64,000 bases of DNA from Eubacteriales bacterium. Its GTDB lineage: Bacteria; Bacillota; Clostridia; Lachnospirales; Lachnospiraceae. The stretch lies in contig JAUNGM010000001.1 in NCBI GenBank assembly GCA_030524545.1, positions 124,001-188,000 on the forward strand, in the 5' to 3' direction. Made by a program: the position numbers and the translations under genes. Positions within the stretch are counted from its first letter, which is position 1. Every line of letters begins with the position of its first letter. Under the pieces are notes generated by a model. It was not told where the DNA came from. It saw nothing but the letters and a program-made list of their open reading frames with translations, and did not search any database. Positions 1 through 64,000 of this stretch are shown here, piece after piece.

Positions 1-339
1 AAAGTCAACATCAAAAATCACATCACCGTTAAGGAGAAGAAAATCCTCCGTCAAATATTTCCTCAACTGAATAAGAGCCCCGGCATTTCCAAGAGGTACT
101 GACTCTTTAAAATATCTGATTTTCACACCGAATTTACTGCCATCCCCAAAATAATCCTCAATAATGTGTCCCATATGAGAGATTGTAATAATCAGTTCTG
201 TAAATCCCTGACTTCTAAGACATTCTATTTCATGCTCCAAAATCGGTTTTCCGTCAATTTTTATCATTGGCTTTGGAATACTACCGGCAACAGTTGAAAT
301 TCGTGTTCCCTTCCCGCCTGCCATAATTACAGTTTTCAT
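1..339 (-). CDS. hddC: Sugar-phosphate nucleotidyltransferase (HddC/RmlA-like), 5' part only
   Basis: The first 113 residues of a nucleotidyltransferase are visible; the rest lies beyond the window edge. The start is the ATG at 339, with GGAGG about 8 bases upstream. The N-terminus has the NTP-binding signature MAGGKGTR, then PKPM and an LLLNGDV segment with the metal-binding Asp, as in the GT-A-fold transferases RmlA, GlmU and HddC. It lies directly after the heptose genes gmhA and hddA, so the likely reaction is transfer of GMP to D-glycero-alpha-D-manno-heptose 1-phosphate. The fold and nucleotide motif are seen; the heptose substrate is inferred from neighbours. No GmhB-type phosphatase is visible in the window. 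It could be fused to the missing C-terminus or lie downstream. A glucose- or mannose-1-phosphate enzyme is the alternative. Confidence 0.75.
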   Translation of the reverse strand, partial: MKTVIMAGGKGTRISTVAGSIPKPMIKIDGKPILEHEIECLRSQGFTELIITISHMGHIIEDYFGDGSKFGVKIRYFKESVPLGNAGALIQLRKYLTEDFLLLNGDVIFDVDF

Positions 340-356
340 AAGAACCTCCGGACATA

Positions 357-1103
357 CTATTCTTTATTACGATATTTCCAGATTAATCGAATAATCTTTA
401 TGTCATCTATAAAATATCTTTTGAATAAGCGCCTTGGCTCATTGAGGAACCGGTAAAACCACTCAAGTCCATGATTACTCATCCACTTTGGCGCTCTTTT
501 TATTCTTCCCGCAAGAAAATCCACGGTTGCTCCTGCACAAACAGAAACCTTTGCTCCGTATTTCAAATAATTTTCAAATATCCACTTTTCCTGTTTCGGG
601 CATCCCAGACATGCCAATAAAATGTCAGGATGAACCCTTGATATCATATGATTTATTTTTTTTAGTTCCTCCTCATCTTTGTCAAATCCCAACGGAGGTT
701 CATAAGTTCCGGCAATTACGATATCCGGAAAATCTTTTCTTAAATTTTCTGCTGCCTGTTCAGACACTCCATTTCGTCCGCCTAAAATGAAAATCGTGTA
801 TCCTTTATCTTGAGCCAGCTTACAAATGCCTAATACCAGATCCGATCCGGAGACTTTTTCCTTGACTGGCCTTTTATGCCATTTTGCGATCCACACTAGC
901 GGCTGTCCATCAACCAGCACCATATCGGCTCGGTCTGCAATCTCCTTAAAATAAGAATCGTTCTCAAGTTTCAGAACAACATCAACATTAATCTCCACAA
1001 CAAAAGCTGGAATTCCTTTTAAAATCAACTGATCTATAGATCGTACAGCTTCTTCGAAATTCAGGTTATTGACATATGTATTAAGCAACGGTTGTTTTAA
1101 CAT
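357..1103 (-). CDS. WecG/TagA/CpsF family glycosyltransferase (GT26)
   Basis: A 248-residue glycosyltransferase of the WecG/TagA/CpsF family, which adds ManNAc-type or related sugars to an undecaprenyl-linked acceptor on the inner face of the membrane. Seen: the EINVDVV segment, the VLVDGQPLV motif with Asp65 (the position of the proposed catalytic base in TagA), the GG.NGVS nucleotide-sugar segment, LACLGCPKQEKW, and GATVDFLAGRIKRAPKW. The C-terminus is rich in Arg and Lys (EPRRLFKRY), as expected of the membrane-docking tail. A longer reading to 1211 would overlap gmhA. The ATG at 1103 has AAGGAGAG just upstream and gives the usual family length, so it is preferred. It sits between gmhA and the nucleotidyltransferase in the glycan cluster. 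Donor and acceptor cannot be read from the sequence. Confidence 0.88.
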   Translation of the reverse strand: MLKQPLLNTYVNNLNFEEAVRSIDQLILKGIPAFVVEINVDVVLKLENDSYFKEIADRADMVLVDGQPLVWIAKWHKRPVKEKVSGSDLVLGICKLAQDKGYTIFILGGRNGVSEQAAENLRKDFPDIVIAGTYEPPLGFDKDEEELKKINHMISRVHPDILLACLGCPKQEKWIFENYLKYGAKVSVCAGATVDFLAGRIKRAPKWMSNHGLEWFYRFLNEPRRLFKRYFIDDIKIIRLIWKYRNKE

Positions 1104-1180
1104 ACTCTCTCCTTCTTTTATTGCATTTTTATGTACAGGCCTGATTTTCCTTACAGAATTTTCTTTCTTAAACACATAGT

Positions 1181-1825
1181 TCAGAAAAAATAATCCTCCA
1201 GCATTAAACACCAGCAGTGATATACCGGGAGATGCAATTCCTGAACCTTATACGTCTCCACCTCGGGTACTTTTACAGCTACATCAGAAACTGCAGCCAG
1301 TTCTCCGCCTGCCGCACCTGTAAGTCCAATTACTTTTATGCCAAGAGCTCTGGCAACAATCGTTGCACTCATAATATTCTGACTGTTCCCAGAGGTAGAA
1401 ATTCCCAAAAACACATCTCCCGCTCTACCAAAACCATACAACTGCTGCGCAAAAACCCCCAGCCCATCCACATCATTGATATAAGCCGTTGTCAATGCTT
1501 CATGAGCCACCAGCGGAATCGCCATCAAACTCTGCTCCAAATTATGTGCAAGATTTGTCCCTCTGACAGGATCCAGGCTTTTTAATTTCTGCGCAAATTC
1601 CGCAGATACGGGACGAGGTTTCCGGAAACGCTTCATCAGTTCCCCTGCGATGTGCTCCGCATCTGCCGCCGAACCGCCATTGCCCGCAATCAAAAGTTTT
1701 CCACCGCAGGAAAAACATTCCTCCAGAATAAAATAAGCATCAATAATTTCCTGCTTAATGCACCTCAATGCAGGATATCTGTCTAATAAACTTTCAAGAT
1801 GCTTCTGCAATTTTTGTTCTAACAT
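1181..1825 (-). CDS. gmhA: Sedoheptulose-7-phosphate isomerase (GmhA, SIS domain)
   Basis: A 214-residue SIS-domain protein matching GmhA, which converts sedoheptulose 7-phosphate to D-glycero-D-manno-heptose 7-phosphate, the first step of nucleotide-heptose synthesis. Seen: the phosphosugar loop GNGGSAADA (48-56), a nearby His58 and Glu62 in HIAGELM, a second phosphate loop STSGNSQN, and the C-terminal QELHLPVYH segment with the zinc/active-site residues typical of GmhA. Length is close to E. coli GmhA, with about 20 extra residues. It is followed by the WecG-like transferase and preceded by the heptose kinase gene, 32 bases away. That context supports GmhA over other SIS isomerases such as DiaA. 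It is cytoplasmic. Confidence 0.87.
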   Translation of the reverse strand: MLEQKLQKHLESLLDRYPALRCIKQEIIDAYFILEECFSCGGKLLIAGNGGSAADAEHIAGELMKRFRKPRPVSAEFAQKLKSLDPVRGTNLAHNLEQSLMAIPLVAHEALTTAYINDVDGLGVFAQQLYGFGRAGDVFLGISTSGNSQNIMSATIVARALGIKVIGLTGAAGGELAAVSDVAVKVPEVETYKVQELHLPVYHCWCLMLEDYFF

Positions 1826-1857
1826 TTCTACTTTCCCTGATATCCTTATAAAATAGC

Positions 1858-2853
1858 TTAATCCTCTGTTTTCGAAGAATTATAAATCACTCTGGAACCA
1901 TTACCTTCAAATTTAAACGGAATATACATCAATTCCTTCAATACCTCTTTTACCCTCTGCTGATTTTGGGGAGGTACATAGAATATAAGAAATCCTCCGT
2001 TTCCAGCACCAAGAAGTTTGCCTCCATAGGCACCTGCATCCATTCCCTTCTGGTACAGACAGTCTATACAGTCTGTCGAAATCGCTCTCCCTGTCCGTTT
2101 CTTCATCTTCCATGTCGTATCCAGTAAATATCCAAACTCATCCAAATCCCTGGATTCATCTGTAAGAACCTTTTCTGCCTGTTCAACAAGCCCATACATA
2201 CGCCGAAGAACATCATGGTTTTTTTTATCTGTTACATGATTTGAACGCTGTACATCCGAAGAAAGCCTGCTGAAACCGGTAAAAAACATTAAGAGATTTT
2301 CATTCAGTTTTTTCTTTCTCTCCAAAGAAAAAGCAATTGGAGTCACTTTATATCCGTCTCGGTTAAAGTCCACCCTGTTAAAACCTCCATAAGCTGCCGC
2401 TATCTGATCCTGCCATCCCCCGGCTTCCCTGCAAAGTTCCCGTTCAAGAAAAATTGCTTCGTCCGCCAGCTTTTTCTTATCTATACCCGTATTCCCCCGA
2501 AGCGCATGAAATGCATTCAACATTCCAACTGCAAAAGAGGAACTGGTTCCAAGTCCGGATCTGGCTGGCAGATCAGCTTCATAAGTCAATCGAATCTTAT
2601 GCATATTCATCATTTTCATAGCATTCCGAATCGCAGGATGCTGAATATCTTCCGTATCAGCAACCCTTTCAATTCTGGAATAGGAGAGTTCTGTTGAATA
2701 ATCAAAAAATCCCGGCAAATATCTTACCGTCACATAACAGTATTTATCAAATGTTGTGGACAGTACAGCCCCTTCATTCTCCCTGAAATAATCTTCTATG
2801 TCTGTCCCTCCGCCAAAAAAAGACATACGGAACGGGGTCTTGGTTATAACCAT
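1858..2853 (-). CDS. hddA: D-glycero-D-manno-heptose 7-phosphate kinase (HddA-type GHMP kinase)
   Basis: A 331-residue GHMP-superfamily kinase. The N-terminus TPFRMSFFGGGTD is the substrate-binding signature of HddA/fucokinase-like members, and PARSGLGTSSSF (about residues 96-107) is the ATP phosphate-binding motif. LLGAGNGGFLIFY near the C-terminus is the third GHMP motif. HddA phosphorylates heptose 7-phosphate at C1 to give the alpha-1,7-bisphosphate that leads to GDP-heptose. Adjacency to gmhA supports this role. The start at 2853 has GAGGAAT upstream, and the gene begins 4 bases after the VanZ-like gene ends, so the two are surely co-transcribed. The family assignment is firm; heptose rather than another sugar phosphate is inferred from context. 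Confidence 0.87.
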   Translation of the reverse strand: MVITKTPFRMSFFGGGTDIEDYFRENEGAVLSTTFDKYCYVTVRYLPGFFDYSTELSYSRIERVADTEDIQHPAIRNAMKMMNMHKIRLTYEADLPARSGLGTSSSFAVGMLNAFHALRGNTGIDKKKLADEAIFLERELCREAGGWQDQIAAAYGGFNRVDFNRDGYKVTPIAFSLERKKKLNENLLMFFTGFSRLSSDVQRSNHVTDKKNHDVLRRMYGLVEQAEKVLTDESRDLDEFGYLLDTTWKMKKRTGRAISTDCIDCLYQKGMDAGAYGGKLLGAGNGGFLIFYVPPQNQQRVKEVLKELMYIPFKFEGNGSRVIYNSSKTED

Positions 2854-2857
2854 GTCT

Positions 2858-3535
2858 CTATTCCTCTATTCTATGTTTTTTGCGTTCCCTCGCCCTCCAT
2901 ATCTCAACTGCCAATGCTCCCAAAGCAGTTCCAATGGTATTCGAAAGAATATCGTCGATATCACATGTTCCGGAATGCATAATAAGCTGTCCAGTTTCGA
3001 TTACAACCGTAAAAAGCAGACCGAAAGAGACCGCAGAAAGAAATTTTTTCTTATAGCAGCCGCTGGTTATAAGAGGAAACAGGAGTCCCAGAGGAATAAA
3101 CAACGCTATATTCAGCAAAAAATGATTAAAGTTTTCCAAGCCATCATCCTGCATCCAATTTAGCAGTTCCATCTGCACAGCGGAATTCGACCCTCCCTCA
3201 CGCATAAAAGTAGTAATATATAATACCGCGAAAATATAAGCAATAAATGTAAGCAATACACCAATTTGAAATTGGGGCTTCTCCCTTATGATCATATAGA
3301 TTTTCCACACTGAAAATAAGCAGGAATATATAATAGCAACCGCATACAGAATCAACCCAGCCTCACCCAGATATCTCCCAACAGCTATAAACATTCCAAC
3401 GATACATCCGTATATCAGCAAGACACATCCTGCCAAATTGGATATAACTCTTTTATTTTCCGAACGTATCATTACGATACTTAACAATGTAAAATATCCA
3501 AGTATGATTAAAAGCATGCTAAAAAAGAAATCCAT
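2858..3535 (-). CDS. VanZ-like family membrane protein
   Basis: A 225-residue integral membrane protein with about five to six hydrophobic helices. The C-terminal half carries the VanZ-type pattern: NIALFIPLGLLFPL, a following TVVIETGQLI segment, and DIDDILSNTIGTALG, where the D-DI..N..G motif is characteristic. VanZ-like proteins are often found in surface-polysaccharide clusters; their biochemical role is poorly defined, apart from teicoplanin resistance in enterococci. Here the gene lies between the Wzz-BY-kinase and the heptose kinase, so a role in glycan assembly or membrane housekeeping is more likely than antibiotic resistance. The start is supported by AAAGGA upstream of the ATG at 3535. 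Confidence 0.8.
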   Translation of the reverse strand: MDFFFSMLLIILGYFTLLSIVMIRSENKRVISNLAGCVLLIYGCIVGMFIAVGRYLGEAGLILYAVAIIYSCLFSVWKIYMIIREKPQFQIGVLLTFIAYIFAVLYITTFMREGGSNSAVQMELLNWMQDDGLENFNHFLLNIALFIPLGLLFPLITSGCYKKKFLSAVSFGLLFTVVIETGQLIMHSGTCDIDDILSNTIGTALGALAVEIWRARERKKHRIEE

Positions 3536-3567
3536 AATGTTTTCCTTTACCTCAGTGTAAATCCATC

Positions 3568-5220
3568 CTATATATTATCCTGCTCATCTTTTTCATTTTG
3601 CTGATTACTTTCAGCCTGGAAGAGCAGATCCACGAAGCTGTCACTCGTGGTCACTTCTGAAGTTTCCCTTTGTGTTTCTGATCCACTGTCTCCGGCAAAT
3701 CCGGCAACCAGCGAGCTGATATTGCTGTCATCGCTTTCCGGAGAAATACCGTCCTGATTTTCCGTATATTCCAGATTCAGGTCCATCAGCGGTTCCGCCT
3801 GGCTTCTGGCTTTATTTTCTGCCTTTTTTATTTTTTCTTTTTCCTTGACAGGGTTTTTGATACCGCGTTCACTGACCTGGACTCCGTTTACAATACATCC
3901 CAGAATGCTGATGCCTGATTTTTCAATACGCTCCAGGGCATCCTTGATCTCCTGCATGGATGCCGTATCATAGCGGACCACAAACAGGGCATCGGATGCA
4001 ATCTGGTTCAGGCTCATAGGATCGGCAGTAAGTCCTACAGGCGCAGTATCCATTAGCACATAATCATAATGTTCCGCCAGCTTCCGGACAACGCTGAACA
4101 GGTTGCTGTCCAGCGGAATGGAACTTCTCTCAAGTACAGTAGGAAGGATATCCAGATATCCTGTCAGGTTAGTGACAGCCTCTTTCTCCGTAATATCCCC
4201 CGCATACAGTGCATTCAGGGAATGTTCGTAATCCACTTTATTCAGAAAAAGCCTTCCGAGAGTCGGATTTTTCATATCAAAGTCAATCAAAAGCACATGC
4301 TTCTCCAGATCCGACAACTGGATTGCCAGATTTGCGATCATGTTTGTTTTTCCCTCGTTTCTTAATGCAGAGGTAATGTAAATGATATGGGGCCCTTCCT
4401 TCTTTCTCAGACGGTTGCGGATAATATGCGCAGCCGAAGCAAAGCTCTCTCCTACCTCCGAACGTGAATCGTCCTCTACCAATATGGACTTTTTCTTATC
4501 AAAATAGGCTTTGTCATCTGCAATCTCACACAAAATTTCCAGTCCGTAGGCAGTCTCGATATCCTGTACATTAAGCAGGGTCGGGTGCATGATCAGTTCC
4601 AGCAGGGTAATTCCGATCCCAAGACCGAAGCCCAGCAGCGCCATGTAGCCCCAGAGAATGATATTGATACTTCCGCCGATCAGGTATTTGGAACTTGGTT
4701 CATTGATCACGGAAACACTGCCGATACTTAAGGTTTCCATCAGGATCTCGGGTGCCGTGCTGTTGATCTCGGAAAGGATCGTAATTCCTTCCTTCGAGCT
4801 GCGCCAGTACAGGGACATTTCAATGATCTGGGTTTCATTGTACTGAGTGAGAGACAGATTATCTGCAATATCCTTTGTCGTGACTCCCAAAAGCCCCAGA
4901 GAATCAATGATCTCTTTCAGCATCTTATCGCTTTTTAAGACATAGGCAACCGCATCCACCATATCTTCCGCCATATTGATGTCATTGTAATTGGGAAAAT
5001 CGTATCCGGAAGTAAACAATCCGGAATGCGTCTGTGTATTCACGGAAAAGGAGCTCGTAATAATGTATTCCTTGCTCATTTCGCCCCGCAGGTAGGAAAT
5101 ACCGGAGAGCACGATACCGATCAGCAGCCCCGCCGCTGTCAGCGCAGTTATCAGAATACGATGTTTGATAATTCCATACAGGACATCGCCGATCCTTATA
5201 TGAATCCCGTTATTCCTCAC
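3568..5220 (-). CDS. Wzz-BY-kinase fusion (polysaccharide co-polymerase and tyrosine autokinase)
   Basis: A 550-residue protein of the CapA/CapB (Wzc) type. The N-terminal Wzz part has TM1 at about 20-42 and TM2 at about 180-210, flanking an extracellular loop. The cytoplasmic ATPase has Walker A SALRNEGKT, Walker A' LLIDFDMKNP and Walker B VLMDTAPVG. The family controls chain length and export of surface polysaccharide by cyclic autophosphorylation. Two oddities: the loop reads GKT rather than the usual GKS/T-rich form, and the roughly 100-residue C-terminal tail is polar, acidic and nearly free of tyrosine, so the usual tyrosine cluster is missing. The apparent start is GTG at 5220, overlapping the upstream gene by 11 bases, with AAAGGAAAC before it. 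The tight coupling to the MotB-like gene is unusual for this family. Confidence 0.85.
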   Translation of the reverse strand: MRNNGIHIRIGDVLYGIIKHRILITALTAAGLLIGIVLSGISYLRGEMSKEYIITSSFSVNTQTHSGLFTSGYDFPNYNDINMAEDMVDAVAYVLKSDKMLKEIIDSLGLLGVTTKDIADNLSLTQYNETQIIEMSLYWRSSKEGITILSEINSTAPEILMETLSIGSVSVINEPSSKYLIGGSINIILWGYMALLGFGLGIGITLLELIMHPTLLNVQDIETAYGLEILCEIADDKAYFDKKKSILVEDDSRSEVGESFASAAHIIRNRLRKKEGPHIIYITSALRNEGKTNMIANLAIQLSDLEKHVLLIDFDMKNPTLGRLFLNKVDYEHSLNALYAGDITEKEAVTNLTGYLDILPTVLERSSIPLDSNLFSVVRKLAEHYDYVLMDTAPVGLTADPMSLNQIASDALFVVRYDTASMQEIKDALERIEKSGISILGCIVNGVQVSERGIKNPVKEKEKIKKAENKARSQAEPLMDLNLEYTENQDGISPESDDSNISSLVAGFAGDSGSETQRETSEVTTSDSFVDLLFQAESNQQNEKDEQDNI

Positions 5221-6937
5221 GTTTTGTTTCCTTTCTTGTTTCTTTCCTGTCTGAAGGTTTCTTTTTCTTCAGAAGCATTGTCACTGCAAAAATGCCAAAC
5301 AGAAGGATACAGCCGCCTGCAGCCGCTATCACAATATTCTGCATGGTCCAGATCGTTACGGAAAATTCCTGCAGAGCCTTATTTTCTGCAAATTCAAACT
5401 CATACTTTTTATTTTTATCTCCGTTCAGAAGTACGTAATAGCTTCCTCCCGGAAGATTTTCAAAGGTCTCTGCCGATCCGCTGGTCGTCCAGGTACGAAT
5501 CAGCTCGTCATCGCTGTTATACAATGCCATATTTGCATTTGAAACAGGTTTGCCGAAGAGTTCATCTTTCGCATCAACGGTTACACGCACCACATAGTTC
5601 ATAAGATCCAGGGAAATTTCTGCCTCATCCTCAATCCTTCCCTCTTCAGAAACAAAAATCTCTGCCGGGGTGTCATCAAACTTATAATTTTCAGGTGCAC
5701 TGATCTGCTGAAGCTGATAGGTGGTATTTTTTTCCAGATCTGTGAATATGATCTCTCCGTTTTTATCCGTCACCGCACTCTTCGACAGCTCCGGATCCTT
5801 CTCACAGATCAGGGCAAATTCCGCCCCCTCCAGCTTCAGATTTGTATAGAGTTCGTCTGTTAATTTCAGTTTGATCTTTGTTTTTTCACAGGAAAATTTC
5901 AAAGCTTCCGGAATACTTCCGTCCTTCTTTTCCACCGTGACATCCGTACTGTGTTTTATGCTGGCATAATACTGCGGTATGGTTCCCTGGGTGACCGTAT
6001 ATTGTCCCAGATACAGTTCCTTGCTCTCACCATAGCCTTCTTCATCGAAGGTTACTGTGTCAGCCAGCTCATTCCTGGCATAACGTACAGAGTTATCGGC
6101 AGTAATGATATCTTCTGCCGCAGTCACCTGAAAGGTGCCGTCCAAAAGCGGTTCGTGGGTTTCCATATCCTCGATCGTAATGGGAATCACGTTCTTGGAT
6201 GGCGAAATCTCGATGGATACCACATAGGGATCCGGCCAGTCATAAATATCATCAATATCAAATGGTACGGCCTCCGTCAGGTCATACCCCTCCAGTTCTG
6301 TGATCTGTTTAAAATAGTAATGGCCTTCCTCCACCTTTTCCGGAAGATAGAAAACACCTTCTTCTGTGGTTTCGTAATTCCGGTATTCGATCTTCTCAGG
6401 ATAATAAGTATTCAGGAAACGCAGCGCACCTCCGTCGCCTTTGACCTGTTCCTCGTATAATTCAAAGGTGATTCCGGCTTCCCGGATCGCACGGCCTGTT
6501 TCTTCATCAACGACAGTCGCATAAACAGCAGCCTTGTTCCAGTCCTCCCCATTGTGGGTAGGAAGGGGGTATTCGTAATTATATTCCGGGTCGGTTCCTA
6601 TGCCGGTGCCGCTTCCACCGCCGCCATCTCCGTCATAATCTTCCGTACCGTCATCCTCTTCCTCCTCATCTTCTCCTTTGTCGTCATTGCCTCCGCTGTC
6701 CTCGTCGTTTTCGGTTTCCGGATAATGGTATGCCTCCTGTGTTTCATCACCCAGTTCATCATCCACGTTATAGCTGTCTCCGACTTCAGCATCCGGCTGC
6801 GAATTCTCCGGTATCTGCATCAGATACAGGATCAGCAGCATAATGATCAGCAGAAGGACAAGTACGAGAGCTGACATAAGATCCGTATTGGACTGCCAGT
6901 AATTGATCTCCCCATGAGTCCCTTTCTTTTTTTTCAT
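5210..6937 (-). CDS. MotB-like plug fused to SpaA/CnaB-like surface stalk
   Basis: A 575-residue protein with an unusual architecture. Residues 12-41 resemble the MotB/ZorB plug helix: NYWQSNTDLMSALV followed by a long hydrophobic run, with Asp19 at the position of the proton-binding aspartate. Next is a very acidic linker (about 42-115, Glu/Asp/Gly rich). About 400 residues follow of repeated beta-rich modules of the prealbumin/SpaA/CnaB kind (for example TDKNGEIIFTDL, GTFQVTA, YYVLLNGD). A second membrane helix lies at about 535-556, with a Lys/Arg-rich tail. There is no OmpA peptidoglycan-binding domain and no LPXTG motif, so both termini are probably cytoplasmic with the stalk outside. 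The ATG at 6937 overlaps the MotA-like stop as ATGA; a GTG at 6952 is the alternative start. The role is inferred: the partner of the channel subunit encoded just before it. Confidence 0.72.
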   Translation of the reverse strand: MKKKKGTHGEINYWQSNTDLMSALVLVLLLIIMLLILYLMQIPENSQPDAEVGDSYNVDDELGDETQEAYHYPETENDEDSGGNDDKGEDEEEEDDGTEDYDGDGGGGSGTGIGTDPEYNYEYPLPTHNGEDWNKAAVYATVVDEETGRAIREAGITFELYEEQVKGDGGALRFLNTYYPEKIEYRNYETTEEGVFYLPEKVEEGHYYFKQITELEGYDLTEAVPFDIDDIYDWPDPYVVSIEISPSKNVIPITIEDMETHEPLLDGTFQVTAAEDIITADNSVRYARNELADTVTFDEEGYGESKELYLGQYTVTQGTIPQYYASIKHSTDVTVEKKDGSIPEALKFSCEKTKIKLKLTDELYTNLKLEGAEFALICEKDPELSKSAVTDKNGEIIFTDLEKNTTYQLQQISAPENYKFDDTPAEIFVSEEGRIEDEAEISLDLMNYVVRVTVDAKDELFGKPVSNANMALYNSDDELIRTWTTSGSAETFENLPGGSYYVLLNGDKNKKYEFEFAENKALQEFSVTIWTMQNIVIAAAGGCILLFGIFAVTMLLKKKKPSDRKETRKETKREE

Positions 6938-8496
6938 GACTCCTGTCTCCACTTCATCATTTTCTCAAACTCCTCAATCGAAACGGACTTTGACAGATAG
7001 AATCCCTGTCCTTCCGTAATTCCGTTTTTGCGGAGGATTGACATCTGCTCCATATTTTCAATCCCTTCTGCCACCATAGATACACGCATATTCCTGGCCT
7101 GCTCGGCAATGGAAATAATGTTCTTACTGTCCTTGCAGAAACGGAGATCCAGCTTATACGCATCTGCATACGGATGAATCTCTCCTGCCCGCAGTGCAAA
7201 AAAATCACCTTTAAATCCGTCTACAACAATCCGGAAACCTTTTTGCTGCACCTGTTTTTCAAATTCCGAAGTAATATTCCGCGCTTCCAGATAAGCATTC
7301 TGGGCAATGTCAAACTCGATACATCTCGGCGGAAGTCTGTATTTCTGGATCAGTTCGGAAAACAGCTCGGAAATATCAAGTGCCAGAATATCCGTCTTGG
7401 AAATATTTACGGAAATCGGAACCGGACGGATGCCTTCATCGATCCATTCCCGCATCTTCGCACAGATCTGATTCCAGATATACTGATCAAGCTTTGTTAT
7501 GTATCCGTTCTTTTCCAGTACGGGAATAAATACAGAGGGTGCCACCATTCCAAGCTTCGCATGATTCCAGCGCACCAATGCCTCTGCACCGATGATCTCC
7601 TGTGTGTTCAGGTCATATCGCGGCTGCAGGTGGAAAGTGAATTCCTTTTTCTGTAAGCCTGACAATATCTGCGGCATTAACACAGACTCACTGCCTGCAT
7701 TGCTCTGAAACGCCATATCCGAATTTGCCAGGGAAAAGTTCCCATTCTGCGGAAGCCGGTTCAAACGTTCCTGAATCTGCTGCATTTCTTTTTTCTGAGA
7801 ATATCTTGTTTGTTCTTCCACGGAAGGAATCACATTCCGCTGAAACAACGTTGTGAACATACCAAGGTCACGAACCATGACATTCCAGAGGATTTTGTAC
7901 ATGATATTAAATACGATGGAAAGAATAACGCCGGAAATGGATGTATAAAATGCCACCTGGATACCGCCGAAAAGTGTCTGTATACTGGTCAGCGCAGCAT
8001 CCACAGAGCTGACCTGAATACTGCTGATACCTGTGATCAGACCGATAAAAGTACCCAAGAGTCCAAGTCCTGTCAAAGTACCCGGTATCTGCAGCAGAAC
8101 TCCCTGCCAGCATCTTAATGACAGCTCCTCTTCATTGATTGCTTCATCAATTCCGCCTACGATCATGCCGTTTTTTCGTTCCTGCTCTACTTTTCTTTTA
8201 TATTCCTCAAATAGCCGATCCAGCAGCTTCTGCCCGAAAAAAGATTCCATTTTGGATACGACAAGCCATGGCATGGATGCCTGTGTTTCCCGGGCCTTTC
8301 GAATATTCCCGATGGCATTGTCAAATCCGGTGCTGTACTGAATCAGCGGTATGACGCCGAAGATATCCCCCAGCAGAATGATTGCTGTCATCGTCCCGAC
8401 AATGATCATAGAAAGCCAGTCCGGTGCGGAAACTGTCAAAGCTCCCGCTCCTGCCAATATGGCCAAATTCACACTATAAGAAATCCATTTCTTCAT
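6934..8496 (-). CDS. MotA/ExbB/ZorA-like channel subunit fused to a degenerate EAL domain
   Basis: A 520-residue fusion. Hydrophobic helices lie at about 5-22, 28-50, 136-158 and 178-207. The third and fourth carry the MotA/TolQ/ExbB signature GTLTGLGLLGTFIGL and, later, GGIQVAFYTSISGVILS, closest in style to ZorA. A short helical linker (about 225-255) leads to an EAL domain at 285-515. EAL (305-307), Asn364, Lys448, Glu477 and Gln497 are kept. The E-x-T-E motif reads D-I-A-Q (396-399), and the catalytic Asp-Asp pair reads Asp-Gly (426-427) with a disrupted loop 6. It is therefore probably a poor or inactive c-di-GMP phosphodiesterase and may act as a c-di-GMP sensor. The start at 8496 has GGGAGAG upstream; an ATG at 8511 lacks one. 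Confidence 0.75.
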   Translation of the reverse strand: MKKWISYSVNLAILAGAGALTVSAPDWLSMIIVGTMTAIILLGDIFGVIPLIQYSTGFDNAIGNIRKARETQASMPWLVVSKMESFFGQKLLDRLFEEYKRKVEQERKNGMIVGGIDEAINEEELSLRCWQGVLLQIPGTLTGLGLLGTFIGLITGISSIQVSSVDAALTSIQTLFGGIQVAFYTSISGVILSIVFNIMYKILWNVMVRDLGMFTTLFQRNVIPSVEEQTRYSQKKEMQQIQERLNRLPQNGNFSLANSDMAFQSNAGSESVLMPQILSGLQKKEFTFHLQPRYDLNTQEIIGAEALVRWNHAKLGMVAPSVFIPVLEKNGYITKLDQYIWNQICAKMREWIDEGIRPVPISVNISKTDILALDISELFSELIQKYRLPPRCIEFDIAQNAYLEARNITSEFEKQVQQKGFRIVVDGFKGDFFALRAGEIHPYADAYKLDLRFCKDSKNIISIAEQARNMRVSMVAEGIENMEQMSILRKNGITEGQGFYLSKSVSIEEFEKMMKWRQES

Positions 8497-8550
8497 GAAA
8501 GTCTCTCCCATCTAATCAAATTCTCATAGTTGCCCCGTTTCGTTTATGAT

Positions 8551-9846
8551 TTACATATTTGTCAGCAGTCTCACACAGAATACCCCGTCTTCCACAGAAT
8601 AGCGGAACACTGCATGATTCTTATTTGCATATGCTTTTACACTCCTCATTCCGTATCCATGGCCTGTTCCTTTTGTAGATAACGGCAATCCCGTAGAATG
8701 GGAAAATCTGCATGTCCCCGTAAACGTATTGGAAATTTCCAGCATAAGCTGTTCCTTTACAGGAAATACGCGGATACTCACCTTGCGTTCTTCTGTTTTT
8801 TCGATGTCGGATACCGCATACATGGCATTTTCCAATAGATTGGCGATTACAGTAGCCAGTTCAAATTCATTCACTTCATTCAGGTGCTTCGGAACATCCG
8901 CTGAACAGGTAAACATGATATTCTCTTTTCTGGCTTTTGCCTCGTATCCGGAGATAATTCCGTTTATTGTAATATTCTCACAAAATCTTCGGATGGGAAC
9001 AGCAGCAAGCTTGGTATCCATCTGTTCCAGCAGTGATTTGATCTGCTCGGTCTTCCCCTCTTCCAGATAAACGCCTATCATCTGATATACATGACGGCTG
9101 TCATGTCTCATCAGCTTCAAATTCATCTCCGATTCCCGAAGCACCTCTGCTTCTCTCCGAAGCCCGCTTGCATAAATCTCCAAAAATTCATTGCTTCTCT
9201 CCAGGTCATTTTCCATATGCTGCTGGGAAAATGATTTGATTCCCATAATATAAATAACACCCATCAATATCATAAGGAAAAAGGCCGACAGCCAGATTTC
9301 CTTTCTTTCACAGATAGTATAGGGCCAGCAGGTCATGGTATAAGCCACTGCATAAAATAATGCAGGAATCACGCAGAGTCTCTTCCAGTTCATGGAATCT
9401 GTTTCCATTGCATTTAAGTAGTGCCACCGCAGCATAATGACCAGAATTACAAGCAAAAAACCATGGATTGCTGTCTGAACCAGTAAGGCCGTAACAATCT
9501 GCCGGGTATAGTCAAACACAGCCATAGAGATGATATTGCCCGGAAGCACATAGGTAGCAGAGGATATTCCTGTAAAAAAGGCACGGAAATCCCTGTAATC
9601 AGAAAGCAGCCATGCAGTTACCTGTACAATCACAATCTGAACAATTGTAATAGGAAGCAGTCCCCCTGCACAAAGCTCTGTCATAAAATACAGATAGTCC
9701 AGTATTCCTGTACCTATCAGACAACCCAACGTCAGAATTCCTGAGATATACCTGTTATAACGAAGCGTTAAAAAGAGCAGCAGAAACATCATCAGAAAGA
9801 TCATTGAGATACGATACTGAAGAAACGAACAAAAAGGACTTACCAT
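8551..9846 (-). CDS. AgrC-like GHKL sensor histidine kinase
   Basis: A 431-residue membrane kinase. The first 210 residues form about six hydrophobic helices (sensor/transport-like domain). A coiled linker follows, then the dimerisation box RHDSRHVYQ at about residue 247 with the phospho-acceptor His, as in AgrC/ComD-type HPK10 kinases. The GHKL ATPase has the N-box ANLLENAMYAV and the G-rich lid GTGHGYGMRSV near the C-terminus. Its start overlaps the end of the LytTR regulator gene, so the two form a two-component system. Only 54 bases, with no visible terminator, separate it from the MotA-EAL gene, so it is probably co-transcribed with that system and may control it. No AgrD-like peptide or AgrB gene was seen nearby, so the input signal is unknown. 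Confidence 0.88.
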   Translation of the reverse strand: MVSPFCSFLQYRISMIFLMMFLLLFLTLRYNRYISGILTLGCLIGTGILDYLYFMTELCAGGLLPITIVQIVIVQVTAWLLSDYRDFRAFFTGISSATYVLPGNIISMAVFDYTRQIVTALLVQTAIHGFLLVILVIMLRWHYLNAMETDSMNWKRLCVIPALFYAVAYTMTCWPYTICERKEIWLSAFFLMILMGVIYIMGIKSFSQQHMENDLERSNEFLEIYASGLRREAEVLRESEMNLKLMRHDSRHVYQMIGVYLEEGKTEQIKSLLEQMDTKLAAVPIRRFCENITINGIISGYEAKARKENIMFTCSADVPKHLNEVNEFELATVIANLLENAMYAVSDIEKTEERKVSIRVFPVKEQLMLEISNTFTGTCRFSHSTGLPLSTKGTGHGYGMRSVKAYANKNHAVFRYSVEDGVFCVRLLTNM

Positions 9847-10589
9847 GATTTTCTGCCCTCCTTAGAAACAAAACTGATATATCTGTCCTGTATTTCCAAC
9901 AGCCTTCTGCGGGCAATGGGAATCTCTTTTCCGTTTTCCATGATCAGCACATTCGATTGCAGTGACTGAATATATCTCATATTGACAAAAAAAGATTTAT
10001 GAGGCTGAATAAACCCTTTATCCTGTGCAACTGATCCAACTGCTTCTTCAAAAGAACCTCCCCGCCGGACGCTTACCACTTCATTGCCATTGCATATGGT
10101 ATATGTCATCGTTCTCAGGTTGTTCTCTATATACATGATTTCTTCCATTACAATACTGGTCATGGAATCCCCGTCGCTGACCAGCAGTTTGTGCCTTGGC
10201 CGCATGCGGAATATAGCATAGGCAAAATCCAGGGCAGAGAAGAGTTCATTCAGGTCCACCGGCTTTACCAGATAGCGGATCGCATGATTTTCATAAGCTT
10301 CCAGTGCATATTCCGATGATACAGTCACATAGATGATAGACGCGTTAAAATTATTTTTTCTGATCAGTTTCCCTAATTGGATTCCATCGGTCCCTTGCAG
10401 CATAATATCCAGCAGATATAAATCAAAATCCAGCTTTTTCTTTAAGAGATACTGCTGTAAATTCTCTGAATCCCGCAGTGTGTCAATCCTGCCTGTTATT
10501 CTGTCATTATGATCAAGCCATTGCTGTACACCCGAACGCAGTATTTCCAAATCCTGTATCTTATCATCACAAATTAAGATTCGAAACAT
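9840..10589 (-). CDS. LytTR-family response regulator
   Basis: A 249-residue regulator. The receiver domain (1-120) shows the acidic pocket CDD, phospho-acceptor Asp61 in YLLDIMLQG, and the conserved Lys in RYLVKPVD. The C-terminal LytTR DNA-binding domain shows IMYIENNLRTM, FIQPHKSFFVNM and EIPIARRRL. Such regulators bind direct repeats upstream of target promoters. The start chosen, ATG at 10589, has GGAGG 6 bases upstream; a longer reading to 10619 does not. The gene overlaps the kinase gene that follows. It heads the transcription unit leading into the MotA-EAL and glycan genes, which makes those its most likely targets; this is inference. Confidence 0.9.
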   Translation of the reverse strand: MFRILICDDKIQDLEILRSGVQQWLDHNDRITGRIDTLRDSENLQQYLLKKKLDFDLYLLDIMLQGTDGIQLGKLIRKNNFNASIIYVTVSSEYALEAYENHAIRYLVKPVDLNELFSALDFAYAIFRMRPRHKLLVSDGDSMTSIVMEEIMYIENNLRTMTYTICNGNEVVSVRRGGSFEEAVGSVAQDKGFIQPHKSFFVNMRYIQSLQSNVLIMENGKEIPIARRRLLEIQDRYISFVSKEGRKSW

Positions 10590-10643
10590 ATAAACCTCCG
10601 GTTTTTTATAATATGGCATTTTTCATTTCGTTTATTATTTGGT

Positions 10644-10649
10644 ATTATA
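10644..10649 (-). promoter_or_regulatory. Possible -10 box upstream of the LytTR-headed operon
   Basis: On the minus strand a perfect TATAAT lies 55 bases before the LytTR start. No good -35 sits 16-18 bases upstream (the sequence there is roughly TACTGA), which would fit a promoter needing an activator such as the LytTR protein itself. The rest of the 10590-10750 gap holds no gene. Confidence 0.4.
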
Positions 10650-10750
10650 ATTACCGCCATTCTGTCAGTATAAACTATTTCTTATATGTATGATTTTCTT
10701 TTTCTACGCCATATTATCCTTTTCTGAACATAAAAAGTCAGATATAAAAC

Positions 10751-10784
10751 AAAAAAGACGAAAACCAGATAATGGCTCTCGTCT
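10751..10784 (-). terminator. Intrinsic terminator after the pfl operon
   Basis: On the minus strand AGACGA pairs with TCGTCT around an inner CCA/TGG stem, and the hairpin is followed by six T residues. It ends the pflB-glycyl radical-pflA unit and isolates it from the LytTR operon. Confidence 0.8.
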
Positions 10785-10793
10785 CTTTCTTGA

Positions 10794-11552
10794 TTATTTT
10801 CCTCGTACTTCACGAATTGCTTCCAGCAGAATCTTTCGATCTTCCTTTGCCCTTACAGCATCCATATTTTCTACACCCTCCAATGGGTAGGGAATTCCAA
10901 GCTTTTCGTACTTTACTTTTCCCATAGTATGATATGGCAGCACCTCCAGCCCTTTCAGGTTGCGGTATCTGCCGATCAGACGGCCAAGCCGCTTCAGGTG
11001 TTCTTCCCCATCGGTAATTCCGGGTACGATCACATGACGTACGATCATCGGGATTCCTGCTTTTTCCAGGGCATCCGCAAATTGCAGGACATGTTCCTGC
11101 TTCTGTCCGGTAAGTTCCATATGGCCCTCGGGTGTACTGTGTTTAAAATCCAGCAGCACCAAATCCAGATAAGAAAAAAGCTCCCGAAACTCCTTCTCCC
11201 GGCTTTTGCGGTACGTAATTCCGGAGGTATCCAGGCAGGTGTGAATTCCTTCTGCTTTTGCTTTGCCAAACAGCTCTGTGAGAAAAGGAAGCTGCATCAG
11301 AGGCTCACCTCCGGTCGCTGTGATTCCGCCGGTTTTATAAAACGATTTGTTTCTGCGGTATTCTTCCAGAAGTTCGTCTGCTGTTTTTTCAGTTCCGCCT
11401 CCGGGCATCCATGTATCCGGATTGTGGCAGTACAGGCATCTCATGGGACAGCCCTGAAAAAAAACGACAAAACGAACTCCGGGACCGTCAACGGTCCCGA
11501 AGCTCTCAGTGGAATGAATCCGCCCTTTTAAGGTACTGCATTCCATTTCCAT
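10794..11552 (-). CDS. pflA: Pyruvate formate-lyase activating enzyme
   Basis: A 252-residue radical-SAM activase. The cluster-binding motif C-x3-C-x2-C is at Cys35, Cys39 and Cys42 (GCPMRCLYCHNP). TGGEPLMQ, which binds SAM, follows, and the N-terminal HSTESFGTVDGPG is typical of PflA. It abstracts hydrogen from the glycyl-radical glycine of PFL using SAM and a 4Fe-4S cluster under anoxia. The ATG at 11552 is only 3 bases after the stop of the separate glycyl-radical subunit gene, so the activase is made from the same message as its substrate. Length and motifs are normal for the family. Confidence 0.95.
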   Translation of the reverse strand: MEMECSTLKGRIHSTESFGTVDGPGVRFVVFFQGCPMRCLYCHNPDTWMPGGGTEKTADELLEEYRRNKSFYKTGGITATGGEPLMQLPFLTELFGKAKAEGIHTCLDTSGITYRKSREKEFRELFSYLDLVLLDFKHSTPEGHMELTGQKQEHVLQFADALEKAGIPMIVRHVIVPGITDGEEHLKRLGRLIGRYRNLKGLEVLPYHTMGKVKYEKLGIPYPLEGVENMDAVRAKEDRKILLEAIREVRGK

Positions 11553-11555
11553 ATA

Positions 11556-11798
11556 TTACATTCCTTCGTGGAAGGTTCTGGAGATTACTTCATCCTGCTG
11601 CTCTTTCGTCAGCTTATTGAAGTTTACCGCATAACCGGAAACACGAACAGTAAGCTGCGGATACTTTTCCGGATGAGCCTGTGCATCCAGAAGGGTATCT
11701 TTGGTAAATACATTCACGTTCAGGTGATGGCCGCCTTTTTCTGCATAGCCGTCCAGTAAGTTTACAAGGTTGTCGATCTGAGAATCACTAATATTCAT
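11556..11798 (-). CDS. Stand-alone glycyl-radical subunit of split pyruvate formate-lyase
   Basis: An 80-residue protein equal to the last 75-80 residues of a normal PFL. It has [16 protein letters not shown] and the radical motif RVSGYAV with Gly55 as the radical site, then [13 protein letters not shown]. The preceding pflB gene ends where this domain would begin, so this is the missing C-terminus of the enzyme supplied as a separate chain rather than a spare part for an intact PFL, as GrcA/YfiD is in E. coli. It has its own strong site (AGGAGGA 8 bases before the ATG at 11798) and an 81-base spacer, so a simple frameshift is unlikely. Its Gly should be activated by the downstream pflA product. 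Confidence 0.92.
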
Positions 11799-11879
11799 AA
11801 CTTGGTTCCTCCTGTTTTTATATTTTATATGCTGATTTTATAATTTCCGTTGATCGTATGCTGCCTTTCTTTTATTCCT

Positions 11880-13967
11880 TTATTCAGCATCTCTGTCGTC
11901 TGTCAGATTCGGTTCACAGCATGCGCAGTCCGGCTCCAGCTCAAAGCTGATGTCGTCAAAGAGAATTGCATCATCCTTACCAAGCGCTCCCGGAATAATG
12001 GAGAAGGTATTGGAAATACCATCCTGAGCATCTTTGAACGGAAGCTTGGATACGGAGCTTAAGGAAGCAACTGCACCGTGGCTGTCTCTGTGATGCATCG
12101 GGTTCGCACCTGGTGCAAACGGCTGTCCTGCTTTTCTTCCGTCCGGAGTAGATCCGGTAGCCTTACCATATACAACGTTGGAAGTAATGGTAAGAATTGA
12201 AGTTGTCGGGATACCGCCTCTGTAAGTATGGTTTCCCTTTACATAGTGCATAAACTCATGTACCACATCATATGCGATATCATCTACACGGTCATCATCG
12301 TTTCCGTATTTCGGGAAATCACCCTCTACTTCGTAGTCCACAACAATGCCGTTTTCGTCACGGATGGTCTTAACCTTTGCATATTTGATTGCAGACAGGG
12401 AATCTGCTACTACGGAAAGTCCTGCAATACCAGTTGCAAACCAGCGGGTTACTTTCTTATCATGAAGTGCCATCTGGATTCTTTCGTAGCAGTATTTGTC
12501 ATGCATGTAATGAATGATATTCAGCGCATTGACATAGACGCTGGCCAGCCATTTCATCATGTCGTTGAATTTTTCCATAACTTCATCATAATCCAGATAC
12601 TCGGAAGTGATCGGACGGTATTTCGGTCCTACCTGCTTCTTGCTTACCTCGTCTACACCGCCGTTGATCGCATAAAGAAGGCATTTTGCAAGGTTTGCAC
12701 GGGCACCGAAGAACTGCATTTCTTTGCCGACACGCATGGAGGATACGCAGCAGGCGATCGCATAATCATCTCCGTGTGTCACACGCATCAGGTCGTCGTT
12801 CTCATACTGGATGGAGGAAGACATGATGGAAGTCTTCGCACAGAAACGTTTGAAGTTCTGCGGCAGTCTGGTGGACCAGAGAACTGTCAGGTTTGGTTCC
12901 GGAGCAGTGCCGAGGTTTTCCAGGGTGTGAAGGTAACGGTAGGACATCTTTGTAACCATGGAACGTCCGTCAATTCCCATACCGCCGATGGACTCTGTTA
13001 CCCATGTCGGGTCACCGGAAAACAGTGCGTTGTATTCCGGAGTTCTGGCAAATTTTACTAGACGCAGCTTCATGATGAAGTGGTCTACAAACTCCTGGAT
13101 CTCCTCCTCTGTGAAGGTTCCGTTTTTCAGATCGCGCTCTGCGTAGATATCAACAAAGGTAGAGGTACGTCCCAGGGACATTGCAGCGCCGTTCTGCTCT
13201 TTGATAGCAGCCAGGTAGCCAAAGTACAGCCACTGGATTGCTTCCTGTACGTTTGCAGCAGGTCTGCCGATGTCATATCCGTAAATCTTACCTAACTCTT
13301 TCAGTTCTTTTAAAGCCTTAATCTGTTCGGACAGTTCCTCACGCTCTCTTGTAACATCAGAATACATGATGATCCTGGTGGTATCTTTCTGTTTCTGCTT
13401 GTCTTCGATCAGACGGTCCACTCCATACAGAGCGACACGTCTGTAATCGCCGATGATACGTCCGCGTCCGTAAGCATCCGGAAGACCTGTGATGATATGG
13501 CTGGAACGGCATGCCCGCATCTCCGGTGTGTATGCATCAAATACACCGTCATTGTGTGTCTTCCTGTGTTTCGTAAAGAATTCTACGATCTCCGGATCCA
13601 CATGATATCCGTTGTCTTCGCACGCCTTGATCGCCATACGGATTCCGCCGTAAGGCTGCAGGGAACGTTTGAACGGCTTGTCTGTCTGGAAGCCGACGAT
13701 CTTTTCTTTTTCTTTATTTAAATATCCCGGTCCATGGGATGTGATTGTAGAAATGATTTTGGTATCCATATCAAGGACGCCGCCTTTGGCACGTTCTTCC
13801 TCGGAAAGCTCCATAACCTGTGCCCACAGCTCCTTTGTTGCTTCCGTCGGCCCTGCCAAAAAGGACTCGTCACCCTCATATGGTGTGTAATTCTTCTGAA
13901 TGAAATCGCGCACGTTAATCTCTTTTTCCCATACGCCTTCTTTAAAAGAAGTCCATTCCTGTCTCAT
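11880..13967 (-). CDS. pflB: Pyruvate formate-lyase catalytic chain lacking the glycyl-radical domain
   Basis: A 695-residue PFL catalytic chain that converts pyruvate and CoA to acetyl-CoA and formate in mixed-acid fermentation. The barrel and active-site cysteine pair (IACCVSSM, Cys406-Cys407) are intact, as is [10 protein letters not shown]. Unlike the usual enzyme of about 760 residues, it stops after GALGKDD plus a short acidic tail containing C-A-C-C, so the RVSGY domain is absent and is encoded just downstream. The ATG at 13967 is placed by AAGGAGG 6 bases before it; an ATG at 13973 lies too close to that site. A strong promoter lies upstream and the unit ends at 10751. The split looks natural, because both parts are well conserved. 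Confidence 0.93.
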
Positions 13968-14008
13968 AAACATCCTCCTTTAAAAAACTGTTTTTCGGTG
14001 ATGACTAC

Positions 14009-14037
14009 AATATATAGTATTGTTAAAAATTCGTCAA
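14009..14037 (-). promoter_or_regulatory. pfl promoter
   Basis: On the minus strand TTGACG, 17 bases, then TATATT: a near-consensus vegetative promoter about 35 bases upstream of the pflB start. It can serve pflB, the glycyl-radical gene and pflA. Confidence 0.75.
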
Positions 14038-14150
14038 GGCATATATTGCACTTATTTAAGAACATTCCTACTAAATTCCTATGAATTCAGTTACTTGATT
14101 TTTTTTATCAAAAAGCGGCAAAATAATGCTGTTTTATTACCTGATATAAA

Positions 14151-14172
14151 GAAAGACGGAAATTCCGTCTTT
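14151..14172 (-). terminator. Hairpin after the EF-G paralogue
   Basis: AAAGACGGA pairs with TCCGTCTTT over a 3-base loop about 70 bases beyond the stop codon. The downstream T tract is interrupted (TTTCTTTAT), so it is a moderate terminator. The rest of 14038-14239 holds no gene. Confidence 0.55.
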
Positions 14173-14239
14173 TCGGAATCTCCGCCTCTTCTTAAAAGTA
14201 TTTTTATTTGCAGTTATAATGATTCTTTTTTAAAGGACA

Positions 14240-16330
14240 TCAGTCATCATTGCCGTCCAGCTTACTTGCTCTTGCTTCGATTTCTTTTGCCTGGATATCG
14301 CTCGGAGCCTGCTCGTAGCGTGCGAAAGTATAGGAGAAGTCTCCGCTTCCGCCGGTCATGGAACGCAGGTCTGTAGAATATCCGTAAATCTCAAGCATCG
14401 GCACATCCGCTTCAATGATGGTATTGCCTGCATGATCAGGATTCATACCAAGCACACGGCCGCGGCGTTTATTAAGATCGCCCATAACATCGCCTGTATA
14501 TTTATCCGGAACAGTAACCTTCATGGATACAATCGGCTCAAGAAGAACCGGGGAAGCATCCATAAAGCCTTTCTTGAAGGCAAGAATCGTTGCCATCTTG
14601 AAGGCCATTTCCGAAGAGTCTACCGGATGATAGGAACCATCGTACAGAGTTGCTTTCACGCCTACTACCGGATATGCAGCCAGAGGTCCTTTCTGAACAC
14701 ATTCCTGCAGGCCTTTTTCTACTGCAGGGAAATAGTTCTTCGGAACAGCGCCGCCTACAACGACCTGCTCAAACTCATATGGATTCTCCAGATCTCCTGA
14801 CGGGGCAAAGCGCATCTTAACATGTCCATACTGTCCATGTCCGCCGGACTGTTTCTTATGCTTGCCTTCTACATCGGAGTTCTTGCGGATAGTTTCACGG
14901 AACGGAACCTTCGGTTTGGAAAGTTCAATATCTACTTTATAGCGTTCTTTCAGCTTATTCACTACAATATCCAGATGCTGGTCGCCCATACCGTAAAGGA
15001 GCGTCTGGCGGTTCGCAGAATCATTTACGACCTTCAGAGTCTTGTCTTCGCTCATCATCTTGGAAAGAGCCTGGGAGATCTTATCCTCATCACCCTTCTT
15101 CGCTGCCTTATATCTCTTATAAGTATAAGGTGTGGAGATAAGGGTCTTCGGATAAAGGATCGGATGTGCCTTAGTGCCGAGGCTGTCGCCGGTCTGTACG
15201 CTGTTCAGCTTGGCAATTGCACCGATATCACCTGCATGAAGTTCGGAAACTTCCACCGGCTTGGAGCCTTCCAGAACATACAGCTTGTTCAGACGTTCTT
15301 CATCACCCTTCTCCACGTTCACCAGCGTATCGTCGGATTTGACAACACCGGAGCAAACCTTGATCAGGGAATATTTGCCAAGGAACGGATCTACAATGGT
15401 CTTCCATACGTATGCGGATTTGGTCTTTGCAAAATCGTAGTTTGCTTCAAAAATTTCATTCGTCTTCTGTGCAATACCATTGCAGGAACGTTTATCCGGG
15501 CTTGGGAAATATCCGCAGATATCGTCCAGAAGGTTGGATACGCCGCGGAGGTTCACCGGAGATCCCATACATACAGGAACAATGCTGGCATCCTGAACAT
15601 TGGTAGCCAGTGCTGCGGAAACCTCTGTTACGGAGAATTCATCTCCTTCGAAATAGCGATCCATAAATTCCTCGCTGGTCTCTGCTACGGATTCCATCAG
15701 GATTTCATGATATTTCTCAAGATACTCATTCAGGTATTCCGGAATTTCACATTCTTCCTTCTTACCTTTGTCAATATATTTACGTCCGGCCTGTTTTACA
15801 ACGTTTACATAGCCGACGAATTTGCCGTCTTCACGAATCGGAAAATGAAGAGGAGCGATCCTCTTGCCGTAAAGATCTGTCAGTTCCTCTACAACCTTAC
15901 GATAGCTGACATCATCCACATCCATATCTGTTACAAAGATCATACGCGGAAGCTTGTATTTTTCACAAAGATTCCATGCCTTCTGGGTTCCGACCTGAAC
16001 GCCTGCTTTACCGGAAACGACAATAATTGCAGCATCAGCGGCTCCAACTGCCTCTTCTACTTCGCCTACGAAATCGAAATATCCGGGAGTGTCAAGAACA
16101 TTGACTTTCATCTTGTCCCATGGTACCGGAATCAGTGTGGTAGAGATAGAAAAATGTCTCTTAATTTCTTCTTTATCAAAATCGCTGACTGTATTTCCAT
16201 CCTCAACTCTGCCGAGGCGGTTTGTCATTCCTGCCAAATAAGCCATTGCCTCTGCCAAAGTAGTTTTACCAGCACCGCCATGACCTAATAGGACTACATT
16301 TCTAATTCGGTCAGTTCTAAAAACGTCCAT
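14240..16330 (-). CDS. Elongation factor G paralogue (EF-G-like translational GTPase)
   Basis: A 696-residue translational GTPase with the full EF-G domain plan. The P-loop reads GHGGAGKTT instead of the usual AHIDAGKTT, switch II gives DTPGYFDF, and the C-terminal domains include the EF-G segments GGHGQYGHVKMRF and EPIVSMKVTVPD. The guanine-specificity motif, normally NKMD, reads TDMD in FVTDMDVDD. These traits mark it as a divergent second EF-G, not the housekeeping FusA that sits in the str operon. Possible roles are ribosome recycling, stress-specific translocation or ribosome rescue; none can be assigned from sequence. It is a single gene with its own promoter (16365-16393). Confidence 0.85.
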   Translation of the reverse strand: MDVFRTDRIRNVVLLGHGGAGKTTLAEAMAYLAGMTNRLGRVEDGNTVSDFDKEEIKRHFSISTTLIPVPWDKMKVNVLDTPGYFDFVGEVEEAVGAADAAIIVVSGKAGVQVGTQKAWNLCEKYKLPRMIFVTDMDVDDVSYRKVVEELTDLYGKRIAPLHFPIREDGKFVGYVNVVKQAGRKYIDKGKKEECEIPEYLNEYLEKYHEILMESVAETSEEFMDRYFEGDEFSVTEVSAALATNVQDASIVPVCMGSPVNLRGVSNLLDDICGYFPSPDKRSCNGIAQKTNEIFEANYDFAKTKSAYVWKTIVDPFLGKYSLIKVCSGVVKSDDTLVNVEKGDEERLNKLYVLEGSKPVEVSELHAGDIGAIAKLNSVQTGDSLGTKAHPILYPKTLISTPYTYKRYKAAKKGDEDKISQALSKMMSEDKTLKVVNDSANRQTLLYGMGDQHLDIVVNKLKERYKVDIELSKPKVPFRETIRKNSDVEGKHKKQSGGHGQYGHVKMRFAPSGDLENPYEFEQVVVGGAVPKNYFPAVEKGLQECVQKGPLAAYPVVGVKATLYDGSYHPVDSSEMAFKMATILAFKKGFMDASPVLLEPIVSMKVTVPDKYTGDVMGDLNKRRGRVLGMNPDHAGNTIIEADVPMLEIYGYSTDLRSMTGGSGDFSYTFARYEQAPSDIQAKEIEARASKLDGNDD

Positions 16331-16364
16331 ATGTAATACCTCCCTGTTTGTCTAATATGTTCAT

Positions 16365-16393
16365 ATTCTACTAAAATTTCATCCAACTTTCAA
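16365..16393 (-). promoter_or_regulatory. Promoter of the EF-G paralogue
   Basis: Minus strand TTGAAA, 17 bases, TAGAAT, followed 30 bases later by GGGAGG before the start codon. It is divergent from the tyrA promoter in the same 220-base gap. Confidence 0.72.
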
Positions 16394-16462
16394 GTATTTT
16401 ATAATTTTTTAACAATGTTTTTTGCATTTTTCTTAAAAAAATATTGTTAATTTCACCGACAA

Positions 16463-16491
16463 TTGACTTTTTTCGCCGTTTCTCTTACAAT
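16463..16491 (+). promoter_or_regulatory. tyrA-aroA promoter
   Basis: Plus strand TTGACT, 17 bases, TACAAT, about 60 bases before the tyrA start. Spacing and sequence are near consensus. Confidence 0.75.
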
Positions 16492-16551
16492 AAGCAGAGA
16501 CTTTTACTATAATATTGTATTATTTGTTACTGGAAAGGAAGCAGATTTACC

Positions 16552-17643
16552 ATGAAAACCATCGCTTTTATCGGTCTTGGACTGATCGGCGGATCGATTG
16601 CCAAGGCGATCCGGAAATTTCATCCGGACTACCATATTCTGGCTTACGCCAGACACAAGGAAACACTGGCTGCAGCTTTAAGCAGCAATACTATCGATGC
16701 AGTCTGCGAAGAGCATGATAAACGTTACAGCACCTGCGACTATATTTTTCTTTGCGCACCTGTGGAGCATAATCTGCAGTATCTGGAATACTTGAAGGAT
16801 GTCATTTCAGACGGCTGCATCATCACGGACGTAGGCAGTGTGAAGAGCATCATCCATCAGCGTGTAGAAGAACTCGGCATGGAAAAATGCTTTATCGGAG
16901 GGCATCCCATGGCAGGTTCCGAGCGTTCCGGGTTTGCCAATTCCAACGACCGTATCATTGAAAATGCATATTATATCATCACTCCGGGCGGAGAAGTAGA
17001 TTTGGAACATCTGACGGATTTCACGGAATTGATCGCCTCTATCGGCGCCATCCCCATGGTTCTTACAGCAGAGGAACACGATTATATTACGGCAGGTGTC
17101 AGCCATCTTCCGCATATCATTGCTTCCGCCCTGGTGAATCTTGTCAATGCCTTAGATAATGAGCAGGAATACATGAAGACCATCGCGGCAGGCGGTTTCC
17201 GTGACATTACCAGGATTGCCTCTTCCTCGCCTGTCATGTGGCAGCAGATCTGCCTGGAAAATAATAAGAATATCTCTATTGTGCTGGACGAATACATACG
17301 TATGCTGATTCAGATCCGGTGTACCATTGATAATCAGGAGGCAGACAATCTCTACCAGATGTTTGCCAGTTCGAAGGATTACAGAGATTCTATCGATGTG
17401 ACTTCCAGCGGCCCTATCAGCAAGCTTCATGTGGTCTATCTGGACATTGCGGACGAAGCCGGCGGAATCGCTACCATTGCCACTATTCTGGCTATGGATA
17501 ATATTAACATCAAAAATATCGGTATCATCCACAACCGTGAATTTGAACAGGGTGTTCTGAAAATTGAGTTTTATGAGGAAGATGCACTGAACAGGGCTGT
17601 AGCTCTTCTGAAAAAAAGAAATTATATTGTATACGAACGGTAG
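16552..17643 (+). CDS. tyrA: Prephenate dehydrogenase with C-terminal ACT domain
   Basis: A 363-residue enzyme oxidising prephenate to 4-hydroxyphenylpyruvate with NAD for tyrosine synthesis. The N-terminus has the Rossmann loop GLGLIGGS, then TDVGSVK and GGHPMAGSERSG, the substrate-pocket segment with the catalytic His. THLPH-like VSHLPHIIA follows in the helical domain. Residues from about 292 form an ACT domain (HVVYLDIADEAGGIATIA), expected to bind tyrosine for feedback control. The ATG at 16552 has AAAGGAAG upstream. It is followed 10 bases later by aroA, giving a small aromatic amino-acid operon. Confidence 0.94.
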   Translation: MKTIAFIGLGLIGGSIAKAIRKFHPDYHILAYARHKETLAAALSSNTIDAVCEEHDKRYSTCDYIFLCAPVEHNLQYLEYLKDVISDGCIITDVGSVKSIIHQRVEELGMEKCFIGGHPMAGSERSGFANSNDRIIENAYYIITPGGEVDLEHLTDFTELIASIGAIPMVLTAEEHDYITAGVSHLPHIIASALVNLVNALDNEQEYMKTIAAGGFRDITRIASSSPVMWQQICLENNKNISIVLDEYIRMLIQIRCTIDNQEADNLYQMFASSKDYRDSIDVTSSGPISKLHVVYLDIADEAGGIATIATILAMDNINIKNIGIIHNREFEQGVLKIEFYEEDALNRAVALLKKRNYIVYER

Positions 17644-17653
17644 GTATTGACAT

Positions 17654-18928
17654 ATGGAAATCAAAAAACAAACTTCTTTGCGGGGCGAAATTTCCGTTCC
17701 CGGAGACAAATCCATTTCCCACAGGGCCGTCATGTTCGGCTCACTGGCAAATGGAACCACAAGGATCACACACTTTCTCAATGGCGCTGACTGTCTCTCC
17801 ACCATCTCCTGCTTCCGCAGAATGGGAATTGACATCGAACAGACGGAACAGGAGATCCTGGTACACGGCAAAGGACTTCACGGGCTCTGCGCCCCAAGGG
17901 AAATCCTTGATGTGGGCAACAGCGGAACCACTACCCGTCTGATCTCCGGTATACTCGCAGGACAGAACTTTGTCTCTGAACTGAACGGCGATGCATCCAT
18001 CCAGTCTCGTCCTATGAAACGCATTATGACTCCGCTTCTGTCCATGGGTGCGGACATTGTCAGCGTGAAGGATAACGGATGTGCTCCCCTGCGAATCAGC
18101 GGTCGGCCCCTGCATGCAGTCCATTACAATTCTCCGGTTGCTTCCGCCCAGGTAAAATCCTGTGTCCTGCTGGCCGGAATGTATGCGGACGGCATTACAA
18201 GCGTCACTGAGCCGGTACTTTCCAGAAACCATACGGAAATCATGCTGAATTATTTCGGTGCAGATGTCACTTCTGACGGCACCACTGCTTCCATCATTCC
18301 CGAACCTGTCCTGGAAGCGAAGGATATCAAGGTACCGGGGGATATCTCCTCTGCGGCATATTTTATAGCTGCGGGACTTCTTACACCGAACAGTGAGATT
18401 CTGATAAAAAACGTGGGCATCAATCCCACCCGTGACGGAATCCTGCGCGTCTGCCGGGATATGGGCGGGGATATTACCTTGCTGAATGCTTCTGACGACG
18501 GAGAACCCACGGCTGACCTGCTTGTGCGTACAAGCAGTCTCCGCGGAACTACCGTAGGCGGCGAGATCATTCCCGCTTTGATCGACGAAATTCCTATGAT
18601 CGCCGTCATGGCTGCTTTTGCAGAAGGAACGACCATCATCAAAGATGCCCGGGAACTGAAAGTCAAAGAGTCCAACCGCATCGAAGTTATGGTAGAAAAC
18701 CTGAAGCGTATGGGTGCGGATATTGAAGCTGCCGACGATGGCATGATCATCCGGGGCGGTGCTCCTCTTCATGGGGCTGTCATCGACTCTCATCTGGACC
18801 ACAGAGTTGCCATGTCCTTTGCAGTGGCAGGAACCCTCTGTGAGGGAACGATGGATATCGAAGGTGCCGAATGCGTCAATATATCCTATCCTGATTTTTA
18901 TAAAGATCTGTACAGTCTCGGTAAATGA
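17654..18928 (+). CDS. aroA: 3-phosphoshikimate 1-carboxyvinyltransferase (EPSP synthase)
   Basis: A 424-residue EPSP synthase joining shikimate 3-phosphate and phosphoenolpyruvate in the sixth step of the shikimate pathway. Seen: PGDKSISHRA near the N-terminus, GNSGTTTRL, SRPMKR, and the late RELKVKESNRI and DHRVAMSFA motifs, all diagnostic. Length is normal. The start has only a weak Shine-Dalgarno (TAGGT), consistent with translational coupling to tyrA 10 bases upstream. The unit ends at the hairpins between 18939 and 19035. Confidence 0.96.
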   Translation: MEIKKQTSLRGEISVPGDKSISHRAVMFGSLANGTTRITHFLNGADCLSTISCFRRMGIDIEQTEQEILVHGKGLHGLCAPREILDVGNSGTTTRLISGILAGQNFVSELNGDASIQSRPMKRIMTPLLSMGADIVSVKDNGCAPLRISGRPLHAVHYNSPVASAQVKSCVLLAGMYADGITSVTEPVLSRNHTEIMLNYFGADVTSDGTTASIIPEPVLEAKDIKVPGDISSAAYFIAAGLLTPNSEILIKNVGINPTRDGILRVCRDMGGDITLLNASDDGEPTADLLVRTSSLRGTTVGGEIIPALIDEIPMIAVMAAFAEGTTIIKDARELKVKESNRIEVMVENLKRMGADIEAADDGMIIRGGAPLHGAVIDSHLDHRVAMSFAVAGTLCEGTMDIEGAECVNISYPDFYKDLYSLGK

Positions 18929-18938
18929 TCATAGACGA

Positions 18939-18965
18939 AAAGGAAGCTCCGGCGAAGCTTCCTTT
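18939..18965 (+). terminator. Hairpin after aroA
   Basis: AAAGGAAGCT pairs perfectly with AGCTTCCTTT over a 7-base loop, 10 bases after the aroA stop. No T run follows, so it may stabilise the 3' end or aid the stronger terminator that follows. Confidence 0.5.
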
Positions 18966-18984
18966 CGCATATTCGGCAAAAGAA

Positions 18985-19035
18985 AAGCTCTCCTGTCATG
19001 GATGTCCTGCATCCGAACAGGAGAGCTTGTTTTTC
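18985..19035. terminator. Bidirectional terminator between aroA and the barstar gene
   Basis: AAGCTCTCCTGT pairs with ACAGGAGAGCTT (12 bp), and an inner GGATG/CATCC stem extends it. A T run follows on the plus strand (GTTTTTC), and a T-rich stretch (TTTTCTTTT) follows on the minus strand. It can end both aroA and the convergent barstar gene. Confidence 0.8.
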
Positions 19036-19306
19036 ATTGCTCAATAGAGACTTCCAGATAGTCATTCGCATCTGCGGCATCTGTCAGAACTTCCGCCATG
19101 TGCTCCAGCATTTCTATCATGCTGTCTTCCCCCACTCCGGAAAGATTCAGCACAATTCTGGTATCTTCGCTTAACTCTGTCAGTACGTCATATAATGCGG
19201 ACAAATTTTTTCCATAATATGCGGGGAATTCCAGTTCTTCCGCTAAAAACTCGTGTACTTCCTCCGGTGTGTCAAATTCACTTCCGTTAATATAAACTTC
19301 CTGCAT
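19034..19306 (-). CDS. Barstar-family ribonuclease inhibitor
   Basis: A 90-residue protein matching the barstar family: an N-terminal beta strand, then the helix-loop FPAYYGKNLSALYDVL, which in barstar holds the residues that plug the barnase active site, and an acidic C-terminus. Family members bind and inhibit barnase-like secreted ribonucleases or toxin domains. No barnase, WXG100, polymorphic toxin or second immunity gene was seen within this window, so it is an orphan here. It could be an immunity protein against a neighbour's toxin. The start has AAGGAGG upstream of the ATG at 19306. Confidence 0.88.
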   Translation of the reverse strand: MQEVYINGSEFDTPEEVHEFLAEELEFPAYYGKNLSALYDVLTELSEDTRIVLNLSGVGEDSMIEMLEHMAEVLTDAADANDYLEVSIEQ

Positions 19307-19337
19307 ACATTTTACCTCCTTCCGAATAATTTAAGAA

Positions 19338-19367
19338 TTGCAGGATACCTTATCAGTATGATATTAT
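19338..19367 (+). promoter_or_regulatory. ldh promoter
   Basis: Plus strand TTGCAG, 18 bases, TATTAT. The predicted transcription start would fall just before the inverted repeat at 19383-19400. Confidence 0.5.
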
Positions 19368-19382
19368 GAACTATACGAAGTT

Positions 19383-19400
19383 CTATGATACTTATCATAG
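19383..19400. promoter_or_regulatory. Inverted repeat, likely operator of the lactate dehydrogenase gene
   Basis: CTATGATA-CT-TATCATAG is a perfect 8-bp inverted repeat, with a further half-site CTATGAT at 19416-19422. Its place between the -10 box and the start codon suits a repressor site. It does not match the Rex consensus. The protein that binds it is unknown. Confidence 0.5.
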
Positions 19401-19446
19401 AGTTTATCACAGTTTCTATGATTATTCCAGAGAGGAGCATGTATTT

Positions 19447-20436
19447 ATGAAAATTCTATTTTACGGTGCAAAAAATTATGACGAACAGTTTTTTCAAAAG
19501 CTTTTCCCTGACTATCCCGGGATTATATTTACTTTCATTGAAGCCAACATTTATCCGGAGACAGCCTCCCTTGCCCGGGGATATGACGGAATCTGTGCTT
19601 TTGTTAACGCAGACCTTGGCACAGATGTTATAGAAAAGCTTCACCAAAACGGCATCCGGCTGATTCTCATGCGCTGTGCGGGCTACAACAACGTGGATCT
19701 GGAAACCGCCCACAAATACGGCATCAAGGTTCTGCGCGTTCCCGGCTATTCTCCGGAAGCCGTAGCGGAACACGCCATGGCCCTGGTACTCACCGCCAAC
19801 CGCCATACACACAAAGCCTATATCAAATGCAGGGAAAATAATTTCGCGCTGAACGGACTGATGGGCGTCAATCTCTACCGGAAAACTGCAGGCATTGTGG
19901 GAACCGGCAAGATCGGACTTGCTATGGCACGTATCTGCAAGGGATTTGGCATGAATGTCATTGCCTATGACCTCTATCCGAACAAAGAACTGGATTTCCT
20001 GACCTACGTTTCCCTGGATGAACTGCTGTCTTCCAGTGACCTGATCAGCCTTCACTGCCCGCTTACCGAAGAAACAAGACATCTCATCCGCCAGGAGACC
20101 ATTGATAAGATGAAAGACGGTGTGATCATGGTCAACACCTCAAGAGGCGGACTTATCAAGACAGAGGATCTGATCGCCGGAATCCGCGACCACAAATTCT
20201 TTGCCGTAGGTCTGGATGTCTATGAAGAAGAGACGGATTTTGTTTATGAGGATATGTCTGAACGGATCCTCCAAAGCTCCACGATCCAACGCCTCCTCTC
20301 CTTCCCGAACGTCACTATGACCTCCCATCAGGGCTTTTTTACAGAGGAGGCTCTGACAAACATTGCTGAGACAACACTGCAGAATGCCCGGGCATTTATG
20401 AACGGAGACGAACTGAAAAACGAAGTTCTTTCCTAG
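19447..20436 (+). CDS. D-lactate dehydrogenase (D-2-hydroxyacid dehydrogenase family)
   Basis: A 329-residue NAD-dependent D-2-hydroxyacid dehydrogenase of the LdhA type, reducing pyruvate to D-lactate. Seen: MRCAGYNNVD (substrate loop), YSPEAVAEHAMAL, the Rossmann motif GIVGTGKIG, HCPLTEET, the Arg in NTSRGGL, and the catalytic SHQGFFTEEA His near the C-terminus. This pattern is that of D-lactate dehydrogenase rather than phosphoglycerate dehydrogenase. The ATG at 19447 has GAGGAG 10 bases upstream; an in-frame ATG at 19366 would add 27 residues foreign to the family. It gives the cell a second outlet for pyruvate beside PFL. A repressor-like palindrome lies in its leader. Confidence 0.9.
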   Translation: MKILFYGAKNYDEQFFQKLFPDYPGIIFTFIEANIYPETASLARGYDGICAFVNADLGTDVIEKLHQNGIRLILMRCAGYNNVDLETAHKYGIKVLRVPGYSPEAVAEHAMALVLTANRHTHKAYIKCRENNFALNGLMGVNLYRKTAGIVGTGKIGLAMARICKGFGMNVIAYDLYPNKELDFLTYVSLDELLSSSDLISLHCPLTEETRHLIRQETIDKMKDGVIMVNTSRGGLIKTEDLIAGIRDHKFFAVGLDVYEEETDFVYEDMSERILQSSTIQRLLSFPNVTMTSHQGFFTEEALTNIAETTLQNARAFMNGDELKNEVLS

Positions 20437-20438
20437 AG

Positions 20439-20469
20439 AAAAACCTGGGGTGCTCAACCCCAGGTTTTT
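20439..20469. terminator. Bidirectional terminator after ldh
   Basis: AAAAACCTGGGG and CCCCAGGTTTTT form a 12-bp stem over a 7-base loop, with the T run inside the stem end on either strand. It is placed just past the ldh stop. Confidence 0.85.
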
Positions 20470-20481
20470 CATTCTCTTAGA

Positions 20482-20530
20482 TAACGCCGCTTAATTGCCG
20501 GTTTCACTATTCCGGCTCTTAGCGGCGTTA
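20482..20530 (-). terminator. Hairpin after the hybrid kinase gene
   Basis: TAACGCCGCT pairs with AGCGGCGTTA, enclosing a second GCCGG/CCGGC stem. It lies just beyond the kinase stop. There is no strong T run on the minus strand, so termination probably also uses the next hairpin at 20439. Confidence 0.55.
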
Positions 20531-20533
20531 GCT

Positions 20534-23119
20534 TTAAGGTTTTATGTATTTATCCAGCAATCTGGCTACATCTTTGACATCAATCGGTTTTGCCACATGT
20601 GCATTCATTCCGTAGTCCAGGCACTTCTGCACATCTTCCGCAAAAGCGTCTGCCGTCATGGCGATAATAGGAATATCGGAATCCGCACGTTTGAGTCCCC
20701 GAATGGTCTTCGCAGCTTCATATCCTGTCATAACAGGCATCCGGATATCCATCAGAACAGCAGAATAGTACCCTTCCGGTGACTGCGCAAATTTCTCCAC
20801 ACAGATCCGTCCATTCTCTGCCCATTCCAGTTCCAGGTTCAGCATGGAAAGCAGTTCACTGGCAATTTCCCAGTTCAGTTCGTTATCTTCTGCCACGATT
20901 ATTCTGGCACCACCGAAATCTGTACGGTGGCTCAAGTTCTGCTCCTGCGTCTGCGAAGGATTATCCGTATATTGTTTTAACCCATAAAACAACGTCAATC
21001 TGAACAAAGGTTTGGAGATAAAACCGGTAACACCCGCCTCCCGTGCTTCAGTCTCAATATCACTCCAGTCATACGCAGAGATCAGGAGAATCGGAATATC
21101 TTTGCCAAGTTTATTACGCATTCTCCGTGCTGTTTCAATTCCATCAATTCCGGGCATCTGCCAATCAATCAGGATAATATGATAATCATTACGCTGCCTA
21201 TGTCTGTCCACCGCCATGACAACGGCTGATTCCCCATCCAGTGTCCACTCAGCTTTCAGTCCGATAGCTTCCAAAGATGCGGCGGTACTCCTGCACAGTT
21301 CTTCATCATCATCAACCACCAGCATATTCCAGTCCGGCAGAATCATTTCCTCTTCTTCAGAAACCGCACGTTCCAAATCCAGCACCACATGGAATTCTGT
21401 TCCTCTTCCCTGTTCACTCTGTACCTCAATACTGCCTTCCATTGCATCTACAATATATCTGGTGATGGCCATGCCAAGACCGGTACCCTCGGTTTTGTGA
21501 ACGCGTTTATTGTCTTCTCTCGCAAAGGACTCGAAAATCTTCTCCTGAAATTCCGGTGACATTCCTATTCCGTTATCCTTCACATAAAGGTGAATTCTGA
21601 CAAAATCTTCTCCTTTCGGAGAATTTTCTTCCTTCATGGAAACACTGATGAAACCGCCCTCCGGTGTGAATTTAATTGAATTTGATAAAAGATTCAAAAG
21701 CACTTGATTCAATCTCACACTATCACAGTATACTTTTTCAGTCACCACATTATGAATAAAAACATCAAACTCCTGCTTCTTCTCTTTGATCTGCGGCTGT
21801 ACAATATTCACGATACCATCCATGATCTCAGAAAGCGAGATCAGCTCTACGGAAAGTGTCAGCTTTCCGCTTTCAATCTTGGACATATCCAGAATATCAT
21901 TAATAAGGCCAAGCAGGTGACGTCCGGACAAGGTAATCTTTTTCAGGCAGTTCTGAACCTGCAGCTTATTGTCAATGTTCGTCGTAGCAATTGCTGTCAT
22001 TCCCAGAATCGCATTCATCGGAGTCCGTATATCATGACTCATATTAGAAAGAAATTCGCTCTTTGCCTTGCTGGCCCTGACAGCTTCCCGCCGGGTTTCC
22101 TCCAGTTCCGTAATCTGTTTCTGCGTCAGCCTGAAATACATGATAAAGATGGTCAGCAGAACACAGAGAACAATACCAATACTGATAACCAGGAAATGGA
22201 ATCTCTGGACGCTCATTTCATTCACGGTCTGATCCAGGGTGCCGTACGGCATAACAGTAACCAGATACCATTCCGAATACGGCAGAGAAGTACAATGAAG
22301 ATGCCTGCGGTCATCTTTAAGATAAAGCAATGCGGAATAATCCTCGTCTTTCTCCATGGCCTGCTTCATTTCTTCCACATATGTTTCCGGACTCTTCTCA
22401 CTGTTTTCGAGAAAGTATTCCGATATCAGATCAAAATAATTGATCTCATCCCCTTCTCCGGTTCTGATCACGAAGCTTCCGTCACGCCGGATCACATGGG
22501 AATACACCAGGGAATAATTATTGTCCAAAGCAAGAAGCCGTTTAATATCCGAAACAGGAAATGCTCCTGTCAGTGCAAGGCTTGTGCTGCCGTTCTTCAT
22601 GGGATACTCTGCCGGAACACCCAGAACCACAATATCTTCGCCTGATGCAGATCTGCCTACGGCAATCTTTTTTTCTCCCTGCTTCATGGATTCAAGAAAC
22701 GGTACCGGATCCGCCAGTTCGATTTCATCCCCCAGAACCATCTCAAAAGAACCATCCGTTCCATAAAATGCCAGATGGCTTAAGTTCCTGGCTTCCGCCC
22801 CGTACTGCAGTCCATTATACAGTTCTTCCCTGGTATCAAATTCTTCCGGCTCAACAGTCTGAATCAGATACTCCACACGGGACAGACGCGAATCAATGGT
22901 TGACTCAAAGTGCATGGAAATTCTTTCATTCAGACCCGACATATAAATGGTTCCGATCTTATTCACTGTTTCCTCGCTTTTTTCTGACATGGTTCTTGCA
23001 AAAAGAACAAGAACTCCCGTACATACAGCAACCAGAACCAGAAAACTCGCGATAAGAAAGCGAATAGTGCTTATTTTTTGATTTTTTTCTTCACTTTTCT
23101 TTTTTTTCGTAGAAACCAA
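20534..23119 (-). CDS. Hybrid sensor histidine kinase with two receiver domains
   Basis: An 861-residue membrane kinase. TM1 lies at about 24-46, an extracytoplasmic Cache-like sensor at about 47-305, and TM2 at about 308-332. HisKA has NMSHDIRTPMNAILGM with the phospho-His. The HATPase domain has NLLSNSIKFT, DNGIGMS and GTGLGMAI. Two receivers follow, with acceptor Asp in LIDWQMPGIDG and LMDIRMPVMTG and conserved Lys in SKP and AKP. The start appears to be TTG at 23119 with GAGGA 6 bases upstream. The next two genes upstream encode an Hpt protein and a REC-HD-GYP-GGDEF protein, so phosphate probably flows from this kinase through its receivers and Hpt to c-di-GMP turnover. The ligand is unknown. 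Confidence 0.9.
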   Translation of the reverse strand: MVSTKKKKSEEKNQKISTIRFLIASFLVLVAVCTGVLVLFARTMSEKSEETVNKIGTIYMSGLNERISMHFESTIDSRLSRVEYLIQTVEPEEFDTREELYNGLQYGAEARNLSHLAFYGTDGSFEMVLGDEIELADPVPFLESMKQGEKKIAVGRSASGEDIVVLGVPAEYPMKNGSTSLALTGAFPVSDIKRLLALDNNYSLVYSHVIRRDGSFVIRTGEGDEINYFDLISEYFLENSEKSPETYVEEMKQAMEKDEDYSALLYLKDDRRHLHCTSLPYSEWYLVTVMPYGTLDQTVNEMSVQRFHFLVISIGIVLCVLLTIFIMYFRLTQKQITELEETRREAVRASKAKSEFLSNMSHDIRTPMNAILGMTAIATTNIDNKLQVQNCLKKITLSGRHLLGLINDILDMSKIESGKLTLSVELISLSEIMDGIVNIVQPQIKEKKQEFDVFIHNVVTEKVYCDSVRLNQVLLNLLSNSIKFTPEGGFISVSMKEENSPKGEDFVRIHLYVKDNGIGMSPEFQEKIFESFAREDNKRVHKTEGTGLGMAITRYIVDAMEGSIEVQSEQGRGTEFHVVLDLERAVSEEEEMILPDWNMLVVDDDEELCRSTAASLEAIGLKAEWTLDGESAVVMAVDRHRQRNDYHIILIDWQMPGIDGIETARRMRNKLGKDIPILLISAYDWSDIETEAREAGVTGFISKPLFRLTLFYGLKQYTDNPSQTQEQNLSHRTDFGGARIIVAEDNELNWEIASELLSMLNLELEWAENGRICVEKFAQSPEGYYSAVLMDIRMPVMTGYEAAKTIRGLKRADSDIPIIAMTADAFAEDVQKCLDYGMNAHVAKPIDVKDVARLLDKYIKP

Positions 23120-23138
23120 GGTAATCCTCTTTCTTTAT

Positions 23139-23495
23139 TTAACACTCTGCTTTCAGCACCTGAATCGCTGCAACCGTCCTGCGATAGTCTTCTTTTACCG
23201 CTTCCAGAAGCTCCTGATATTCCTCGCTCTTTTCTGCGCGCAAGGCCTCTGTCAAATGGCTGCTGGATTCTCCCAGAACAGTGAAGCTCAGATTCTGGCA
23301 AACACCTTTCATTGTATGGGCAGCGCGGAAAGCCTCTTTATAGTCCTCCGCCTCCATGGATCTGATAAGCATATCATAACTTCCGTCATTCAGAAATTTA
23401 AACACAAACTTCTGCAGAATCCGATCATTCATCAGACGGCCGACCGCATTCTCATAATCTCCTCCAAGAACATCATAGCATTCCTTCAAAGTCAT
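23139..23495 (-). CDS. Hpt phosphotransfer protein
   Basis: A 118-residue, all-helical histidine phosphotransfer protein. The acceptor His is in AHTMKGVCQNL, the normal H-x-x-K-G pattern. The ATG at 23495 has AGGAGG 8 bases upstream; a longer reading to 23540 would overlap the preceding gene and lacks a site. It sits between the REC-HD-GYP-GGDEF gene and the hybrid kinase, so it very likely shuttles phosphate between the kinase's receivers and that regulator. Confidence 0.88.
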   Translation of the reverse strand: MTLKECYDVLGGDYENAVGRLMNDRILQKFVFKFLNDGSYDMLIRSMEAEDYKEAFRAAHTMKGVCQNLSFTVLGESSSHLTEALRAEKSEEYQELLEAVKEDYRRTVAAIQVLKAEC

Positions 23496-23520
23496 TTCCT
23501 CTTCCTCCTTATTGATCACC

Positions 23521-25596
23521 TTACAGATGCCTTTCGTCAATAGGCGTAAATACGGACATCAGATCCTTCATGGAACTGTCATAAAAGCATATCTGTCCTT
23601 TGCCGCTTTTTTTTGCTGCACACAAAGCCTGTCCTGCCTCCAAAAGCAGGACATCATAGGTCACATCTGTCAAATCTGCCATGACTGCTCCTATGCATAC
23701 GGAAACGGGAAATACCCCATTCTCTTCTCCTAAAGAAGCAAAAATCCGACGGATTTCCTCTTCACGATCGCCGTCACATTCCACAAATAGCAGGATTTCA
23801 TCCCCGCCCGCACGGGCAGCAATATCGCCCTTTTTGATACATCTGCGGACTCTTTCTGCCATATGCATCAGCAAATTATCTCCAAATGCATGCCCATATT
23901 TTCTGTTTGCAGTATCCAAACCGTCCACATCAATAATTGCCAAAACAAATTTGCTGTTCTTCCGATTGCCCAGAACTTTCTGTATCAGTTTTTTGGAATA
24001 TTCATAGTTCATCAGACCGGTCAGAGTATCCTGGAAAGAAATCTGCTCCAGGATTTCGGTCACCATCTCTTCACTGCCCAACTGCACAAACTTCCCTACT
24101 GCCCCGGTATATCGGGGAGGCTCATCAGAAGACCATACAGCTCTGCAGATTACTTTTGTATCCTGTACATCACCATTAAAACTAATCTTACAGTCATATT
24201 GTATCACCGGCTGCTTTGGCGTTGTATTTCGAAGAAGTCCGGATAACTGTTTCAGATTCTCTTCACCGATTCTGGACATCAGCTCTGCATCCTGAAGAGG
24301 ATCCATAATATACTCCCTGATTCCCAGCTTCTTGGCTCCAAGTGCAGAAAATGTTATCAAAGCCGGCATTTCGGTATATTCAAAATAAATCTCATCGGCT
24401 ATGGCTGTGAAAAAATTATTTTTCATCCGCTCATGCTTCAGAAGGTTCAGCGTACGTTCCGATGCAGACAACTCTTCATGGCGAATCATTTCATCAGAAA
24501 CACTCTGCAATTCTCTTTCATAATTATGGTCCATCGTATCTGATCTGGATTTCCGCTCAATCTCATCGGCAACGTCCTGGAAGCACTCCAATATAATGGG
24601 ATTAAATGTACCGCACTCGCCGTTTAAAATCATATTTACAGCAGTTTCATGGGGAAAAGCCTTTTTGTATACACGTTTACTTGTCAATGCATCATATACA
24701 TCAGCCAGCGCTACAACCTGTGCAGAAATCGGAATCTTATCTCCCGACAACCCGTCCGGATAACCCCGCCCATCATACCTCTCATGATGCCAGCGGCATA
24801 TTTCATATGCAATCTTAACCAAAGGCTCATTCTGATAAACGGAAAGTTCTCCAAGCATGGAAGCGCCTATGGATGAATGGGTCTTCATAATCTCAAATTC
24901 TTCTTTTGTCAGTTTTCCCGGTTTATTCAGGATCGCATCATCAATGGATATTTTGCCGATATCATGCAGTGCAGATGCATTGCTGATCAATGTGATATCA
25001 TCACTTGAAAGATTATATTTGTCCGTAATCTGTATCAAACGGCGCAGCATGATTTCCGTATAGTTCTGGACATGGAGTACGTGAAGGCCGCTCTCACCAT
25101 TTCGAAATTCTACGATATGGCTTAAGATAGCAATCATCAGGCTGCTGTTCTTTTCTTTTTCATATATCTGATCCGCAACCAGACCTTCCAGCTTTTTCTG
25201 TTTGGCATAGAGTAAAATCGTATTCACCACTCGTCTGCGTACAATCAGCGCATCAAATGGTCTGCTGATAAAATCAGATACCCCCAGCTCATATGCACGG
25301 TCAATGACCGCAGGTGAAGATTCGGACGAAATCATAATGACCGGAACGTCCTCGATCCAGTGATTACTGTTCATCACAGCCAGAACCTCGTATCCATCCA
25401 TCACAGGCATCACAATATCCAGCAGGACAAGCGATATTTCCACACTTTGTTTCTGGAGGATTGCTACTGCCTGTTCGCCATTTTCGGCTTCTATGATTTC
25501 ATACTCTTTTCCAAGCATTTCTGACAGGATATCCCTGTTCATCTCCGAATCGTCCACAATAAGAATCTTCTGTCCAAATCTAGTTTTATCACTCAT
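23521..25596 (-). CDS. Response regulator with HD-GYP and GGDEF output domains
   Basis: A 691-residue regulator with three parts. The receiver (about 1-125) has Asp in LLDIVMPVMDG. The HD-GYP domain (about 150-350) has HDIGKISI, THSSIGASM, HHERYDGRGYPDG and ADVYDALTS, all metal-site residues kept. After a linker comes a C-terminal GGDEF domain with DTLTGLMN, DVDGL, and ARAGGDEI for the A-site; the inhibitory-site Arg is replaced (KKGD). It could both make and break c-di-GMP, with phosphorylation setting the balance. The ATG at 25596 is chosen for its AAAGGA site and family fit. It is first in a three-gene phosphorelay operon with a consensus promoter. Confidence 0.9.
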   Translation of the reverse strand: MSDKTRFGQKILIVDDSEMNRDILSEMLGKEYEIIEAENGEQAVAILQKQSVEISLVLLDIVMPVMDGYEVLAVMNSNHWIEDVPVIMISSESSPAVIDRAYELGVSDFISRPFDALIVRRRVVNTILLYAKQKKLEGLVADQIYEKEKNSSLMIAILSHIVEFRNGESGLHVLHVQNYTEIMLRRLIQITDKYNLSSDDITLISNASALHDIGKISIDDAILNKPGKLTKEEFEIMKTHSSIGASMLGELSVYQNEPLVKIAYEICRWHHERYDGRGYPDGLSGDKIPISAQVVALADVYDALTSKRVYKKAFPHETAVNMILNGECGTFNPIILECFQDVADEIERKSRSDTMDHNYERELQSVSDEMIRHEELSASERTLNLLKHERMKNNFFTAIADEIYFEYTEMPALITFSALGAKKLGIREYIMDPLQDAELMSRIGEENLKQLSGLLRNTTPKQPVIQYDCKISFNGDVQDTKVICRAVWSSDEPPRYTGAVGKFVQLGSEEMVTEILEQISFQDTLTGLMNYEYSKKLIQKVLGNRKNSKFVLAIIDVDGLDTANRKYGHAFGDNLLMHMAERVRRCIKKGDIAARAGGDEILLFVECDGDREEEIRRIFASLGEENGVFPVSVCIGAVMADLTDVTYDVLLLEAGQALCAAKKSGKGQICFYDSSMKDLMSVFTPIDERHL

Positions 25597-25802
25597 ATAA
25601 AAATGTATCCTTTCATTCATCTGAAAACATAGAGAAAAACCATACACTCCTACGATATCTGATGAAAAAGGTATTTCTTAGATCCATTTTCACAGGGGTA
25701 TATCCGATGCAACTATGATTGTCAGCCAAAGACTCTTCCGATTTTTCCTTTATTTTCTAAATCTGTATATTTTCACTCAAAAAGTATACAAGCTTAATTA
25801 TA

Positions 25803-25831
25803 ATTATATAAAAAAACCACATCTGTGTCAA
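25803..25831 (-). promoter_or_regulatory. Consensus promoter of the phosphorelay operon
   Basis: Minus strand TTGACA, 17 bases, TATAAT: a perfect vegetative promoter. It leaves a leader of about 200 bases before the start at 25596. No riboswitch was recognised in that leader, and 25597-25800 holds no gene. Confidence 0.8.
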
Positions 25832-25852
25832 TATAACCCAACTTCTCCAACG

Positions 25853-25889
25853 CCAAAAAAAACCACCGGAGACTAAAGTCCCCGGTGGC
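25853..25889 (-). terminator. ppdK terminator
   Basis: On the minus strand CCACCGG pairs with CCGGTGG around an inner GACT/AGTC stem, followed by eight T residues. It lies just past the ppdK stop. Confidence 0.9.
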
Positions 25890-25905
25890 CGGATAAAAAC
25901 ATTGC

Positions 25906-28530
25906 TTATTTCTCGTTGATAGCTGCCTGAGCTGCTGCCAGTCTTGCGATCGGCACACGGAATGGGGAGCAGGATACGTAGTCTAAGCCAATCTTATGGC
26001 AGAATTCTACGGATGTCGGGTCACCGCCGTGCTCACCGCAGATACCGATGTGCAGGTTCGGGTTAACCGGTTTTCCTAACTTGATAGCCATTTCCATTAA
26101 CTTACCAACACCAGTCTGATCGAGTTTAGCGAATGGATCGTTCTCGAAGATCTTAGCATCATAGTAAGCGTTCAGGAACTTACCAGCATCATCACGGGAG
26201 AATCCGTAAGTCATCTGGGTTAAGTCGTTTGTACCGAAGCAGAAGAAGTCAGCTTCTTTAGCGATCTCGTCTGCAGTCAGAGCTGCTCTCGGGATCTCGA
26301 TCATGGTACCAACTTCATATTTCAGGTCAGCGCCTGCTGCTGCGATCTCAGCGTCTGCTGTCTCAACAACAACTTTCTTCACATATTTCAGCTCTTTGAT
26401 ATCGCCAACGAGCGGAATCATGATTTCCGGTTTGATGTTCCAGTCAGCATGAGCTTTCTTCACATTGATAGCTGCACGGATAACAGCACTTGTCTGCATC
26501 TTAGCGATTTCCGGATAAGTAACTGCCAGACGGCATCCACGATGACCCATCATCGGGTTGAACTCTACGAGAGATTCAATAACTGTCTTGATTTCCTCAA
26601 CGGTCTTGCCCTGTGCATCTGCAAGTTTCTTGATATCTTCTTCTTCAGTCGGAACGAATTCATGAAGAGGCGGATCCAGGAAACGGATGGTAACAGGGTT
26701 GCCTTCCAGTGCTTCGAAGAGACCTTCGAAGTCTTCCTGCTGATATGGAAGAACTTTCTCAAGTGCTTTTTCTCTTTCTTCAGCAGTTGTGGAGCAGATC
26801 ATTTCACGGAATGCATCAATACGTCCCTCGCCGAAGAACATATGCTCTGTACGGCAAAGACCGATACCTTCTGCACCAAGCTCAACAGCTTTCTTAGCGT
26901 CAGCCGGAGTATCTGCATTAGTACGAACCTTCAGAGTTCTGTATTTGTCAGCCCAAGCCATGATTCTGCCGAACTCACCGGCAATCGTAGCATCTACGGT
27001 CGGGATGATTCCTTCATAGATATTACCTGTAGTACCATCGATGGAGATGCAGTCTCCTTCATGGAACTCTTTGCCAGCCAGTGTGAATTTCTTGTTTTCT
27101 TCGTCCATAGCGATCTCGCTGCAGCCGGATACACAGCACTCACCCATACCACGGGCTACAACTGCTGCATGAGAAGTCATACCGCCGCGAACAGTCAGGA
27201 TACCCTGTGCGGATTTCATACCGGTGATATCTTCCGGAGAAGTCTCAAGACGTACAAGTACGACTTTTTCTCCTCTTTCTGCCCATTCTACAGCGTCATC
27301 TGCCGTAAATACAACTTTACCGCAAGCAGCTCCGGGAGAAGCGCCAAGGCCTTTTCCGATCGGAGTAGCAGCCTTTAATGCAGCAGCATCAAACTGCGGA
27401 TGCAGTAAGGTGTCAAGGTTACGCGGATCGATCATAGCAACTGCTTCTTCTTCTGTTCTCATTCCTTCGTCTACCAGGTCGCAGGCGATCTTCAGAGCAG
27501 CCTGAGCAGTTCTCTTACCATTACGTGTCTGAAGCATATACAGCTTGCCGTGCTCTACGGTAAACTCCATATCCTGCATATCTCTGTAGTGATCTTCCAG
27601 AGTCTTGCAAACGTTCTTAAACTGAACAAATGCTTCCGGGAATTTCTGTTCCATCTCGGAAATGTGCATAGGTGTACGAACACCTGCAACTACGTCCTCG
27701 CCCTGTGCATTGGTCAGGAACTCACCGAACAGACCGTTGTTTCCTGTAGCCGGGTCTCTGGTGAATGCAACACCGGTACCACAGTCATCGCCCATGTTAC
27801 CGAATGCCATCATCTGTACGTTAACTGCGGTACCCCAGGAATACGGGATATCGTTGTCACGACGGTAAACGTTTGCACGCGGGTTGTCCCAGGAACGGAA
27901 TACAGCTTTGATAGCACCCATTAACTGTTCCTTCGGATCAGTCGGGAAATCAGCGCCGATTTTTTCTTTATATTCAGCCTTGAACTGGTTAGCAAGCTCT
28001 TTCAGGTCGTCTGCTGTCAGTTCAACGTCCAGAGTAACGCCTCTTTCAGCTTTCATCTTGTCGATGAGCTCTTCGAAGTATTTCTTACCAACTTCCATAA
28101 CTACGTCAGAGTACATCTGGATGAATCTTCTGTAGCAGTCCCAAGCCCAACGCGGATTGCCGGATCCGGCAGCTAATACTTCAACAACTTCTTCATTTAA
28201 ACCAAGGTTCAGGATGGTATCCATCATACCTGGCATGGATGCTCTTGCACCAGAACGAACGGAAACAAGCAGAGGATTTTCTTTGTCACCGAATTTCTTT
28301 CCGGTAACTCCTTCCATTTTGGTGATCGCTTCCATGATCTGGCCCATGATCTCGTCATTGATCTGTCTTCCGTCTTCATAGTACTGTGTACAAGCTTCTG
28401 TTGTGATAGTGAAGCCCTGCGGTACAGGAAGACCAAGGTTTGTCATTTCAGCAAGGTTGGCACCTTTACCACCCAGAAGGTTTCTCATAGTTGCGTTACC
28501 TTCTGTAAACATGTAAACCCATTTTGCCAT
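25906..28530 (-). CDS. ppdK: Pyruvate, phosphate dikinase
   Basis: An 874-residue enzyme interconverting pyruvate, ATP and phosphate with phosphoenolpyruvate, AMP and pyrophosphate. Seen: the N-terminal ATP-grasp segment GGKGANLAEMT, the phospho-histidine loop GGMTSHAAVVARGMG (His near residue 454), and the C-terminal PEP-binding segment with IGICGEHGGDP, including the catalytic Cys. Length is exactly that of bacterial PPDK when the ATG at 28530 is used; it has AGGAGG upstream, while 19 extra residues further upstream do not fit the family. In anaerobic clostridia it commonly works in the glycolytic or gluconeogenic direction. It lies 66 bases after an RluA-family gene and probably has its own promoter in that gap. 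Confidence 0.97.
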   Translation of the reverse strand: MAKWVYMFTEGNATMRNLLGGKGANLAEMTNLGLPVPQGFTITTEACTQYYEDGRQINDEIMGQIMEAITKMEGVTGKKFGDKENPLLVSVRSGARASMPGMMDTILNLGLNEEVVEVLAAGSGNPRWAWDCYRRFIQMYSDVVMEVGKKYFEELIDKMKAERGVTLDVELTADDLKELANQFKAEYKEKIGADFPTDPKEQLMGAIKAVFRSWDNPRANVYRRDNDIPYSWGTAVNVQMMAFGNMGDDCGTGVAFTRDPATGNNGLFGEFLTNAQGEDVVAGVRTPMHISEMEQKFPEAFVQFKNVCKTLEDHYRDMQDMEFTVEHGKLYMLQTRNGKRTAQAALKIACDLVDEGMRTEEEAVAMIDPRNLDTLLHPQFDAAALKAATPIGKGLGASPGAACGKVVFTADDAVEWAERGEKVVLVRLETSPEDITGMKSAQGILTVRGGMTSHAAVVARGMGECCVSGCSEIAMDEENKKFTLAGKEFHEGDCISIDGTTGNIYEGIIPTVDATIAGEFGRIMAWADKYRTLKVRTNADTPADAKKAVELGAEGIGLCRTEHMFFGEGRIDAFREMICSTTAEEREKALEKVLPYQQEDFEGLFEALEGNPVTIRFLDPPLHEFVPTEEEDIKKLADAQGKTVEEIKTVIESLVEFNPMMGHRGCRLAVTYPEIAKMQTSAVIRAAINVKKAHADWNIKPEIMIPLVGDIKELKYVKKVVVETADAEIAAAGADLKYEVGTMIEIPRAALTADEIAKEADFFCFGTNDLTQMTYGFSRDDAGKFLNAYYDAKIFENDPFAKLDQTGVGKLMEMAIKLGKPVNPNLHIGICGEHGGDPTSVEFCHKIGLDYVSCSPFRVPIARLAAAQAAINEK

Positions 28531-28596
28531 TTTACATTTTCCTCCTATTTTTTGTTCTTTACACATAAAAATATGTTTTATACGCACATAATCATT

Positions 28597-29505
28597 TTAA
28601 GGTCTTCTACTAAAATAGTCAAGGTCTAACTGGCAAAAAGGGGAAAAAATCTGTATTTGTATGTCTTCTCCGGTGAAAGGCTGTCGAAGTTCCACTTTTT
28701 CTGCGTGAAGGCACAGACGCGGCATCCCGTCCGGCTGTCCGTAAAAAGGGTCGCCCAGCACCGGATGACCGAGTGAGGCCATATGGACGCGTATCTGATG
28801 GGTGCGCCCCGTCTCCAAAGTGCATTCCACAAAAGACACCTGCCTGCCGCTGGCATGACAGACTTTCCTTGTCCGGTAACAGGTCACTGCCCCTTTTCCT
28901 TCTTCTGCTGTTCTCATGCGGTTTTTCACACCCGGCACTGCCTCCAGAGGAACCGAGATCCTCCCCTCCGCAGGTTCCAAAATCCCATGTACCAGTGCCG
29001 TATAGGTTTTATGAAAGCTTCCGTCCTCCCTCTGCTTCCAGAGTCTGGCGGATGCCGCCTGATTTTTTGCAAAAACAACGGCTCCTGAGGTATCCTTATC
29101 CAGCCGTCCGATCAGCCTCAGCGTGTTTCCTTCTCCCTTTGCCCGGAGATAGGATGCCGCCTGGCTGCCAAGGCTGTCGTCAAAATGGCCCCGTCCCGGG
29201 TGGCAGCTTATTCCGGAAGGCTTATCCAGAATAAGCAAATCCCTGTCCTCATAGCAGATGCTGATCTCCGGCAGATCTTTTCTGACCGCATATTCTGCTG
29301 CCGTATCATCATCCAGACGAAGACTGATCCGCTGCCCTTCCTTCAATATCTCCGTACTCCGGCAGGGATGACCGTCCACTGTCATCCCCTGCTGCCGGAA
29401 TTTCAGGCGGCTGATCTCCTTTCTGGAAAAGCCGGATTCCCTTAAAAACTTCTCCAGGGTTTTTCCGGCGTCTTCTTTTGCGGACCGCTTCTCCCAGGTT
29501 CTCAT
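28597..29505 (-). CDS. RluA-family pseudouridine synthase
   Basis: A 302-residue RNA pseudouridine synthase with an N-terminal S4-like domain (about 8-70) and the RluA catalytic core. The active-site motif is GRLDKDTSGA, with the catalytic Asp, preceded by LDKPSGISCHPG and followed by the KTYTALVHG and GRTHQIRVHM segments. The usual His of HRLD is Gly here, as in many Firmicute members. The target uridine (23S rRNA or tRNA) cannot be told. The ATG at 29505 has GAGG 8 bases upstream and overlaps the stop of a 29-codon leader reading frame as ATGA. Confidence 0.9.
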   Translation of the reverse strand: MRTWEKRSAKEDAGKTLEKFLRESGFSRKEISRLKFRQQGMTVDGHPCRSTEILKEGQRISLRLDDDTAAEYAVRKDLPEISICYEDRDLLILDKPSGISCHPGRGHFDDSLGSQAASYLRAKGEGNTLRLIGRLDKDTSGAVVFAKNQAASARLWKQREDGSFHKTYTALVHGILEPAEGRISVPLEAVPGVKNRMRTAEEGKGAVTCYRTRKVCHASGRQVSFVECTLETGRTHQIRVHMASLGHPVLGDPFYGQPDGMPRLCLHAEKVELRQPFTGEDIQIQIFSPFCQLDLDYFSRRP

Positions 29506-29591
29506 TCCGTAAACCTCAGACACATCTGATACCAGACTGCGCCTTCTGCAGCGGCTGCATGCTCCCGTACCGTTCCTCTCCTGATATTCAT
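29502..29591 (-). CDS. Possible 29-residue leader peptide coupled to the RluA gene
   Basis: A short frame with a strong site (GAGGAGG 8 bases before the ATG at 29591) that ends in an ATGA overlap with the pseudouridine synthase start. It begins MNIRRGTVREH and has no recognisable domain. The good ribosome site and exact overlap suggest it is translated, perhaps only to couple translation of the next gene. It could be chance. Confidence 0.4.
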   Translation of the reverse strand: MNIRRGTVREHAAAAEGAVWYQMCLRFTE

Positions 29592-29607
29592 TTGTCTGTC
29601 CTCCTCA

Positions 29608-29660
29608 GAAAAAACCGCTGCCGCGCAGATCACTTCTGATTCTGCGAAGCAGCGGCTCAG
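29608..29660 (-). terminator. Terminator after the alanine/sodium symporter
   Basis: On the minus strand AGCCGCTGC and GCAGA pair with TCTGC and GCAGCGG, with a small internal loop, followed by TTTTTTCTG. It is directly past the stop at 29668. Confidence 0.85.
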
Positions 29661-29667
29661 GTCATTT

Positions 29668-31050
29668 TTATTTATCAACAACCGGGATTTCCGTATCATC
29701 TTTGGCATCCAGATTATTTATGTACTTCTTTGTCTCTTTTACAATGACAGGTGACAGGAGAAGTACGGCAATTAAGTTCGGGATGGCCATCAGCGCATTC
29801 AGGATATCTGCGATGGTCCATACCAGATTCAGGGATGCGACAGGCGCGATCGCAGCGATCACGATATAAAGCACACGATAAGGAATCAGTCCCTTCTTTC
29901 CTGCAAAATATTCCACGCAGCGTTCCCCATAATAAGCCCATCCGAGAACTGTAGAATAGGCAAAGGAAATGATGCCTACTACCAGAATGACCGGTCCCAG
30001 AACCGGGATCTGCTGGAATGCCAGGGTTGTCAGGATACCGCCGTCAGAAACGGTACTCATATCAATAGAAGGATTCTTCATAATACTGGTAACCAGAACA
30101 AGACCTGTCATCAGACATACGACTACCGTATCCCAGAAAGTACCTGTACTGGAAACAAGCGCCTGACGAACCGGGTTTCTTGTCTGCGCTGCCGCTGCTG
30201 CGATAGGTGCGGAACCCATACCGGACTCATTGGAGAAAAGGCCTCTTGCAATGCCGTACTGCATTGCCATCATAATTCCTCTTCCTACAAGACCGCCTGC
30301 TGCTGCGCCTGGTGTAAAGGCAAGCTGACAGATCTTCTGGATTGCCGGAATGATAAAGTCGTAGTTGATTCCAAGAATAATCACACAGCCAATCACATAG
30401 AAAAATGCCATAAACGGAACCAGCTTTTCACATACATTGGCAATGGATTTGATACCGCCGAAAATAACCAGTGCTGTCAAAACTGCAACTACAACTCCGA
30501 TGATCACAGGAGCGATATTTAAGTTCTCCTGGCAGACAGTGGCAATGGCGTTGACCTGTGTCGCACATCCGATACCGAAGGATGCAAACGCTCCGAAGAA
30601 CGCAAAGATCATTCCCAGCCATTTCATATTCAGTCCACGCTCCAGCGCATACATGGCACCGCCCTGCATACGTCCGTCCTTTGTCTTTACACGGTATTTG
30701 ACTGCGATCAGGGACTCACTGTATTTGGTAGCGATTCCGAATACACCGGTCAGCCAGCACCAGAGAACCGCTCCGGGACCTCCAAGGGCAATGGCCGTAC
30801 CGACACCGATAATGTTACCTGTACCAATGGTAGATGCAAGAGCTGTGGTCAGTGCGCCGAACTGGCTTACCTCTCCTTCCGCATCCGGATCCTTGGCTAC
30901 GGAAAGACGGATACCCGTTCCGACCTTTCTCTGAATAATGCCTGTACGGATCGTCATAAAAATGTGTGTGCCCAGAAGCAGAATGATCATCCACCAGTCC
31001 CAGACAAAGCTGTCAATGCTGTTAATGACATTTGTAATCGTTTCTAACAT
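29668..31050 (-). CDS. Alanine/glycine:cation symporter (AGCS family)
   Basis: A 460-residue inner-membrane transporter with about 10-11 hydrophobic helices. Family features seen: GALTTALASTIGTGNIIGVGTAIALGG in pieces (the AGCS signature), GGAMYALERGL, and NESGMGSAPIAAAAAQT. Members import alanine or glycine with sodium. A GAGGGAGG site precedes the ATG at 31050. It is a single gene with a strong promoter at 31223-31251 and a leader of about 165 bases. The exact amino-acid substrate is not determined by sequence. Confidence 0.92.
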   Translation of the reverse strand: MLETITNVINSIDSFVWDWWMIILLLGTHIFMTIRTGIIQRKVGTGIRLSVAKDPDAEGEVSQFGALTTALASTIGTGNIIGVGTAIALGGPGAVLWCWLTGVFGIATKYSESLIAVKYRVKTKDGRMQGGAMYALERGLNMKWLGMIFAFFGAFASFGIGCATQVNAIATVCQENLNIAPVIIGVVVAVLTALVIFGGIKSIANVCEKLVPFMAFFYVIGCVIILGINYDFIIPAIQKICQLAFTPGAAAGGLVGRGIMMAMQYGIARGLFSNESGMGSAPIAAAAAQTRNPVRQALVSSTGTFWDTVVVCLMTGLVLVTSIMKNPSIDMSTVSDGGILTTLAFQQIPVLGPVILVVGIISFAYSTVLGWAYYGERCVEYFAGKKGLIPYRVLYIVIAAIAPVASLNLVWTIADILNALMAIPNLIAVLLLSPVIVKETKKYINNLDAKDDTEIPVVDK

Positions 31051-31222
31051 AAGTTACCTCCCTCATCCTTATAGATAATATGTTGCGATATCGGGAAAAA
31101 AATAGCAGATTCAGCTAATAAGCCTCTAAAAAGAAAATGGCATACTCCGGCCCTTCCACTGTACGCCATTGTACACCATTGTAAGATTCTGTATTTTCCT
31201 CATCCAAATATCATTTCTGACT

Positions 31223-31251
31223 ATTATACATGAAGTCAGTCGGTTTGGCAA
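31223..31251 (-). promoter_or_regulatory. Promoter of the AGCS symporter
   Basis: Minus strand TTGCCA, 17 bases, TATAAT. The leader of about 165 bases contains a 25-residue frame (31126-31203) and a run of seven T residues at about 31095-31101 after a weak hairpin, so attenuation is possible. No known riboswitch was recognised. Confidence 0.78.
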
Positions 31252-31299
31252 CAAATATTTTGTCAAATTAAAGCGATAATTTTATAAACATTTAAAGCA

Positions 31300-32850
31300 T
31301 TATAAAACACGATACCGGAAATAGTCAAAATCCGCTGCCTTCCTTCTTCCTGTCATATCATGGCAGTACATCCCGAAGTGTGCGCCTGTAAATCCGATGC
31401 AGTGTTCATCCGTAAGAATCTCCGTGGTTTCTTCTTTCAGAACCGCATACTGCTCTCCGTCTGCGGAATAGAGAAATCTTACCTTTAAGCCGCTGTCAAA
31501 GGTTTCCGCCCGCAGATATACGATTCCATCGGTTTCCGGACAGGGTATTTCCGCCTCTCCGGTAACGTTTCCTCTGTCGCTTTTCAGCAGAACCAGTACA
31601 GGCCTTCCTGTTTCATCCGCAGTCTTCAGCAGCAGGAAGAAATTTCTTGTATCATACAGATACGCCAGCCCTGCCGCCTGTTCCGGGCACTCCGGACAAA
31701 ATTCCAGTGCTGTTTCAGCCATACAGTGATATTCTGTCTGCCGTCTGGCAACAATGCTTACACGAAATCTGGAATTCAGGGATTCCTGGCCGTACATCCT
31801 CAAATATCCCGGGCGCTCTGTCAGGCTTGTATACCCCTCTGCCGGAATCCGCAGAGAGGAAAATTCCGCTCCAGGGACTGCAATCCCGTCAAAATCCTCT
31901 TTATCTTTTACCGGAATCTCTGCCATGGCTTCCAGCCCTTCAGGCTCTTTTGTCTCTCTCTGCGCATAACGTCCGCCGCAGGAGAGCCGCAGCCATCCTT
32001 CCTCATTCCAGCAGACTTTTTGAAGCGCAGTTTCTCTGCCAAGGACACTAAGCTTTGTTCCCTTCGGCGGCCGGGAACAGAGATGTACCAGATACCATTC
32101 TCCCGTCTGGGTCTGCACCAGATCCGCATGGCCGCACTTCTGAAGAGCATGTTCGTTCTCCATTTCAGAGGTTAGTACCGGATTTTCCGGGTCTGCCTCA
32201 TAAGGGCCCCAGATGGATTTTGCCCGTGCCATTGTTTCGCAGTGTTCATAGGCAGTTCCTCCTTCCGCCATCATCAGATAATACCAATCCCCGATATGGT
32301 AGATATGCGGCCCCTCCGTAAAATCTCTTCCGGTGCCGGGATAGACATTCTTCGCTTCTCCCACCAGGCATTCCTTCTCAGGGTCATATTCCTGTACCAA
32401 AACCCCTTTAAATCCGTTTACCATGTTCACAAGATACATCTTTCCATCCGTATCATGCAGAATGGAAGGATCAAAACCGGTACTGTTCAGATACACAGGA
32501 GCAGACCAGACACCTGACCGGATATCCTCTGTCCGGACGAGATAATTGTGGGTATTGAACAGGCCCCCGTTCCTGGTCTTCACATCCGTATAAACCAGCC
32601 AGAACCGCTTTCCGTCAAAGGAAAGATCCGGTGCCCATACTCCGCCGGAGTCGGGATTTCCCACAAGGCTTAGCTGCTCCGCCCTGTTCAGAGGCGACGG
32701 CAACTGCTGAAAATGCTCTAAATCAGTGGAGTGATAGATCCGCACGCCCGGCCACCACTCAAACGTAGAAACTGCAATAAAATAATCCCTGCCCACCCTC
32801 ACAATACTGGGATCAGGACAAAAACCTCTTAATATGGGATTCTGAATCAT
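31300..32850 (-). CDS. GH43 family glycoside hydrolase (beta-xylosidase type)
   Basis: A 516-residue enzyme. The N-terminal five-bladed propeller shows NPILRGFCPDPSIVRVGRDYF with the general-base Asp, VWAPDLSFDG, the pKa-modulating Asp in TGFDPSILHD, and the acid Glu in FTEGPHIY. The C-terminal half is the beta-sandwich found in GH43 subfamily 11 and related xylan beta-1,4-xylosidases. No signal peptide is present, so it acts on imported oligosaccharides in the cytoplasm. It is the last gene of the utilisation locus. Xylosidase activity is the best family guess; alpha-L-arabinofuranosidase activity is possible. Confidence 0.88.
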   Translation of the reverse strand: MIQNPILRGFCPDPSIVRVGRDYFIAVSTFEWWPGVRIYHSTDLEHFQQLPSPLNRAEQLSLVGNPDSGGVWAPDLSFDGKRFWLVYTDVKTRNGGLFNTHNYLVRTEDIRSGVWSAPVYLNSTGFDPSILHDTDGKMYLVNMVNGFKGVLVQEYDPEKECLVGEAKNVYPGTGRDFTEGPHIYHIGDWYYLMMAEGGTAYEHCETMARAKSIWGPYEADPENPVLTSEMENEHALQKCGHADLVQTQTGEWYLVHLCSRPPKGTKLSVLGRETALQKVCWNEEGWLRLSCGGRYAQRETKEPEGLEAMAEIPVKDKEDFDGIAVPGAEFSSLRIPAEGYTSLTERPGYLRMYGQESLNSRFRVSIVARRQTEYHCMAETALEFCPECPEQAAGLAYLYDTRNFFLLLKTADETGRPVLVLLKSDRGNVTGEAEIPCPETDGIVYLRAETFDSGLKVRFLYSADGEQYAVLKEETTEILTDEHCIGFTGAHFGMYCHDMTGRRKAADFDYFRYRVL

Positions 32851-32862
32851 CCTTTTCTCCCC

Positions 32863-34137
32863 TTATTTCAAACACATCGGCTCTTTTCCGTTCAGCTCGT
32901 CCAGCATATTCAGTCCCAGAATATTCCAGTTGATAAAGCCTCCGTTCATGATCGGTTCTCCGGTAAACGGATCGTAATATTCATGAAGACATCCCGTCTT
33001 TTCCAGATCCCTTCCCAGAAGCATCATCGTCCGTTCACAGATGGTCTCTGCTTCTTTGCGGTATCCGTAATTCATCAGTCCCCGGAATACCACATAATTG
33101 GCAACCAGCCAGACCGGGCCGAGCCAGTTGGAAGGATTATTGGTTACGGACAGATCAAACATTTTCTCATCCTTTGCCAGAGTCGTCAACCCGTAATCGC
33201 TTCCGAAAGTCTCCTCGTCAAACATATGCTTTACAAGTGCTGCCGCCTGCTCCTTTGTTGCAATTCCTGCATACATCGGAATAAAGCCGGACCAGACGCG
33301 TACCTTGATCGGAAGTGTCTTCCAGAAAACGCCAAGGCCCTGATGGAACCAGTCATATTTTCTTGTTTTAATGTCCGCATCCACGGAATAAAAGAACTGA
33401 TCGCGCTTATCCCAGCATTCTTCCTGAATCGCTGTGATCAGTTTTTCTCTTTTCTTCAGGAAATGCTCTCCCAGCTCACCCTGGTCAAAGATCTGAAAGA
33501 TTTTTGACGCAGCGGCAAGCTCCACGCACATAAAGCTGTTCAGATAAATATTCGCTGTGGAAAAGGCCGGACGTCCAAAGGTAGCGGGATCATTGTCCAT
33601 TCCGATCATGATATCATCCCGCCATACATAAAGCCCGCAGTTCTCATAAAAATAATATCTGTCATAACAATGAAAATATTTCAAAATCCCGTCCAGAAAG
33701 CACTCTGCCCAGGAATAATCTCCCGTATAATCACTGATGAGACAGATCTGGCTGCATAAAAACGGTTTATGCATATTCATGAGAACGCCTTCTTTGTGAC
33801 GCATGTTCAGGTAAGGCTCCGGCCAGTCCGCCACCTCGATCATCATAGGAATATAGCCATCCTCCAGCTGATGATCAAAAAAGTTCCGGATATTCCCTCT
33901 GGCATGTTCCACGAGCCGGTCCTTCATTTCCGGGTTCTCATACCGGTCCGCCAGATTTAAGAATCCATAGACAGACCAGTAGGTATCCCAGTCCCACACA
34001 TTTCCGTCATAAACGGATCCCGGGTCAATAAAAGGATAGCGGATAAAGCTCCGCGGCTGCTTCAGCACATCCTCCGTATGCTCCATCACAAAATCACGGA
34101 GCATACGTTCATAGTTCTTTATTTTTTCATTTTCCAT
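32863..34137 (-). CDS. Trehalase/GH63-like (alpha/alpha)6-barrel glycoside hydrolase
   Basis: A 424-residue cytoplasmic enzyme. Segments such as GNVWDWDTYWSVYGF, GMDNDPATFG, NPSNWLGPVW and GGFINWNILGL resemble the (alpha/alpha)6-barrel hydrolases annotated as trehalase-like, MGH1-like or GH63-like, with Asp and Glu residues in the expected cleft positions. The classic trehalase signatures are not present, so trehalose is unlikely to be the substrate. It follows the ABC permease gene (stop/start overlap TGATG), making it part of the same unit. ATG at 34137 is preferred, with AAAGGG 9 bases upstream; 34143 is an alternative. The linkage cleaved is unknown. Confidence 0.7.
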   Translation of the reverse strand: MENEKIKNYERMLRDFVMEHTEDVLKQPRSFIRYPFIDPGSVYDGNVWDWDTYWSVYGFLNLADRYENPEMKDRLVEHARGNIRNFFDHQLEDGYIPMMIEVADWPEPYLNMRHKEGVLMNMHKPFLCSQICLISDYTGDYSWAECFLDGILKYFHCYDRYYFYENCGLYVWRDDIMIGMDNDPATFGRPAFSTANIYLNSFMCVELAAASKIFQIFDQGELGEHFLKKREKLITAIQEECWDKRDQFFYSVDADIKTRKYDWFHQGLGVFWKTLPIKVRVWSGFIPMYAGIATKEQAAALVKHMFDEETFGSDYGLTTLAKDEKMFDLSVTNNPSNWLGPVWLVANYVVFRGLMNYGYRKEAETICERTMMLLGRDLEKTGCLHEYYDPFTGEPIMNGGFINWNILGLNMLDELNGKEPMCLK

Positions 34138-34142
34138 AAACA

Positions 34143-34970
34143 TCAGCCCTTTACAGCACCTGCTGTCATACCTTCCATAACTTTCTTATTCAGCGCCGTA
34201 TACAAAATGAGCATCGGGAATACACTCATGGATACGGACGCAAAGATTGCGCCCCAGTTCTTGGAGCCAAACTCATCGGAGAAGTACAGAAGCCCTGTCT
34301 GCACCGTTTTCAGAGAAGAGTCGCTGATAAAGGTCATAGAAAACAGAAGGTCATTCCATTTGAAGAAGAACTGCAGTACCAGTACGGTAACAATTGCATT
34401 TTTCATCAGAGGCACAACCACATAGTACATCAGACGATAAATCCCGCATCCGTCAATAACTGCCGCTTCCATCAGCTCATCCGGGAAAGACCGGAGATAA
34501 CCTGTTACCAGATAGATGGACAGGGACAGACCGAACGCGATATACGTCAGGATCAGACAGGTTCTCGTATTGAGGATTCCCATTCTGCTGTAGATCTGGA
34601 ACAGCGGAATCAATGCGATGGCAACCGGAATCATAATACCGAAAGAGAAATACCGGGCAACCGCCCCTTGGAATTTCCATTTCATCTTTGTCACCGCAAA
34701 GCCTACGGTTACGGAAAAAATGACGATGAACACCAGAGAAACAAGTGTTGTGATCAAACTGTTCTTAAAGAAGGTGGACATATGGCCTCTCGTCCATGCA
34801 TCCACATAGTTCTGTACATAAAAACCGCTGTTTAATGCATAGGCCGGTTTTTCACTCCACTCAGACTGCTGCTTAAAGGAAGCCGTCAGCATCCAGAAAA
34901 GCGGATAAATCTCAATGACACAAATGAAGAAAATAATAATTCCTCTTAATCCTGATTTTGCTTTTTTCAT
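34143..34970 (-). CDS. Carbohydrate ABC transporter permease (MalG type, CUT1)
   Basis: A 275-residue permease with six membrane helices and the cytoplasmic EAA loop (MEAAVIDGCGIYRLMYY), which docks with the ATPase. The N-terminus and length match the MalG/LacG half of CUT1 importers. It lies 13 bases after the MalF-type gene, with AAGGAGG before the ATG at 34970. No ATPase gene is present in this cluster, so it probably uses a shared MsmK/UgpC-type ATPase encoded elsewhere, as is common in Firmicutes. Confidence 0.94.
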   Translation of the reverse strand: MKKAKSGLRGIIIFFICVIEIYPLFWMLTASFKQQSEWSEKPAYALNSGFYVQNYVDAWTRGHMSTFFKNSLITTLVSLVFIVIFSVTVGFAVTKMKWKFQGAVARYFSFGIMIPVAIALIPLFQIYSRMGILNTRTCLILTYIAFGLSLSIYLVTGYLRSFPDELMEAAVIDGCGIYRLMYYVVVPLMKNAIVTVLVLQFFFKWNDLLFSMTFISDSSLKTVQTGLLYFSDEFGSKNWGAIFASVSMSVFPMLILYTALNKKVMEGMTAGAVKG

Positions 34971-34983
34971 GATTCCAGCCTCC

Positions 34984-35862
34984 TTATTCCTTCACGTCAA
35001 ATCTGTTAATGATAAATGATCCAAGTACACAGATCAGGAAGATCACGATCGCGATCACACTTCCGTAGCCAACCTTGTTATAGGTAAAGGATACGTCATA
35101 CATGTACATGGACAGAGACTTCGTTGCAGATCCGGGGCCGCCGTTTGTCAGGGCCATGGCAGACTCAAACATCTTCACCGTACCGGAGAAGCTGAATACA
35201 AGGCTGGTGATGATCATCGGGCGGAGAAGCGGGAGAAGAATGCTCTTGAACATGGCAAAGCTTCCGGCTCCGTCGATCCTTGCCGCTTCCATGATATCAT
35301 CCGGAATATCCAGAAGTGCTCCGTAGAAAATAACGGAATAGAATCCCATGGCTACCCATATATCCATGATACACAGGCACCAGAGTGCGGTGCTTGCCTG
35401 TCCGATCCACGGCTGAACCAGTCCCTGCAGGCCGACCGCGCTTAAAAAGCTGTTCAGCAGGCCGTAATTTGGCTGAATCTCATAAATTTTCGCAAAAAGC
35501 TGACCGACTGCAACAGTAGGAAGTACCACCGGGAAAAACACCAGTGTACGGATAATGGTCTTGCAGCGTCTAAGCCAGAATTTGAACATTAAGGAAAGAA
35601 GAAGTCCCAAACCAACCTGTCCCACGGTTACGACCGCGATATACTTAAAATTGACAGTCAGGGAATTAAAGAAGTTTTTATCCCTGAACAGTCTTGCATA
35701 GTTCTCAAAACCTGCAAACTCCCACTGAAGTCCCGGGCTGCCGCTGAAGAATGAATAATACAGGGACCAGATAACCGGAACCATTACAATGACCGTGTAT
35801 AAAATAAGCGCCGGCACTACGAAAAGTGCGATCGCCTTTTTATTTCCTAAAACTTTTTTCAT
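34984..35862 (-). CDS. Carbohydrate ABC transporter permease (MalF type, CUT1)
   Basis: A 292-residue permease with six helices and the EAA loop MEAARIDGAGSFAMFKSI. It pairs with the MalG-type protein to form the channel for the oligosaccharide bound by the solute-binding protein encoded upstream. The start is uncertain between 35862 and 35871. The GGGGG site is 11 bases from the first and only 2 from the second, so 35862 is used. A hairpin separates it from the binding-protein gene. Confidence 0.93.
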   Translation of the reverse strand: MKKVLGNKKAIALFVVPALILYTVIVMVPVIWSLYYSFFSGSPGLQWEFAGFENYARLFRDKNFFNSLTVNFKYIAVVTVGQVGLGLLLSLMFKFWLRRCKTIIRTLVFFPVVLPTVAVGQLFAKIYEIQPNYGLLNSFLSAVGLQGLVQPWIGQASTALWCLCIMDIWVAMGFYSVIFYGALLDIPDDIMEAARIDGAGSFAMFKSILLPLLRPMIITSLVFSFSGTVKMFESAMALTNGGPGSATKSLSMYMYDVSFTYNKVGYGSVIAIVIFLICVLGSFIINRFDVKE

Positions 35863-35883
35863 AGTTTCCATATCCCCCTTTTC

Positions 35884-35928
35884 ATAGAAAAGGAGTGTTC
35901 AGACAGACCGTCCAAACACTCCTTCTAT
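35884..35928 (-). terminator. Hairpin between binding-protein and permease genes
   Basis: ATAG-AA-AAGGAGTGTT pairs with AACACTCCTT-CTAT: a stem of about 14 bp with a 15-base loop. No real T run follows. It probably lowers read-through or protects the upstream message, so that binding protein exceeds permease. Confidence 0.65.
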
Positions 35929-35970
35929 TATCCTATGGCGTCAATTGCCTGGATGTTCGAACCCTAGAAA

Positions 35971-37278
35971 TTACTGCATATCATGTACGTCCTGGATGGA
36001 CTGCATGTATTCTTCACCGGTCATTTCGCCGTTTAACAGAGGCTGAACATTTTCCTGTGCAATCTTGGAAACTTCACTTACCATCTTTGCTTCCCACCAT
36101 GCAAAACCTTCGGTGGATTTGTCGATCTCAGCAAGTACAAGAGAGGTATACGGATCCATATCTTCTGCTGCTGTTTCATATGTATAGCCTTTTACGGTTC
36201 CCATTTCTTCCATTGCCAGGTTACCCATGTTTTCCATGAAGTATTTCAGGAACCATTTGGTACCATCGTCATATTTGGCTTTATCCATAGCAAGGATATT
36301 TCCGCAGTTCATGGAGTAGGAAGTAGCAGAGCTTACAGACTCATCAGCAACCGGGATATTGAAGAATCCGATGCCGTCTTTGCCTGCAGGGTTCTGGGAC
36401 TCGTCTGTCAGGTTCTGTGTAAACCAGGAACCATTGTAGAAGATGGCAGCTTTGCCGCTCATCAGCATGGAACCTGCTGTGTTCATATCAACCGTGGTGA
36501 TACCTTCGCCGAAGTAGCCTTTTTCTGCCCACTCAGCGATCTTATCTGCTGCAGCAACAAGTCCTTCTTCTGTATAAGGAACTTCGCCGTTTGCAGTTTT
36601 TGTCATAATGTCGTTGCCCATGGTTCTTACTGCATATGCATTGATCAGACGGGTTGCACCCCATTTGTCAGAACCGCCGGTTGTCAGAGGCTGAATGCCT
36701 GCTTCGCTTAATTTTGCAAGAACTGCATCAAACTCTTCCCATGTAGCAGGAACTTCACAGCCAGCTTCTTCAAACAGAGCTTTGTTATACCAGAAGCCTT
36801 CTACATTCAGTCCGAGAGGAAGGTCATACAGATCTTCTGTTCCGGATAAGCCTTTCATCAGTTCGCCTGCACCTGCATTTAAGTACTGCTCTGTTCCTGT
36901 TTCTGCAAGGAATTCGGAAACATTTACCAGCTTGTCGGAATCGATCAGGGTTACAAGCGGAGCACCTGCTTCATACGCGAACAGGTCAGGAAGGTCATTG
37001 GATGCTGCCAGTGTAGCGATCTTCTGCTGAAGGTTATCTGCGGAAACCATTTCATATTCCCAGTCAAAGTTCGGGTTTACGTTTTTCTGATAGTCTTCAC
37101 AGATTTTGTTAAGAAGAATACCGTTATCATTGTCTTCTGCCCAGATGGTCAGGATTTTGATTTTTTTCTCAATCTGCGGATCCTCTCCTGAAAAATCAGA
37201 TGCGCTTACTACCTGTGTCCCAAGCATTGCCGTTACTGTTAATGCAGCCATAAATGCAGCTAAAACTTTCTTTTTCAT
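35971..37278 (-). CDS. Carbohydrate ABC transporter substrate-binding protein
   Basis: A 435-residue extracellular binding protein of the CUT1 (family 1) type. Seen: KIKILTIWAEDND, NLQQKIATLAASNDLPDLF, LPLGLNVEGFWYNKALFEEAG and GKAAIFYNGSW. The N-terminus is a signal peptide of about 26 residues (KKK, hydrophobic core, VVSA-S). Unusually for a Gram-positive binding protein, there is no lipobox cysteine, so it seems to be cut by signal peptidase I instead of being lipid-anchored. It is first in the transport-hydrolase part of the locus. The -10-like TATGAT at about 37335 has a poor -35, as expected for activation by the YesN-type regulator encoded just upstream. Confidence 0.92.
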   Translation of the reverse strand: MKKKVLAAFMAALTVTAMLGTQVVSASDFSGEDPQIEKKIKILTIWAEDNDNGILLNKICEDYQKNVNPNFDWEYEMVSADNLQQKIATLAASNDLPDLFAYEAGAPLVTLIDSDKLVNVSEFLAETGTEQYLNAGAGELMKGLSGTEDLYDLPLGLNVEGFWYNKALFEEAGCEVPATWEEFDAVLAKLSEAGIQPLTTGGSDKWGATRLINAYAVRTMGNDIMTKTANGEVPYTEEGLVAAADKIAEWAEKGYFGEGITTVDMNTAGSMLMSGKAAIFYNGSWFTQNLTDESQNPAGKDGIGFFNIPVADESVSSATSYSMNCGNILAMDKAKYDDGTKWFLKYFMENMGNLAMEEMGTVKGYTYETAAEDMDPYTSLVLAEIDKSTEGFAWWEAKMVSEVSKIAQENVQPLLNGEMTGEEYMQSIQDVHDMQ

Positions 37279-37448
37279 TTTGAACCTCCGTTATCTTTTT
37301 TTATTTCCCCGGGAATTTTCTGATAAGATAATCATAGCATTTTCGCCTTAATTTTCTAGTGGGTAATTTTTTGGATTTTGTACAGATTTTTTATGTCCCG
37401 TCTGTTTTTCTATATATTTTTCGTCACTATGCACAATATCCCCGGCCA

Positions 37449-38519
37449 TTAGCTTTTGCCCCAGATTTTCCCTTTGTATTCGTTGGGCGTCACCCCTTCG
37501 TGTTTCTTAAAAATATCGCAGAAATACCGGTAATTGCTGTATCCTACCATCCCGCTGACCTCATGAACCTTATACCCTTCTTTCAAAAGTTTCTTTGCCT
37601 GGCGGACACGCAGATCTGTCAGGTATTTCACGTAAGAGGTTCCTACTTCCGTCTTAAAAAGCACACTTAAATAAGCCGTACTCATCTTCACCCTGTCTGC
37701 CAGCTCATTCAGTCCGATGTCTTCATGATAATGCTCATTGATATACTCCAGCAGTTCCAGAATGACCCTGTGACTGCTTCCCGTCTTATCCGCAGCAATG
37801 TGCTTGCTGATATCGGAAATCACCCGTTCGCCGTAAGAGCACACCTCCTGAATCGTCTGCTGCTTTTCCATCTCCTTAAAAGAAACCAGGGATTCTCTGG
37901 AAATCTGACTCTTATTTTCAATGAGAATATCGCTGATCACACACAGATATTTATAAAGCTCCCTGCGGAAATCCGAAAGATCCTTATAAAGCTCCTTCAT
38001 CTTTTCCACGGAAGAATCCGCACATTTGTGAAACTCATCTTCCTCACCCGCAGTAATGCTGCGTATGCTCTTATCAAACAATTTTTCCAGTTCTTCATGT
38101 TCCCTTCGTTTCTTAGAGAAAAAACTGTCATTTTCTTCTCTCGAACGGGATTGCTCCCGTTCAAACCGCTTCAGTACCGTATCCAGCTTATCCATACTGA
38201 CCGGTTTGTCGATATAGCCCCGCACTCCAAGAGCCAGGGCACGCCTTGCATATTCAAATTCCGTGTAGCCGCTGATCACAATAAATACTGTATCCGGGCA
38301 GAATTCCCTGGCTGTCTCCACCAGGGATAGTCCGTCCAGCCCCGGGATACGGATATCCGTGATCACCAGATCCGGGTTCTGTTCGCGGATCACTTCCAGT
38401 GCATGAATCCCGTCATATGCCCAGCCAACCACCTCATAGTCCGGGTTCTGGCGCCTGATCATTGCTTTAATTCCCTCAACAACGATATACTCGTCGTCTA
38501 CTACTACCATACGATACAT
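37449..38519 (-). CDS. YesN-type response regulator (REC-AraC)
   Basis: A 356-residue regulator with a receiver (VVVDDE, acceptor Asp in LVITDIRIPGLDG, Lys in YIDKPVS), a helical middle region (about 125-255), and a C-terminal AraC double helix-turn-helix (DIGLNELADRVKMSTAYLSVLFK, read in parts, then VGYSNYRYFCDIFKKHEGVTP). This matches YesN, which activates sugar-uptake operons. It is 11 bases from the YesM-type kinase gene. The likely target is the weak-35 promoter before the binding-protein gene that follows it. Confidence 0.93.
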   Translation of the reverse strand: MYRMVVVDDEYIVVEGIKAMIRRQNPDYEVVGWAYDGIHALEVIREQNPDLVITDIRIPGLDGLSLVETAREFCPDTVFIVISGYTEFEYARRALALGVRGYIDKPVSMDKLDTVLKRFEREQSRSREENDSFFSKKRREHEELEKLFDKSIRSITAGEEDEFHKCADSSVEKMKELYKDLSDFRRELYKYLCVISDILIENKSQISRESLVSFKEMEKQQTIQEVCSYGERVISDISKHIAADKTGSSHRVILELLEYINEHYHEDIGLNELADRVKMSTAYLSVLFKTEVGTSYVKYLTDLRVRQAKKLLKEGYKVHEVSGMVGYSNYRYFCDIFKKHEGVTPNEYKGKIWGKS

Positions 38520-38530
38520 AAAACTTTCTC

Positions 38531-40267
38531 CTACTTTTCTATCGGAACCGTAACGGTCACCTTCGTTCCTGCTCCCCTGCTGCTCTCTACCTGAACCCCG
38601 TATTCTTCACCGTAATGCAGACGGATTCGTTCGCGGACATTGCGCACACCGTAGCCTCCTTCAAGAAGAGAAAGGTCTTCGATGCCGACACCGTCATCTT
38701 CTATGGTAAACACCAGCGTTTGACCCTCCTGCCATCCACGGAGAGCAATTCTCCCTCTTCCGATCTTCGGTTCCAGGCCATGATACATGGCATTTTCCAC
38801 AAATGGCTGCAGGATAAATGTAAGGGTCTTTTTCTCCATGATTTCTTCCTGGATATCCTCCTCCATTTCGAATCGGTTGTTGTAACGCATATTCTGCAGC
38901 TTCATATATTCCCGGATCCATTTGACTGAATCCCGCACCGTGATGTATTTATTCCCTCTGTTCAGAGACAGTTTGAAATTATTTGACAGTGCCATGATCA
39001 TATCTGCAATCTGGTCATCGCCATGAACGATTGCCACAAAATATAAGGAATCCAGAGTATTGTATAAAAAGTGCGGGTTGATCTGTGACTGAAGGAGCAG
39101 AATCTCTGCCTCACGCTCATTGAGCTGTACTGCCATCAAATGCTCCGACAACTCCAGGTTCGTATTAACCATCTCTTTAAATTTACTGCCTATCATGCCA
39201 ACTTCACTGTCATCGAATTTCTCCGTGATATGGCGTTCCCCTTCGCCAACCCGGGAAATGACATTCTCAAGCTGATTCAGGGGACGTGTAATGCTCCTGG
39301 AGATAAGCCGGGCGCAGACAAAGCACAGCAGGATGATCAATCCGCCGCAGACAAACACGGTGGTGCGGATATTTTTGCTGTCCTGGCTCAATTCATTCTT
39401 TTCAATCACATTGGCAATATTCCAGCCGGTGGTGGAGTTCCTGACATCTGAAAAAACATATTCACGGTTTGTTTCCTGCATCAGGTAGTTTCGGACAATC
39501 TCCTCCTGCACCTCCTCCGGACCGTCAAAATACACCATCTGACCGCTTTTGTCCACGACCATATAGTGATTGGACTGGTAGCTCGTTCCGCTCACCACAA
39601 AGGACCGGCCGATCAAACGTCTGCTCAGGTTCACCACCAGATACCCCATCGGCTGCCTGGTAGAAGGGTTGATAAGGTACTTTGTCATGCTGAACACATT
39701 GTCATCCCCGATTCCCATCACATTTCCGCCGAAAAACAGCTCCTTTCCGTTTGCTTCTTTTGTTGCACCGCTCCATTCCTCATCCAGAAAGCTGTGGGCA
39801 GAATAATACTGGTAAAATTCATAGGTTCCTCTGTTTACATTGTTCAATTGATAATAATGTCCGTAGAGATCCATAAAAACAATGCTGTTCACCCATATAT
39901 GCTGCGTAGACAGTACCTCTGCCGTCTCTTCAATTCTCTGCTGGTCACTGCTGGAAAACTTATATCCCGGATAATCCCCTCCGTTTTCCAGTACATCCTG
40001 AAGATTTTTATCCGTGAGAAATCCTCTCACAACCTCAATAATCGTATTCAGATTCATATCCATGACCCTGCTGGAATTCCGTAAAGTGGATTCATAAGAT
40101 TTCCGGTAGTTTTCTTCAATGGCCTCCGCAGATTTCTGATACGCCACATTACCAAGCACAAAAATAGAAATAACGGCAACCAGAAGCATGGAGATGAATA
40201 TCTGATCCTGGATGCTGCGGCGCCTCCACCAGTTCCTGCATATCTGGAGTTTTCCCTTCGTTTCCAT
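38531..40267 (-). CDS. YesM-type sensor histidine kinase
   Basis: A 578-residue membrane kinase. TM1 is at about 20-40, an extracellular Cache-like sensor at about 41-290, TM2 at about 295-315, and HAMP at about 316-368. The His_kinase domain has LQSQINPHFLYNTLDSL with the phospho-His, and the ATPase domain has QPFVENAMYHG, DDGVGI and GGYGVRNVRER. It pairs with the YesN-type regulator encoded next. It probably senses an extracellular oligosaccharide, perhaps together with the binding protein. The ATG at 40267 has GAGGAAGAAGC upstream; 13 residues further upstream are unlikely to be coding. Confidence 0.92.
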   Translation of the reverse strand: METKGKLQICRNWWRRRSIQDQIFISMLLVAVISIFVLGNVAYQKSAEAIEENYRKSYESTLRNSSRVMDMNLNTIIEVVRGFLTDKNLQDVLENGGDYPGYKFSSSDQQRIEETAEVLSTQHIWVNSIVFMDLYGHYYQLNNVNRGTYEFYQYYSAHSFLDEEWSGATKEANGKELFFGGNVMGIGDDNVFSMTKYLINPSTRQPMGYLVVNLSRRLIGRSFVVSGTSYQSNHYMVVDKSGQMVYFDGPEEVQEEIVRNYLMQETNREYVFSDVRNSTTGWNIANVIEKNELSQDSKNIRTTVFVCGGLIILLCFVCARLISRSITRPLNQLENVISRVGEGERHITEKFDDSEVGMIGSKFKEMVNTNLELSEHLMAVQLNEREAEILLLQSQINPHFLYNTLDSLYFVAIVHGDDQIADMIMALSNNFKLSLNRGNKYITVRDSVKWIREYMKLQNMRYNNRFEMEEDIQEEIMEKKTLTFILQPFVENAMYHGLEPKIGRGRIALRGWQEGQTLVFTIEDDGVGIEDLSLLEGGYGVRNVRERIRLHYGEEYGVQVESSRGAGTKVTVTVPIEK

Positions 40268-40324
40268 GCTTCTTCCTCCGTTTCTCCTGATTTGCAAAAC
40301 CATCACATTTTATACAAGAGTTCT

Positions 40325-42970
40325 TTATACATTTCTTTCAAATACGATCCGATATGTTCCGGAACCCGCCTGTGCCTCCATATAGCATTCTTTCTTTACA
40401 AAGGCCAGCCCAGCCGCTTCCGTAACTTCCGAAGCTTCATCCAGGCGGACGCTGGCAGTAGTATTTGCCGGAATCTGTACGGTAAGAACCGTCCTGCTTC
40501 CCTCTGCTTCCCATTTCACGCGAATCTCGCCATAAACGGAATGATAACTGCCGTCAACATAGCTTAATCCGCCTCCGATTCTCGGATAAATCACACTATG
40601 CCGGAAGCCCGGAGCACTTTCATCAGCTTCGATTCCTGCCATGACACGGTACATCCATTCCCCGATCGCACCATATGCATAATGATTAAAGGAATTCATA
40701 TCCGCACTCCACATACTGCCGTCTTCCTTAATACCGTCCCAGTGCTCCCAGATAGTGGTAGCCCCCATCTTCACCTGATACAGCCAGGACGGAAAATCTT
40801 CTTTCAAAAGCAGATCATACGCCTCTTTTACACAGTGATTCTGGCTCAGTGCATGGCAGAAATACGGCGTGCCCACAAAGCCTGTCACAAGATGTCCGTT
40901 CTCCTTATCCAGAAGACGTTTCAGGCCTTCAACCGTCTTTTCTATGTATTTCTCCGGTGTCAGCCTAAAGTACAGTGCAACGATATGGGCTGTCTGCGTC
41001 TGTGCTGTCATGATACCATTTTCATCAAAAAAAGTATCCTGGAATTTTTTAACAATGGCATCATAGAGCTGCTCATACTCCTGTGCCTCCTCTCTTCCGA
41101 GAGCTTTTGCCATCTTTGCAAACAAGCCTGTCGAATATGCATAATAAGCCGTACACGTCAGATCATTGGGCGTTGCGCCGAAATAGCTTCCCTCTTCTGC
41201 GTCCAGCGCCACCCAGTCCCCGAACTGCAGCTTATAATTCCAGATGTTATCCTCTGAATGGGCTCTCATGAAATTGATCCAGCCCTTCATGCTTTCGTAC
41301 TGCTTCTCAAGAATAGCTTTGTCCCCGTACATAAGATACATCGTCCACGGATTGATCACTGCGGCATCTGCCCACGCGGCCGCGGAATGAGGGCCCTGAC
41401 TCAGAAGCCAGTTACCGTCTGTCCGTCCCTCTTCAATGTTGGGAACTACATGGGGAACGCCTCCCTCCGGTGTCTGATCCACCTCCAGGTCACGAAGCCA
41501 TTTTTTATAAAACGTATACGTATTCATCAGATATGTCGCAGTCCTGCAGAAGATCTGGGCATCTCCTGTCCATCCCAGACGTTCGTCCCTCTGCGGGCAG
41601 TCCGTAGGAACATCCAGGAAATTTCCCTTCAGGCCCCACAGGTAATTGTGATGAAGCTGATTCAGAAGCGGATGGGAACAGGTAATATTTCCCGTGCTTT
41701 CCATTTTGGAATGAAGAGTGTATGCCGTAAAATTTTCCGGCTTTGCCTCTCCCGGCCAGGAAACGATCATGGCATACTGAAAGCCCATATACGTAAAGGT
41801 GGGATGCCATGTGACCGTTTCTTCCCTCGCAAAAGTATATTTCATCGTCGCTTTGGCTTTCCGCAGATTATCCAGATAGACATTTCCGTCTTTATCCAGA
41901 ATTTCAAAACAATGCAGCTCGATCACATCCCCTGGTTTTCCGCTGGCAGTCACCCGGATGCGCCCTGCCAGGTTCTGTCCGAAATCAACGACCTGTTCTC
42001 CTTTCGGTGTTGTAAAGATTCTCCTTGCAGGAAGCTCATCCATAACCCGGACTCTTGCGCCGCTCTGTGCGCGCAGTACGGACACATCAAAAGGTACGAT
42101 CTGTACATCCTTCCAGGTACCTACCGGCACCTCGTCGGCTGCCCATCCCGGAATCTCCAGGGAAGCATCATATATTTCCCCGTCGTAGATTTCCGCAAAA
42201 ACCACAGGAGAATCACAGCCCTTCCAGGACGGATCCGTACAGATCGTTTCCACTTCTCCGTCCTGATAACGGATCACGATCTGCATGGCAAAGCCTGTCT
42301 GATCACCATAGTTGTTTCTGGATTTCGTAAGGCCCATGACGCCTTTGTACCAGCCGGCAGCCAGCTTGGCACCCGCCACGTTTGCGCCCTCCTTCAAACA
42401 ATCGGTCACATCATACGTCTGGTAAAGAAGATGTCTCCGGTAAGATGTCCAGCCGGGAGTCATCTCATCCTCCCCTACTTTTTTCCCGTTTAAATAGAAC
42501 TGATACAGTCCAAGTGCAGTCGTATAGGCATACGCTTCTTTGATTTCTTTTTTTACCTCAAACAATCCGCGGACATACGTTCCTTTGGAAACCTCTTTAT
42601 ACGAATCATCTGTCTCTCCGGAAACAAACGGTGCCTTCCACGGCTCTTCCATAAGAGAAGTCACAAAGCTTCCTGTCTCACTCCAGCCGCTTTCTTCCGT
42701 TCCGTCATTCACGCGCACCCGCACATAATATCTCCTTGCAGCTTCCGGTCGGACGCCTTCCGCAAAAACATGTGCAGATTCATCTGACGTGATCATTCCG
42801 CTGTCATAGAGAAGAGAGCCAAACGTCTCATCTTCTCCGATCTGAAGCTGATAAGCGTGCTGCACCACATTCTTTCTGTCACTGCCGATTTCCCAGCCAA
42901 ACTGCGGCATTTTTGCCACGCCTTCCGGGTTTCTTTCATAATCCATATAGATTTTTCTGATCTCAAGCAT
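40325..42970 (-). CDS. GH78 alpha-L-rhamnosidase
   Basis: An 881-residue enzyme with the layout of GH78: N-terminal beta-sandwich domains (about 1-340), an (alpha/alpha)6 catalytic barrel, and a C-terminal beta domain. The catalytic stretch DCPQRDERLGWTGDAQ, with acid and base residues, is diagnostic, as is HYAYGAIGEWMYR. It releases terminal alpha-L-rhamnose from plant glycans or glycosides. There is no signal peptide, so it acts in the cytoplasm. The ATG at 42970 has GGAGG 8 bases upstream. It lies between the BKACE gene and the YesM-type kinase gene. Confidence 0.95.
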   Translation of the reverse strand: MLEIRKIYMDYERNPEGVAKMPQFGWEIGSDRKNVVQHAYQLQIGEDETFGSLLYDSGMITSDESAHVFAEGVRPEAARRYYVRVRVNDGTEESGWSETGSFVTSLMEEPWKAPFVSGETDDSYKEVSKGTYVRGLFEVKKEIKEAYAYTTALGLYQFYLNGKKVGEDEMTPGWTSYRRHLLYQTYDVTDCLKEGANVAGAKLAAGWYKGVMGLTKSRNNYGDQTGFAMQIVIRYQDGEVETICTDPSWKGCDSPVVFAEIYDGEIYDASLEIPGWAADEVPVGTWKDVQIVPFDVSVLRAQSGARVRVMDELPARRIFTTPKGEQVVDFGQNLAGRIRVTASGKPGDVIELHCFEILDKDGNVYLDNLRKAKATMKYTFAREETVTWHPTFTYMGFQYAMIVSWPGEAKPENFTAYTLHSKMESTGNITCSHPLLNQLHHNYLWGLKGNFLDVPTDCPQRDERLGWTGDAQIFCRTATYLMNTYTFYKKWLRDLEVDQTPEGGVPHVVPNIEEGRTDGNWLLSQGPHSAAAWADAAVINPWTMYLMYGDKAILEKQYESMKGWINFMRAHSEDNIWNYKLQFGDWVALDAEEGSYFGATPNDLTCTAYYAYSTGLFAKMAKALGREEAQEYEQLYDAIVKKFQDTFFDENGIMTAQTQTAHIVALYFRLTPEKYIEKTVEGLKRLLDKENGHLVTGFVGTPYFCHALSQNHCVKEAYDLLLKEDFPSWLYQVKMGATTIWEHWDGIKEDGSMWSADMNSFNHYAYGAIGEWMYRVMAGIEADESAPGFRHSVIYPRIGGGLSYVDGSYHSVYGEIRVKWEAEGSRTVLTVQIPANTTASVRLDEASEVTEAAGLAFVKKECYMEAQAGSGTYRIVFERNV

Positions 42971-43024
42971 CCCTGAAACCTCCATTTTTCCTTAATCAAC
43001 TTTCCTTTACGGCAATACCTGCAT

Positions 43025-43831
43025 TCAGCAGTTATGCCCCTTCAGCTTCAAAATCTCCCTTGCTTCATCCGGTGTGGCAGGTTCCAGGCCCATGGCCCGT
43101 ATCAGGACAGCCAATTTCTCTACAACCTGATAATTATACTCTGCGTTCACGCCATCAGAAAGGTAAGCACTGTCTTCAAATCCCACACGCACCACCGTTG
43201 CTCCCATGGCAATCGCCATAGCAAGGAAGGTCCAGTTATCCCTTCCAAAATGAGTAACACCCCAAAGAGCATCTGACGGCACAAAGGAACGAAATGCACT
43301 GAGCATTTCCGGGGTTGGCTGCATGCCTCCCTTATGTCCGAATACCAGGTTAAAAAGCTGCGGTTCGGCAAAAGGCTGTTCCCTTTTTACCAGCTCCATA
43401 TTATAGAGCATTCCGATATCAAACACCTCTGTTTCCGGCAGAATCCCTCTTTGATATACCGCATCCGCACAATAGCGGATATCCTCAAAAGAGTTGATGT
43501 ATACAGCCTCTCCAAGATTGGTGCTGCCGCCGTTCAGGGACGCACTCTCCACCTTCTCATAATCCAGCGGGTTGCATCTTTCCTGAATGTTCATGCCGGA
43601 AACGCCGCCTGTGGATGCCTGTACCACCACGTCTGTCCTCTTCAGGATTTCTTCAAAACACTCAGTCATATAAGAAATATCCGGTGTCAGGCTTCCGTCC
43701 GGCTTCCGGCAGTGCAGGTGGCACATGGCCGCACCCGCCCGTACGCTTTTTTCCACATCTTCAGCCAGCTTCACTGCATCCACACTTGTCCCTGCCGCTA
43801 CAGGCGCCAGGGAAATGATTACTTTTCTCAT
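43025..43831 (-). CDS. BKACE family enzyme (3-keto acid cleavage, DUF849)
   Basis: A 268-residue TIM-barrel protein of the beta-keto acid cleavage enzyme family, whose members split beta-keto acids with acetyl-CoA to give acetoacetate and a new acyl-CoA. Metal-binding His38 and His40 are in CHLHCR, and the late VRVGFEDSAYL supplies the metal-site Glu. QASTGGVSGM and FGHKGGMQPTP also fit. The classic substrate is 3-keto-5-aminohexanoate, but most subfamilies act on other keto acids. In this locus the substrate is more likely derived from a sugar acid. It lies next to a DUF1537 acid-sugar kinase gene. Confidence 0.87.
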   Translation of the reverse strand: MRKVIISLAPVAAGTSVDAVKLAEDVEKSVRAGAAMCHLHCRKPDGSLTPDISYMTECFEEILKRTDVVVQASTGGVSGMNIQERCNPLDYEKVESASLNGGSTNLGEAVYINSFEDIRYCADAVYQRGILPETEVFDIGMLYNMELVKREQPFAEPQLFNLVFGHKGGMQPTPEMLSAFRSFVPSDALWGVTHFGRDNWTFLAMAIAMGATVVRVGFEDSAYLSDGVNAEYNYQVVEKLAVLIRAMGLEPATPDEAREILKLKGHNC

Positions 43832-43911
43832 GGAAATCCCTCGCTTTCCTCAAATTTATCTATAATTTCTGTTTTTTCATATTTTGGGTTCGTCATATAG
43901 ATCAGCTCAGA

Positions 43912-45342
43912 TCACGTCAATTCTTCCACAATCTCCCGCAGGGTAGAGACCTCCCCTACATTTCCCGGGAAAATCACATAAGGCATTCCCGGAAATTTGC
44001 TCTCCGCACCTGTCATCCAGACGGGGATTCCCTTCTTTGCCTGCCCCATGACCGTTGCTTTCTGCACGCGGAGTGCTTTGGTTCCGACATCGGAGGAGGT
44101 AATTCCGCCTTTGGCAATAATGAATCTTGGCTTAATCGTAAGCTTGCCGATAATGCTGGTTACAGCCTCCGAAATCTCAACAGAAATTTTCAGGAGCGCT
44201 TCTTTATCCATGGCCTCAGGTGCCAGAAGAGTTCTGCTGGTATAGATCACGGCTGTCCGCCCCGTTAAGATACAATCTTCTGCCTTCTTTACAGTTTTTT
44301 CAACCTCTGTGATCAGCCCGCCCTCCTCAAAGGATGTATTGACATCAAACTCCATAAATTCCAGGTTCTTGTGCGACTTCTTCAAACAGTTCAACTGATC
44401 CGTTGTCTTTTTTACATGGGAACCAACCAGCACGATACCGCCGTTTTTCTCAGATTTCACCAAATCTTCTCCTGACAAAAGGGGCTTGTCGGAAATCTGC
44501 CCGATTACTTTCGGAAGCGCTGCTGCTGTTCTTGCAAGAAAATGCTTTCCTTCCTTCACAGCAAGGGCCAGAACCGAACAGAATACTTTCAAATCCTCAT
44601 ATGTCACTGCATTTACGATTACCTTTGCCATATCAGTCGCACCAAGCAGCTTCCGGAGGATGCCGTCTGTGTCAAAAGCCCGCAGTTCTTCCAGGGAAAT
44701 GGTGATGCAGGAAACAGCCGGGGATTTCCCTTTTGTCTTTTCTTCCACATATTCTCTCAAATCAGATGCCTGATAGCCAAAGGTCTTGTCTTTTGCAAAT
44801 TCCGTCATTCCTGCAGGGACAAGCTTGTCTTTTTCTTTCACATAATGAACATTTCCAAAGGTAAAACGTCCTCCTTCCGGAAAAAACGGACATAAGATTT
44901 CTCCGTCTACGCAGAGATTTCCCTCTTTTTCTAATTCTTCCCTGAGAACATCCATTTCCAGCGGATAATGTCCGCGAAGCGTGGAATCACCTCTGGAAAT
45001 CAGGAAAAATTCCTTTCCCAATTCTTTCGAAACTTTGCAGATACGCTGTGCGATCTCCCGATGGACACGCACCGTTTCCTCCTCGGAAAAACTGCGGGAA
45101 TTTGTCAGGATAAAAAACATGGTGGTTTTCTCCAGAAATCCCTGACGGATCGACTCTTCCTCCCAGTCCGTATAAACAGAAATATCATGCACTGTCTGGA
45201 CTCCTGTAGGATCATCATCCAGAACAATGATCTTTTTTTCGAATCCCTGAAGACTCTGCTGCAAAAGTTTTTCTGCCCGTTTTGCATCCGGGCAGCCCAG
45301 CTCTGCAAGAGTCTTTACAGGTAATTTTTTCAATTCTGTCAT
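43912..45342 (-). CDS. Four-carbon acid sugar kinase family protein (DUF1537)
   Basis: A 476-residue kinase of the DUF1537 family, which includes D-threonate, D-erythronate and 3-oxo-isoapionate kinases. The N-terminal domain has the DDDPTGVQT motif and SRGDSTLRGHYP, which bind the acid sugar. The C-terminal nucleotide-binding domain has VGSHVKKTTDQL, AKGGITSSDV and FPGNVG. The ATG at 45342 has GAGGAGG upstream; a longer reading is not favoured. It sits between the GH127 and BKACE genes, suggesting that a sugar released by the hydrolases becomes an aldonate-like acid that is phosphorylated here. The oxidising enzyme is not seen in this window. Confidence 0.87.
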   Translation of the reverse strand: MTELKKLPVKTLAELGCPDAKRAEKLLQQSLQGFEKKIIVLDDDPTGVQTVHDISVYTDWEEESIRQGFLEKTTMFFILTNSRSFSEEETVRVHREIAQRICKVSKELGKEFFLISRGDSTLRGHYPLEMDVLREELEKEGNLCVDGEILCPFFPEGGRFTFGNVHYVKEKDKLVPAGMTEFAKDKTFGYQASDLREYVEEKTKGKSPAVSCITISLEELRAFDTDGILRKLLGATDMAKVIVNAVTYEDLKVFCSVLALAVKEGKHFLARTAAALPKVIGQISDKPLLSGEDLVKSEKNGGIVLVGSHVKKTTDQLNCLKKSHKNLEFMEFDVNTSFEEGGLITEVEKTVKKAEDCILTGRTAVIYTSRTLLAPEAMDKEALLKISVEISEAVTSIIGKLTIKPRFIIAKGGITSSDVGTKALRVQKATVMGQAKKGIPVWMTGAESKFPGMPYVIFPGNVGEVSTLREIVEELT

Positions 45343-45373
45343 GATTTCCTCCTCATGCCGTACTTCTCTGTTT

Positions 45374-47335
45374 TTACTCAATATAAGCTATCGGGAACCA
45401 GATACGCATCTCACCGAACTCCCGGTTGTCCCATGCAAAATACGGGATAAAACGCACCGGCTTTTTCGTCATTCCCTGATAGGAAAGTGTCTGATAGAGT
45501 GCTTTTCTGTCAAAGCCCGAACGATCCAGACAATACTGCTCCGTCTCTAAAGCTTTGACTGTTCTTCCTTCGATATCAAAGTCGGTCTCCTGAAAATCCG
45601 CTTTCAGATCCAGATAAAGATCGTCCAGACTCTCCGCTTCCGTGTCTGTTCCTTCACAGCAATATACAAGAGGTCCGCACTCAATAGCGGCCTGTCCCGC
45701 CGTTTCCTCTACCATATTGTTCGCTACGGTATAACGCACCGGCATATCAAGCAGCAACTGTACGTCCATCTTTTCAGGGACTTCAATCAAGATTTCCTGA
45801 TATGTACCGGATTCCTCCGGTGTAATCTTCCGTTCCTGTCCGTTTACCCGGATGAAGCCGCTCTTTGCCCATCCGGGGATCCGTACCTTCAGGGTAAATG
45901 GCACTGCTGATTTTACCTGCTCTGCCGTAAACCGGATGCTTCCCCGGAAGGGATATTCCGTCTCCTGTACAAGAACAAAGGACGCACCGTTTTCCAGACG
46001 GATATTGGCTCTGTTTGCCCCGTACATGCCTGTCCAAACACTGTCAGCAGAAACCATATAGGCATACTCGCTGGACTGTGCCACAGTCCTGGCAAGATTT
46101 GGCGGGCAGCAGTAACTTAAAATATATTCGCTTCTGGTACGGGGCCAGATCAGTTCAAAGTCCAGTTCCTTCGTTCTTCTCAGCATATTTTCGTAGAAAA
46201 AACGCTTGCCGTCCATGCTCAGTGCCGCAAGATTGGTATTCAGCATCATCCGTTCCAGCACATCAAAATACTCTGCTTCCGGTTCAAGCTGAAACATCCG
46301 GTATGCCCAGAAAACACCGCCGAGAGACGCACAGGTCTCGTTGTAGGCAGTAATATTGGGAAGCTGATACTCATAGCCGTATGCCTGATGAACGATCTGA
46401 TGGATGAAGAAATTGCCGTAGGGGGATGCACCGTTGTACAGCGCACCGCATCCGCCTGTCAGATACAGTTTTTTATCTACCAGGCTTCTCCAGACCTTAT
46501 GCAGGACCTCCAGATATTCTTCATCCATTTCCTCCATACAAAGATCCGCAACACCGGCATACAGGTAATTGGCTCGTACCGCATGTCCGATGATCCTGTC
46601 ATGCTGCTTTAGGGGGATCCTGTCCTGATTGTCATCCAGGCCGTCCTTCACGCTGTCGCGCAATGCAATGGCACGTTTGGCAAGATTCAGATAGCGTTTG
46701 TCTCCGGTTGTACGGTACATTTCCACCAGGCCCATGTAGTGAGACGGGCATACGGCCGTTTTCACTTCTCCCAGGCGTTCTGCCTCTGCATACAGGTTTT
46801 CCAGATAATCCGCGGTGCGGACAGCAACATTCAGGAACGTATCTTTTCCTGTCATTCTTTTATGGTGGCACGCCGCAGTAAACATATGCCCGAAATTATA
46901 TACCTCAAAATCATTGATATCACCCATTCTGGAAACACCGTTGTGTTTCATTTCACCAATGATCTGCTTTGTGGAAAGATAGCCGTCCGGCTGCTGGGCT
47001 TTGGCAATCAGCGCCACATATTCCTCAATCTTATCCAGAAGCTCCTGTTTGCCCGTTTTGTATGCCGTGTAGATGGCGGATTCCATCCATTTATAAAAAT
47101 CTCCGTCGCCAAATACGGTTCCGTCAAAATCACCCTCCGATTCTCCTGCACAGATTTTGAAGTTTTCTACGACATGGCTGATGTCTTTGCTTTCAAACAT
47201 ATGCTGAAGCTGGGGAACCGTACTCTCGGCACAGGTATCAAAACGCTCCTTCCAGAGTCCCGATGTCCATGTTACATCCAGTCCATCCAGTGGATAAACC
47301 CTGGCAAATTGTGATCTCTTTGTATCAGTCAGCAT
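45374..47335 (-). CDS. GH127 beta-L-arabinofuranosidase (DUF1680)
   Basis: A 653-residue (alpha/alpha)6-barrel enzyme matching HypBA1. The cysteine pair in SYCCPPNLARTV holds the nucleophile cysteine used by this family, with a metal-binding Glu/Cys site and the ETCASLGGVFWAYRM segment. C-terminal beta domains include GPLVYCCEGTD. The family releases beta-L-arabinofuranose, though members with other specificities, such as acting on acidic sugars, are known. It has no signal peptide and is cytoplasmic. The ATG at 47335 has GAGGAGAA upstream. Confidence 0.92.
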   Translation of the reverse strand: MLTDTKRSQFARVYPLDGLDVTWTSGLWKERFDTCAESTVPQLQHMFESKDISHVVENFKICAGESEGDFDGTVFGDGDFYKWMESAIYTAYKTGKQELLDKIEEYVALIAKAQQPDGYLSTKQIIGEMKHNGVSRMGDINDFEVYNFGHMFTAACHHKRMTGKDTFLNVAVRTADYLENLYAEAERLGEVKTAVCPSHYMGLVEMYRTTGDKRYLNLAKRAIALRDSVKDGLDDNQDRIPLKQHDRIIGHAVRANYLYAGVADLCMEEMDEEYLEVLHKVWRSLVDKKLYLTGGCGALYNGASPYGNFFIHQIVHQAYGYEYQLPNITAYNETCASLGGVFWAYRMFQLEPEAEYFDVLERMMLNTNLAALSMDGKRFFYENMLRRTKELDFELIWPRTRSEYILSYCCPPNLARTVAQSSEYAYMVSADSVWTGMYGANRANIRLENGASFVLVQETEYPFRGSIRFTAEQVKSAVPFTLKVRIPGWAKSGFIRVNGQERKITPEESGTYQEILIEVPEKMDVQLLLDMPVRYTVANNMVEETAGQAAIECGPLVYCCEGTDTEAESLDDLYLDLKADFQETDFDIEGRTVKALETEQYCLDRSGFDRKALYQTLSYQGMTKKPVRFIPYFAWDNREFGEMRIWFPIAYIE

Positions 47336-47385
47336 GTTGGTTCTCCTCTCGATTGCATTTCTCTTTTTCTTGTCCGTTTTTCATT

Positions 47386-48057
47386 CTATTTGATTCCTTT
47401 TGCTTCCAGAGCACTGCGAAGTGCGGATGCACCGAAACGCGGGCTGGAGAATACCGGTTTTCCGGTTTTTTCCCGGATTACCTCTTCCGCATAGGCCATC
47501 GAGCCCTGTGCCAGAAGAATAACATCTGCACGATCACTGATCTCGGCTGCTTTGCTGCAGAGCATTTCTTTAAACTGTTCCTGATCAATCCCAAAAGCTC
47601 CGTCAATCAGTCCGTCTGTCAGAGACACATGACGGTTCATCTCCCTTGCTGCGCGAAGGATCGTATTCTTTGTAGGCTCCAGTGTGGTAGGCAGTGTTGC
47701 AAGGACACCGATCCGGCTTCCGCTGCGTACGGCTTCCCTGCACATTTCTTCGTCAATCCGTACAATGGGGATTCCTGTATATCTTCCGATATCCTGTGCG
47801 GCGTCTGCCACTTCTCCTACGGAAGAGCAGCAGTTCAGTACCGCATCCGCTCCGTCAGAAACAGCCTGCATATACATGCCCACAAGGCGGGCCGCAGCCC
47901 CTGCGGTCACATAGCCATGTTCCCGTACCTCCGCAAGAATAGACGGATCTTCATAATTCATGATCTCCGGCCGGTCACCCAGATTTTTCCGGATTTCCTC
48001 ATTTACCATCTGAATCAGTTCCGGTGTTGTACTTGTATATACGATTCCAACTTTCAT
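47386..48057 (-). CDS. Aspartate/glutamate racemase superfamily protein
   Basis: A 223-residue protein of the Asp/Glu/hydantoin racemase superfamily. The first active-site cysteine is present in LNCCSSVGE. The second, usually in G-C-T, is replaced by LAQGSM, so a two-base racemase mechanism is doubtful; a decarboxylase or isomerase role is possible. It lies between the DUF5605 hydrolase and GH127 genes, which suggests processing of a carboxylic-acid intermediate linked to the neighbouring BKACE and DUF1537 genes. The exact substrate is unknown. GAGAGGAG precedes the ATG at 48057. Confidence 0.75.
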   Translation of the reverse strand: MKVGIVYTSTTPELIQMVNEEIRKNLGDRPEIMNYEDPSILAEVREHGYVTAGAAARLVGMYMQAVSDGADAVLNCCSSVGEVADAAQDIGRYTGIPIVRIDEEMCREAVRSGSRIGVLATLPTTLEPTKNTILRAAREMNRHVSLTDGLIDGAFGIDQEQFKEMLCSKAAEISDRADVILLAQGSMAYAEEVIREKTGKPVFSSPRFGASALRSALEAKGIK

Positions 48058-48098
48058 AGTTCTTCTCCTCTCAGTCTCCTTAATTTATTCTTCGCCGT

Positions 48099-49649
48099 TT
48101 ATTTTTCACATTTTTCGCAGTTTGTCTTTTTCAGGTGGACAGCCATATATTTTCTTCCCGGAAGCTCTACACGGAACTTTCCTTTTCCTGTTCCCTGCTT
48201 TTCGATGGTCATATTCCAGGTATCGATCACTTCGATCTCGAATTCCGTTTCCGGATCAATCTCAAATTCTTTAAAACACGGTCTTGTAAATCCGTAATAA
48301 AACAGATAATAGGATTTCACTTTTTTCAGAAATTCACATTCCGGCACAGCGCATACGCAGTCCCATTTCCAGTCATAGGGTGCCAGTCCCAACCCCGGTG
48401 TCTCACAAAGAATGTCATAAAGGAAGCCGAATCGTTTGTGGCTTTCTCCGCGCAGCACGCCTCCGTGGGACCACCACAGTACGTTTTCCGGATTCATCAG
48501 CGTCTCTCCATGCCCTGCATAGCCGCCCCGGCAAGCAGCTTCCCAGAATCTGCGCAGAAGCTCTTCACCGTCAATATTTCCCCATCCGAACTGAATATTA
48601 CCTTCATAGCAGATTTCATCCAGGATCACCGGCTTTTTATACCTTGCTCTCCAGGTATCCACATATTCCGCAGAAAGATACGGCTCCTGTCTCTGAATGC
48701 TGCAGTGCGTCACCCACGGACGGCTGTAATCATAAAATCCGTGGCAGTTATGAATGGAACGGAGATGGCTGTATTTATCCTCTTTACAGATAATTTCAGC
48801 ATAGCGTTCCCAGTCTGCGATGGTTTTATGTTCCATCAGGTCGTATTCATTTGCAAGTGACCACCAGACATTTCGATATGCCGCAAATCTTGCAATCACA
48901 TACTTCCAGTAAAGATCATCCTGTTCCTTTGTCATACAGGAAAATCCCCATCGGTCATAAGGATGCATCACGATCAGATCAGCTTCAATTCCAAGCTTCT
49001 GCAATTCCAGGATACATGTTTCAATATGCCGGAAATGTGCGGGATGAAATCTTGTAAAATCCCAGTGGTTTCCCTCCGTTTTTCCCGTATAAAAGGAAAA
49101 ATTCTCTTTGGTAAGGACACTGCTGTCCATGGGTGTTCCCTCATAGGGATAGCTTCTGGGTTCCCCCAGATTGTAGTCATAATGTTTTGGAAAAATACAG
49201 AAACGGATTTTATTGAAACGCGCCTCTTTCAGGCTCCTGAGCGTCTGGGCAATCCGCTCGTCAGACTGAAGTTCCCAGACATAACAGGTGGTTCCAACAG
49301 AATAATAGGGAGTTCCGTCCTCATAGGCCAGATGGTATGTCCCTGCCACACGCACAGGACCATGATTTCCCTCCCTGGGAGATGTCACGAGAAATTCACC
49401 GGTCACTTCTTCCTTCAGAAACGATGCGCGGACACAAAAACAATACCTCCCCTCAAAAGAAGGCATGAAACGGACTTTATATATCCCGGCTCCGTCGTAA
49501 AACCCCTTCACTGTCACCGTCTGGTTTTCTGCATAAAAATCCGCAGAAATCTTCTGCTCGACAAAAGGGTTTCCCGTTTCCGGTCCCAAACAGGAAAGTT
49601 CAAAAACGCCCCACTTTTCTGTCTGGCTTTCGTATTGAATTGTGTTCAT
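48099..49649 (-). CDS. DUF5060/DUF4038/DUF5605 glycoside hydrolase (apiosidase-like)
   Basis: A 516-residue protein with an N-terminal beta-sandwich (about 1-95, DUF5060-like), a central TIM barrel of the DUF4038 type, and a C-terminal beta domain (DUF5605-like). The acid/base Glu is in WWSLANEYDLM and a probable nucleophile Glu in PVILDEICYEG, the clan-A pattern. DUF4038 proteins include the GH140 apiosidase of rhamnogalacturonan II, but they are diverse. The ATG at 49649 has GGAGACAAATC upstream; about 54 further codons to 49811 run through the promoter and are not counted. It is the first gene after the promoter at 49698-49726. Confidence 0.78.
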   Translation of the reverse strand: MNTIQYESQTEKWGVFELSCLGPETGNPFVEQKISADFYAENQTVTVKGFYDGAGIYKVRFMPSFEGRYCFCVRASFLKEEVTGEFLVTSPREGNHGPVRVAGTYHLAYEDGTPYYSVGTTCYVWELQSDERIAQTLRSLKEARFNKIRFCIFPKHYDYNLGEPRSYPYEGTPMDSSVLTKENFSFYTGKTEGNHWDFTRFHPAHFRHIETCILELQKLGIEADLIVMHPYDRWGFSCMTKEQDDLYWKYVIARFAAYRNVWWSLANEYDLMEHKTIADWERYAEIICKEDKYSHLRSIHNCHGFYDYSRPWVTHCSIQRQEPYLSAEYVDTWRARYKKPVILDEICYEGNIQFGWGNIDGEELLRRFWEAACRGGYAGHGETLMNPENVLWWSHGGVLRGESHKRFGFLYDILCETPGLGLAPYDWKWDCVCAVPECEFLKKVKSYYLFYYGFTRPCFKEFEIDPETEFEIEVIDTWNMTIEKQGTGKGKFRVELPGRKYMAVHLKKTNCEKCEK

Positions 49650-49697
49650 GATTTGTCTCCAATCACAAAGTATTTCAGAATCCCGGTAGTGCAGTAA

Positions 49698-49726
49698 ATT
49701 ATACCAGCTTTTTATGAATTTTGCCA
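49698..49726 (-). promoter_or_regulatory. Main promoter of the polysaccharide utilisation locus
   Basis: Minus strand TGGCAA, 17 bases, TATAAT, about 48 bases before the first hydrolase start. The downstream genes have gaps of under 90 bases down to 40267, so they can form one long message. Confidence 0.65.
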
Positions 49727-49811
49727 CCTTTTCTGAATTGTTTATATAAATGTTTATATCTTTTTTTGTAAAATAATTATTTTCTTTCATAAGGCACGTA
49801 AAAAGTACCAC

Positions 49812-49845
49812 AAAAAAACAGCGCCGGTTTTTATTCCTGACGCTG
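49812..49845 (-). terminator. Terminator after the patatin-like gene
   Basis: On the minus strand CAGCG pairs with CGCTG (extended by a G-T pair) over a long loop, followed by seven T residues. It lies just past the stop at 49852. Confidence 0.7.
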
Positions 49846-49851
49846 CTGATC

Positions 49852-50715
49852 TTACTCTTCTTTTTCGCTTATCCACTTTAAAAGGGCAGGCAGTCTCTTC
49901 TCCGCATCCTTTCTGCCGATTTCGTATACTTCGCGGATCACTGCCGGATCTTTTTCCATTCTGCCGATGGTCAGCTCCACACTTGGACGGATCACAAATG
50001 TATCTCCCTCTTTTTCCAGCTTATGAATGTCTTCTATTGTACGGTTGTAGGCAAGATGTCTTCTGCATAATGTTTTTACAAAGTGCGGATATTTCCTGTA
50101 AAAGGCTTTTACAAATTTGGGATTTTCCGGCTTTTTGACATATCCGTCATGGCGGGTAAGCACTACCACGTTTCGTTTGTAGCCCATCCGGCGAAAAGCT
50201 TTTACAGGAATGCTGTCTGCGCACCCTCCGTCCAGAAGCTTCATACCGCGGAAATGAACGATTCTGGATACATAAGGCATGGATGCGGATGCACGCATGA
50301 TATCTACCTCATTCCTCATATCTTTCACCTGCAGATATTCTGCCCTGCCTGTCTCCAGATTTGTACAGACCGCATAAAACTTCGTATCGGATTTGAGGAA
50401 CGCTTCATAATCGTACGGGTCCAGCCGCTCCGGAATATCGTGATAACAGAATTTCTCACCTACCACATCTCCTGTCCGCAGAAGATTCCAGAAACTCATG
50501 AAATGCTTATCGCTGCGGTATTTCATATAATAACGAAGGCTTCTGCCCTTCTGCCCGGATACAAAGGAACAGCCGTGCAGTGCTCCTGCAGAGACACCGA
50601 TCACACCGTCAAATGTAATCCCATTTTCCATAAGTACGTCCAAAACGCCTGCTGTGTAGATTCCACGCATAGCGCCGCCTTCCAGGACAAGGCCTGTCTT
50701 TGTTTTTTCACTCAT
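49852..50715 (-). CDS. Patatin-like phospholipase
   Basis: A 287-residue patatin-fold serine hydrolase. Seen: the oxyanion-hole segment LEGGAMRG, the nucleophile elbow GVSAG with the catalytic Ser, and the catalytic Asp in DGGCADS. It resembles the bacterial RssA/YjjU type and probably deacylates membrane or storage lipids. No signal peptide was seen. The ATG at 50715 is used; a GTG at 50736 would add 7 residues. It lies 58 bases after larC and may share its message. Confidence 0.88.
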   Translation of the reverse strand: MSEKTKTGLVLEGGAMRGIYTAGVLDVLMENGITFDGVIGVSAGALHGCSFVSGQKGRSLRYYMKYRSDKHFMSFWNLLRTGDVVGEKFCYHDIPERLDPYDYEAFLKSDTKFYAVCTNLETGRAEYLQVKDMRNEVDIMRASASMPYVSRIVHFRGMKLLDGGCADSIPVKAFRRMGYKRNVVVLTRHDGYVKKPENPKFVKAFYRKYPHFVKTLCRRHLAYNRTIEDIHKLEKEGDTFVIRPSVELTIGRMEKDPAVIREVYEIGRKDAEKRLPALLKWISEKEE

Positions 50716-50773
50716 TTGATACACTTCTTTCTGCACTCGATCATACTGTCAATTTTTCTCCCTCTGCTGCTGT

Positions 50774-52105
50774 TCATAGCGATCCCTGAATGACCTGAAA
50801 GGCCTCCTGAATGGAAATGCCCTTCTTCCTCGCCAGTGCGGCAGCGCTCTGGTACTCCGGATAACAGCGGACCGTACCGTCCGGCAGGGTACATTCCTTC
50901 ACTTCCGCCTCTCCAAAGGGAGTCACTGTCTTTTTTATCTGACGCTTCAGGACGGTACGCTCCATGCCCATCTTCCGAATGCCGATCGTTGTCGTTTCCC
51001 GGAAGATGATCTCTTCCAGCTTTTCGGCATCCTCCGGAATACAGATCACATTAAGCTGGTAGGCAGGACGGTTTTTTTTCATAAAGACCGGCGTATAGCT
51101 GACATCTCTTGCACCAGCCTCAAGGAGCCGTTCCATCACGTAGCCCAGTGCTTCTCCTGTACAGTCATCGATATTTGTCTCCAGCCTGCAGATCATATCC
51201 TTCTCCCCGCATTCCTTCTGCTCCCTTTCCGTATGATCCGGGCATATGATCATTGCACGCAAAAGGCTTGGACGGTCATAAGTACGCTTACCTGCTCCAA
51301 GGCCGATCTTTTCAATTGAAAAACGTTCCGGAAGATGATTCCCGGTACAGATGGCCGCTGCAATAGCAGCACCTGTAGGTGTCACCAGTTCTCCTTCGGT
51401 TTCTGTAATATGAAGCTTCAGGCCATGTGCCTGTACAATATTGGATACTGCAGGTACGGGCACAGGAAGAAGTCCGTGCTGGCAGCGCACAAAGCCTCTG
51501 CCTTCACAGAGCTGCGGCACAACTGCTTTTTTGATTCCCAGATTATCCAGGCAGACTGCAGCAGCTACAATATCCACAATGGAATCTACCGCACCCACCT
51601 CATGAAAATGCACTTCATTTACGGGAACACCGTGAGCCTTTGCCTCTGCTTCCGCCAGAATCCCGAATATTTTCATGGTCAGGCAGCGCGCCCCCTCTGT
51701 CATCTCCGTATCCCGGACAATTTTCTCAATCTCCGGTATTCCTCTGTGCGCATGTGTATGAGAATGAGACACCTCATGTGCCGTATACTCATGAACGCCG
51801 CCGGAATTCTCTGCACACTCATAATGGGTATGTCCATGCTCCCCATGCTCATGATGGGTATGTCCATGCAGATACTCCATATCATGATCATGATTTTCAT
51901 GAGCCTCGTCCAGTTTCACAGAAAAGTCGCATGCATCAAGCCCTGACTTTTTTACTCTGCTGACAGCCACCTCGAAGCCATCCACCGGAAGACTCCCAAG
52001 CACCTGCTCAAGCACCTTCTGGTCAGCTCCCAGATCCAGCAGAGACGCAACCGCCATATCACCGCTGATCCCGGAAGCACATTCCAAATATAAAATTTTC
52101 TCCAT
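50774..52105 (-). CDS. larC: Nickel-pincer cofactor biosynthesis protein LarC (single frame)
   Basis: A 443-residue LarC, which inserts nickel into the pyridinium bis-thiocarboxylate nucleotide, the last step in making the lactate racemase cofactor. Seen: ECASGISGDMA at the N-terminus, a very His-rich stretch (about 76-128, probably nickel-binding), NEVHFHEVGAVDSIVDIV, and ETNIDDCTGEALGYVMERL. In Lactobacillus plantarum the protein is split and needs a frameshift; here one frame encodes the whole. The ATG at 52105 has GGAGGAAG upstream and shares a base with the LarB stop. No larA or larE was seen in this window, so the cofactor's user is elsewhere. Confidence 0.93.
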   Translation of the reverse strand: MEKILYLECASGISGDMAVASLLDLGADQKVLEQVLGSLPVDGFEVAVSRVKKSGLDACDFSVKLDEAHENHDHDMEYLHGHTHHEHGEHGHTHYECAENSGGVHEYTAHEVSHSHTHAHRGIPEIEKIVRDTEMTEGARCLTMKIFGILAEAEAKAHGVPVNEVHFHEVGAVDSIVDIVAAAVCLDNLGIKKAVVPQLCEGRGFVRCQHGLLPVPVPAVSNIVQAHGLKLHITETEGELVTPTGAAIAAAICTGNHLPERFSIEKIGLGAGKRTYDRPSLLRAMIICPDHTEREQKECGEKDMICRLETNIDDCTGEALGYVMERLLEAGARDVSYTPVFMKKNRPAYQLNVICIPEDAEKLEEIIFRETTTIGIRKMGMERTVLKRQIKKTVTPFGEAEVKECTLPDGTVRCYPEYQSAAALARKKGISIQEAFQVIQGSL

Positions 52106-52860
52106 CAGTCTTCCTCCTCCCGGCATCCCATCCGGTTGATCTGTGTTGCTATATATCCTGCTCCATAGCCATTGTCAATATTCACAACGGCAATTCCGTT
52201 AGCACAGGAATTGATCATCGTCAAAAGAGCTGACAGGCCATGCATACTTGCTCCATACCCAACAGATGTGGGCACAGCGATCACCGGCTTATCCACAAGT
52301 CCTCCCAGCACACTTGCCAGCGCCCCTTCCATACCGGCTACGGCAATGACGCAGTTGGCATCCTGGATATCCTCCAGTTTCGAAAACAGCCGATGGATTC
52401 CGCTGACACCCACGTCAAAAATACGGACCACATTGGAGCCGAAATACTCCGCCACCTGTGCAGCCTCTTCTGCTACCGGAATATCTGCGGTACCTGCCGT
52501 ACAGACAGTAATCTTTCCGATCCGCTTTTTTTCTTTCTTTTCAATTTTTATGATATGGGAAATCTCATCATAAACCACTCCCGGCAATAAGTCCTTCACA
52601 AGCCCGTACTGATGCTCGCTTGCTCTCGTACCAAGAACTTCCCCGTTATCCTCATATAGTTTCCGAAATATTTTCACGAAATGCTCATCTGCTTTTCCGC
52701 TGCAGTAAATCACCTCAGGGAATCCGGAACGAATCTCTCTATGAGAATCCAGCTTAGCATATTCCATCTCCTCAAAAGGCTGTTTCCGAAAAAAGTGTTC
52801 TGCATCTTCCAAAGAGATCTCTCCATCTTTAAATTTTTTTAATATCTCTCTTGCTTCCAT
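52105..52860 (-). CDS. larB: Nickel-pincer cofactor biosynthesis protein LarB
   Basis: A 251-residue LarB (pyridinium-3,5-bisthiocarboxylic acid pathway), which carboxylates and hydrolyses NaAD to give the bis-carboxylate nucleotide. The C-terminal PurE-like half has CTAGTADIPVAEEA, VAGMEGALASVLGGL, PTSVGYGAS and NIDNGYGAG, all family signatures. It overlaps larC by one base (TGATG). A TATAAT on the minus strand lies at about 52952, within an otherwise empty 170-base gap. Confidence 0.93.
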   Translation of the reverse strand: MEAREILKKFKDGEISLEDAEHFFRKQPFEEMEYAKLDSHREIRSGFPEVIYCSGKADEHFVKIFRKLYEDNGEVLGTRASEHQYGLVKDLLPGVVYDEISHIIKIEKKEKKRIGKITVCTAGTADIPVAEEAAQVAEYFGSNVVRIFDVGVSGIHRLFSKLEDIQDANCVIAVAGMEGALASVLGGLVDKPVIAVPTSVGYGASMHGLSALLTMINSCANGIAVVNIDNGYGAGYIATQINRMGCREEED

Positions 52861-52981
52861 ATTCTAACCAACACCTCAAATCTTTCCTAAATGAAATCCA
52901 TGATAAGCTTATTCTGTCATAGATTATTTCCGAGAATTTCATCTATTATAGCATACCTTTCGGCACAATGCACTATTTTGA

Positions 52982-53010
52982 TTGAATCACTTCAACGGAT
53001 ATGCTATAGT
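52982..53010 (+). promoter_or_regulatory. Remnant promoter before the GGDEF pseudogene
   Basis: Plus strand TTGAAT, 17 bases, TATAGT, followed by a GAGG site at 53026. The coding frame enters almost at once in the middle of a GGDEF domain, as if an internal deletion joined the promoter to the domain. Confidence 0.4.
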
Positions 53011-53025
53011 AAAAAGAAAGAAAGC

Positions 53026-53918
53026 GAGGTTTTGCTGACTACCCTGTATAACCATGCAGCAGGCAGGAACCTGATCAATGATTATCTTGCCGCAAAGACC
53101 CCTTATTCATCCTGCGGTATGATGATCGTTGACCTTGATTATTTCAAAAATGTCAACGATACTTACGGCCATCTTTTTGGAGATAAGGTGCTGTTTGAAT
53201 TTTCCAGGCTTCTTCTTTCCTGTTTCGGCAATGAGGATATTATTATAATGGCAGGCGGAGACGAATTCGTTATTTTCTTAAAGGACATCGCCCACAGCGC
53301 ATTGATTCCAGGGAGACGGCCAATCTCCTTGTACAGGGCGATGCCAAGACAGTTGTTTATTCCGCCATGTACTGCGAGGGCAAATATATCGGCGCCATCT
53401 CTTATGTTGTCTGTCAGGGCAAGCGTTATTGGGGCAAAGAGCATTTAAGTCAGCTTAGTGAACTGACCAAACTCATTTCTGCCCATCTTACCAAGGCACA
53501 GGCGCTGAATGCTTCCCATCTGGGAATCCTGTCCGTACCGGAATTTGACCCTCTTACCGGGCTGCTCTCTTTCTCCCGCTTCCGCGATGAGGTGGAGCGT
53601 ATAATCGTAGGCAATGAACACCAGACTTATATCATGGTATACAGCGACCTGGAAGATTTTAAATATATTAACCAAAAATACGGCTACAGCATGGGCGATC
53701 AGCTTCTGAAGGAATTCAGCAACTACATCATCCGCTGCCTGAAAACCGAGATCAATGTATATTTCACCAGAATCGTAGCTGACCAGTTTGCCCTGTTTAT
53801 GCCATACGAAGAATCCGATAACGCAGCAGAGCAGATCCATAAGATCAATGCTGAATTCCTTCGCCGGCAGCAGGAATCCTTCCCGGAAGTGACGCTCCGC
53901 ATCCGCTCAGGTATTTAG
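53026..53918 (+). pseudogene. Decayed GGDEF-GAF-GGDEF protein
   Basis: Two frames together spell parts of one large signalling protein. The first (to about 53290) is a GGDEF domain with LYNHAAGR, VDLDYFKNVNDTYGH and AGGDEF. Its frame then runs into unrelated residues. From about 53301 a different frame reads the end of a GAF domain (TVVYSAMYCEGKYIGAI), then a second, degenerate GGDEF domain with DPLTGLLSFSRF and RIVADQF where GGDEF should be. It stops at RIRSGI (53918), where an EAL or similar domain would normally follow. The N-terminus, the middle and the C-terminus are all missing. It is clearly broken, though a sequencing error at the junction cannot alone explain the losses. Confidence 0.85.
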
Positions 53919-53980
53919 AAACCGCGAGGATGTGCTAAGCACATTTTTGTTCTATCATAAGAAATTTCTTTGAATCATGT

Positions 53981-54880
53981 TTAGAAGAAGAGATTAAAGA
54001 TTCCAAGGATCAGGCCAATCAAAGCTCCAAGATTAACGATCATGCCAAGCTCGTGTTTCATAACGGACATGACCAGATTCTCCAGATCTTTTACGTCCAT
54101 TTCCCTGATCTTATTTTCTACGATATCGGCAATATGGAATTGCTGCACAATGGAATTGGCAAACCTGCCGATACACATGCGGTAAATATCCCGTATCTTC
54201 CGGCGAATCAGCTCTTCATCCATTGGAATCCATCCGCGAACCTGTGCAAATGTCCTGCCCTCCAGACCGGAAAGTTCCTGTTCCACCTGGTTTTCAATAA
54301 ACGCAGGCCCATTTTCCAGTATATAATCTTCCGCATAGGCACCTATTTCTGCCGCAATGGAATCCAGAAGCTTATCGCTTAAAAACATAGCAAACATACT
54401 TCCCTCCAGTTTTTGACGCACAGCCCTTTTGCCTTCTTCTGCTATGAGATTTCCCGGCTCCATCTCCTGTATTCCCCGCATGATTTTATTACAGATACCG
54501 TTCTTCAAGGATACCCGTCCCTCTTCATAAGCACTGCTTCCCATAAACCCGGTAATCACTTCGCACAACGTCTGTTCACTTTCCATAAATCTGCCAAACT
54601 GAGAAATGCAGATGTCCGTAATGGAATTCTCCACGTCTTCCGAAAGAAGCATTCCTGTCAGATCATCCTCTGTAAGCAGAGAATTTCCTACTGCTTTGCC
54701 TACCGCAGCTGCCAGTTCATTCTTTCTTTTCGGGATGATACCCGGAGTAAATGGAAGAGTAAATCTCCCGATTTTTATCTCCTTAAGGGGGCGGAACAGC
54801 ATTTTAACAGCAATATAGTTTGTACAGTAACCAATTACAGCGCCGATCAACGGCCCGCTTATATAATGCAGAATATCCAT
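53981..54880 (-). CDS. DUF445 family membrane protein (YheB-like)
   Basis: A 299-residue protein of the DUF445 family. The N-terminus is a membrane helix with GAVIGYCTNYIAVKMLFRP, the family signature, then FTPGIIPKRKNELAAAVG. A long helical middle follows, and a last membrane helix at 275-297 (LGMIVNLGALIGLILGIF). The function is not known; members such as YheB are often linked to spore or envelope biology in Firmicutes. GGAGGAG precedes the ATG at 54880. It is a single gene. Confidence 0.88.
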   Translation of the reverse strand: MDILHYISGPLIGAVIGYCTNYIAVKMLFRPLKEIKIGRFTLPFTPGIIPKRKNELAAAVGKAVGNSLLTEDDLTGMLLSEDVENSITDICISQFGRFMESEQTLCEVITGFMGSSAYEEGRVSLKNGICNKIMRGIQEMEPGNLIAEEGKRAVRQKLEGSMFAMFLSDKLLDSIAAEIGAYAEDYILENGPAFIENQVEQELSGLEGRTFAQVRGWIPMDEELIRRKIRDIYRMCIGRFANSIVQQFHIADIVENKIREMDVKDLENLVMSVMKHELGMIVNLGALIGLILGIFNLFF

Positions 54881-54986
54881 TCAATTCTCCTCCAGTTTTT
54901 TACTTTTCCATTTATCTGTGATTCTTTTTATACAATATGTTATTTTATCACAGTCCCCCTTCATATACCAGTATCTTTTTATGCAC

Positions 54987-55030
54987 AAAAATCCCGTTTC
55001 CGGATTGGATTCCCTTTCCGGAAACGGGAT
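54987..55030 (-). terminator. Terminator of the secreted acidic protein gene
   Basis: ATCCCGTTTCCGG pairs perfectly with CCGGAAACGGGAT (13 bp, 14-base loop), with T residues after it on the minus strand. It is 12 bases past the stop. Confidence 0.9.
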
Positions 55031-55041
55031 TATCTTTTATC

Positions 55042-56691
55042 TTATTCTGCATCCTCCGATTCCAGTTCTGCAGTTTCCTCTGGCGCCTCTTCAAGCGCAG
55101 ACTCTTCTGCAGGAGTTTCTATCGTTTCGCCTGTCACTGCAGACTCAATGGACTGTTCCAGTACAGTAATCAATTCTGCCGGAACACCTGCACTCTCTGC
55201 GTTGGCAAGAATTGTGTCAAAGCTCATTTCTTCTTCATAAGCTTTCATATCTTCTTCACTTGCCGCATCATAAATGGTTCCCATATCTTCTGCCGCAACG
55301 GCTTCCACTGCCTCGGCACTCTCTGCACCCTGGATTGTCAATACGCCAAGAGATGCTCCTGAACTTAAAACTTCCAGATTAACGCTTCCGCTTTCGTCTT
55401 CCTTATCGGAAGCAAGGCTGAGAACAAGGCTGAACATGCTAAGCGGATTGTATTCCTCTTCTGTCTGCCCCTGCGGGAATGTGATCGTAAAGGTACCGGA
55501 TGGATAACCTTCTTCTGCTGCTTTGGTATCGTAGTTTTCCATTGCAATTTCCATAATCGTTACGCCGTCTATGGCAATGCTGTAATTTCCGTTTTCCATA
55601 CCGTCCGTATTCTGGCTGCTTCCGGTAAGGGTAAATCCGCTTCCTTCAGACTGCATATCCACCATAAGTGCAGATGCATCTCCATCTGCGGATGCCTTCC
55701 ATGTGAAAACAGCGTCTGTATCAACCCCTTCACACACTGCGATTTCTCTGCCTACGATCTTATCTTCACTATTTACCCAGATTCTGGAAGCAATATATTC
55801 GCTGCCGCTTTCCTCCGTGCCGTCCGTGCTCTCCAGATCAGCAAGGGTCTCCTCTGCAAAGCTCTGGAACTGTGCATTTAAATCCCCTGCCTCCGGCATA
55901 GCTTCGGACCACTTGGTAAGCAGCTCCTGTAACTGTTCATCTGCCTGCGCGGTTGTCAGAAGCTCTTTTGCCATTTCTTTGGCATCTTCCTCATGAATCT
56001 GTCCCTCCAGCAAGGTGCATTCCTCACTAATGCCCTCAATGGAAACGGACTCCTCTACAGACGCACCTTCCTGCATATGATCGATCACGATATTCCCATA
56101 ACGATCCAGCAAATCCGAAACAGTTGCTCCCTCCGGAAGCAGTACGGCAGGATCGGAAGCCAGCCCCATCATGGCATCCATCGTTTCCGCAGAAACCGCC
56201 TCACCGTCAGCCGTCATATCCAGGGATGCTTTCATCCAGCTTGGAGAAAGTTCCGGTATCTGTACATATTCCAATGCTTCCAGCCAGTTCATCACAACAT
56301 TCATGGTACACAGATTGGTATCATTGAGCAGGAAAGCTGCCTTAACCGCTTCCTTGCTGTCCGCAATGCTGACATCCATATCCATACTGATACTCTTCAG
56401 CCAGGACATATCCATCTGAGTCATCATTCCCACCATAGACTGCCCCGCTTCATTCAGTTTCAGAGTGATATTCGCCTTTGCGTTATTCCCGCTTTCTTTT
56501 GTCTGCGCAAGACTGGCATCCCAGTCCTTCGCCAAAGACTCACACAGGGATTTCAATGCGGCTTTTTCTCTGTCACAATAAGTCATTCCTTCCGCCATAG
56601 CCGTTACCGGCACAGACATTACCATAGCAGAAGCTGTAACAATTGCTGCAGATTTTTTCAGCCACAGATTCCTTTCTCTTTTCCTATACAT
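55042..56691 (-). CDS. Secreted acidic protein of unknown function
   Basis: A 549-residue exported protein I cannot assign firmly to a characterised family. A signal peptide is clear (basic N-terminus, hydrophobic core, VTAMA cut near residue 33). The mature part is strongly acidic and rich in Glu, Asp, Ser and Ala. It shows repeating short beta-like segments (for example ADGDASALMVDMQSEGSGF and GTFTITFPQGQ) and a C-terminal tail of nearly pure Glu/Ala/Pro. There is no membrane anchor and no LPXTG. Its nearest style is lipoprotein-like folds that measure or bind hydrophobic ligands, but this is a guess. AGGAGG precedes the ATG at 56691, and a terminator ends it as a single gene. Confidence 0.85.
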   Translation of the reverse strand: MYRKRERNLWLKKSAAIVTASAMVMSVPVTAMAEGMTYCDREKAALKSLCESLAKDWDASLAQTKESGNNAKANITLKLNEAGQSMVGMMTQMDMSWLKSISMDMDVSIADSKEAVKAAFLLNDTNLCTMNVVMNWLEALEYVQIPELSPSWMKASLDMTADGEAVSAETMDAMMGLASDPAVLLPEGATVSDLLDRYGNIVIDHMQEGASVEESVSIEGISEECTLLEGQIHEEDAKEMAKELLTTAQADEQLQELLTKWSEAMPEAGDLNAQFQSFAEETLADLESTDGTEESGSEYIASRIWVNSEDKIVGREIAVCEGVDTDAVFTWKASADGDASALMVDMQSEGSGFTLTGSSQNTDGMENGNYSIAIDGVTIMEIAMENYDTKAAEEGYPSGTFTITFPQGQTEEEYNPLSMFSLVLSLASDKEDESGSVNLEVLSSGASLGVLTIQGAESAEAVEAVAAEDMGTIYDAASEEDMKAYEEEMSFDTILANAESAGVPAELITVLEQSIESAVTGETIETPAEESALEEAPEETAELESEDAE

Positions 56692-56860
56692 GTAGAATCC
56701 TCCTTCTCATTTGCAATATATGTACTTCGTCGCACATGTATTCGGGATCACCGAATCAATATAGCCTTATTGTATCATATTAAACCGATAACTGGAAGAA
56801 GAATTTCAATATTCAAAAAATTTCTATTTTTTTATATAAAGTAATTCTCTTTTGCAAAAA

Positions 56861-56899
56861 AATATCCGTCAGTTCCTTATTCTAAAACCAACGGATATT
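56861..56899 (-). terminator. Terminator after the cytidylate kinase-like gene
   Basis: AATATCCGT pairs with ACGGATATT over a 21-base loop, followed on the minus strand by TTTTTTTGC. It sits 6 bases past the stop. Confidence 0.85.
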
Positions 56900-56904
56900 T
56901 TCTC

Positions 56905-57507
56905 TTATTTCATCAAACTCATACGGGTATCTATGTAGTCCTTCAGGATTCTTACGGACTCCTCAAGTCCCAGCTTACTGCTGTTGAGGGTAAGATCATA
57001 GCTTCTGGAATCGCCCCATTTCAGCTTGCTGTTGCTGTTATGGTATTTTTTTCTGCTGCGGTCCCTGTCTCTGATCAGCTTCATTGCAGCAGCATCTGAT
57101 ACACTGTAGAGCTTTGAGATTCGTTCTACTTTGGAGTCCATATCTCCGATAACAAAAATCGAAACCAATCCCGGGAACTCTCTCAAAACGTCATTCGAGC
57201 ATCGTCCTACCACTACAAAAGACTCACCCTTTTCTGCTTTTCCCCGCAGGAAGTCAAACTGCATATTAGCCACATGATGGGCAGGAGAACTGGTCATACC
57301 GTTTACGGTTCTCGTAAGCAGCTTATTTCTCTTCATCTCATCAAACTCCGCCAGCATCTCGTGGTTCATATTGCGCTCTTTTGCCACTTCACGTAACAGG
57401 TTGTGGTCATACAGGGGCAACTGATAGACCTTGGACAATCTTTCTGCAATTTCATGTCCGGCGCTTCCGAACTCACGTCCAATTGAAATGATCAACTGTT
57501 TTTCCAT
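56905..57507 (-). CDS. Cytidylate kinase-like family protein
   Basis: A 200-residue P-loop NTPase of the cytidylate kinase-like family common in Clostridia. The P-loop region reads ISIGREFGSAGHEIAERL (not a strict Walker A). A lid-like stretch with DRDRSRKKYHN and a C-terminal DLTLNSSKLG follow, the family signatures. It is not the canonical Cmk, and its substrate is unknown. It follows the ArsB/NhaD-like permease gene by 13 bases, so the two are co-transcribed. The ATG at 57507 has GGGGG 7 bases upstream; 57513 is too close to that site. Confidence 0.85.
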   Translation of the reverse strand: MEKQLIISIGREFGSAGHEIAERLSKVYQLPLYDHNLLREVAKERNMNHEMLAEFDEMKRNKLLTRTVNGMTSSPAHHVANMQFDFLRGKAEKGESFVVVGRCSNDVLREFPGLVSIFVIGDMDSKVERISKLYSVSDAAAMKLIRDRDRSRKKYHNSNSKLKWGDSRSYDLTLNSSKLGLEESVRILKDYIDTRMSLMK

Positions 57508-57520
57508 TTTCATTCCCCCA

Positions 57521-58876
57521 TTATAAATATCTTGCGTAAATCATCAGCATGGAGATCAATATTACAATGATCGTGGCCGGAGCCATAGTCTTGCAGTATC
57601 TTCCCCACTTAATAATATACCCCTCTTTTGCCGCTGTTGCAATACCTACAACGTTTGCAGATGCACCGATCGGGGTAGCACTTCCGCCTACGTCAGTACC
57701 CATGGCAAGGGCCCATGCAAGAATAGACAGATCCACGCCCTGGGTAGCAGCAAGATTGCTGATAACCGGGATCATGGTTGCTGCAAAAGGAATGTTGTCA
57801 ATAAATGCACTGGCAATCGCAGAAATCCAAATGATAATCGCGATCATCAGCATCAGGTTTCCGCCGCTGACCTTGCCGATAAAGCCGGCAAGAACTTCCA
57901 GGATTCCTGTTTCTTCCAGTCCGCCTACTACTACAAACAACCCTACGAAAAACAGGATGGTTTTATAATCTACTTTTTTAAGGAGCGTAAGCGCATCCTT
58001 TCCGGCTGCGATCAATGTCAAAATGCCGATAAAGGTACCGATAAAAGCAACCGTAAGCCCTGTCTGGGCATGGGTCACCAGCATCACGATCGCACAAAGG
58101 AAAATCACCGTGCTGATGGCAAAGCCTTTTTTGTCTGTGATAGCTTCAGACGGATCCGGATAGGAGTCCTTTTTCACGGAAGCTGCCGCATCTTTTTTCA
58201 GTTCTTTGCCGAATACAAAATAAAAATAAATAATAATCACAACCAGAGATACCAAAGCCATCAGGCCGGTATTCGTGATAAAATCCGTAAAAGAATATCC
58301 GAGTGATGTACCGATAATGATGTTCGGCGGGTCTCCGCACATCGTCGCGGAACCTCCCAGATTGGCACAAAATACCTCTGACAGGATCATCGGTACCGGA
58401 TTAAACTTCAGCATCTGTGCAAGCTCAATGGTAACTGCTGCCAGGAACAGGATAACGGTAATACTGTCAATAAACATTGCCAGAATACCGGACAGAATCA
58501 TGAAAGTGATAAAAATCGGAACGATCTGGTATTTTACCATTTTGGCGATTCTCATGCACAGCCAGCGGAAAAATCCCACTCTCGCCATGCCCTCTACCAT
58601 AACCATCATACCTGCAACAAAAATAATCGTTGCCCAGTTGATCCCGCTGGACGCTTCTGATGTCTCACCTGCTGCATACCAGAATTCGGCAGTAAAGATG
58701 CTCTGGACATTCAGTGTCCTCATGATTGCATCCATGCTCCGCATTCCAAGGCCAAATACCAGCACCAGAGTCAGTAAGCCGCAGCCCAGTGTAATCACAT
58801 GTCTCTCCCATATTTCTGTGATGATCAGAACAAACATCGCCAGAAATATGATCACTGCTAAAACTTGTGCTAACAT
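57521..58876 (-). CDS. ArsB/NhaD-type (SLC13-like) permease
   Basis: A 451-residue membrane protein with about 11-12 helices in two repeats. Each repeat carries an ion-transporter signature: NLGGSATMCGDPPNIIIGT in the first and GTDVGGSATPIGASANVVG in the second, as in ArsB, NhaD and citrate/dicarboxylate carriers of the IT superfamily. The substrate could be arsenite, sodium/proton exchange or a di/tricarboxylate; there is no ars regulator nearby, which argues against arsenic resistance. It is first in a two-gene unit with the cytidylate kinase-like gene. Confidence 0.88.
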   Translation of the reverse strand: MLAQVLAVIIFLAMFVLIITEIWERHVITLGCGLLTLVLVFGLGMRSMDAIMRTLNVQSIFTAEFWYAAGETSEASSGINWATIIFVAGMMVMVEGMARVGFFRWLCMRIAKMVKYQIVPIFITFMILSGILAMFIDSITVILFLAAVTIELAQMLKFNPVPMILSEVFCANLGGSATMCGDPPNIIIGTSLGYSFTDFITNTGLMALVSLVVIIIYFYFVFGKELKKDAAASVKKDSYPDPSEAITDKKGFAISTVIFLCAIVMLVTHAQTGLTVAFIGTFIGILTLIAAGKDALTLLKKVDYKTILFFVGLFVVVGGLEETGILEVLAGFIGKVSGGNLMLMIAIIIWISAIASAFIDNIPFAATMIPVISNLAATQGVDLSILAWALAMGTDVGGSATPIGASANVVGIATAAKEGYIIKWGRYCKTMAPATIIVILISMLMIYARYL

Positions 58877-58949
58877 TGTTTTCCCTCTTTTCCCTCTTTT
58901 TTGCCTTCGATTTCACGTTTATTTATAATAGGAAATTTCAGCCACACTT

Positions 58950-58977
58950 ATTATACTGAATCATAAAAAAATGTAAA
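58950..58977 (-). promoter_or_regulatory. Promoter of the ArsB/NhaD-like permease unit
   Basis: Minus strand TTTACA, 16 bases, TATAAT, about 75 bases before the start at 58876. The gap 58877-59253 otherwise holds only the next terminator; no gene was found in it. Confidence 0.7.
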
Positions 58978-59170
58978 TCCGCAAATTCCACTATTTTTCT
59001 TCATAATTTCAATAAAAATGTGTCTGTTTTTCAATTTTCAGCACAGGCTTATCTGCGTTTTTTATAAAAAACTTATAATAATCGCAGTACAGAACCGCTG
59101 CTATTTATCACTCTTTATTGGAAATACACATGTGTTTCAGAGGTCTTATGGAAAACATACCGGCTGCAAA

Positions 59171-59223
59171 GAAAAACATCCCCAGCTCCAACAGGGAAAG
59201 TCTCCCCGGAACTGTGGGATGTT
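59171..59223 (-). terminator. Terminator after the flavodiiron gene
   Basis: AACATCCC pairs with GGGATGTT, extended by a CAG/CTG stem after a bulge, followed on the minus strand by TTTTTCTTT. Confidence 0.75.
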
Positions 59224-59253
59224 CTTATCTATTATTTGCGTTGCCCCCGCCTG

Positions 59254-61041
59254 TTATCCGATGGGTTCAAAGTCTGCAACGCCGTGCTTGCAAAGCGGGC
59301 AGATGTAATCATCCGGAAGCTCGTCGCCTTCATAGATGAATCCGCATACCTTGCAGACAAAGCCTTTCTTGCCTTCTGTCTGAGGCTTTGGTTTTACGTT
59401 GTTCTGATAATAGGTATAGGTCATGGTCTCCACGTTAGAAATCACGCGTGCCTCTTCAATAGTGCATACAAACAGTCCGTGGGTGTCAAAATCGATGCAC
59501 TGCTCTACCTTCAGAGACATGAAGGAGTTGATGTATCTCGGCAGGAATGCCAGTCCATTGTCTGAACGCAGAGGAGTCAGTCCTTCAAATTTATCTGCAG
59601 TTCTTCCGCTCTGGAATCCGAATCTTTCAAATACACTGAACGGTGCGTCCGTAGACAGGCAGTTTACATTCATGATGCCGGTCTGCTTGATCACATGATA
59701 GGAGTAGTTTGCTTTATTAATGGCAACTGCAACACGATTCGGAGTATTGGTAAGCTGTGTAACCGTATTTACGATCAGTCCGTTGTCTTTCTTTCCGTCA
59801 TTGGAGGTTACCACATAAAGTCCGTATCCGATGTTAAACAGTGCCGTCAGGTCATTCTTATCAGCCTGTTCGCTCTGTGCTACATAGTCGCGGCAGAGTT
59901 CCTCTGCAAGAGCATCGATCTGTGCATTGCTTTCTTCGCTTAATGCGGATTTGATATGAACAGTGGTATCTGTAAAGGTTAGCTTCTTGGAGCCTTCAAA
60001 CATCTGCTTCATGATCTTGGCAGCAAGAGGTGCCCATGTACCGTTTTCTACCAGGGCGATAGTTCTGTTCTGATAGTTTCTCTCTGTCAGGTGATGGATA
60101 AATTCCTTCATAAACGGGAAGATATCTGCATTGTAGGTGGTAGTTGCCAGTACCAGCTTGCTGTAGCGGAACGCATCGCTTACTGCTTCTGCCATGTCGC
60201 AGCGTGCAAGGTCAAATACCTTCACTGTCGGGCAGCCTTTGGCACGAAGCTTGTCAGCAAGGCTCTCTGCTGCCTGTCTGGTATGTCCGTATACAGATGT
60301 ATAAGCCACGACAATACCTTCGCTCTCTACAGAGTAGGAAGACCAGGTATTATAAAGGTTCAGATAGTATCCGAGATTCTCTTTCAGTACAGGTCCGTGA
60401 AGCGGGCAGATTGTCTGGATGTCAAGACCTGCGGCCTTTTTCAGAAGGTTCTGTACCTGAACGCCGTATTTGCCTACGATTCCAATGAAGTAGCGGCGTG
60501 CTTCATCTGCCCATTCTTCTTCTCTGTCAAGAGCGCCGAATTTGCCGAAACCGTCAGCAGAGAACAGTACCTTGTCACAGGTATCATAAGTTACAATAAC
60601 TTCCGGCCAGTGAACCATCGGTGCTGCTACAAAGGCAAGGGTATGTTTGCCAAGGGAAAGAGTATCTCCCTCTTTTACAACGATCTGCCTGTCTGCAAAG
60701 TCTGTTCCGAAGAACTGATTCATCATGGTAAAGGCTTTCGCAGAGGAAACGATGGTGGTCTCTGTAAAAACCTGCATAAAATTCGCAATATTCGCGGAAT
60801 GATCCGGCTCCATGTGCTGTATGATCAGATAATCCGGCTGTCTGGAACCAAGAACTGCCTGGATATTATCCAGCCATTCATGGGTAAAACGGGCATCTAC
60901 CGTATCCATGACTGCAACTTTTTCATCCAGAATTACGTAGGAATTGTATGCCATGCCGTTCTTAACAACATACTGTCCTTCAAACAGATCGACATCATGG
61001 TCATTCACGCCCACATACTTAATATCATTCGTAATCTCCAT
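59254..61041 (-). CDS. Flavodiiron protein fused to flavin reductase and rubredoxin
   Basis: A 595-residue four-part protein for oxygen or nitric oxide removal. The metallo-beta-lactamase-like di-iron domain (about 1-250) has HMEPDHSAN (His76, Glu78, Asp80, His81), MVHWPEV, SADGFGKFG and CPLHGPV. The flavodoxin domain (about 250-390) has AYTSVYGHTRQ. A flavin reductase-like FMN domain spans about 400-540. The C-terminal rubredoxin has CKVCGFIYEG and CPLCKHG. The rubredoxin and reductase modules should let electrons from NAD(P)H pass within one chain, as in class C/D flavodiiron proteins. It is cytoplasmic and suits an obligate anaerobe. The ATG at 61041 is favoured, with AAAGGAG 9 bases upstream. 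A TATAAT lies at 61095-61100. Confidence 0.93.
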   Translation of the reverse strand: MEITNDIKYVGVNDHDVDLFEGQYVVKNGMAYNSYVILDEKVAVMDTVDARFTHEWLDNIQAVLGSRQPDYLIIQHMEPDHSANIANFMQVFTETTIVSSAKAFTMMNQFFGTDFADRQIVVKEGDTLSLGKHTLAFVAAPMVHWPEVIVTYDTCDKVLFSADGFGKFGALDREEEWADEARRYFIGIVGKYGVQVQNLLKKAAGLDIQTICPLHGPVLKENLGYYLNLYNTWSSYSVESEGIVVAYTSVYGHTRQAAESLADKLRAKGCPTVKVFDLARCDMAEAVSDAFRYSKLVLATTTYNADIFPFMKEFIHHLTERNYQNRTIALVENGTWAPLAAKIMKQMFEGSKKLTFTDTTVHIKSALSEESNAQIDALAEELCRDYVAQSEQADKNDLTALFNIGYGLYVVTSNDGKKDNGLIVNTVTQLTNTPNRVAVAINKANYSYHVIKQTGIMNVNCLSTDAPFSVFERFGFQSGRTADKFEGLTPLRSDNGLAFLPRYINSFMSLKVEQCIDFDTHGLFVCTIEEARVISNVETMTYTYYQNNVKPKPQTEGKKGFVCKVCGFIYEGDELPDDYICPLCKHGVADFEPIG

Positions 61042-61094
61042 TTTATCCATCTCCTTTATTGTTCTATTTTTATAATCGTTTTTTCAGCGCATCT

Positions 61095-61100
61095 ATTATA
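61095..61100 (-). promoter_or_regulatory. -10 box of the flavodiiron gene
   Basis: Minus strand TATAAT, 54 bases before the start. The -35 region is weak (TAGGTT at 17 bases), fitting a regulated promoter. Three direct repeats lie upstream (61152-61183). Confidence 0.5.
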
Positions 61101-61151
61101 TCATACTTTTTTCTAATAACCTAGCATTTTATGATCAAATTCGTAAGAATA

Positions 61152-61183
61152 TTATTCGTTCGTTATTCGTTATATTATTCGTT
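61152..61183. repeat. Three direct repeats TTATTCGTT with an adjoining palindrome
   Basis: TTATTCGTT occurs at 61152-61160, 61163-61171 and 61175-61183, with starts 11 and 12 bases apart, close to one helical turn. The third merges into TTCGTTACTG, which pairs with CAGTAACGAA at 61201-61210. They lie about 55-90 bases upstream of the flavodiiron -10 box and could be binding sites for a redox or oxygen-stress regulator. Confidence 0.55.
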
Positions 61184-61263
61184 ACTGTGCACTCCGTTCT
61201 CAGTAACGAAGCCAAAGTTCATTCCAGATTGCCTTCGGCATAACCAGTCACGTTCCGCTTCTG

Positions 61264-61881
61264 TTACGGCCTGATAATAAGACCGGCATTGGTCATTTTT
61301 TCTGTGATCACATACATGTTGGTAACGCTTCCTACTTTCAGCTTATCAGCCAAACCATAATGATTGAGACAGGTTCCGCAGGTGAGGATTTCCACGCCCT
61401 GAGCTTCCATGGATTTCAGGTCCTCCAGTGTGGGCGCTTCCTCACAGGTCAGCCTTGCACCGCCGTTATAAAACAAAATGGTAGAGGGAAGTTCTTCCTG
61501 CTGGGTCAGCGCATAAATAAATCCCTTCATCAGAACTGCTCCCAGAGTATCGTCCCCGGTACCCATACAATCCGAAGAAATGACTACTACTTTGTTCTGC
61601 CTTCTGGCATCCGGAATGCAGGAGGCCTCTGTTTCTCCCGTATTCTCTGTAAGTTCCGGCAATTCGCCCACAGACATGACCACCCGGTACTTCTTCTCTT
61701 CTATTTTTTCGGATTTTACCTGGTAATTTCTCTGCTTTGCCAGCCTTGTCAGATTCTGCACCGCAATTTCATTATCTACCAGAACCTCCACATCCTCCGG
61801 TGCCTTCATTTCTTTGATGGCCTGAATGGTTTTCACTACAGGGATGGGGCAGGCATCTCCTATGGCATTTACTTTGATCAT
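61264..61881 (-). CDS. yedF: Sulfurtransferase-like selenium metabolism protein YedF
   Basis: A 205-residue two-domain protein. An N-terminal TusA-like domain (about 1-75) has the CPxP motif in DACPIPVVKT, and a C-terminal DsrE-like domain has ISSDCMGTGDD, YNGGARLTCE and EILTCGTCLNHYG, rich in cysteine. The family is tied to selenium or sulfur transfer in anaerobes. The ATG at 61881 has GGAAAAAATGCT upstream and gives the family length. It follows the iron-sulfur aldo/keto reductase gene by 49 bases and probably shares its message. Confidence 0.9.
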   Translation of the reverse strand: MIKVNAIGDACPIPVVKTIQAIKEMKAPEDVEVLVDNEIAVQNLTRLAKQRNYQVKSEKIEEKKYRVVMSVGELPELTENTGETEASCIPDARRQNKVVVISSDCMGTGDDTLGAVLMKGFIYALTQQEELPSTILFYNGGARLTCEEAPTLEDLKSMEAQGVEILTCGTCLNHYGLADKLKVGSVTNMYVITEKMTNAGLIIRP

Positions 61882-61930
61882 AGCATTTTTTCCTTTCTGA
61901 TTCCTCTTCCTCATTCATAAGATGTTCTCA

Positions 61931-63052
61931 TTACTTTTCTGTTTCAAATATTTCAGCAACTTCCTTCAGATACTCCCGGATCTTCAGATGCTGCGGACAG
62001 GCCTTCTCGCATTTTCCGCACTCGATACAGTCGGATGCTTTGCCCTTATTCTTCGTATGTACACCATAGTAAAAATTACTGTTATGAGTTTTATACTGCT
62101 TTTTTGTATTATAGCAGGCAAACAGATCCGGAATGGAAATATGCTGCGGGCAGCCGTCAATACAGTAGCGGCAGGCCGTACATGCAATGACATCCTGGCT
62201 TCTCATGATCTCACGTACTTTCGTTACTGCCTCATGCTCACGGTCTGTAAGAGGAACGAATTCCTTCATATAGCTGATATTATCATTCATCATTCCCATA
62301 TCCCCCATGCCGGACAGAACCATAAATACCTGTGGGAAAGATGCGCAGAAGCGAATGGCATAGCTTGCATTGCTTCCGCCGTGAAGCTCATCCAGTATCT
62401 GCTGCGCAGGCTCCAGAAGATTTACCAGCGCTCCTCCCTTCACAGGCTCCATCACGATCACCGGTTTCCCATGCTTTTCACAAACCTGGTAGCACTTATA
62501 GCTTTCGATTCCCGGATCGTCAAAGTCAATATAATTAAACTGAAGCTGAACTGCTTCCAGCTCCGGATGATCCGTCAGGATCTGATCCAGCACTTCTGCT
62601 TTGTCGTGGAAAGACATGCCCACATGACGGATCTTTCCTTCTGCCTTCAGCTCCTGTGCAATTTCGAATGCACGGCATTTCCGGTATTTCGGATAAGAAT
62701 CTTTTGTGATCGCGTGCATCAGATAAAAATCGAAATACTCCACTCCGCAGGCTTTCAGCTGGCTTTCAAAAAACGGGCGGATATCCTCCTCCGTCTTGAA
62801 AAAGTCATTGGAAAGCTTGTCCGTCAGAATAAACTGTTCACGGGAATAACGGCTTGTAAGACATTCCCGAAGGGCAGGCTCGCTTTTCCCTTCCAGATAG
62901 CCGTGAGCCGTATCGAAATAGTTAAATCCATTTTCAATAAATGCATCCACCATCTTCGTGAATTCTGCGTAATCCACTTCTCCGTCCTTCATGGGAAGAC
63001 GCATACATCCAAATCCGAAATTCTTCTTTACTTCTGAAAAAACACCTGTCAT
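61931..63052 (-). CDS. Aldo/keto reductase with C-terminal 4Fe-4S ferredoxin domain
   Basis: A 373-residue protein. The aldo/keto reductase barrel (about 1-270) has FGFGCMRLP, the catalytic Asp47 and Tyr52 (YFDTAHGY), Lys in LTDKLS, and His in YLMHA. The C-terminal part carries two cysteine sets, CTACRYCIDGCP and CIECGKCEKACP, so two 4Fe-4S clusters are expected. This class is common in Clostridia and may pass electrons between ferredoxin and carbonyl substrates. The natural substrate is unknown. AGGAGG precedes the ATG at 63052. It is first in a unit with yedF. Confidence 0.92.
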   Translation of the reverse strand: MTGVFSEVKKNFGFGCMRLPMKDGEVDYAEFTKMVDAFIENGFNYFDTAHGYLEGKSEPALRECLTSRYSREQFILTDKLSNDFFKTEEDIRPFFESQLKACGVEYFDFYLMHAITKDSYPKYRKCRAFEIAQELKAEGKIRHVGMSFHDKAEVLDQILTDHPELEAVQLQFNYIDFDDPGIESYKCYQVCEKHGKPVIVMEPVKGGALVNLLEPAQQILDELHGGSNASYAIRFCASFPQVFMVLSGMGDMGMMNDNISYMKEFVPLTDREHEAVTKVREIMRSQDVIACTACRYCIDGCPQHISIPDLFACYNTKKQYKTHNSNFYYGVHTKNKGKASDCIECGKCEKACPQHLKIREYLKEVAEIFETEK

Positions 63053-63070
63053 GTTTACCTCCTGATTCTT

Positions 63071-63086
63071 CACAACGTCAATTGTG
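63071..63086. promoter_or_regulatory. Possible operator: CACAA-N6-TTGTG
   Basis: A perfect 5-bp inverted repeat just upstream of the aldo/keto reductase ribosome site. Its size and place suit a regulator site, but no factor can be named. Confidence 0.3.
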
Positions 63087-63105
63087 TCTGATATGATTAC
63101 TTTAT

Positions 63106-63133
63106 GCAGAATCCGTCAGAGTCCGGATTCTGC
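63106..63133 (-). terminator. Hairpin after the pepF gene
   Basis: GCAGAATCCG pairs with CGGATTCTGC over an 8-base loop, 15 bases past the stop. The following tract is only AT-rich, so termination strength is uncertain. Confidence 0.55.
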
Positions 63134-63147
63134 AGCGTCATTTGTAC

Positions 63148-64000
63148 TCATGATACCACACTCTGTTCCAGCTTTCCAAGATATTCTTCAAATACTGCAA
63201 GAGCCTCTGTTACCGGCTTCGTGGAAGACATATCCACGTCACATAGTTTCAGGAGGTCGATGGGATCCATGGAACTTCCGCCGCTTAAGAACTTCTTGTA
63301 CTTTTCCACGATTCCCGGCTCCCCGCTTAAAATCCTGCTGCTGATAGCAATGGCCGCAGCAAATCCGGTAGCATACTGGTACACATAAAACGGCGTATAG
63401 AAATGCGGGATACGTGCCCATTCCAATGCGATTTCCGGATCAGATACCATATCTGTTCCATAGTATTTTTTATTCAGGTTCAGATAGGTTTCATTGATCT
63501 GCTCTGCGGTCATCATGCCGCCTCTTTCCACCACGCCGTGAGTGATCATTTCAAACTCCGCAAACATCGTCTGACGGAACATGGTTCCTTTAAACTTATC
63601 CAGAAAATAATTGATCAGATAACGTTTTTCTTTCTCGTCTTCTGTCCTGTTCATCAGGTCATGGATCAGCAGTGCCTCATTACAGGTAGATGCCACCTCT
63701 GCCACAAAGATCCGGTATCCCGCATACAGGTACGGCTGTGCATGATCGGAATGCCAGGAATGAAGGGCATGTCCCATCTCATGAGCAAGGGTAAATACGT
63801 CATTTAAAGAGCCGTGGAAGTTCAGGAGCACATAGGGATGCGTCCCGTAAGCGCCCCAGGAATAAGCCCCTGTACGCTTTCCTGTGTTTTCGTAAACATC
63901 GATCCAGCGGTTGTCAAATCCCTCCTGAAGCAATGCCAGATAATCCTCGCCCAAGGGTGCCAGACCGCGCTTTACAATTTCTTTTGCTTCTTCAAACGTA
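63148..64000 (-). CDS. pepF: Oligoendopeptidase F (M3B), C-terminal part
   Basis: The last 283 residues of a zinc peptidase; the 5' part is cut by the window edge. The zinc motif HEMGHALHSWHS is present, with FVAEVASTCNEA, which supplies the third zinc ligand, and the C-terminal HFYTPFYVYQYATGFAAA segment typical of PepF. The frame is open to base 64000. PepF degrades peptides of about 7-17 residues in the cytoplasm. A TTG at 63954 is internal and is not the true start. The full protein would be about 600 residues. Confidence 0.93.
   Translation of the reverse strand, partial: TFEEAKEIVKRGLAPLGEDYLALLQEGFDNRWIDVYENTGKRTGAYSWGAYGTHPYVLLNFHGSLNDVFTLAHEMGHALHSWHSDHAQPYLYAGYRIFVAEVASTCNEALLIHDLMNRTEDEKEKRYLINYFLDKFKGTMFRQTMFAEFEMITHGVVERGGMMTAEQINETYLNLNKKYYGTDMVSDPEIALEWARIPHFYTPFYVYQYATGFAAAIAISSRILSGEPGIVEKYKKFLSGGSSMDPIDLLKLCDVDMSSTKPVTEALAVFEEYLGKLEQSVVS

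Follow-up and report, generated by a model that had tools for sequence, protein, structure and literature searches.

In some gut Clostridia, the building of surface glycans may be driven or guided by an ion-powered motor. The window, by which we mean the whole analysed stretch of 64,000 nucleotides, carries a triad of minus-strand genes encoding a MotA-like channel subunit fused to an EAL domain (MotA-EAL), a MotB-like protein with SpaA domains (MotB-SpaA) and a Wzz-type co-polymerase fused to a BY-kinase-like ATPase (Wzz/BY-kinase), and these three genes are one conserved, co-inherited unit. On balance, we favour the view that they represent a new family of 5:2 ion motors of the MotAB/ZorAB type, specialised for the assembly of surface polysaccharides in Clostridia. 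Ion-driven 5:2 motors are known to drive flagella, gliding and secretion, to support envelope upkeep and nutrient uptake and to act in phage defence; we are aware of no established example that serves the assembly of capsule or exopolysaccharide in bacteria with a single membrane. Little is understood of the energy source, if there is one, that helps polymers of the Wzx/Wzy type to leave the membrane, and a unit joining a motor to a chain-length co-polymerase makes this question testable by a single point mutation, that of the channel Asp. Moreover, the triad includes a motor subunit that is naturally fused to a c-di-GMP receptor fold, and natural versions lacking the EAL domain exist as well. 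No such three-gene unit was described in the literature titles and abstract openings that we searched; the words "EAL" and "polysaccharide" are absent from the main text of PMC12505986 and PMC9389320, as are "EAL" and "c-di-GMP" from PMC11890865.

Layout and conservation of the triad

The domain content that an earlier note had read from the three genes was confirmed by profile matches and by their positions, all on the minus strand. The MotA-EAL gene (6934..8511, 525 aa; Pfam MotA_ExbB 7.4e-11, EAL 2.8e-45) has its conserved start at ATG 8496, because Met6 is invariant in family alignment A1. It is followed by the gene for MotB-SpaA (5210..6952), which encodes 580 aa when read from GTG 6952 and has its likely start at ATG 6937, and by that for the PCP-2a-like Wzz/BY-kinase (3568..5220, 550 aa). 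The overlapping junctions of the same note were also recovered, with 11 bases shared by the MotB and Wzz genes and a 4-base ATGA overlap between the MotA and MotB genes if translation of the latter starts at ATG 6937 (19 bases if it starts at GTG 6952).

The neighbourhood survey that the earlier note had proposed came out in favour of joint conservation, as the order MotA, MotB-SpaA, Wzz/BY-kinase was found in 18 of 18 loci from at least three families (in one of them, L022, the Wzz gene is cut by the contig end). A MotA/MotB-type channel pair conserved with a polysaccharide co-polymerase matches no named system, in keeping with the same note. Locus L054, the reverse complement of L022, and duplicate short loci were dropped before counting. 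Among the neighbours listed for 19 loci with other MotA-like genes, neither a MotB-SpaA nor a Wzz/BY-kinase match was present. At 31 of the 33 junctions measured, the genes overlap or are separated by no more than 58 bases, the exceptions being 91 bases (L061) and 147 bases (L056). The three gene trees broadly agree (r 0.91, 0.92 and 0.88 over 16 taxa, with no control gene set) and differ in places, L117 being the locus that moves; vertical descent by itself would produce such agreement too. L022 was left out of the tree comparison and of the Wzz tables due to its cut gene, and L131, a later find, stands outside the tree, EAL-residue and MotB-motif tables and was checked separately.

The triad is patchily distributed. 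With the genome of the window counted in each sample, the genus has it in at least 9 of 64 genomes, the family sample in 2 of 299, the class sample in 3 of 391 and the phylum sample in 1 of 398. MotA-like genes of any kind are common in the genus (58/64 genomes), which is what could be said for a chance neighbourhood of genes with no joint function. However, the order is kept at every one of the 18 loci of the MotA clade, across at least three families and with broadly congruent trees, so that the locus survey contradicts chance adjacency and leaves it a negligible probability. An origin from a phage or plasmid was rejected as well: there was no plasmid match and, in a scan with two short patterns, no relative in IMG/VR, while the sole match labelled as phage, MT835828.1, proved to be a scaffold that has no annotation and carries bacterial glycan genes.

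The MotA and MotB subunits

The MotA/ZorA-like membrane domain (residues 1-262, 7726..8511) is common to all 18 loci (alignments A4/A5), and its best solved relative is ZorA (8vvn_C, 2.4e-16). ZorA is also the best PADLOC match of MotA-EAL (6.8e-16), and the N-terminus of MotB-SpaA matches ZorB both in PADLOC (2.1e-6) and as chain 8vvi_A (5.3e-4). The Zorya pair ZorAB (8VVN and 8VVI, described in PMC11890865; also 8QYD and others) thus provides the closest solved relatives of the MotA domain and of the MotB N-terminus, and these matches would be expected if the triad were a Zorya-type anti-phage system. In contrast, nearly all PADLOC matches are confined to the membrane parts (18 of the 19 ZorA matches on the window MotA-EAL end by residue 267, approximately where the membrane part ends). 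The ZorA tail is missing, with an EAL domain or nothing in its place, and the peptidoglycan-binding domain of ZorB is replaced by a SpaA chain and a second helix. Whereas Zorya has ZorC, ZorD or ZorE as neighbours, the triad has the Wzz/BY-kinase, and no match of the ZorC, ZorD or ZorE type was obtained with Pfam and NCBIfam in the nine genes at 357-10619 (the PADLOC scan of the window covered the triad and the VanZ gene). We therefore rejected membership in Zorya, the defining parts of which are absent, and regard an anti-phage role of this type as very improbable.

In MotB-SpaA, the invariant Asp24 (6881-6883) lies just ahead of an N-terminal membrane helix predicted by hydropathy (6824..6880). 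The corresponding motif W-x4-D is present in 17/17 family members, in L131, which was checked apart from these, and in 16/16 paralogous MotB proteins, namely those encoded beside MotA in the 19 loci with other MotA-like genes (none from L071, L078 and L079). By analogy, this Asp is probably the ion-binding residue. Flagellar MotAB likewise combines a MotA_ExbB domain with a MotB helix carrying a conserved Asp, but flagellar MotB has an OmpA-type peptidoglycan-binding domain, for which no match was found in any of the 13 MotB-SpaA proteins scanned (11 members of alignment A2, L117 and L118). At E <= 0.001, MotA_ExbB matches just two proteins of the host genome, the triad MotA and a ZorA-like one. 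This genome also encodes a paralogous pair of the ZorAB kind (L063, 6659-9319), whose MotA is related and whose MotB helix again shows W-x4-D, but a long tail, coiled-coil by eye, takes the place of the EAL domain, and its MotB, the only paralogue on which OmpA was tested, has an OmpA domain (9.1e-13) and a single helix region. Among the neighbours listed for this pair, there is no triad or glycan match.

The ectodomain of MotB-SpaA (approximately 5381..6529) is SpaA/prealbumin-like, with Pfam SpaA at 6.1e-27, three or four SpaA stretches depending on the threshold, and a match to the collagen adhesion chain 6fwv_A (1.4e-9). In one SpaA domain aligned to 6fwv, L and Q stand at positions which we take to be those of the Lys and Glu that form the isopeptide bond. 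Downstream of the ectodomain, hydropathy points to a C-terminal membrane helix (5267..5353), followed by a Lys/Arg-rich tail, and this arrangement recurs in 17/17 members, whereas a motif scan found an LPXTG sorting signal in none of the 17. Hence, the SpaA domains of the stalk proposed in the earlier note were borne out, whereas a typical sortase-anchored SpaA/CnaB adhesin with an LPXTG signal was rejected.

The resemblance of the SpaA domains to collagen adhesion and pilus proteins would suit a surface-movement or adhesion machine, in which the SpaA chain is moved as in gliding and the glycan serves as track or glue, and the Agl motor of Myxococcus, described as used in both gliding and coat assembly, offers a parallel. 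However, hydropathy places a membrane anchor on either side of the ectodomain, a sorting signal is missing in 17/17 proteins, and the partner is a co-polymerase in 18/18 loci, which makes a movement or adhesion machine quite improbable.

The EAL domain as a putative c-di-GMP clutch

The EAL domain of MotA-EAL (6988..7662) is predicted to be catalytically dead. Gly432, encoded at 7216-7218, occupies the position of the second DDFG Asp, which is Gly in 12/12 family EALs (and in L131, checked separately) compared to Asp in 29/29 ordinary control EALs, these controls being among the best-scoring of an order-level profile search rather than a random sample. Likewise, only 1/12 still has the second Glu of E-x-T-E. 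Most of the substrate pocket is preserved: the EAL Glu, the Asn, the first DDFG Asp, the Lys and the Gln are kept in 11 of the 12, the pocket Arg in all and the Glu of AEG in 10, while in L117 nearly all key residues are lost. The domain is under purifying selection, although the dN/dS values are rough, with dS near or beyond saturation. That the domain does not hydrolyse c-di-GMP is stated here as a prediction, because 11/12 retain the first DDFG Asp together with several residues of the pocket. The good domain match and the retained first DDFG Asp, EAL Glu and Asn would fit a membrane-tethered c-di-GMP phosphodiesterase for which the MotA part is a mere anchor. On the other hand, the substitutions at the second DDFG Asp and the second E-x-T-E Glu led us to reject an active enzyme, and MotA is the conserved core and occurs without EAL; we therefore assign the phosphodiesterase only a very small probability.

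We infer instead that the EAL domain is a c-di-GMP sensor or clutch, with putative binding of the nucleotide, and as such it would resemble the non-catalytic receptor EALs of LapD and FimX; the host genome contains 17 GGDEF matches. The receptors DgrA/MotI (PMC7064775) and YcgR (PMC10140304) are reported to act on MotA as a clutch or brake, whereas in the triad the EAL domain and the MotA channel subunit are one polypeptide. This fusion is optional: it is present in 13/18 loci, while the remaining five, all from one genus of another family (f66), have a bare MotA. Since the EAL domain is absent in five loci and nearly all of its key residues are lost in one, c-di-GMP control cannot be general. 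Consequently, of the c-di-GMP-controlled MotA-EAL described in the earlier note, the fusion was upheld, but not the EAL domain as part of the core. By profile, EAL is absent in 56 examined loci with other MotA-like genes (some places being counted twice). When the order was searched with the full-length profile, unrelated EAL proteins came up and no further MotA-EAL fusions, a weak negative as only three candidates were scored in most genomes.

The co-polymerase, its glycan context and a possible mechanism

The third protein of the triad matches the CapAB chain 4jlv_A (5.6e-29), the Wzc chain 9i2q_D (2.4e-25, profile positions 150-473) and, below the family cut-offs, TIGR01007 (1e-22) and TIGR01006 (7.6e-6, residues 49-235), while the Pfam Wzz models gave no match to it in the window. 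Hydropathy windows lie at residues 22-40 and 180-211, and a Wzz-type membrane and extracytoplasmic part is fused to a BY-kinase domain, as defines PCP-2a. The PCP-2 proteins Wzc, CapAB and EcpK/EpsV have the same fusion (PMC12004946); unlike these, the triad Wzz/BY-kinase is in fixed partnership with a MotA/MotB pair. The Tyr-rich tail of PCP-2 is kept in 9 of the 17 co-polymerases compared (4 to 9 Tyr) and missing in eight, including that of the window, which has at most one Tyr per 25 residues after residue 430, and its nearest relatives; the f66 members, which have no EAL, keep the tail. The earlier designation as a polysaccharide co-polymerase tyrosine kinase thus holds for the fusion, but not for the tail in the window protein and its nearest relatives.

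The next gene after the Wzz/BY-kinase encodes a VanZ-family membrane protein (2858..3535), and a VanZ-like gene is near the triad in 9/18 loci. Further along the minus strand are a GHMP sugar kinase related to the heptose 7-phosphate kinase HddA (1858..2853; NF049969 1.6e-40, below cut-off), a GmhA-like phosphoheptose isomerase (1181..1825; TIGR00441 2.4e-38, below cut-off) and a WecG/TagA/CpsF-family glycosyltransferase (357..1211; Pfam 1.3e-60). Polysaccharide genes are near the triad in 12/18 loci. The glycan context of L057 and L058 consists only of a BacA or a VanZ gene, and the stretch of L022 is too short to judge. In L118, L127 and L128, no recognised glycan gene lies within the stretch examined, so that there it is the co-polymerase that speaks for a coupling to export. 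On the upstream side, also on the minus strand, a GHKL sensor kinase gene (8551..9846) lies 39 bases from MotA-EAL and is overlapped by that of a LytTR response regulator (9840..10619). A LytTR match also adjoins the module in L058, and regulators were seen by eye in L118.

The MotA/MotB pair could, alternatively, be a sensor or regulator rather than a power source, one that responds to ion-motive force, wall load or surface contact and sets the assembly of the Wzz/BY-kinase octamer via the EAL domain and direct contact. An EAL domain predicted dead yet keeping most pocket residues is compatible with this, as are the regulators just described; and where the Tyr-rich tail is missing, in 8/17 co-polymerases, another control may have replaced phosphorylation. 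However, the conserved channel Asp and MotA core suit active ion use equally well, and family f66 has no EAL and has members with Tyr-rich tails. We consider such a sensor unlikely.

Returning to the motor reading, we tentatively propose, as a possibility rather than as our expectation, a new class of machine of single-membrane bacteria in which the MotAB-type motor acts directly on the Wzz/BY-kinase to power or ratchet polysaccharide release, each channel subunit having its own c-di-GMP clutch in the form of the dead EAL domain. In the more general reading that we favour, five MotA and two MotB subunits would form the presumed ion-driven unit. MotB should not spin freely, because a second membrane helix outside the ring holds each chain; MotB might thus be the fixed or torsion-spring part while MotA turns. 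Motion or strain could then pass through the SpaA chain to a Wzz octamer and the nascent polymer, provided that these make contact, and might facilitate the release, export or length control of the polymer. Where MotA has the dead EAL domain, each copy would serve as a c-di-GMP-responsive clutch or brake.

By analogy, the closest precedent for a motor coupled to glycan assembly is the Agl-Nfs system of Myxococcus, the motor genes of which, to our knowledge, have no EAL or SpaA parts. According to PMC3858216, the Agl motor, with its channel Asp, is required for the assembly of the spore-coat glycan, and Agl-Nfs/Agl-Glt is presented as a proton-driven motor needed for surface glycan in a channel-Asp-dependent manner. 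Unlike the triad, this system is that of a Gram-negative bacterium and includes Nfs proteins and an exporter of the Wza type. Within the triad family, the co-polymerase of L021 is extended at its C-terminus by a stretch that resembles the SpaA end and helix of MotB-SpaA (35%, 8e-19).

Gene organization and distribution of the triad

All three genes of the triad lie on the minus strand at the positions given in the earlier note. Gene 1 (8511..6934) encodes MotA-EAL (MotA_ExbB, 7.4e-11; EAL, 2.8e-45), gene 2 (6952..5210) encodes MotB-SpaA (SpaA, 6.1e-27), and gene 3 (5220..3568) encodes a Wzz/BY-kinase with an AAA/BY-kinase-type domain (TIGR01007, 1e-22, below the family cut-off). The ATGA junction of genes 1 and 2 (6937-6934) and the 11-base overlap of genes 2 and 3 were also confirmed. 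The triad is embedded in a longer gene run. Upstream of MotA-EAL come a GHKL kinase, 39 bases away, and then a LytTR regulator; downstream of Wzz lie genes for a VanZ protein, a heptose-7-phosphate kinase-like sugar kinase, a GmhA-like isomerase and a WecG-type glycosyltransferase. Past the window edge (L062), the genes match three from the related locus L021: its second glycosyltransferase (54 percent), its Wzy-like protein (45 percent) and its priming sugar transferase (41 percent).

The MotA-EAL fusion was present in at least 9 of the 64 genomes of the window's genus, own genome counted. In the family sample, 17 of 299 genomes had a MotA-like match, with the fusion in two of these (the own genome and G129). 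A contig scan returned L021 (75 percent identity), L022 (72 percent), whose contig is identical to one of G305, a genome of the window's genus, and L023, which matched in the EAL part only. With the profile of the MotA part (A4), at least two of the 391 class-sample genomes matched besides the own genome, and in the phylum sample (398 genomes) the own genome was the only match, both counts being lower bounds from the best six or fewer candidates per genome. The two class matches were G698 (L117), with a fusion whose EAL is much altered, and G1004 (L118), whose 271-aa MotA lacks EAL. In the family of G1004, 5/115 genomes matched, all in one genus and all with bare MotA; in the family (1/6) and order (1/28) of G698, the match was each time G698 itself. 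A further triad copy, L131, was found in MT835828.1, a phage-collection record from human faeces labelled Bacteriophage sp. The distribution of the triad is thus patchy.

The survey of co-occurrence proposed in the earlier note found the order MotA, MotB-SpaA, Wzz-BYK in all 18 loci (window, L021, L022, L053, L055-L061, L117, L118, L125-L128 and L131), the contig end of L022 falling inside Wzz. The MotB of L056 was below the BLAST threshold yet alignable (SpaA, 5.6e-25). Protein trees of 16 taxa broadly agreed, with patristic correlations of 0.909 (A-B), 0.922 (A-C) and 0.882 (B-C), and L117 shifted place between them; this agreement is one of co-inheritance, not interaction. The triad MotA proteins formed one clade (support 0.94) separate from nine other MotA-like proteins. 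Within it, the bare MotA proteins grouped with support of 0.99 and the EAL-bearing ones with a weak 0.58; EAL may have been either gained or lost.

Features of the three proteins

The closest solved structures to the MotA part are those of ZorA (8vvn_C, 2.4e-16; 8qyy_A, 4.3e-15). Among 13 members, 9 of the 13 positions of LTGLGLLGTFIGL and every position of AFYTSI were invariant. When 12 family EAL domains were compared with 29 ordinary EAL domains as controls, the second Asp of DDFG was Gly in 12/12 and Asp in 29/29, the Gly of DDFG was kept in 0/12 versus 29/29, and the second Glu of E-x-T-E was Glu in 1/12 versus 29/29. The EAL Glu, Asn, Lys and Gln were kept in 11/12, the exception being L117, the Arg in 12/12 and the AEG Glu in 10/12. 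In the DDFGTG motif of catalytic EAL domains, Asp160 binds metal 1 and Asp161 metal 2 (PMC5301497); of these two residues, the family EALs lose the second and mostly keep the first (11/12). Rough dN/dS values for three pairs were 0.05-0.06 in the EAL part, similar to the 0.06-0.09 of the MotA part, indicating that in these pairs the EAL domain is maintained and not decaying. The own genome has 17 GGDEF matches, making c-di-GMP signaling plausible. Two neighboring matches on the plus strand of the window, at 53035-53298 and 53544-53915 (G000:C41:177035-177298 and 177544-177915), fall into two distinct open reading frames (185 and 227 aa), which represent two genes or a single interrupted one. 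Near the triad of L061, a protein of 1087 aa (916-4179) has an EAL-like C-terminus with 31 percent identity to the window's EAL (7e-43).

All 17 MotB-SpaA members compared carry an N-terminal W-x4-D motif with a membrane helix after it, and this N-terminus matches ZorB models (2.1e-6) and the ZorB chain 8vvi_A (5.3e-4). W-x4-D was also found in 16/16 paralogous MotB proteins, which have 304-388 aa, one helix region and, in the one tested, an OmpA domain. By eye, the MotB-SpaA proteins carry a Gly-rich acidic linker. SpaA domains were detected in 11/11 members of the gene 2 alignment (A2) as well as in L117 and L118, and an OmpA match in none of these 13. A second helix near the C-terminus, then a basic tail, was seen in 17/17, and LPXTG in none of the 17; helices were called from hydropathy, a crude predictor. 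In one alignment to 6fwv, l and q lie opposite that chain's K and E, which we take to be the isopeptide Lys and the catalytic Glu. No Pfam or NCBIfam model covering the whole protein was seen.

The gene 3 product aligns with CapAB and Wzc, and its Wzz (TIGR01006, 7.6e-6, below cut-off) and kinase parts are fused as in Wzc. Of 17 members, 9 (L058-L061, L118, L125-L128) have a Tyr cluster at the C-terminus, with 4 to 9 Tyr per 25 residues; the other 8 (window, L021, L053, L055, L056, L057, L117, L131) lack it, with 0 to 2. Co-polymerases that function together with pseudokinases are known (EcpK, PMC12004946). The L021 Wzz/BY-kinase (12004-14004) has an extra C-terminal stretch, membrane helix included, that is similar to the end of the neighboring MotB-SpaA (35 percent, 8e-19), the only hint in the sequences that the gene 2 and gene 3 products may be physically linked.

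Glycan context and proposed mechanism

Further polysaccharide genes were found near the triad in 12/18 loci (window, L021, L053, L055, L056, L059, L060, L061, L117, L125, L126, L131). Of the other six, L057 has a BacA gene adjoining Wzz and L058 a VanZ gene; no glycan gene was recognized within the stretches fetched for L118, L127 and L128, and that of L022 was too short to judge. The putative polysaccharide link is drawn from gene context and from gene 3 itself. In L126, the triad and the glycan genes flank a gene (6441-6947) for a NusG-like, KOW-containing protein, perhaps a specialized antiterminator for the cluster. L131 holds a bacterial glycan cluster including the triad, and MT835828.1 is probably a mislabeled bacterial scaffold. 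DivIVA-like proteins adjoin the triad in L022 (105-722; 1.7e-4, under cut-off) and L059 (271-960; 7.6e-13), and could direct the machine to poles or septa.

Established from the sequences are the content and order of the genes, their co-inheritance, the conserved residues, the helices by hydropathy and the glycan context. The proposed mechanism goes beyond these: a MotA5-MotB2 assembly would act as an ion motor. In the flagellar stator, the wall holds MotB and MotA turns; in gliding models, the turning part is the inner one (PMC9389320). Since the second membrane anchor on each MotB should prevent its free rotation, either MotA would turn or the SpaA chain would serve as a torsion spring. The output would most likely be the Wzz octamer with the adjacent polymer. 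Agl-Nfs offers a precedent for a motor acting on glycan assembly, as its motor is required for coat assembly and, together with the channel Asp (AglQ D28), for sporulation (PMC3858216). In lineages bearing it, EAL may be a c-di-GMP clutch, comparable to DgrA/MotI of Bacillus, which acts on MotA in trans (PMC7064775), and to YcgR of E. coli (PMC10140304).

Relation to known motors

Judged by sequence, we file the triad with the 5:2 motors as a putative variant. A flagellar stator or Zorya was considered and rejected because the tested defining features fail. Full-text searches of mainly open-access journal papers brought up neither a MotA-EAL fusion nor a MotA/MotB/Wzz unit in the titles and abstract openings listed. 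Some MotA-like match was present in 58/64 genomes of the window's genus. Outside the window, the own genome encodes another MotA-like protein, of 552 aa, paired with a MotB of the OmpA type (L063, 6659-9319; G000:C54), near genes that by eye resemble phenylalanyl-tRNA synthetase chains. This MotB matches a ZorB1 model (1.1e-66), and the pair looks like a ZorAB-like pair without adjoining ZorC or ZorD, of a type that defense scans could misname.
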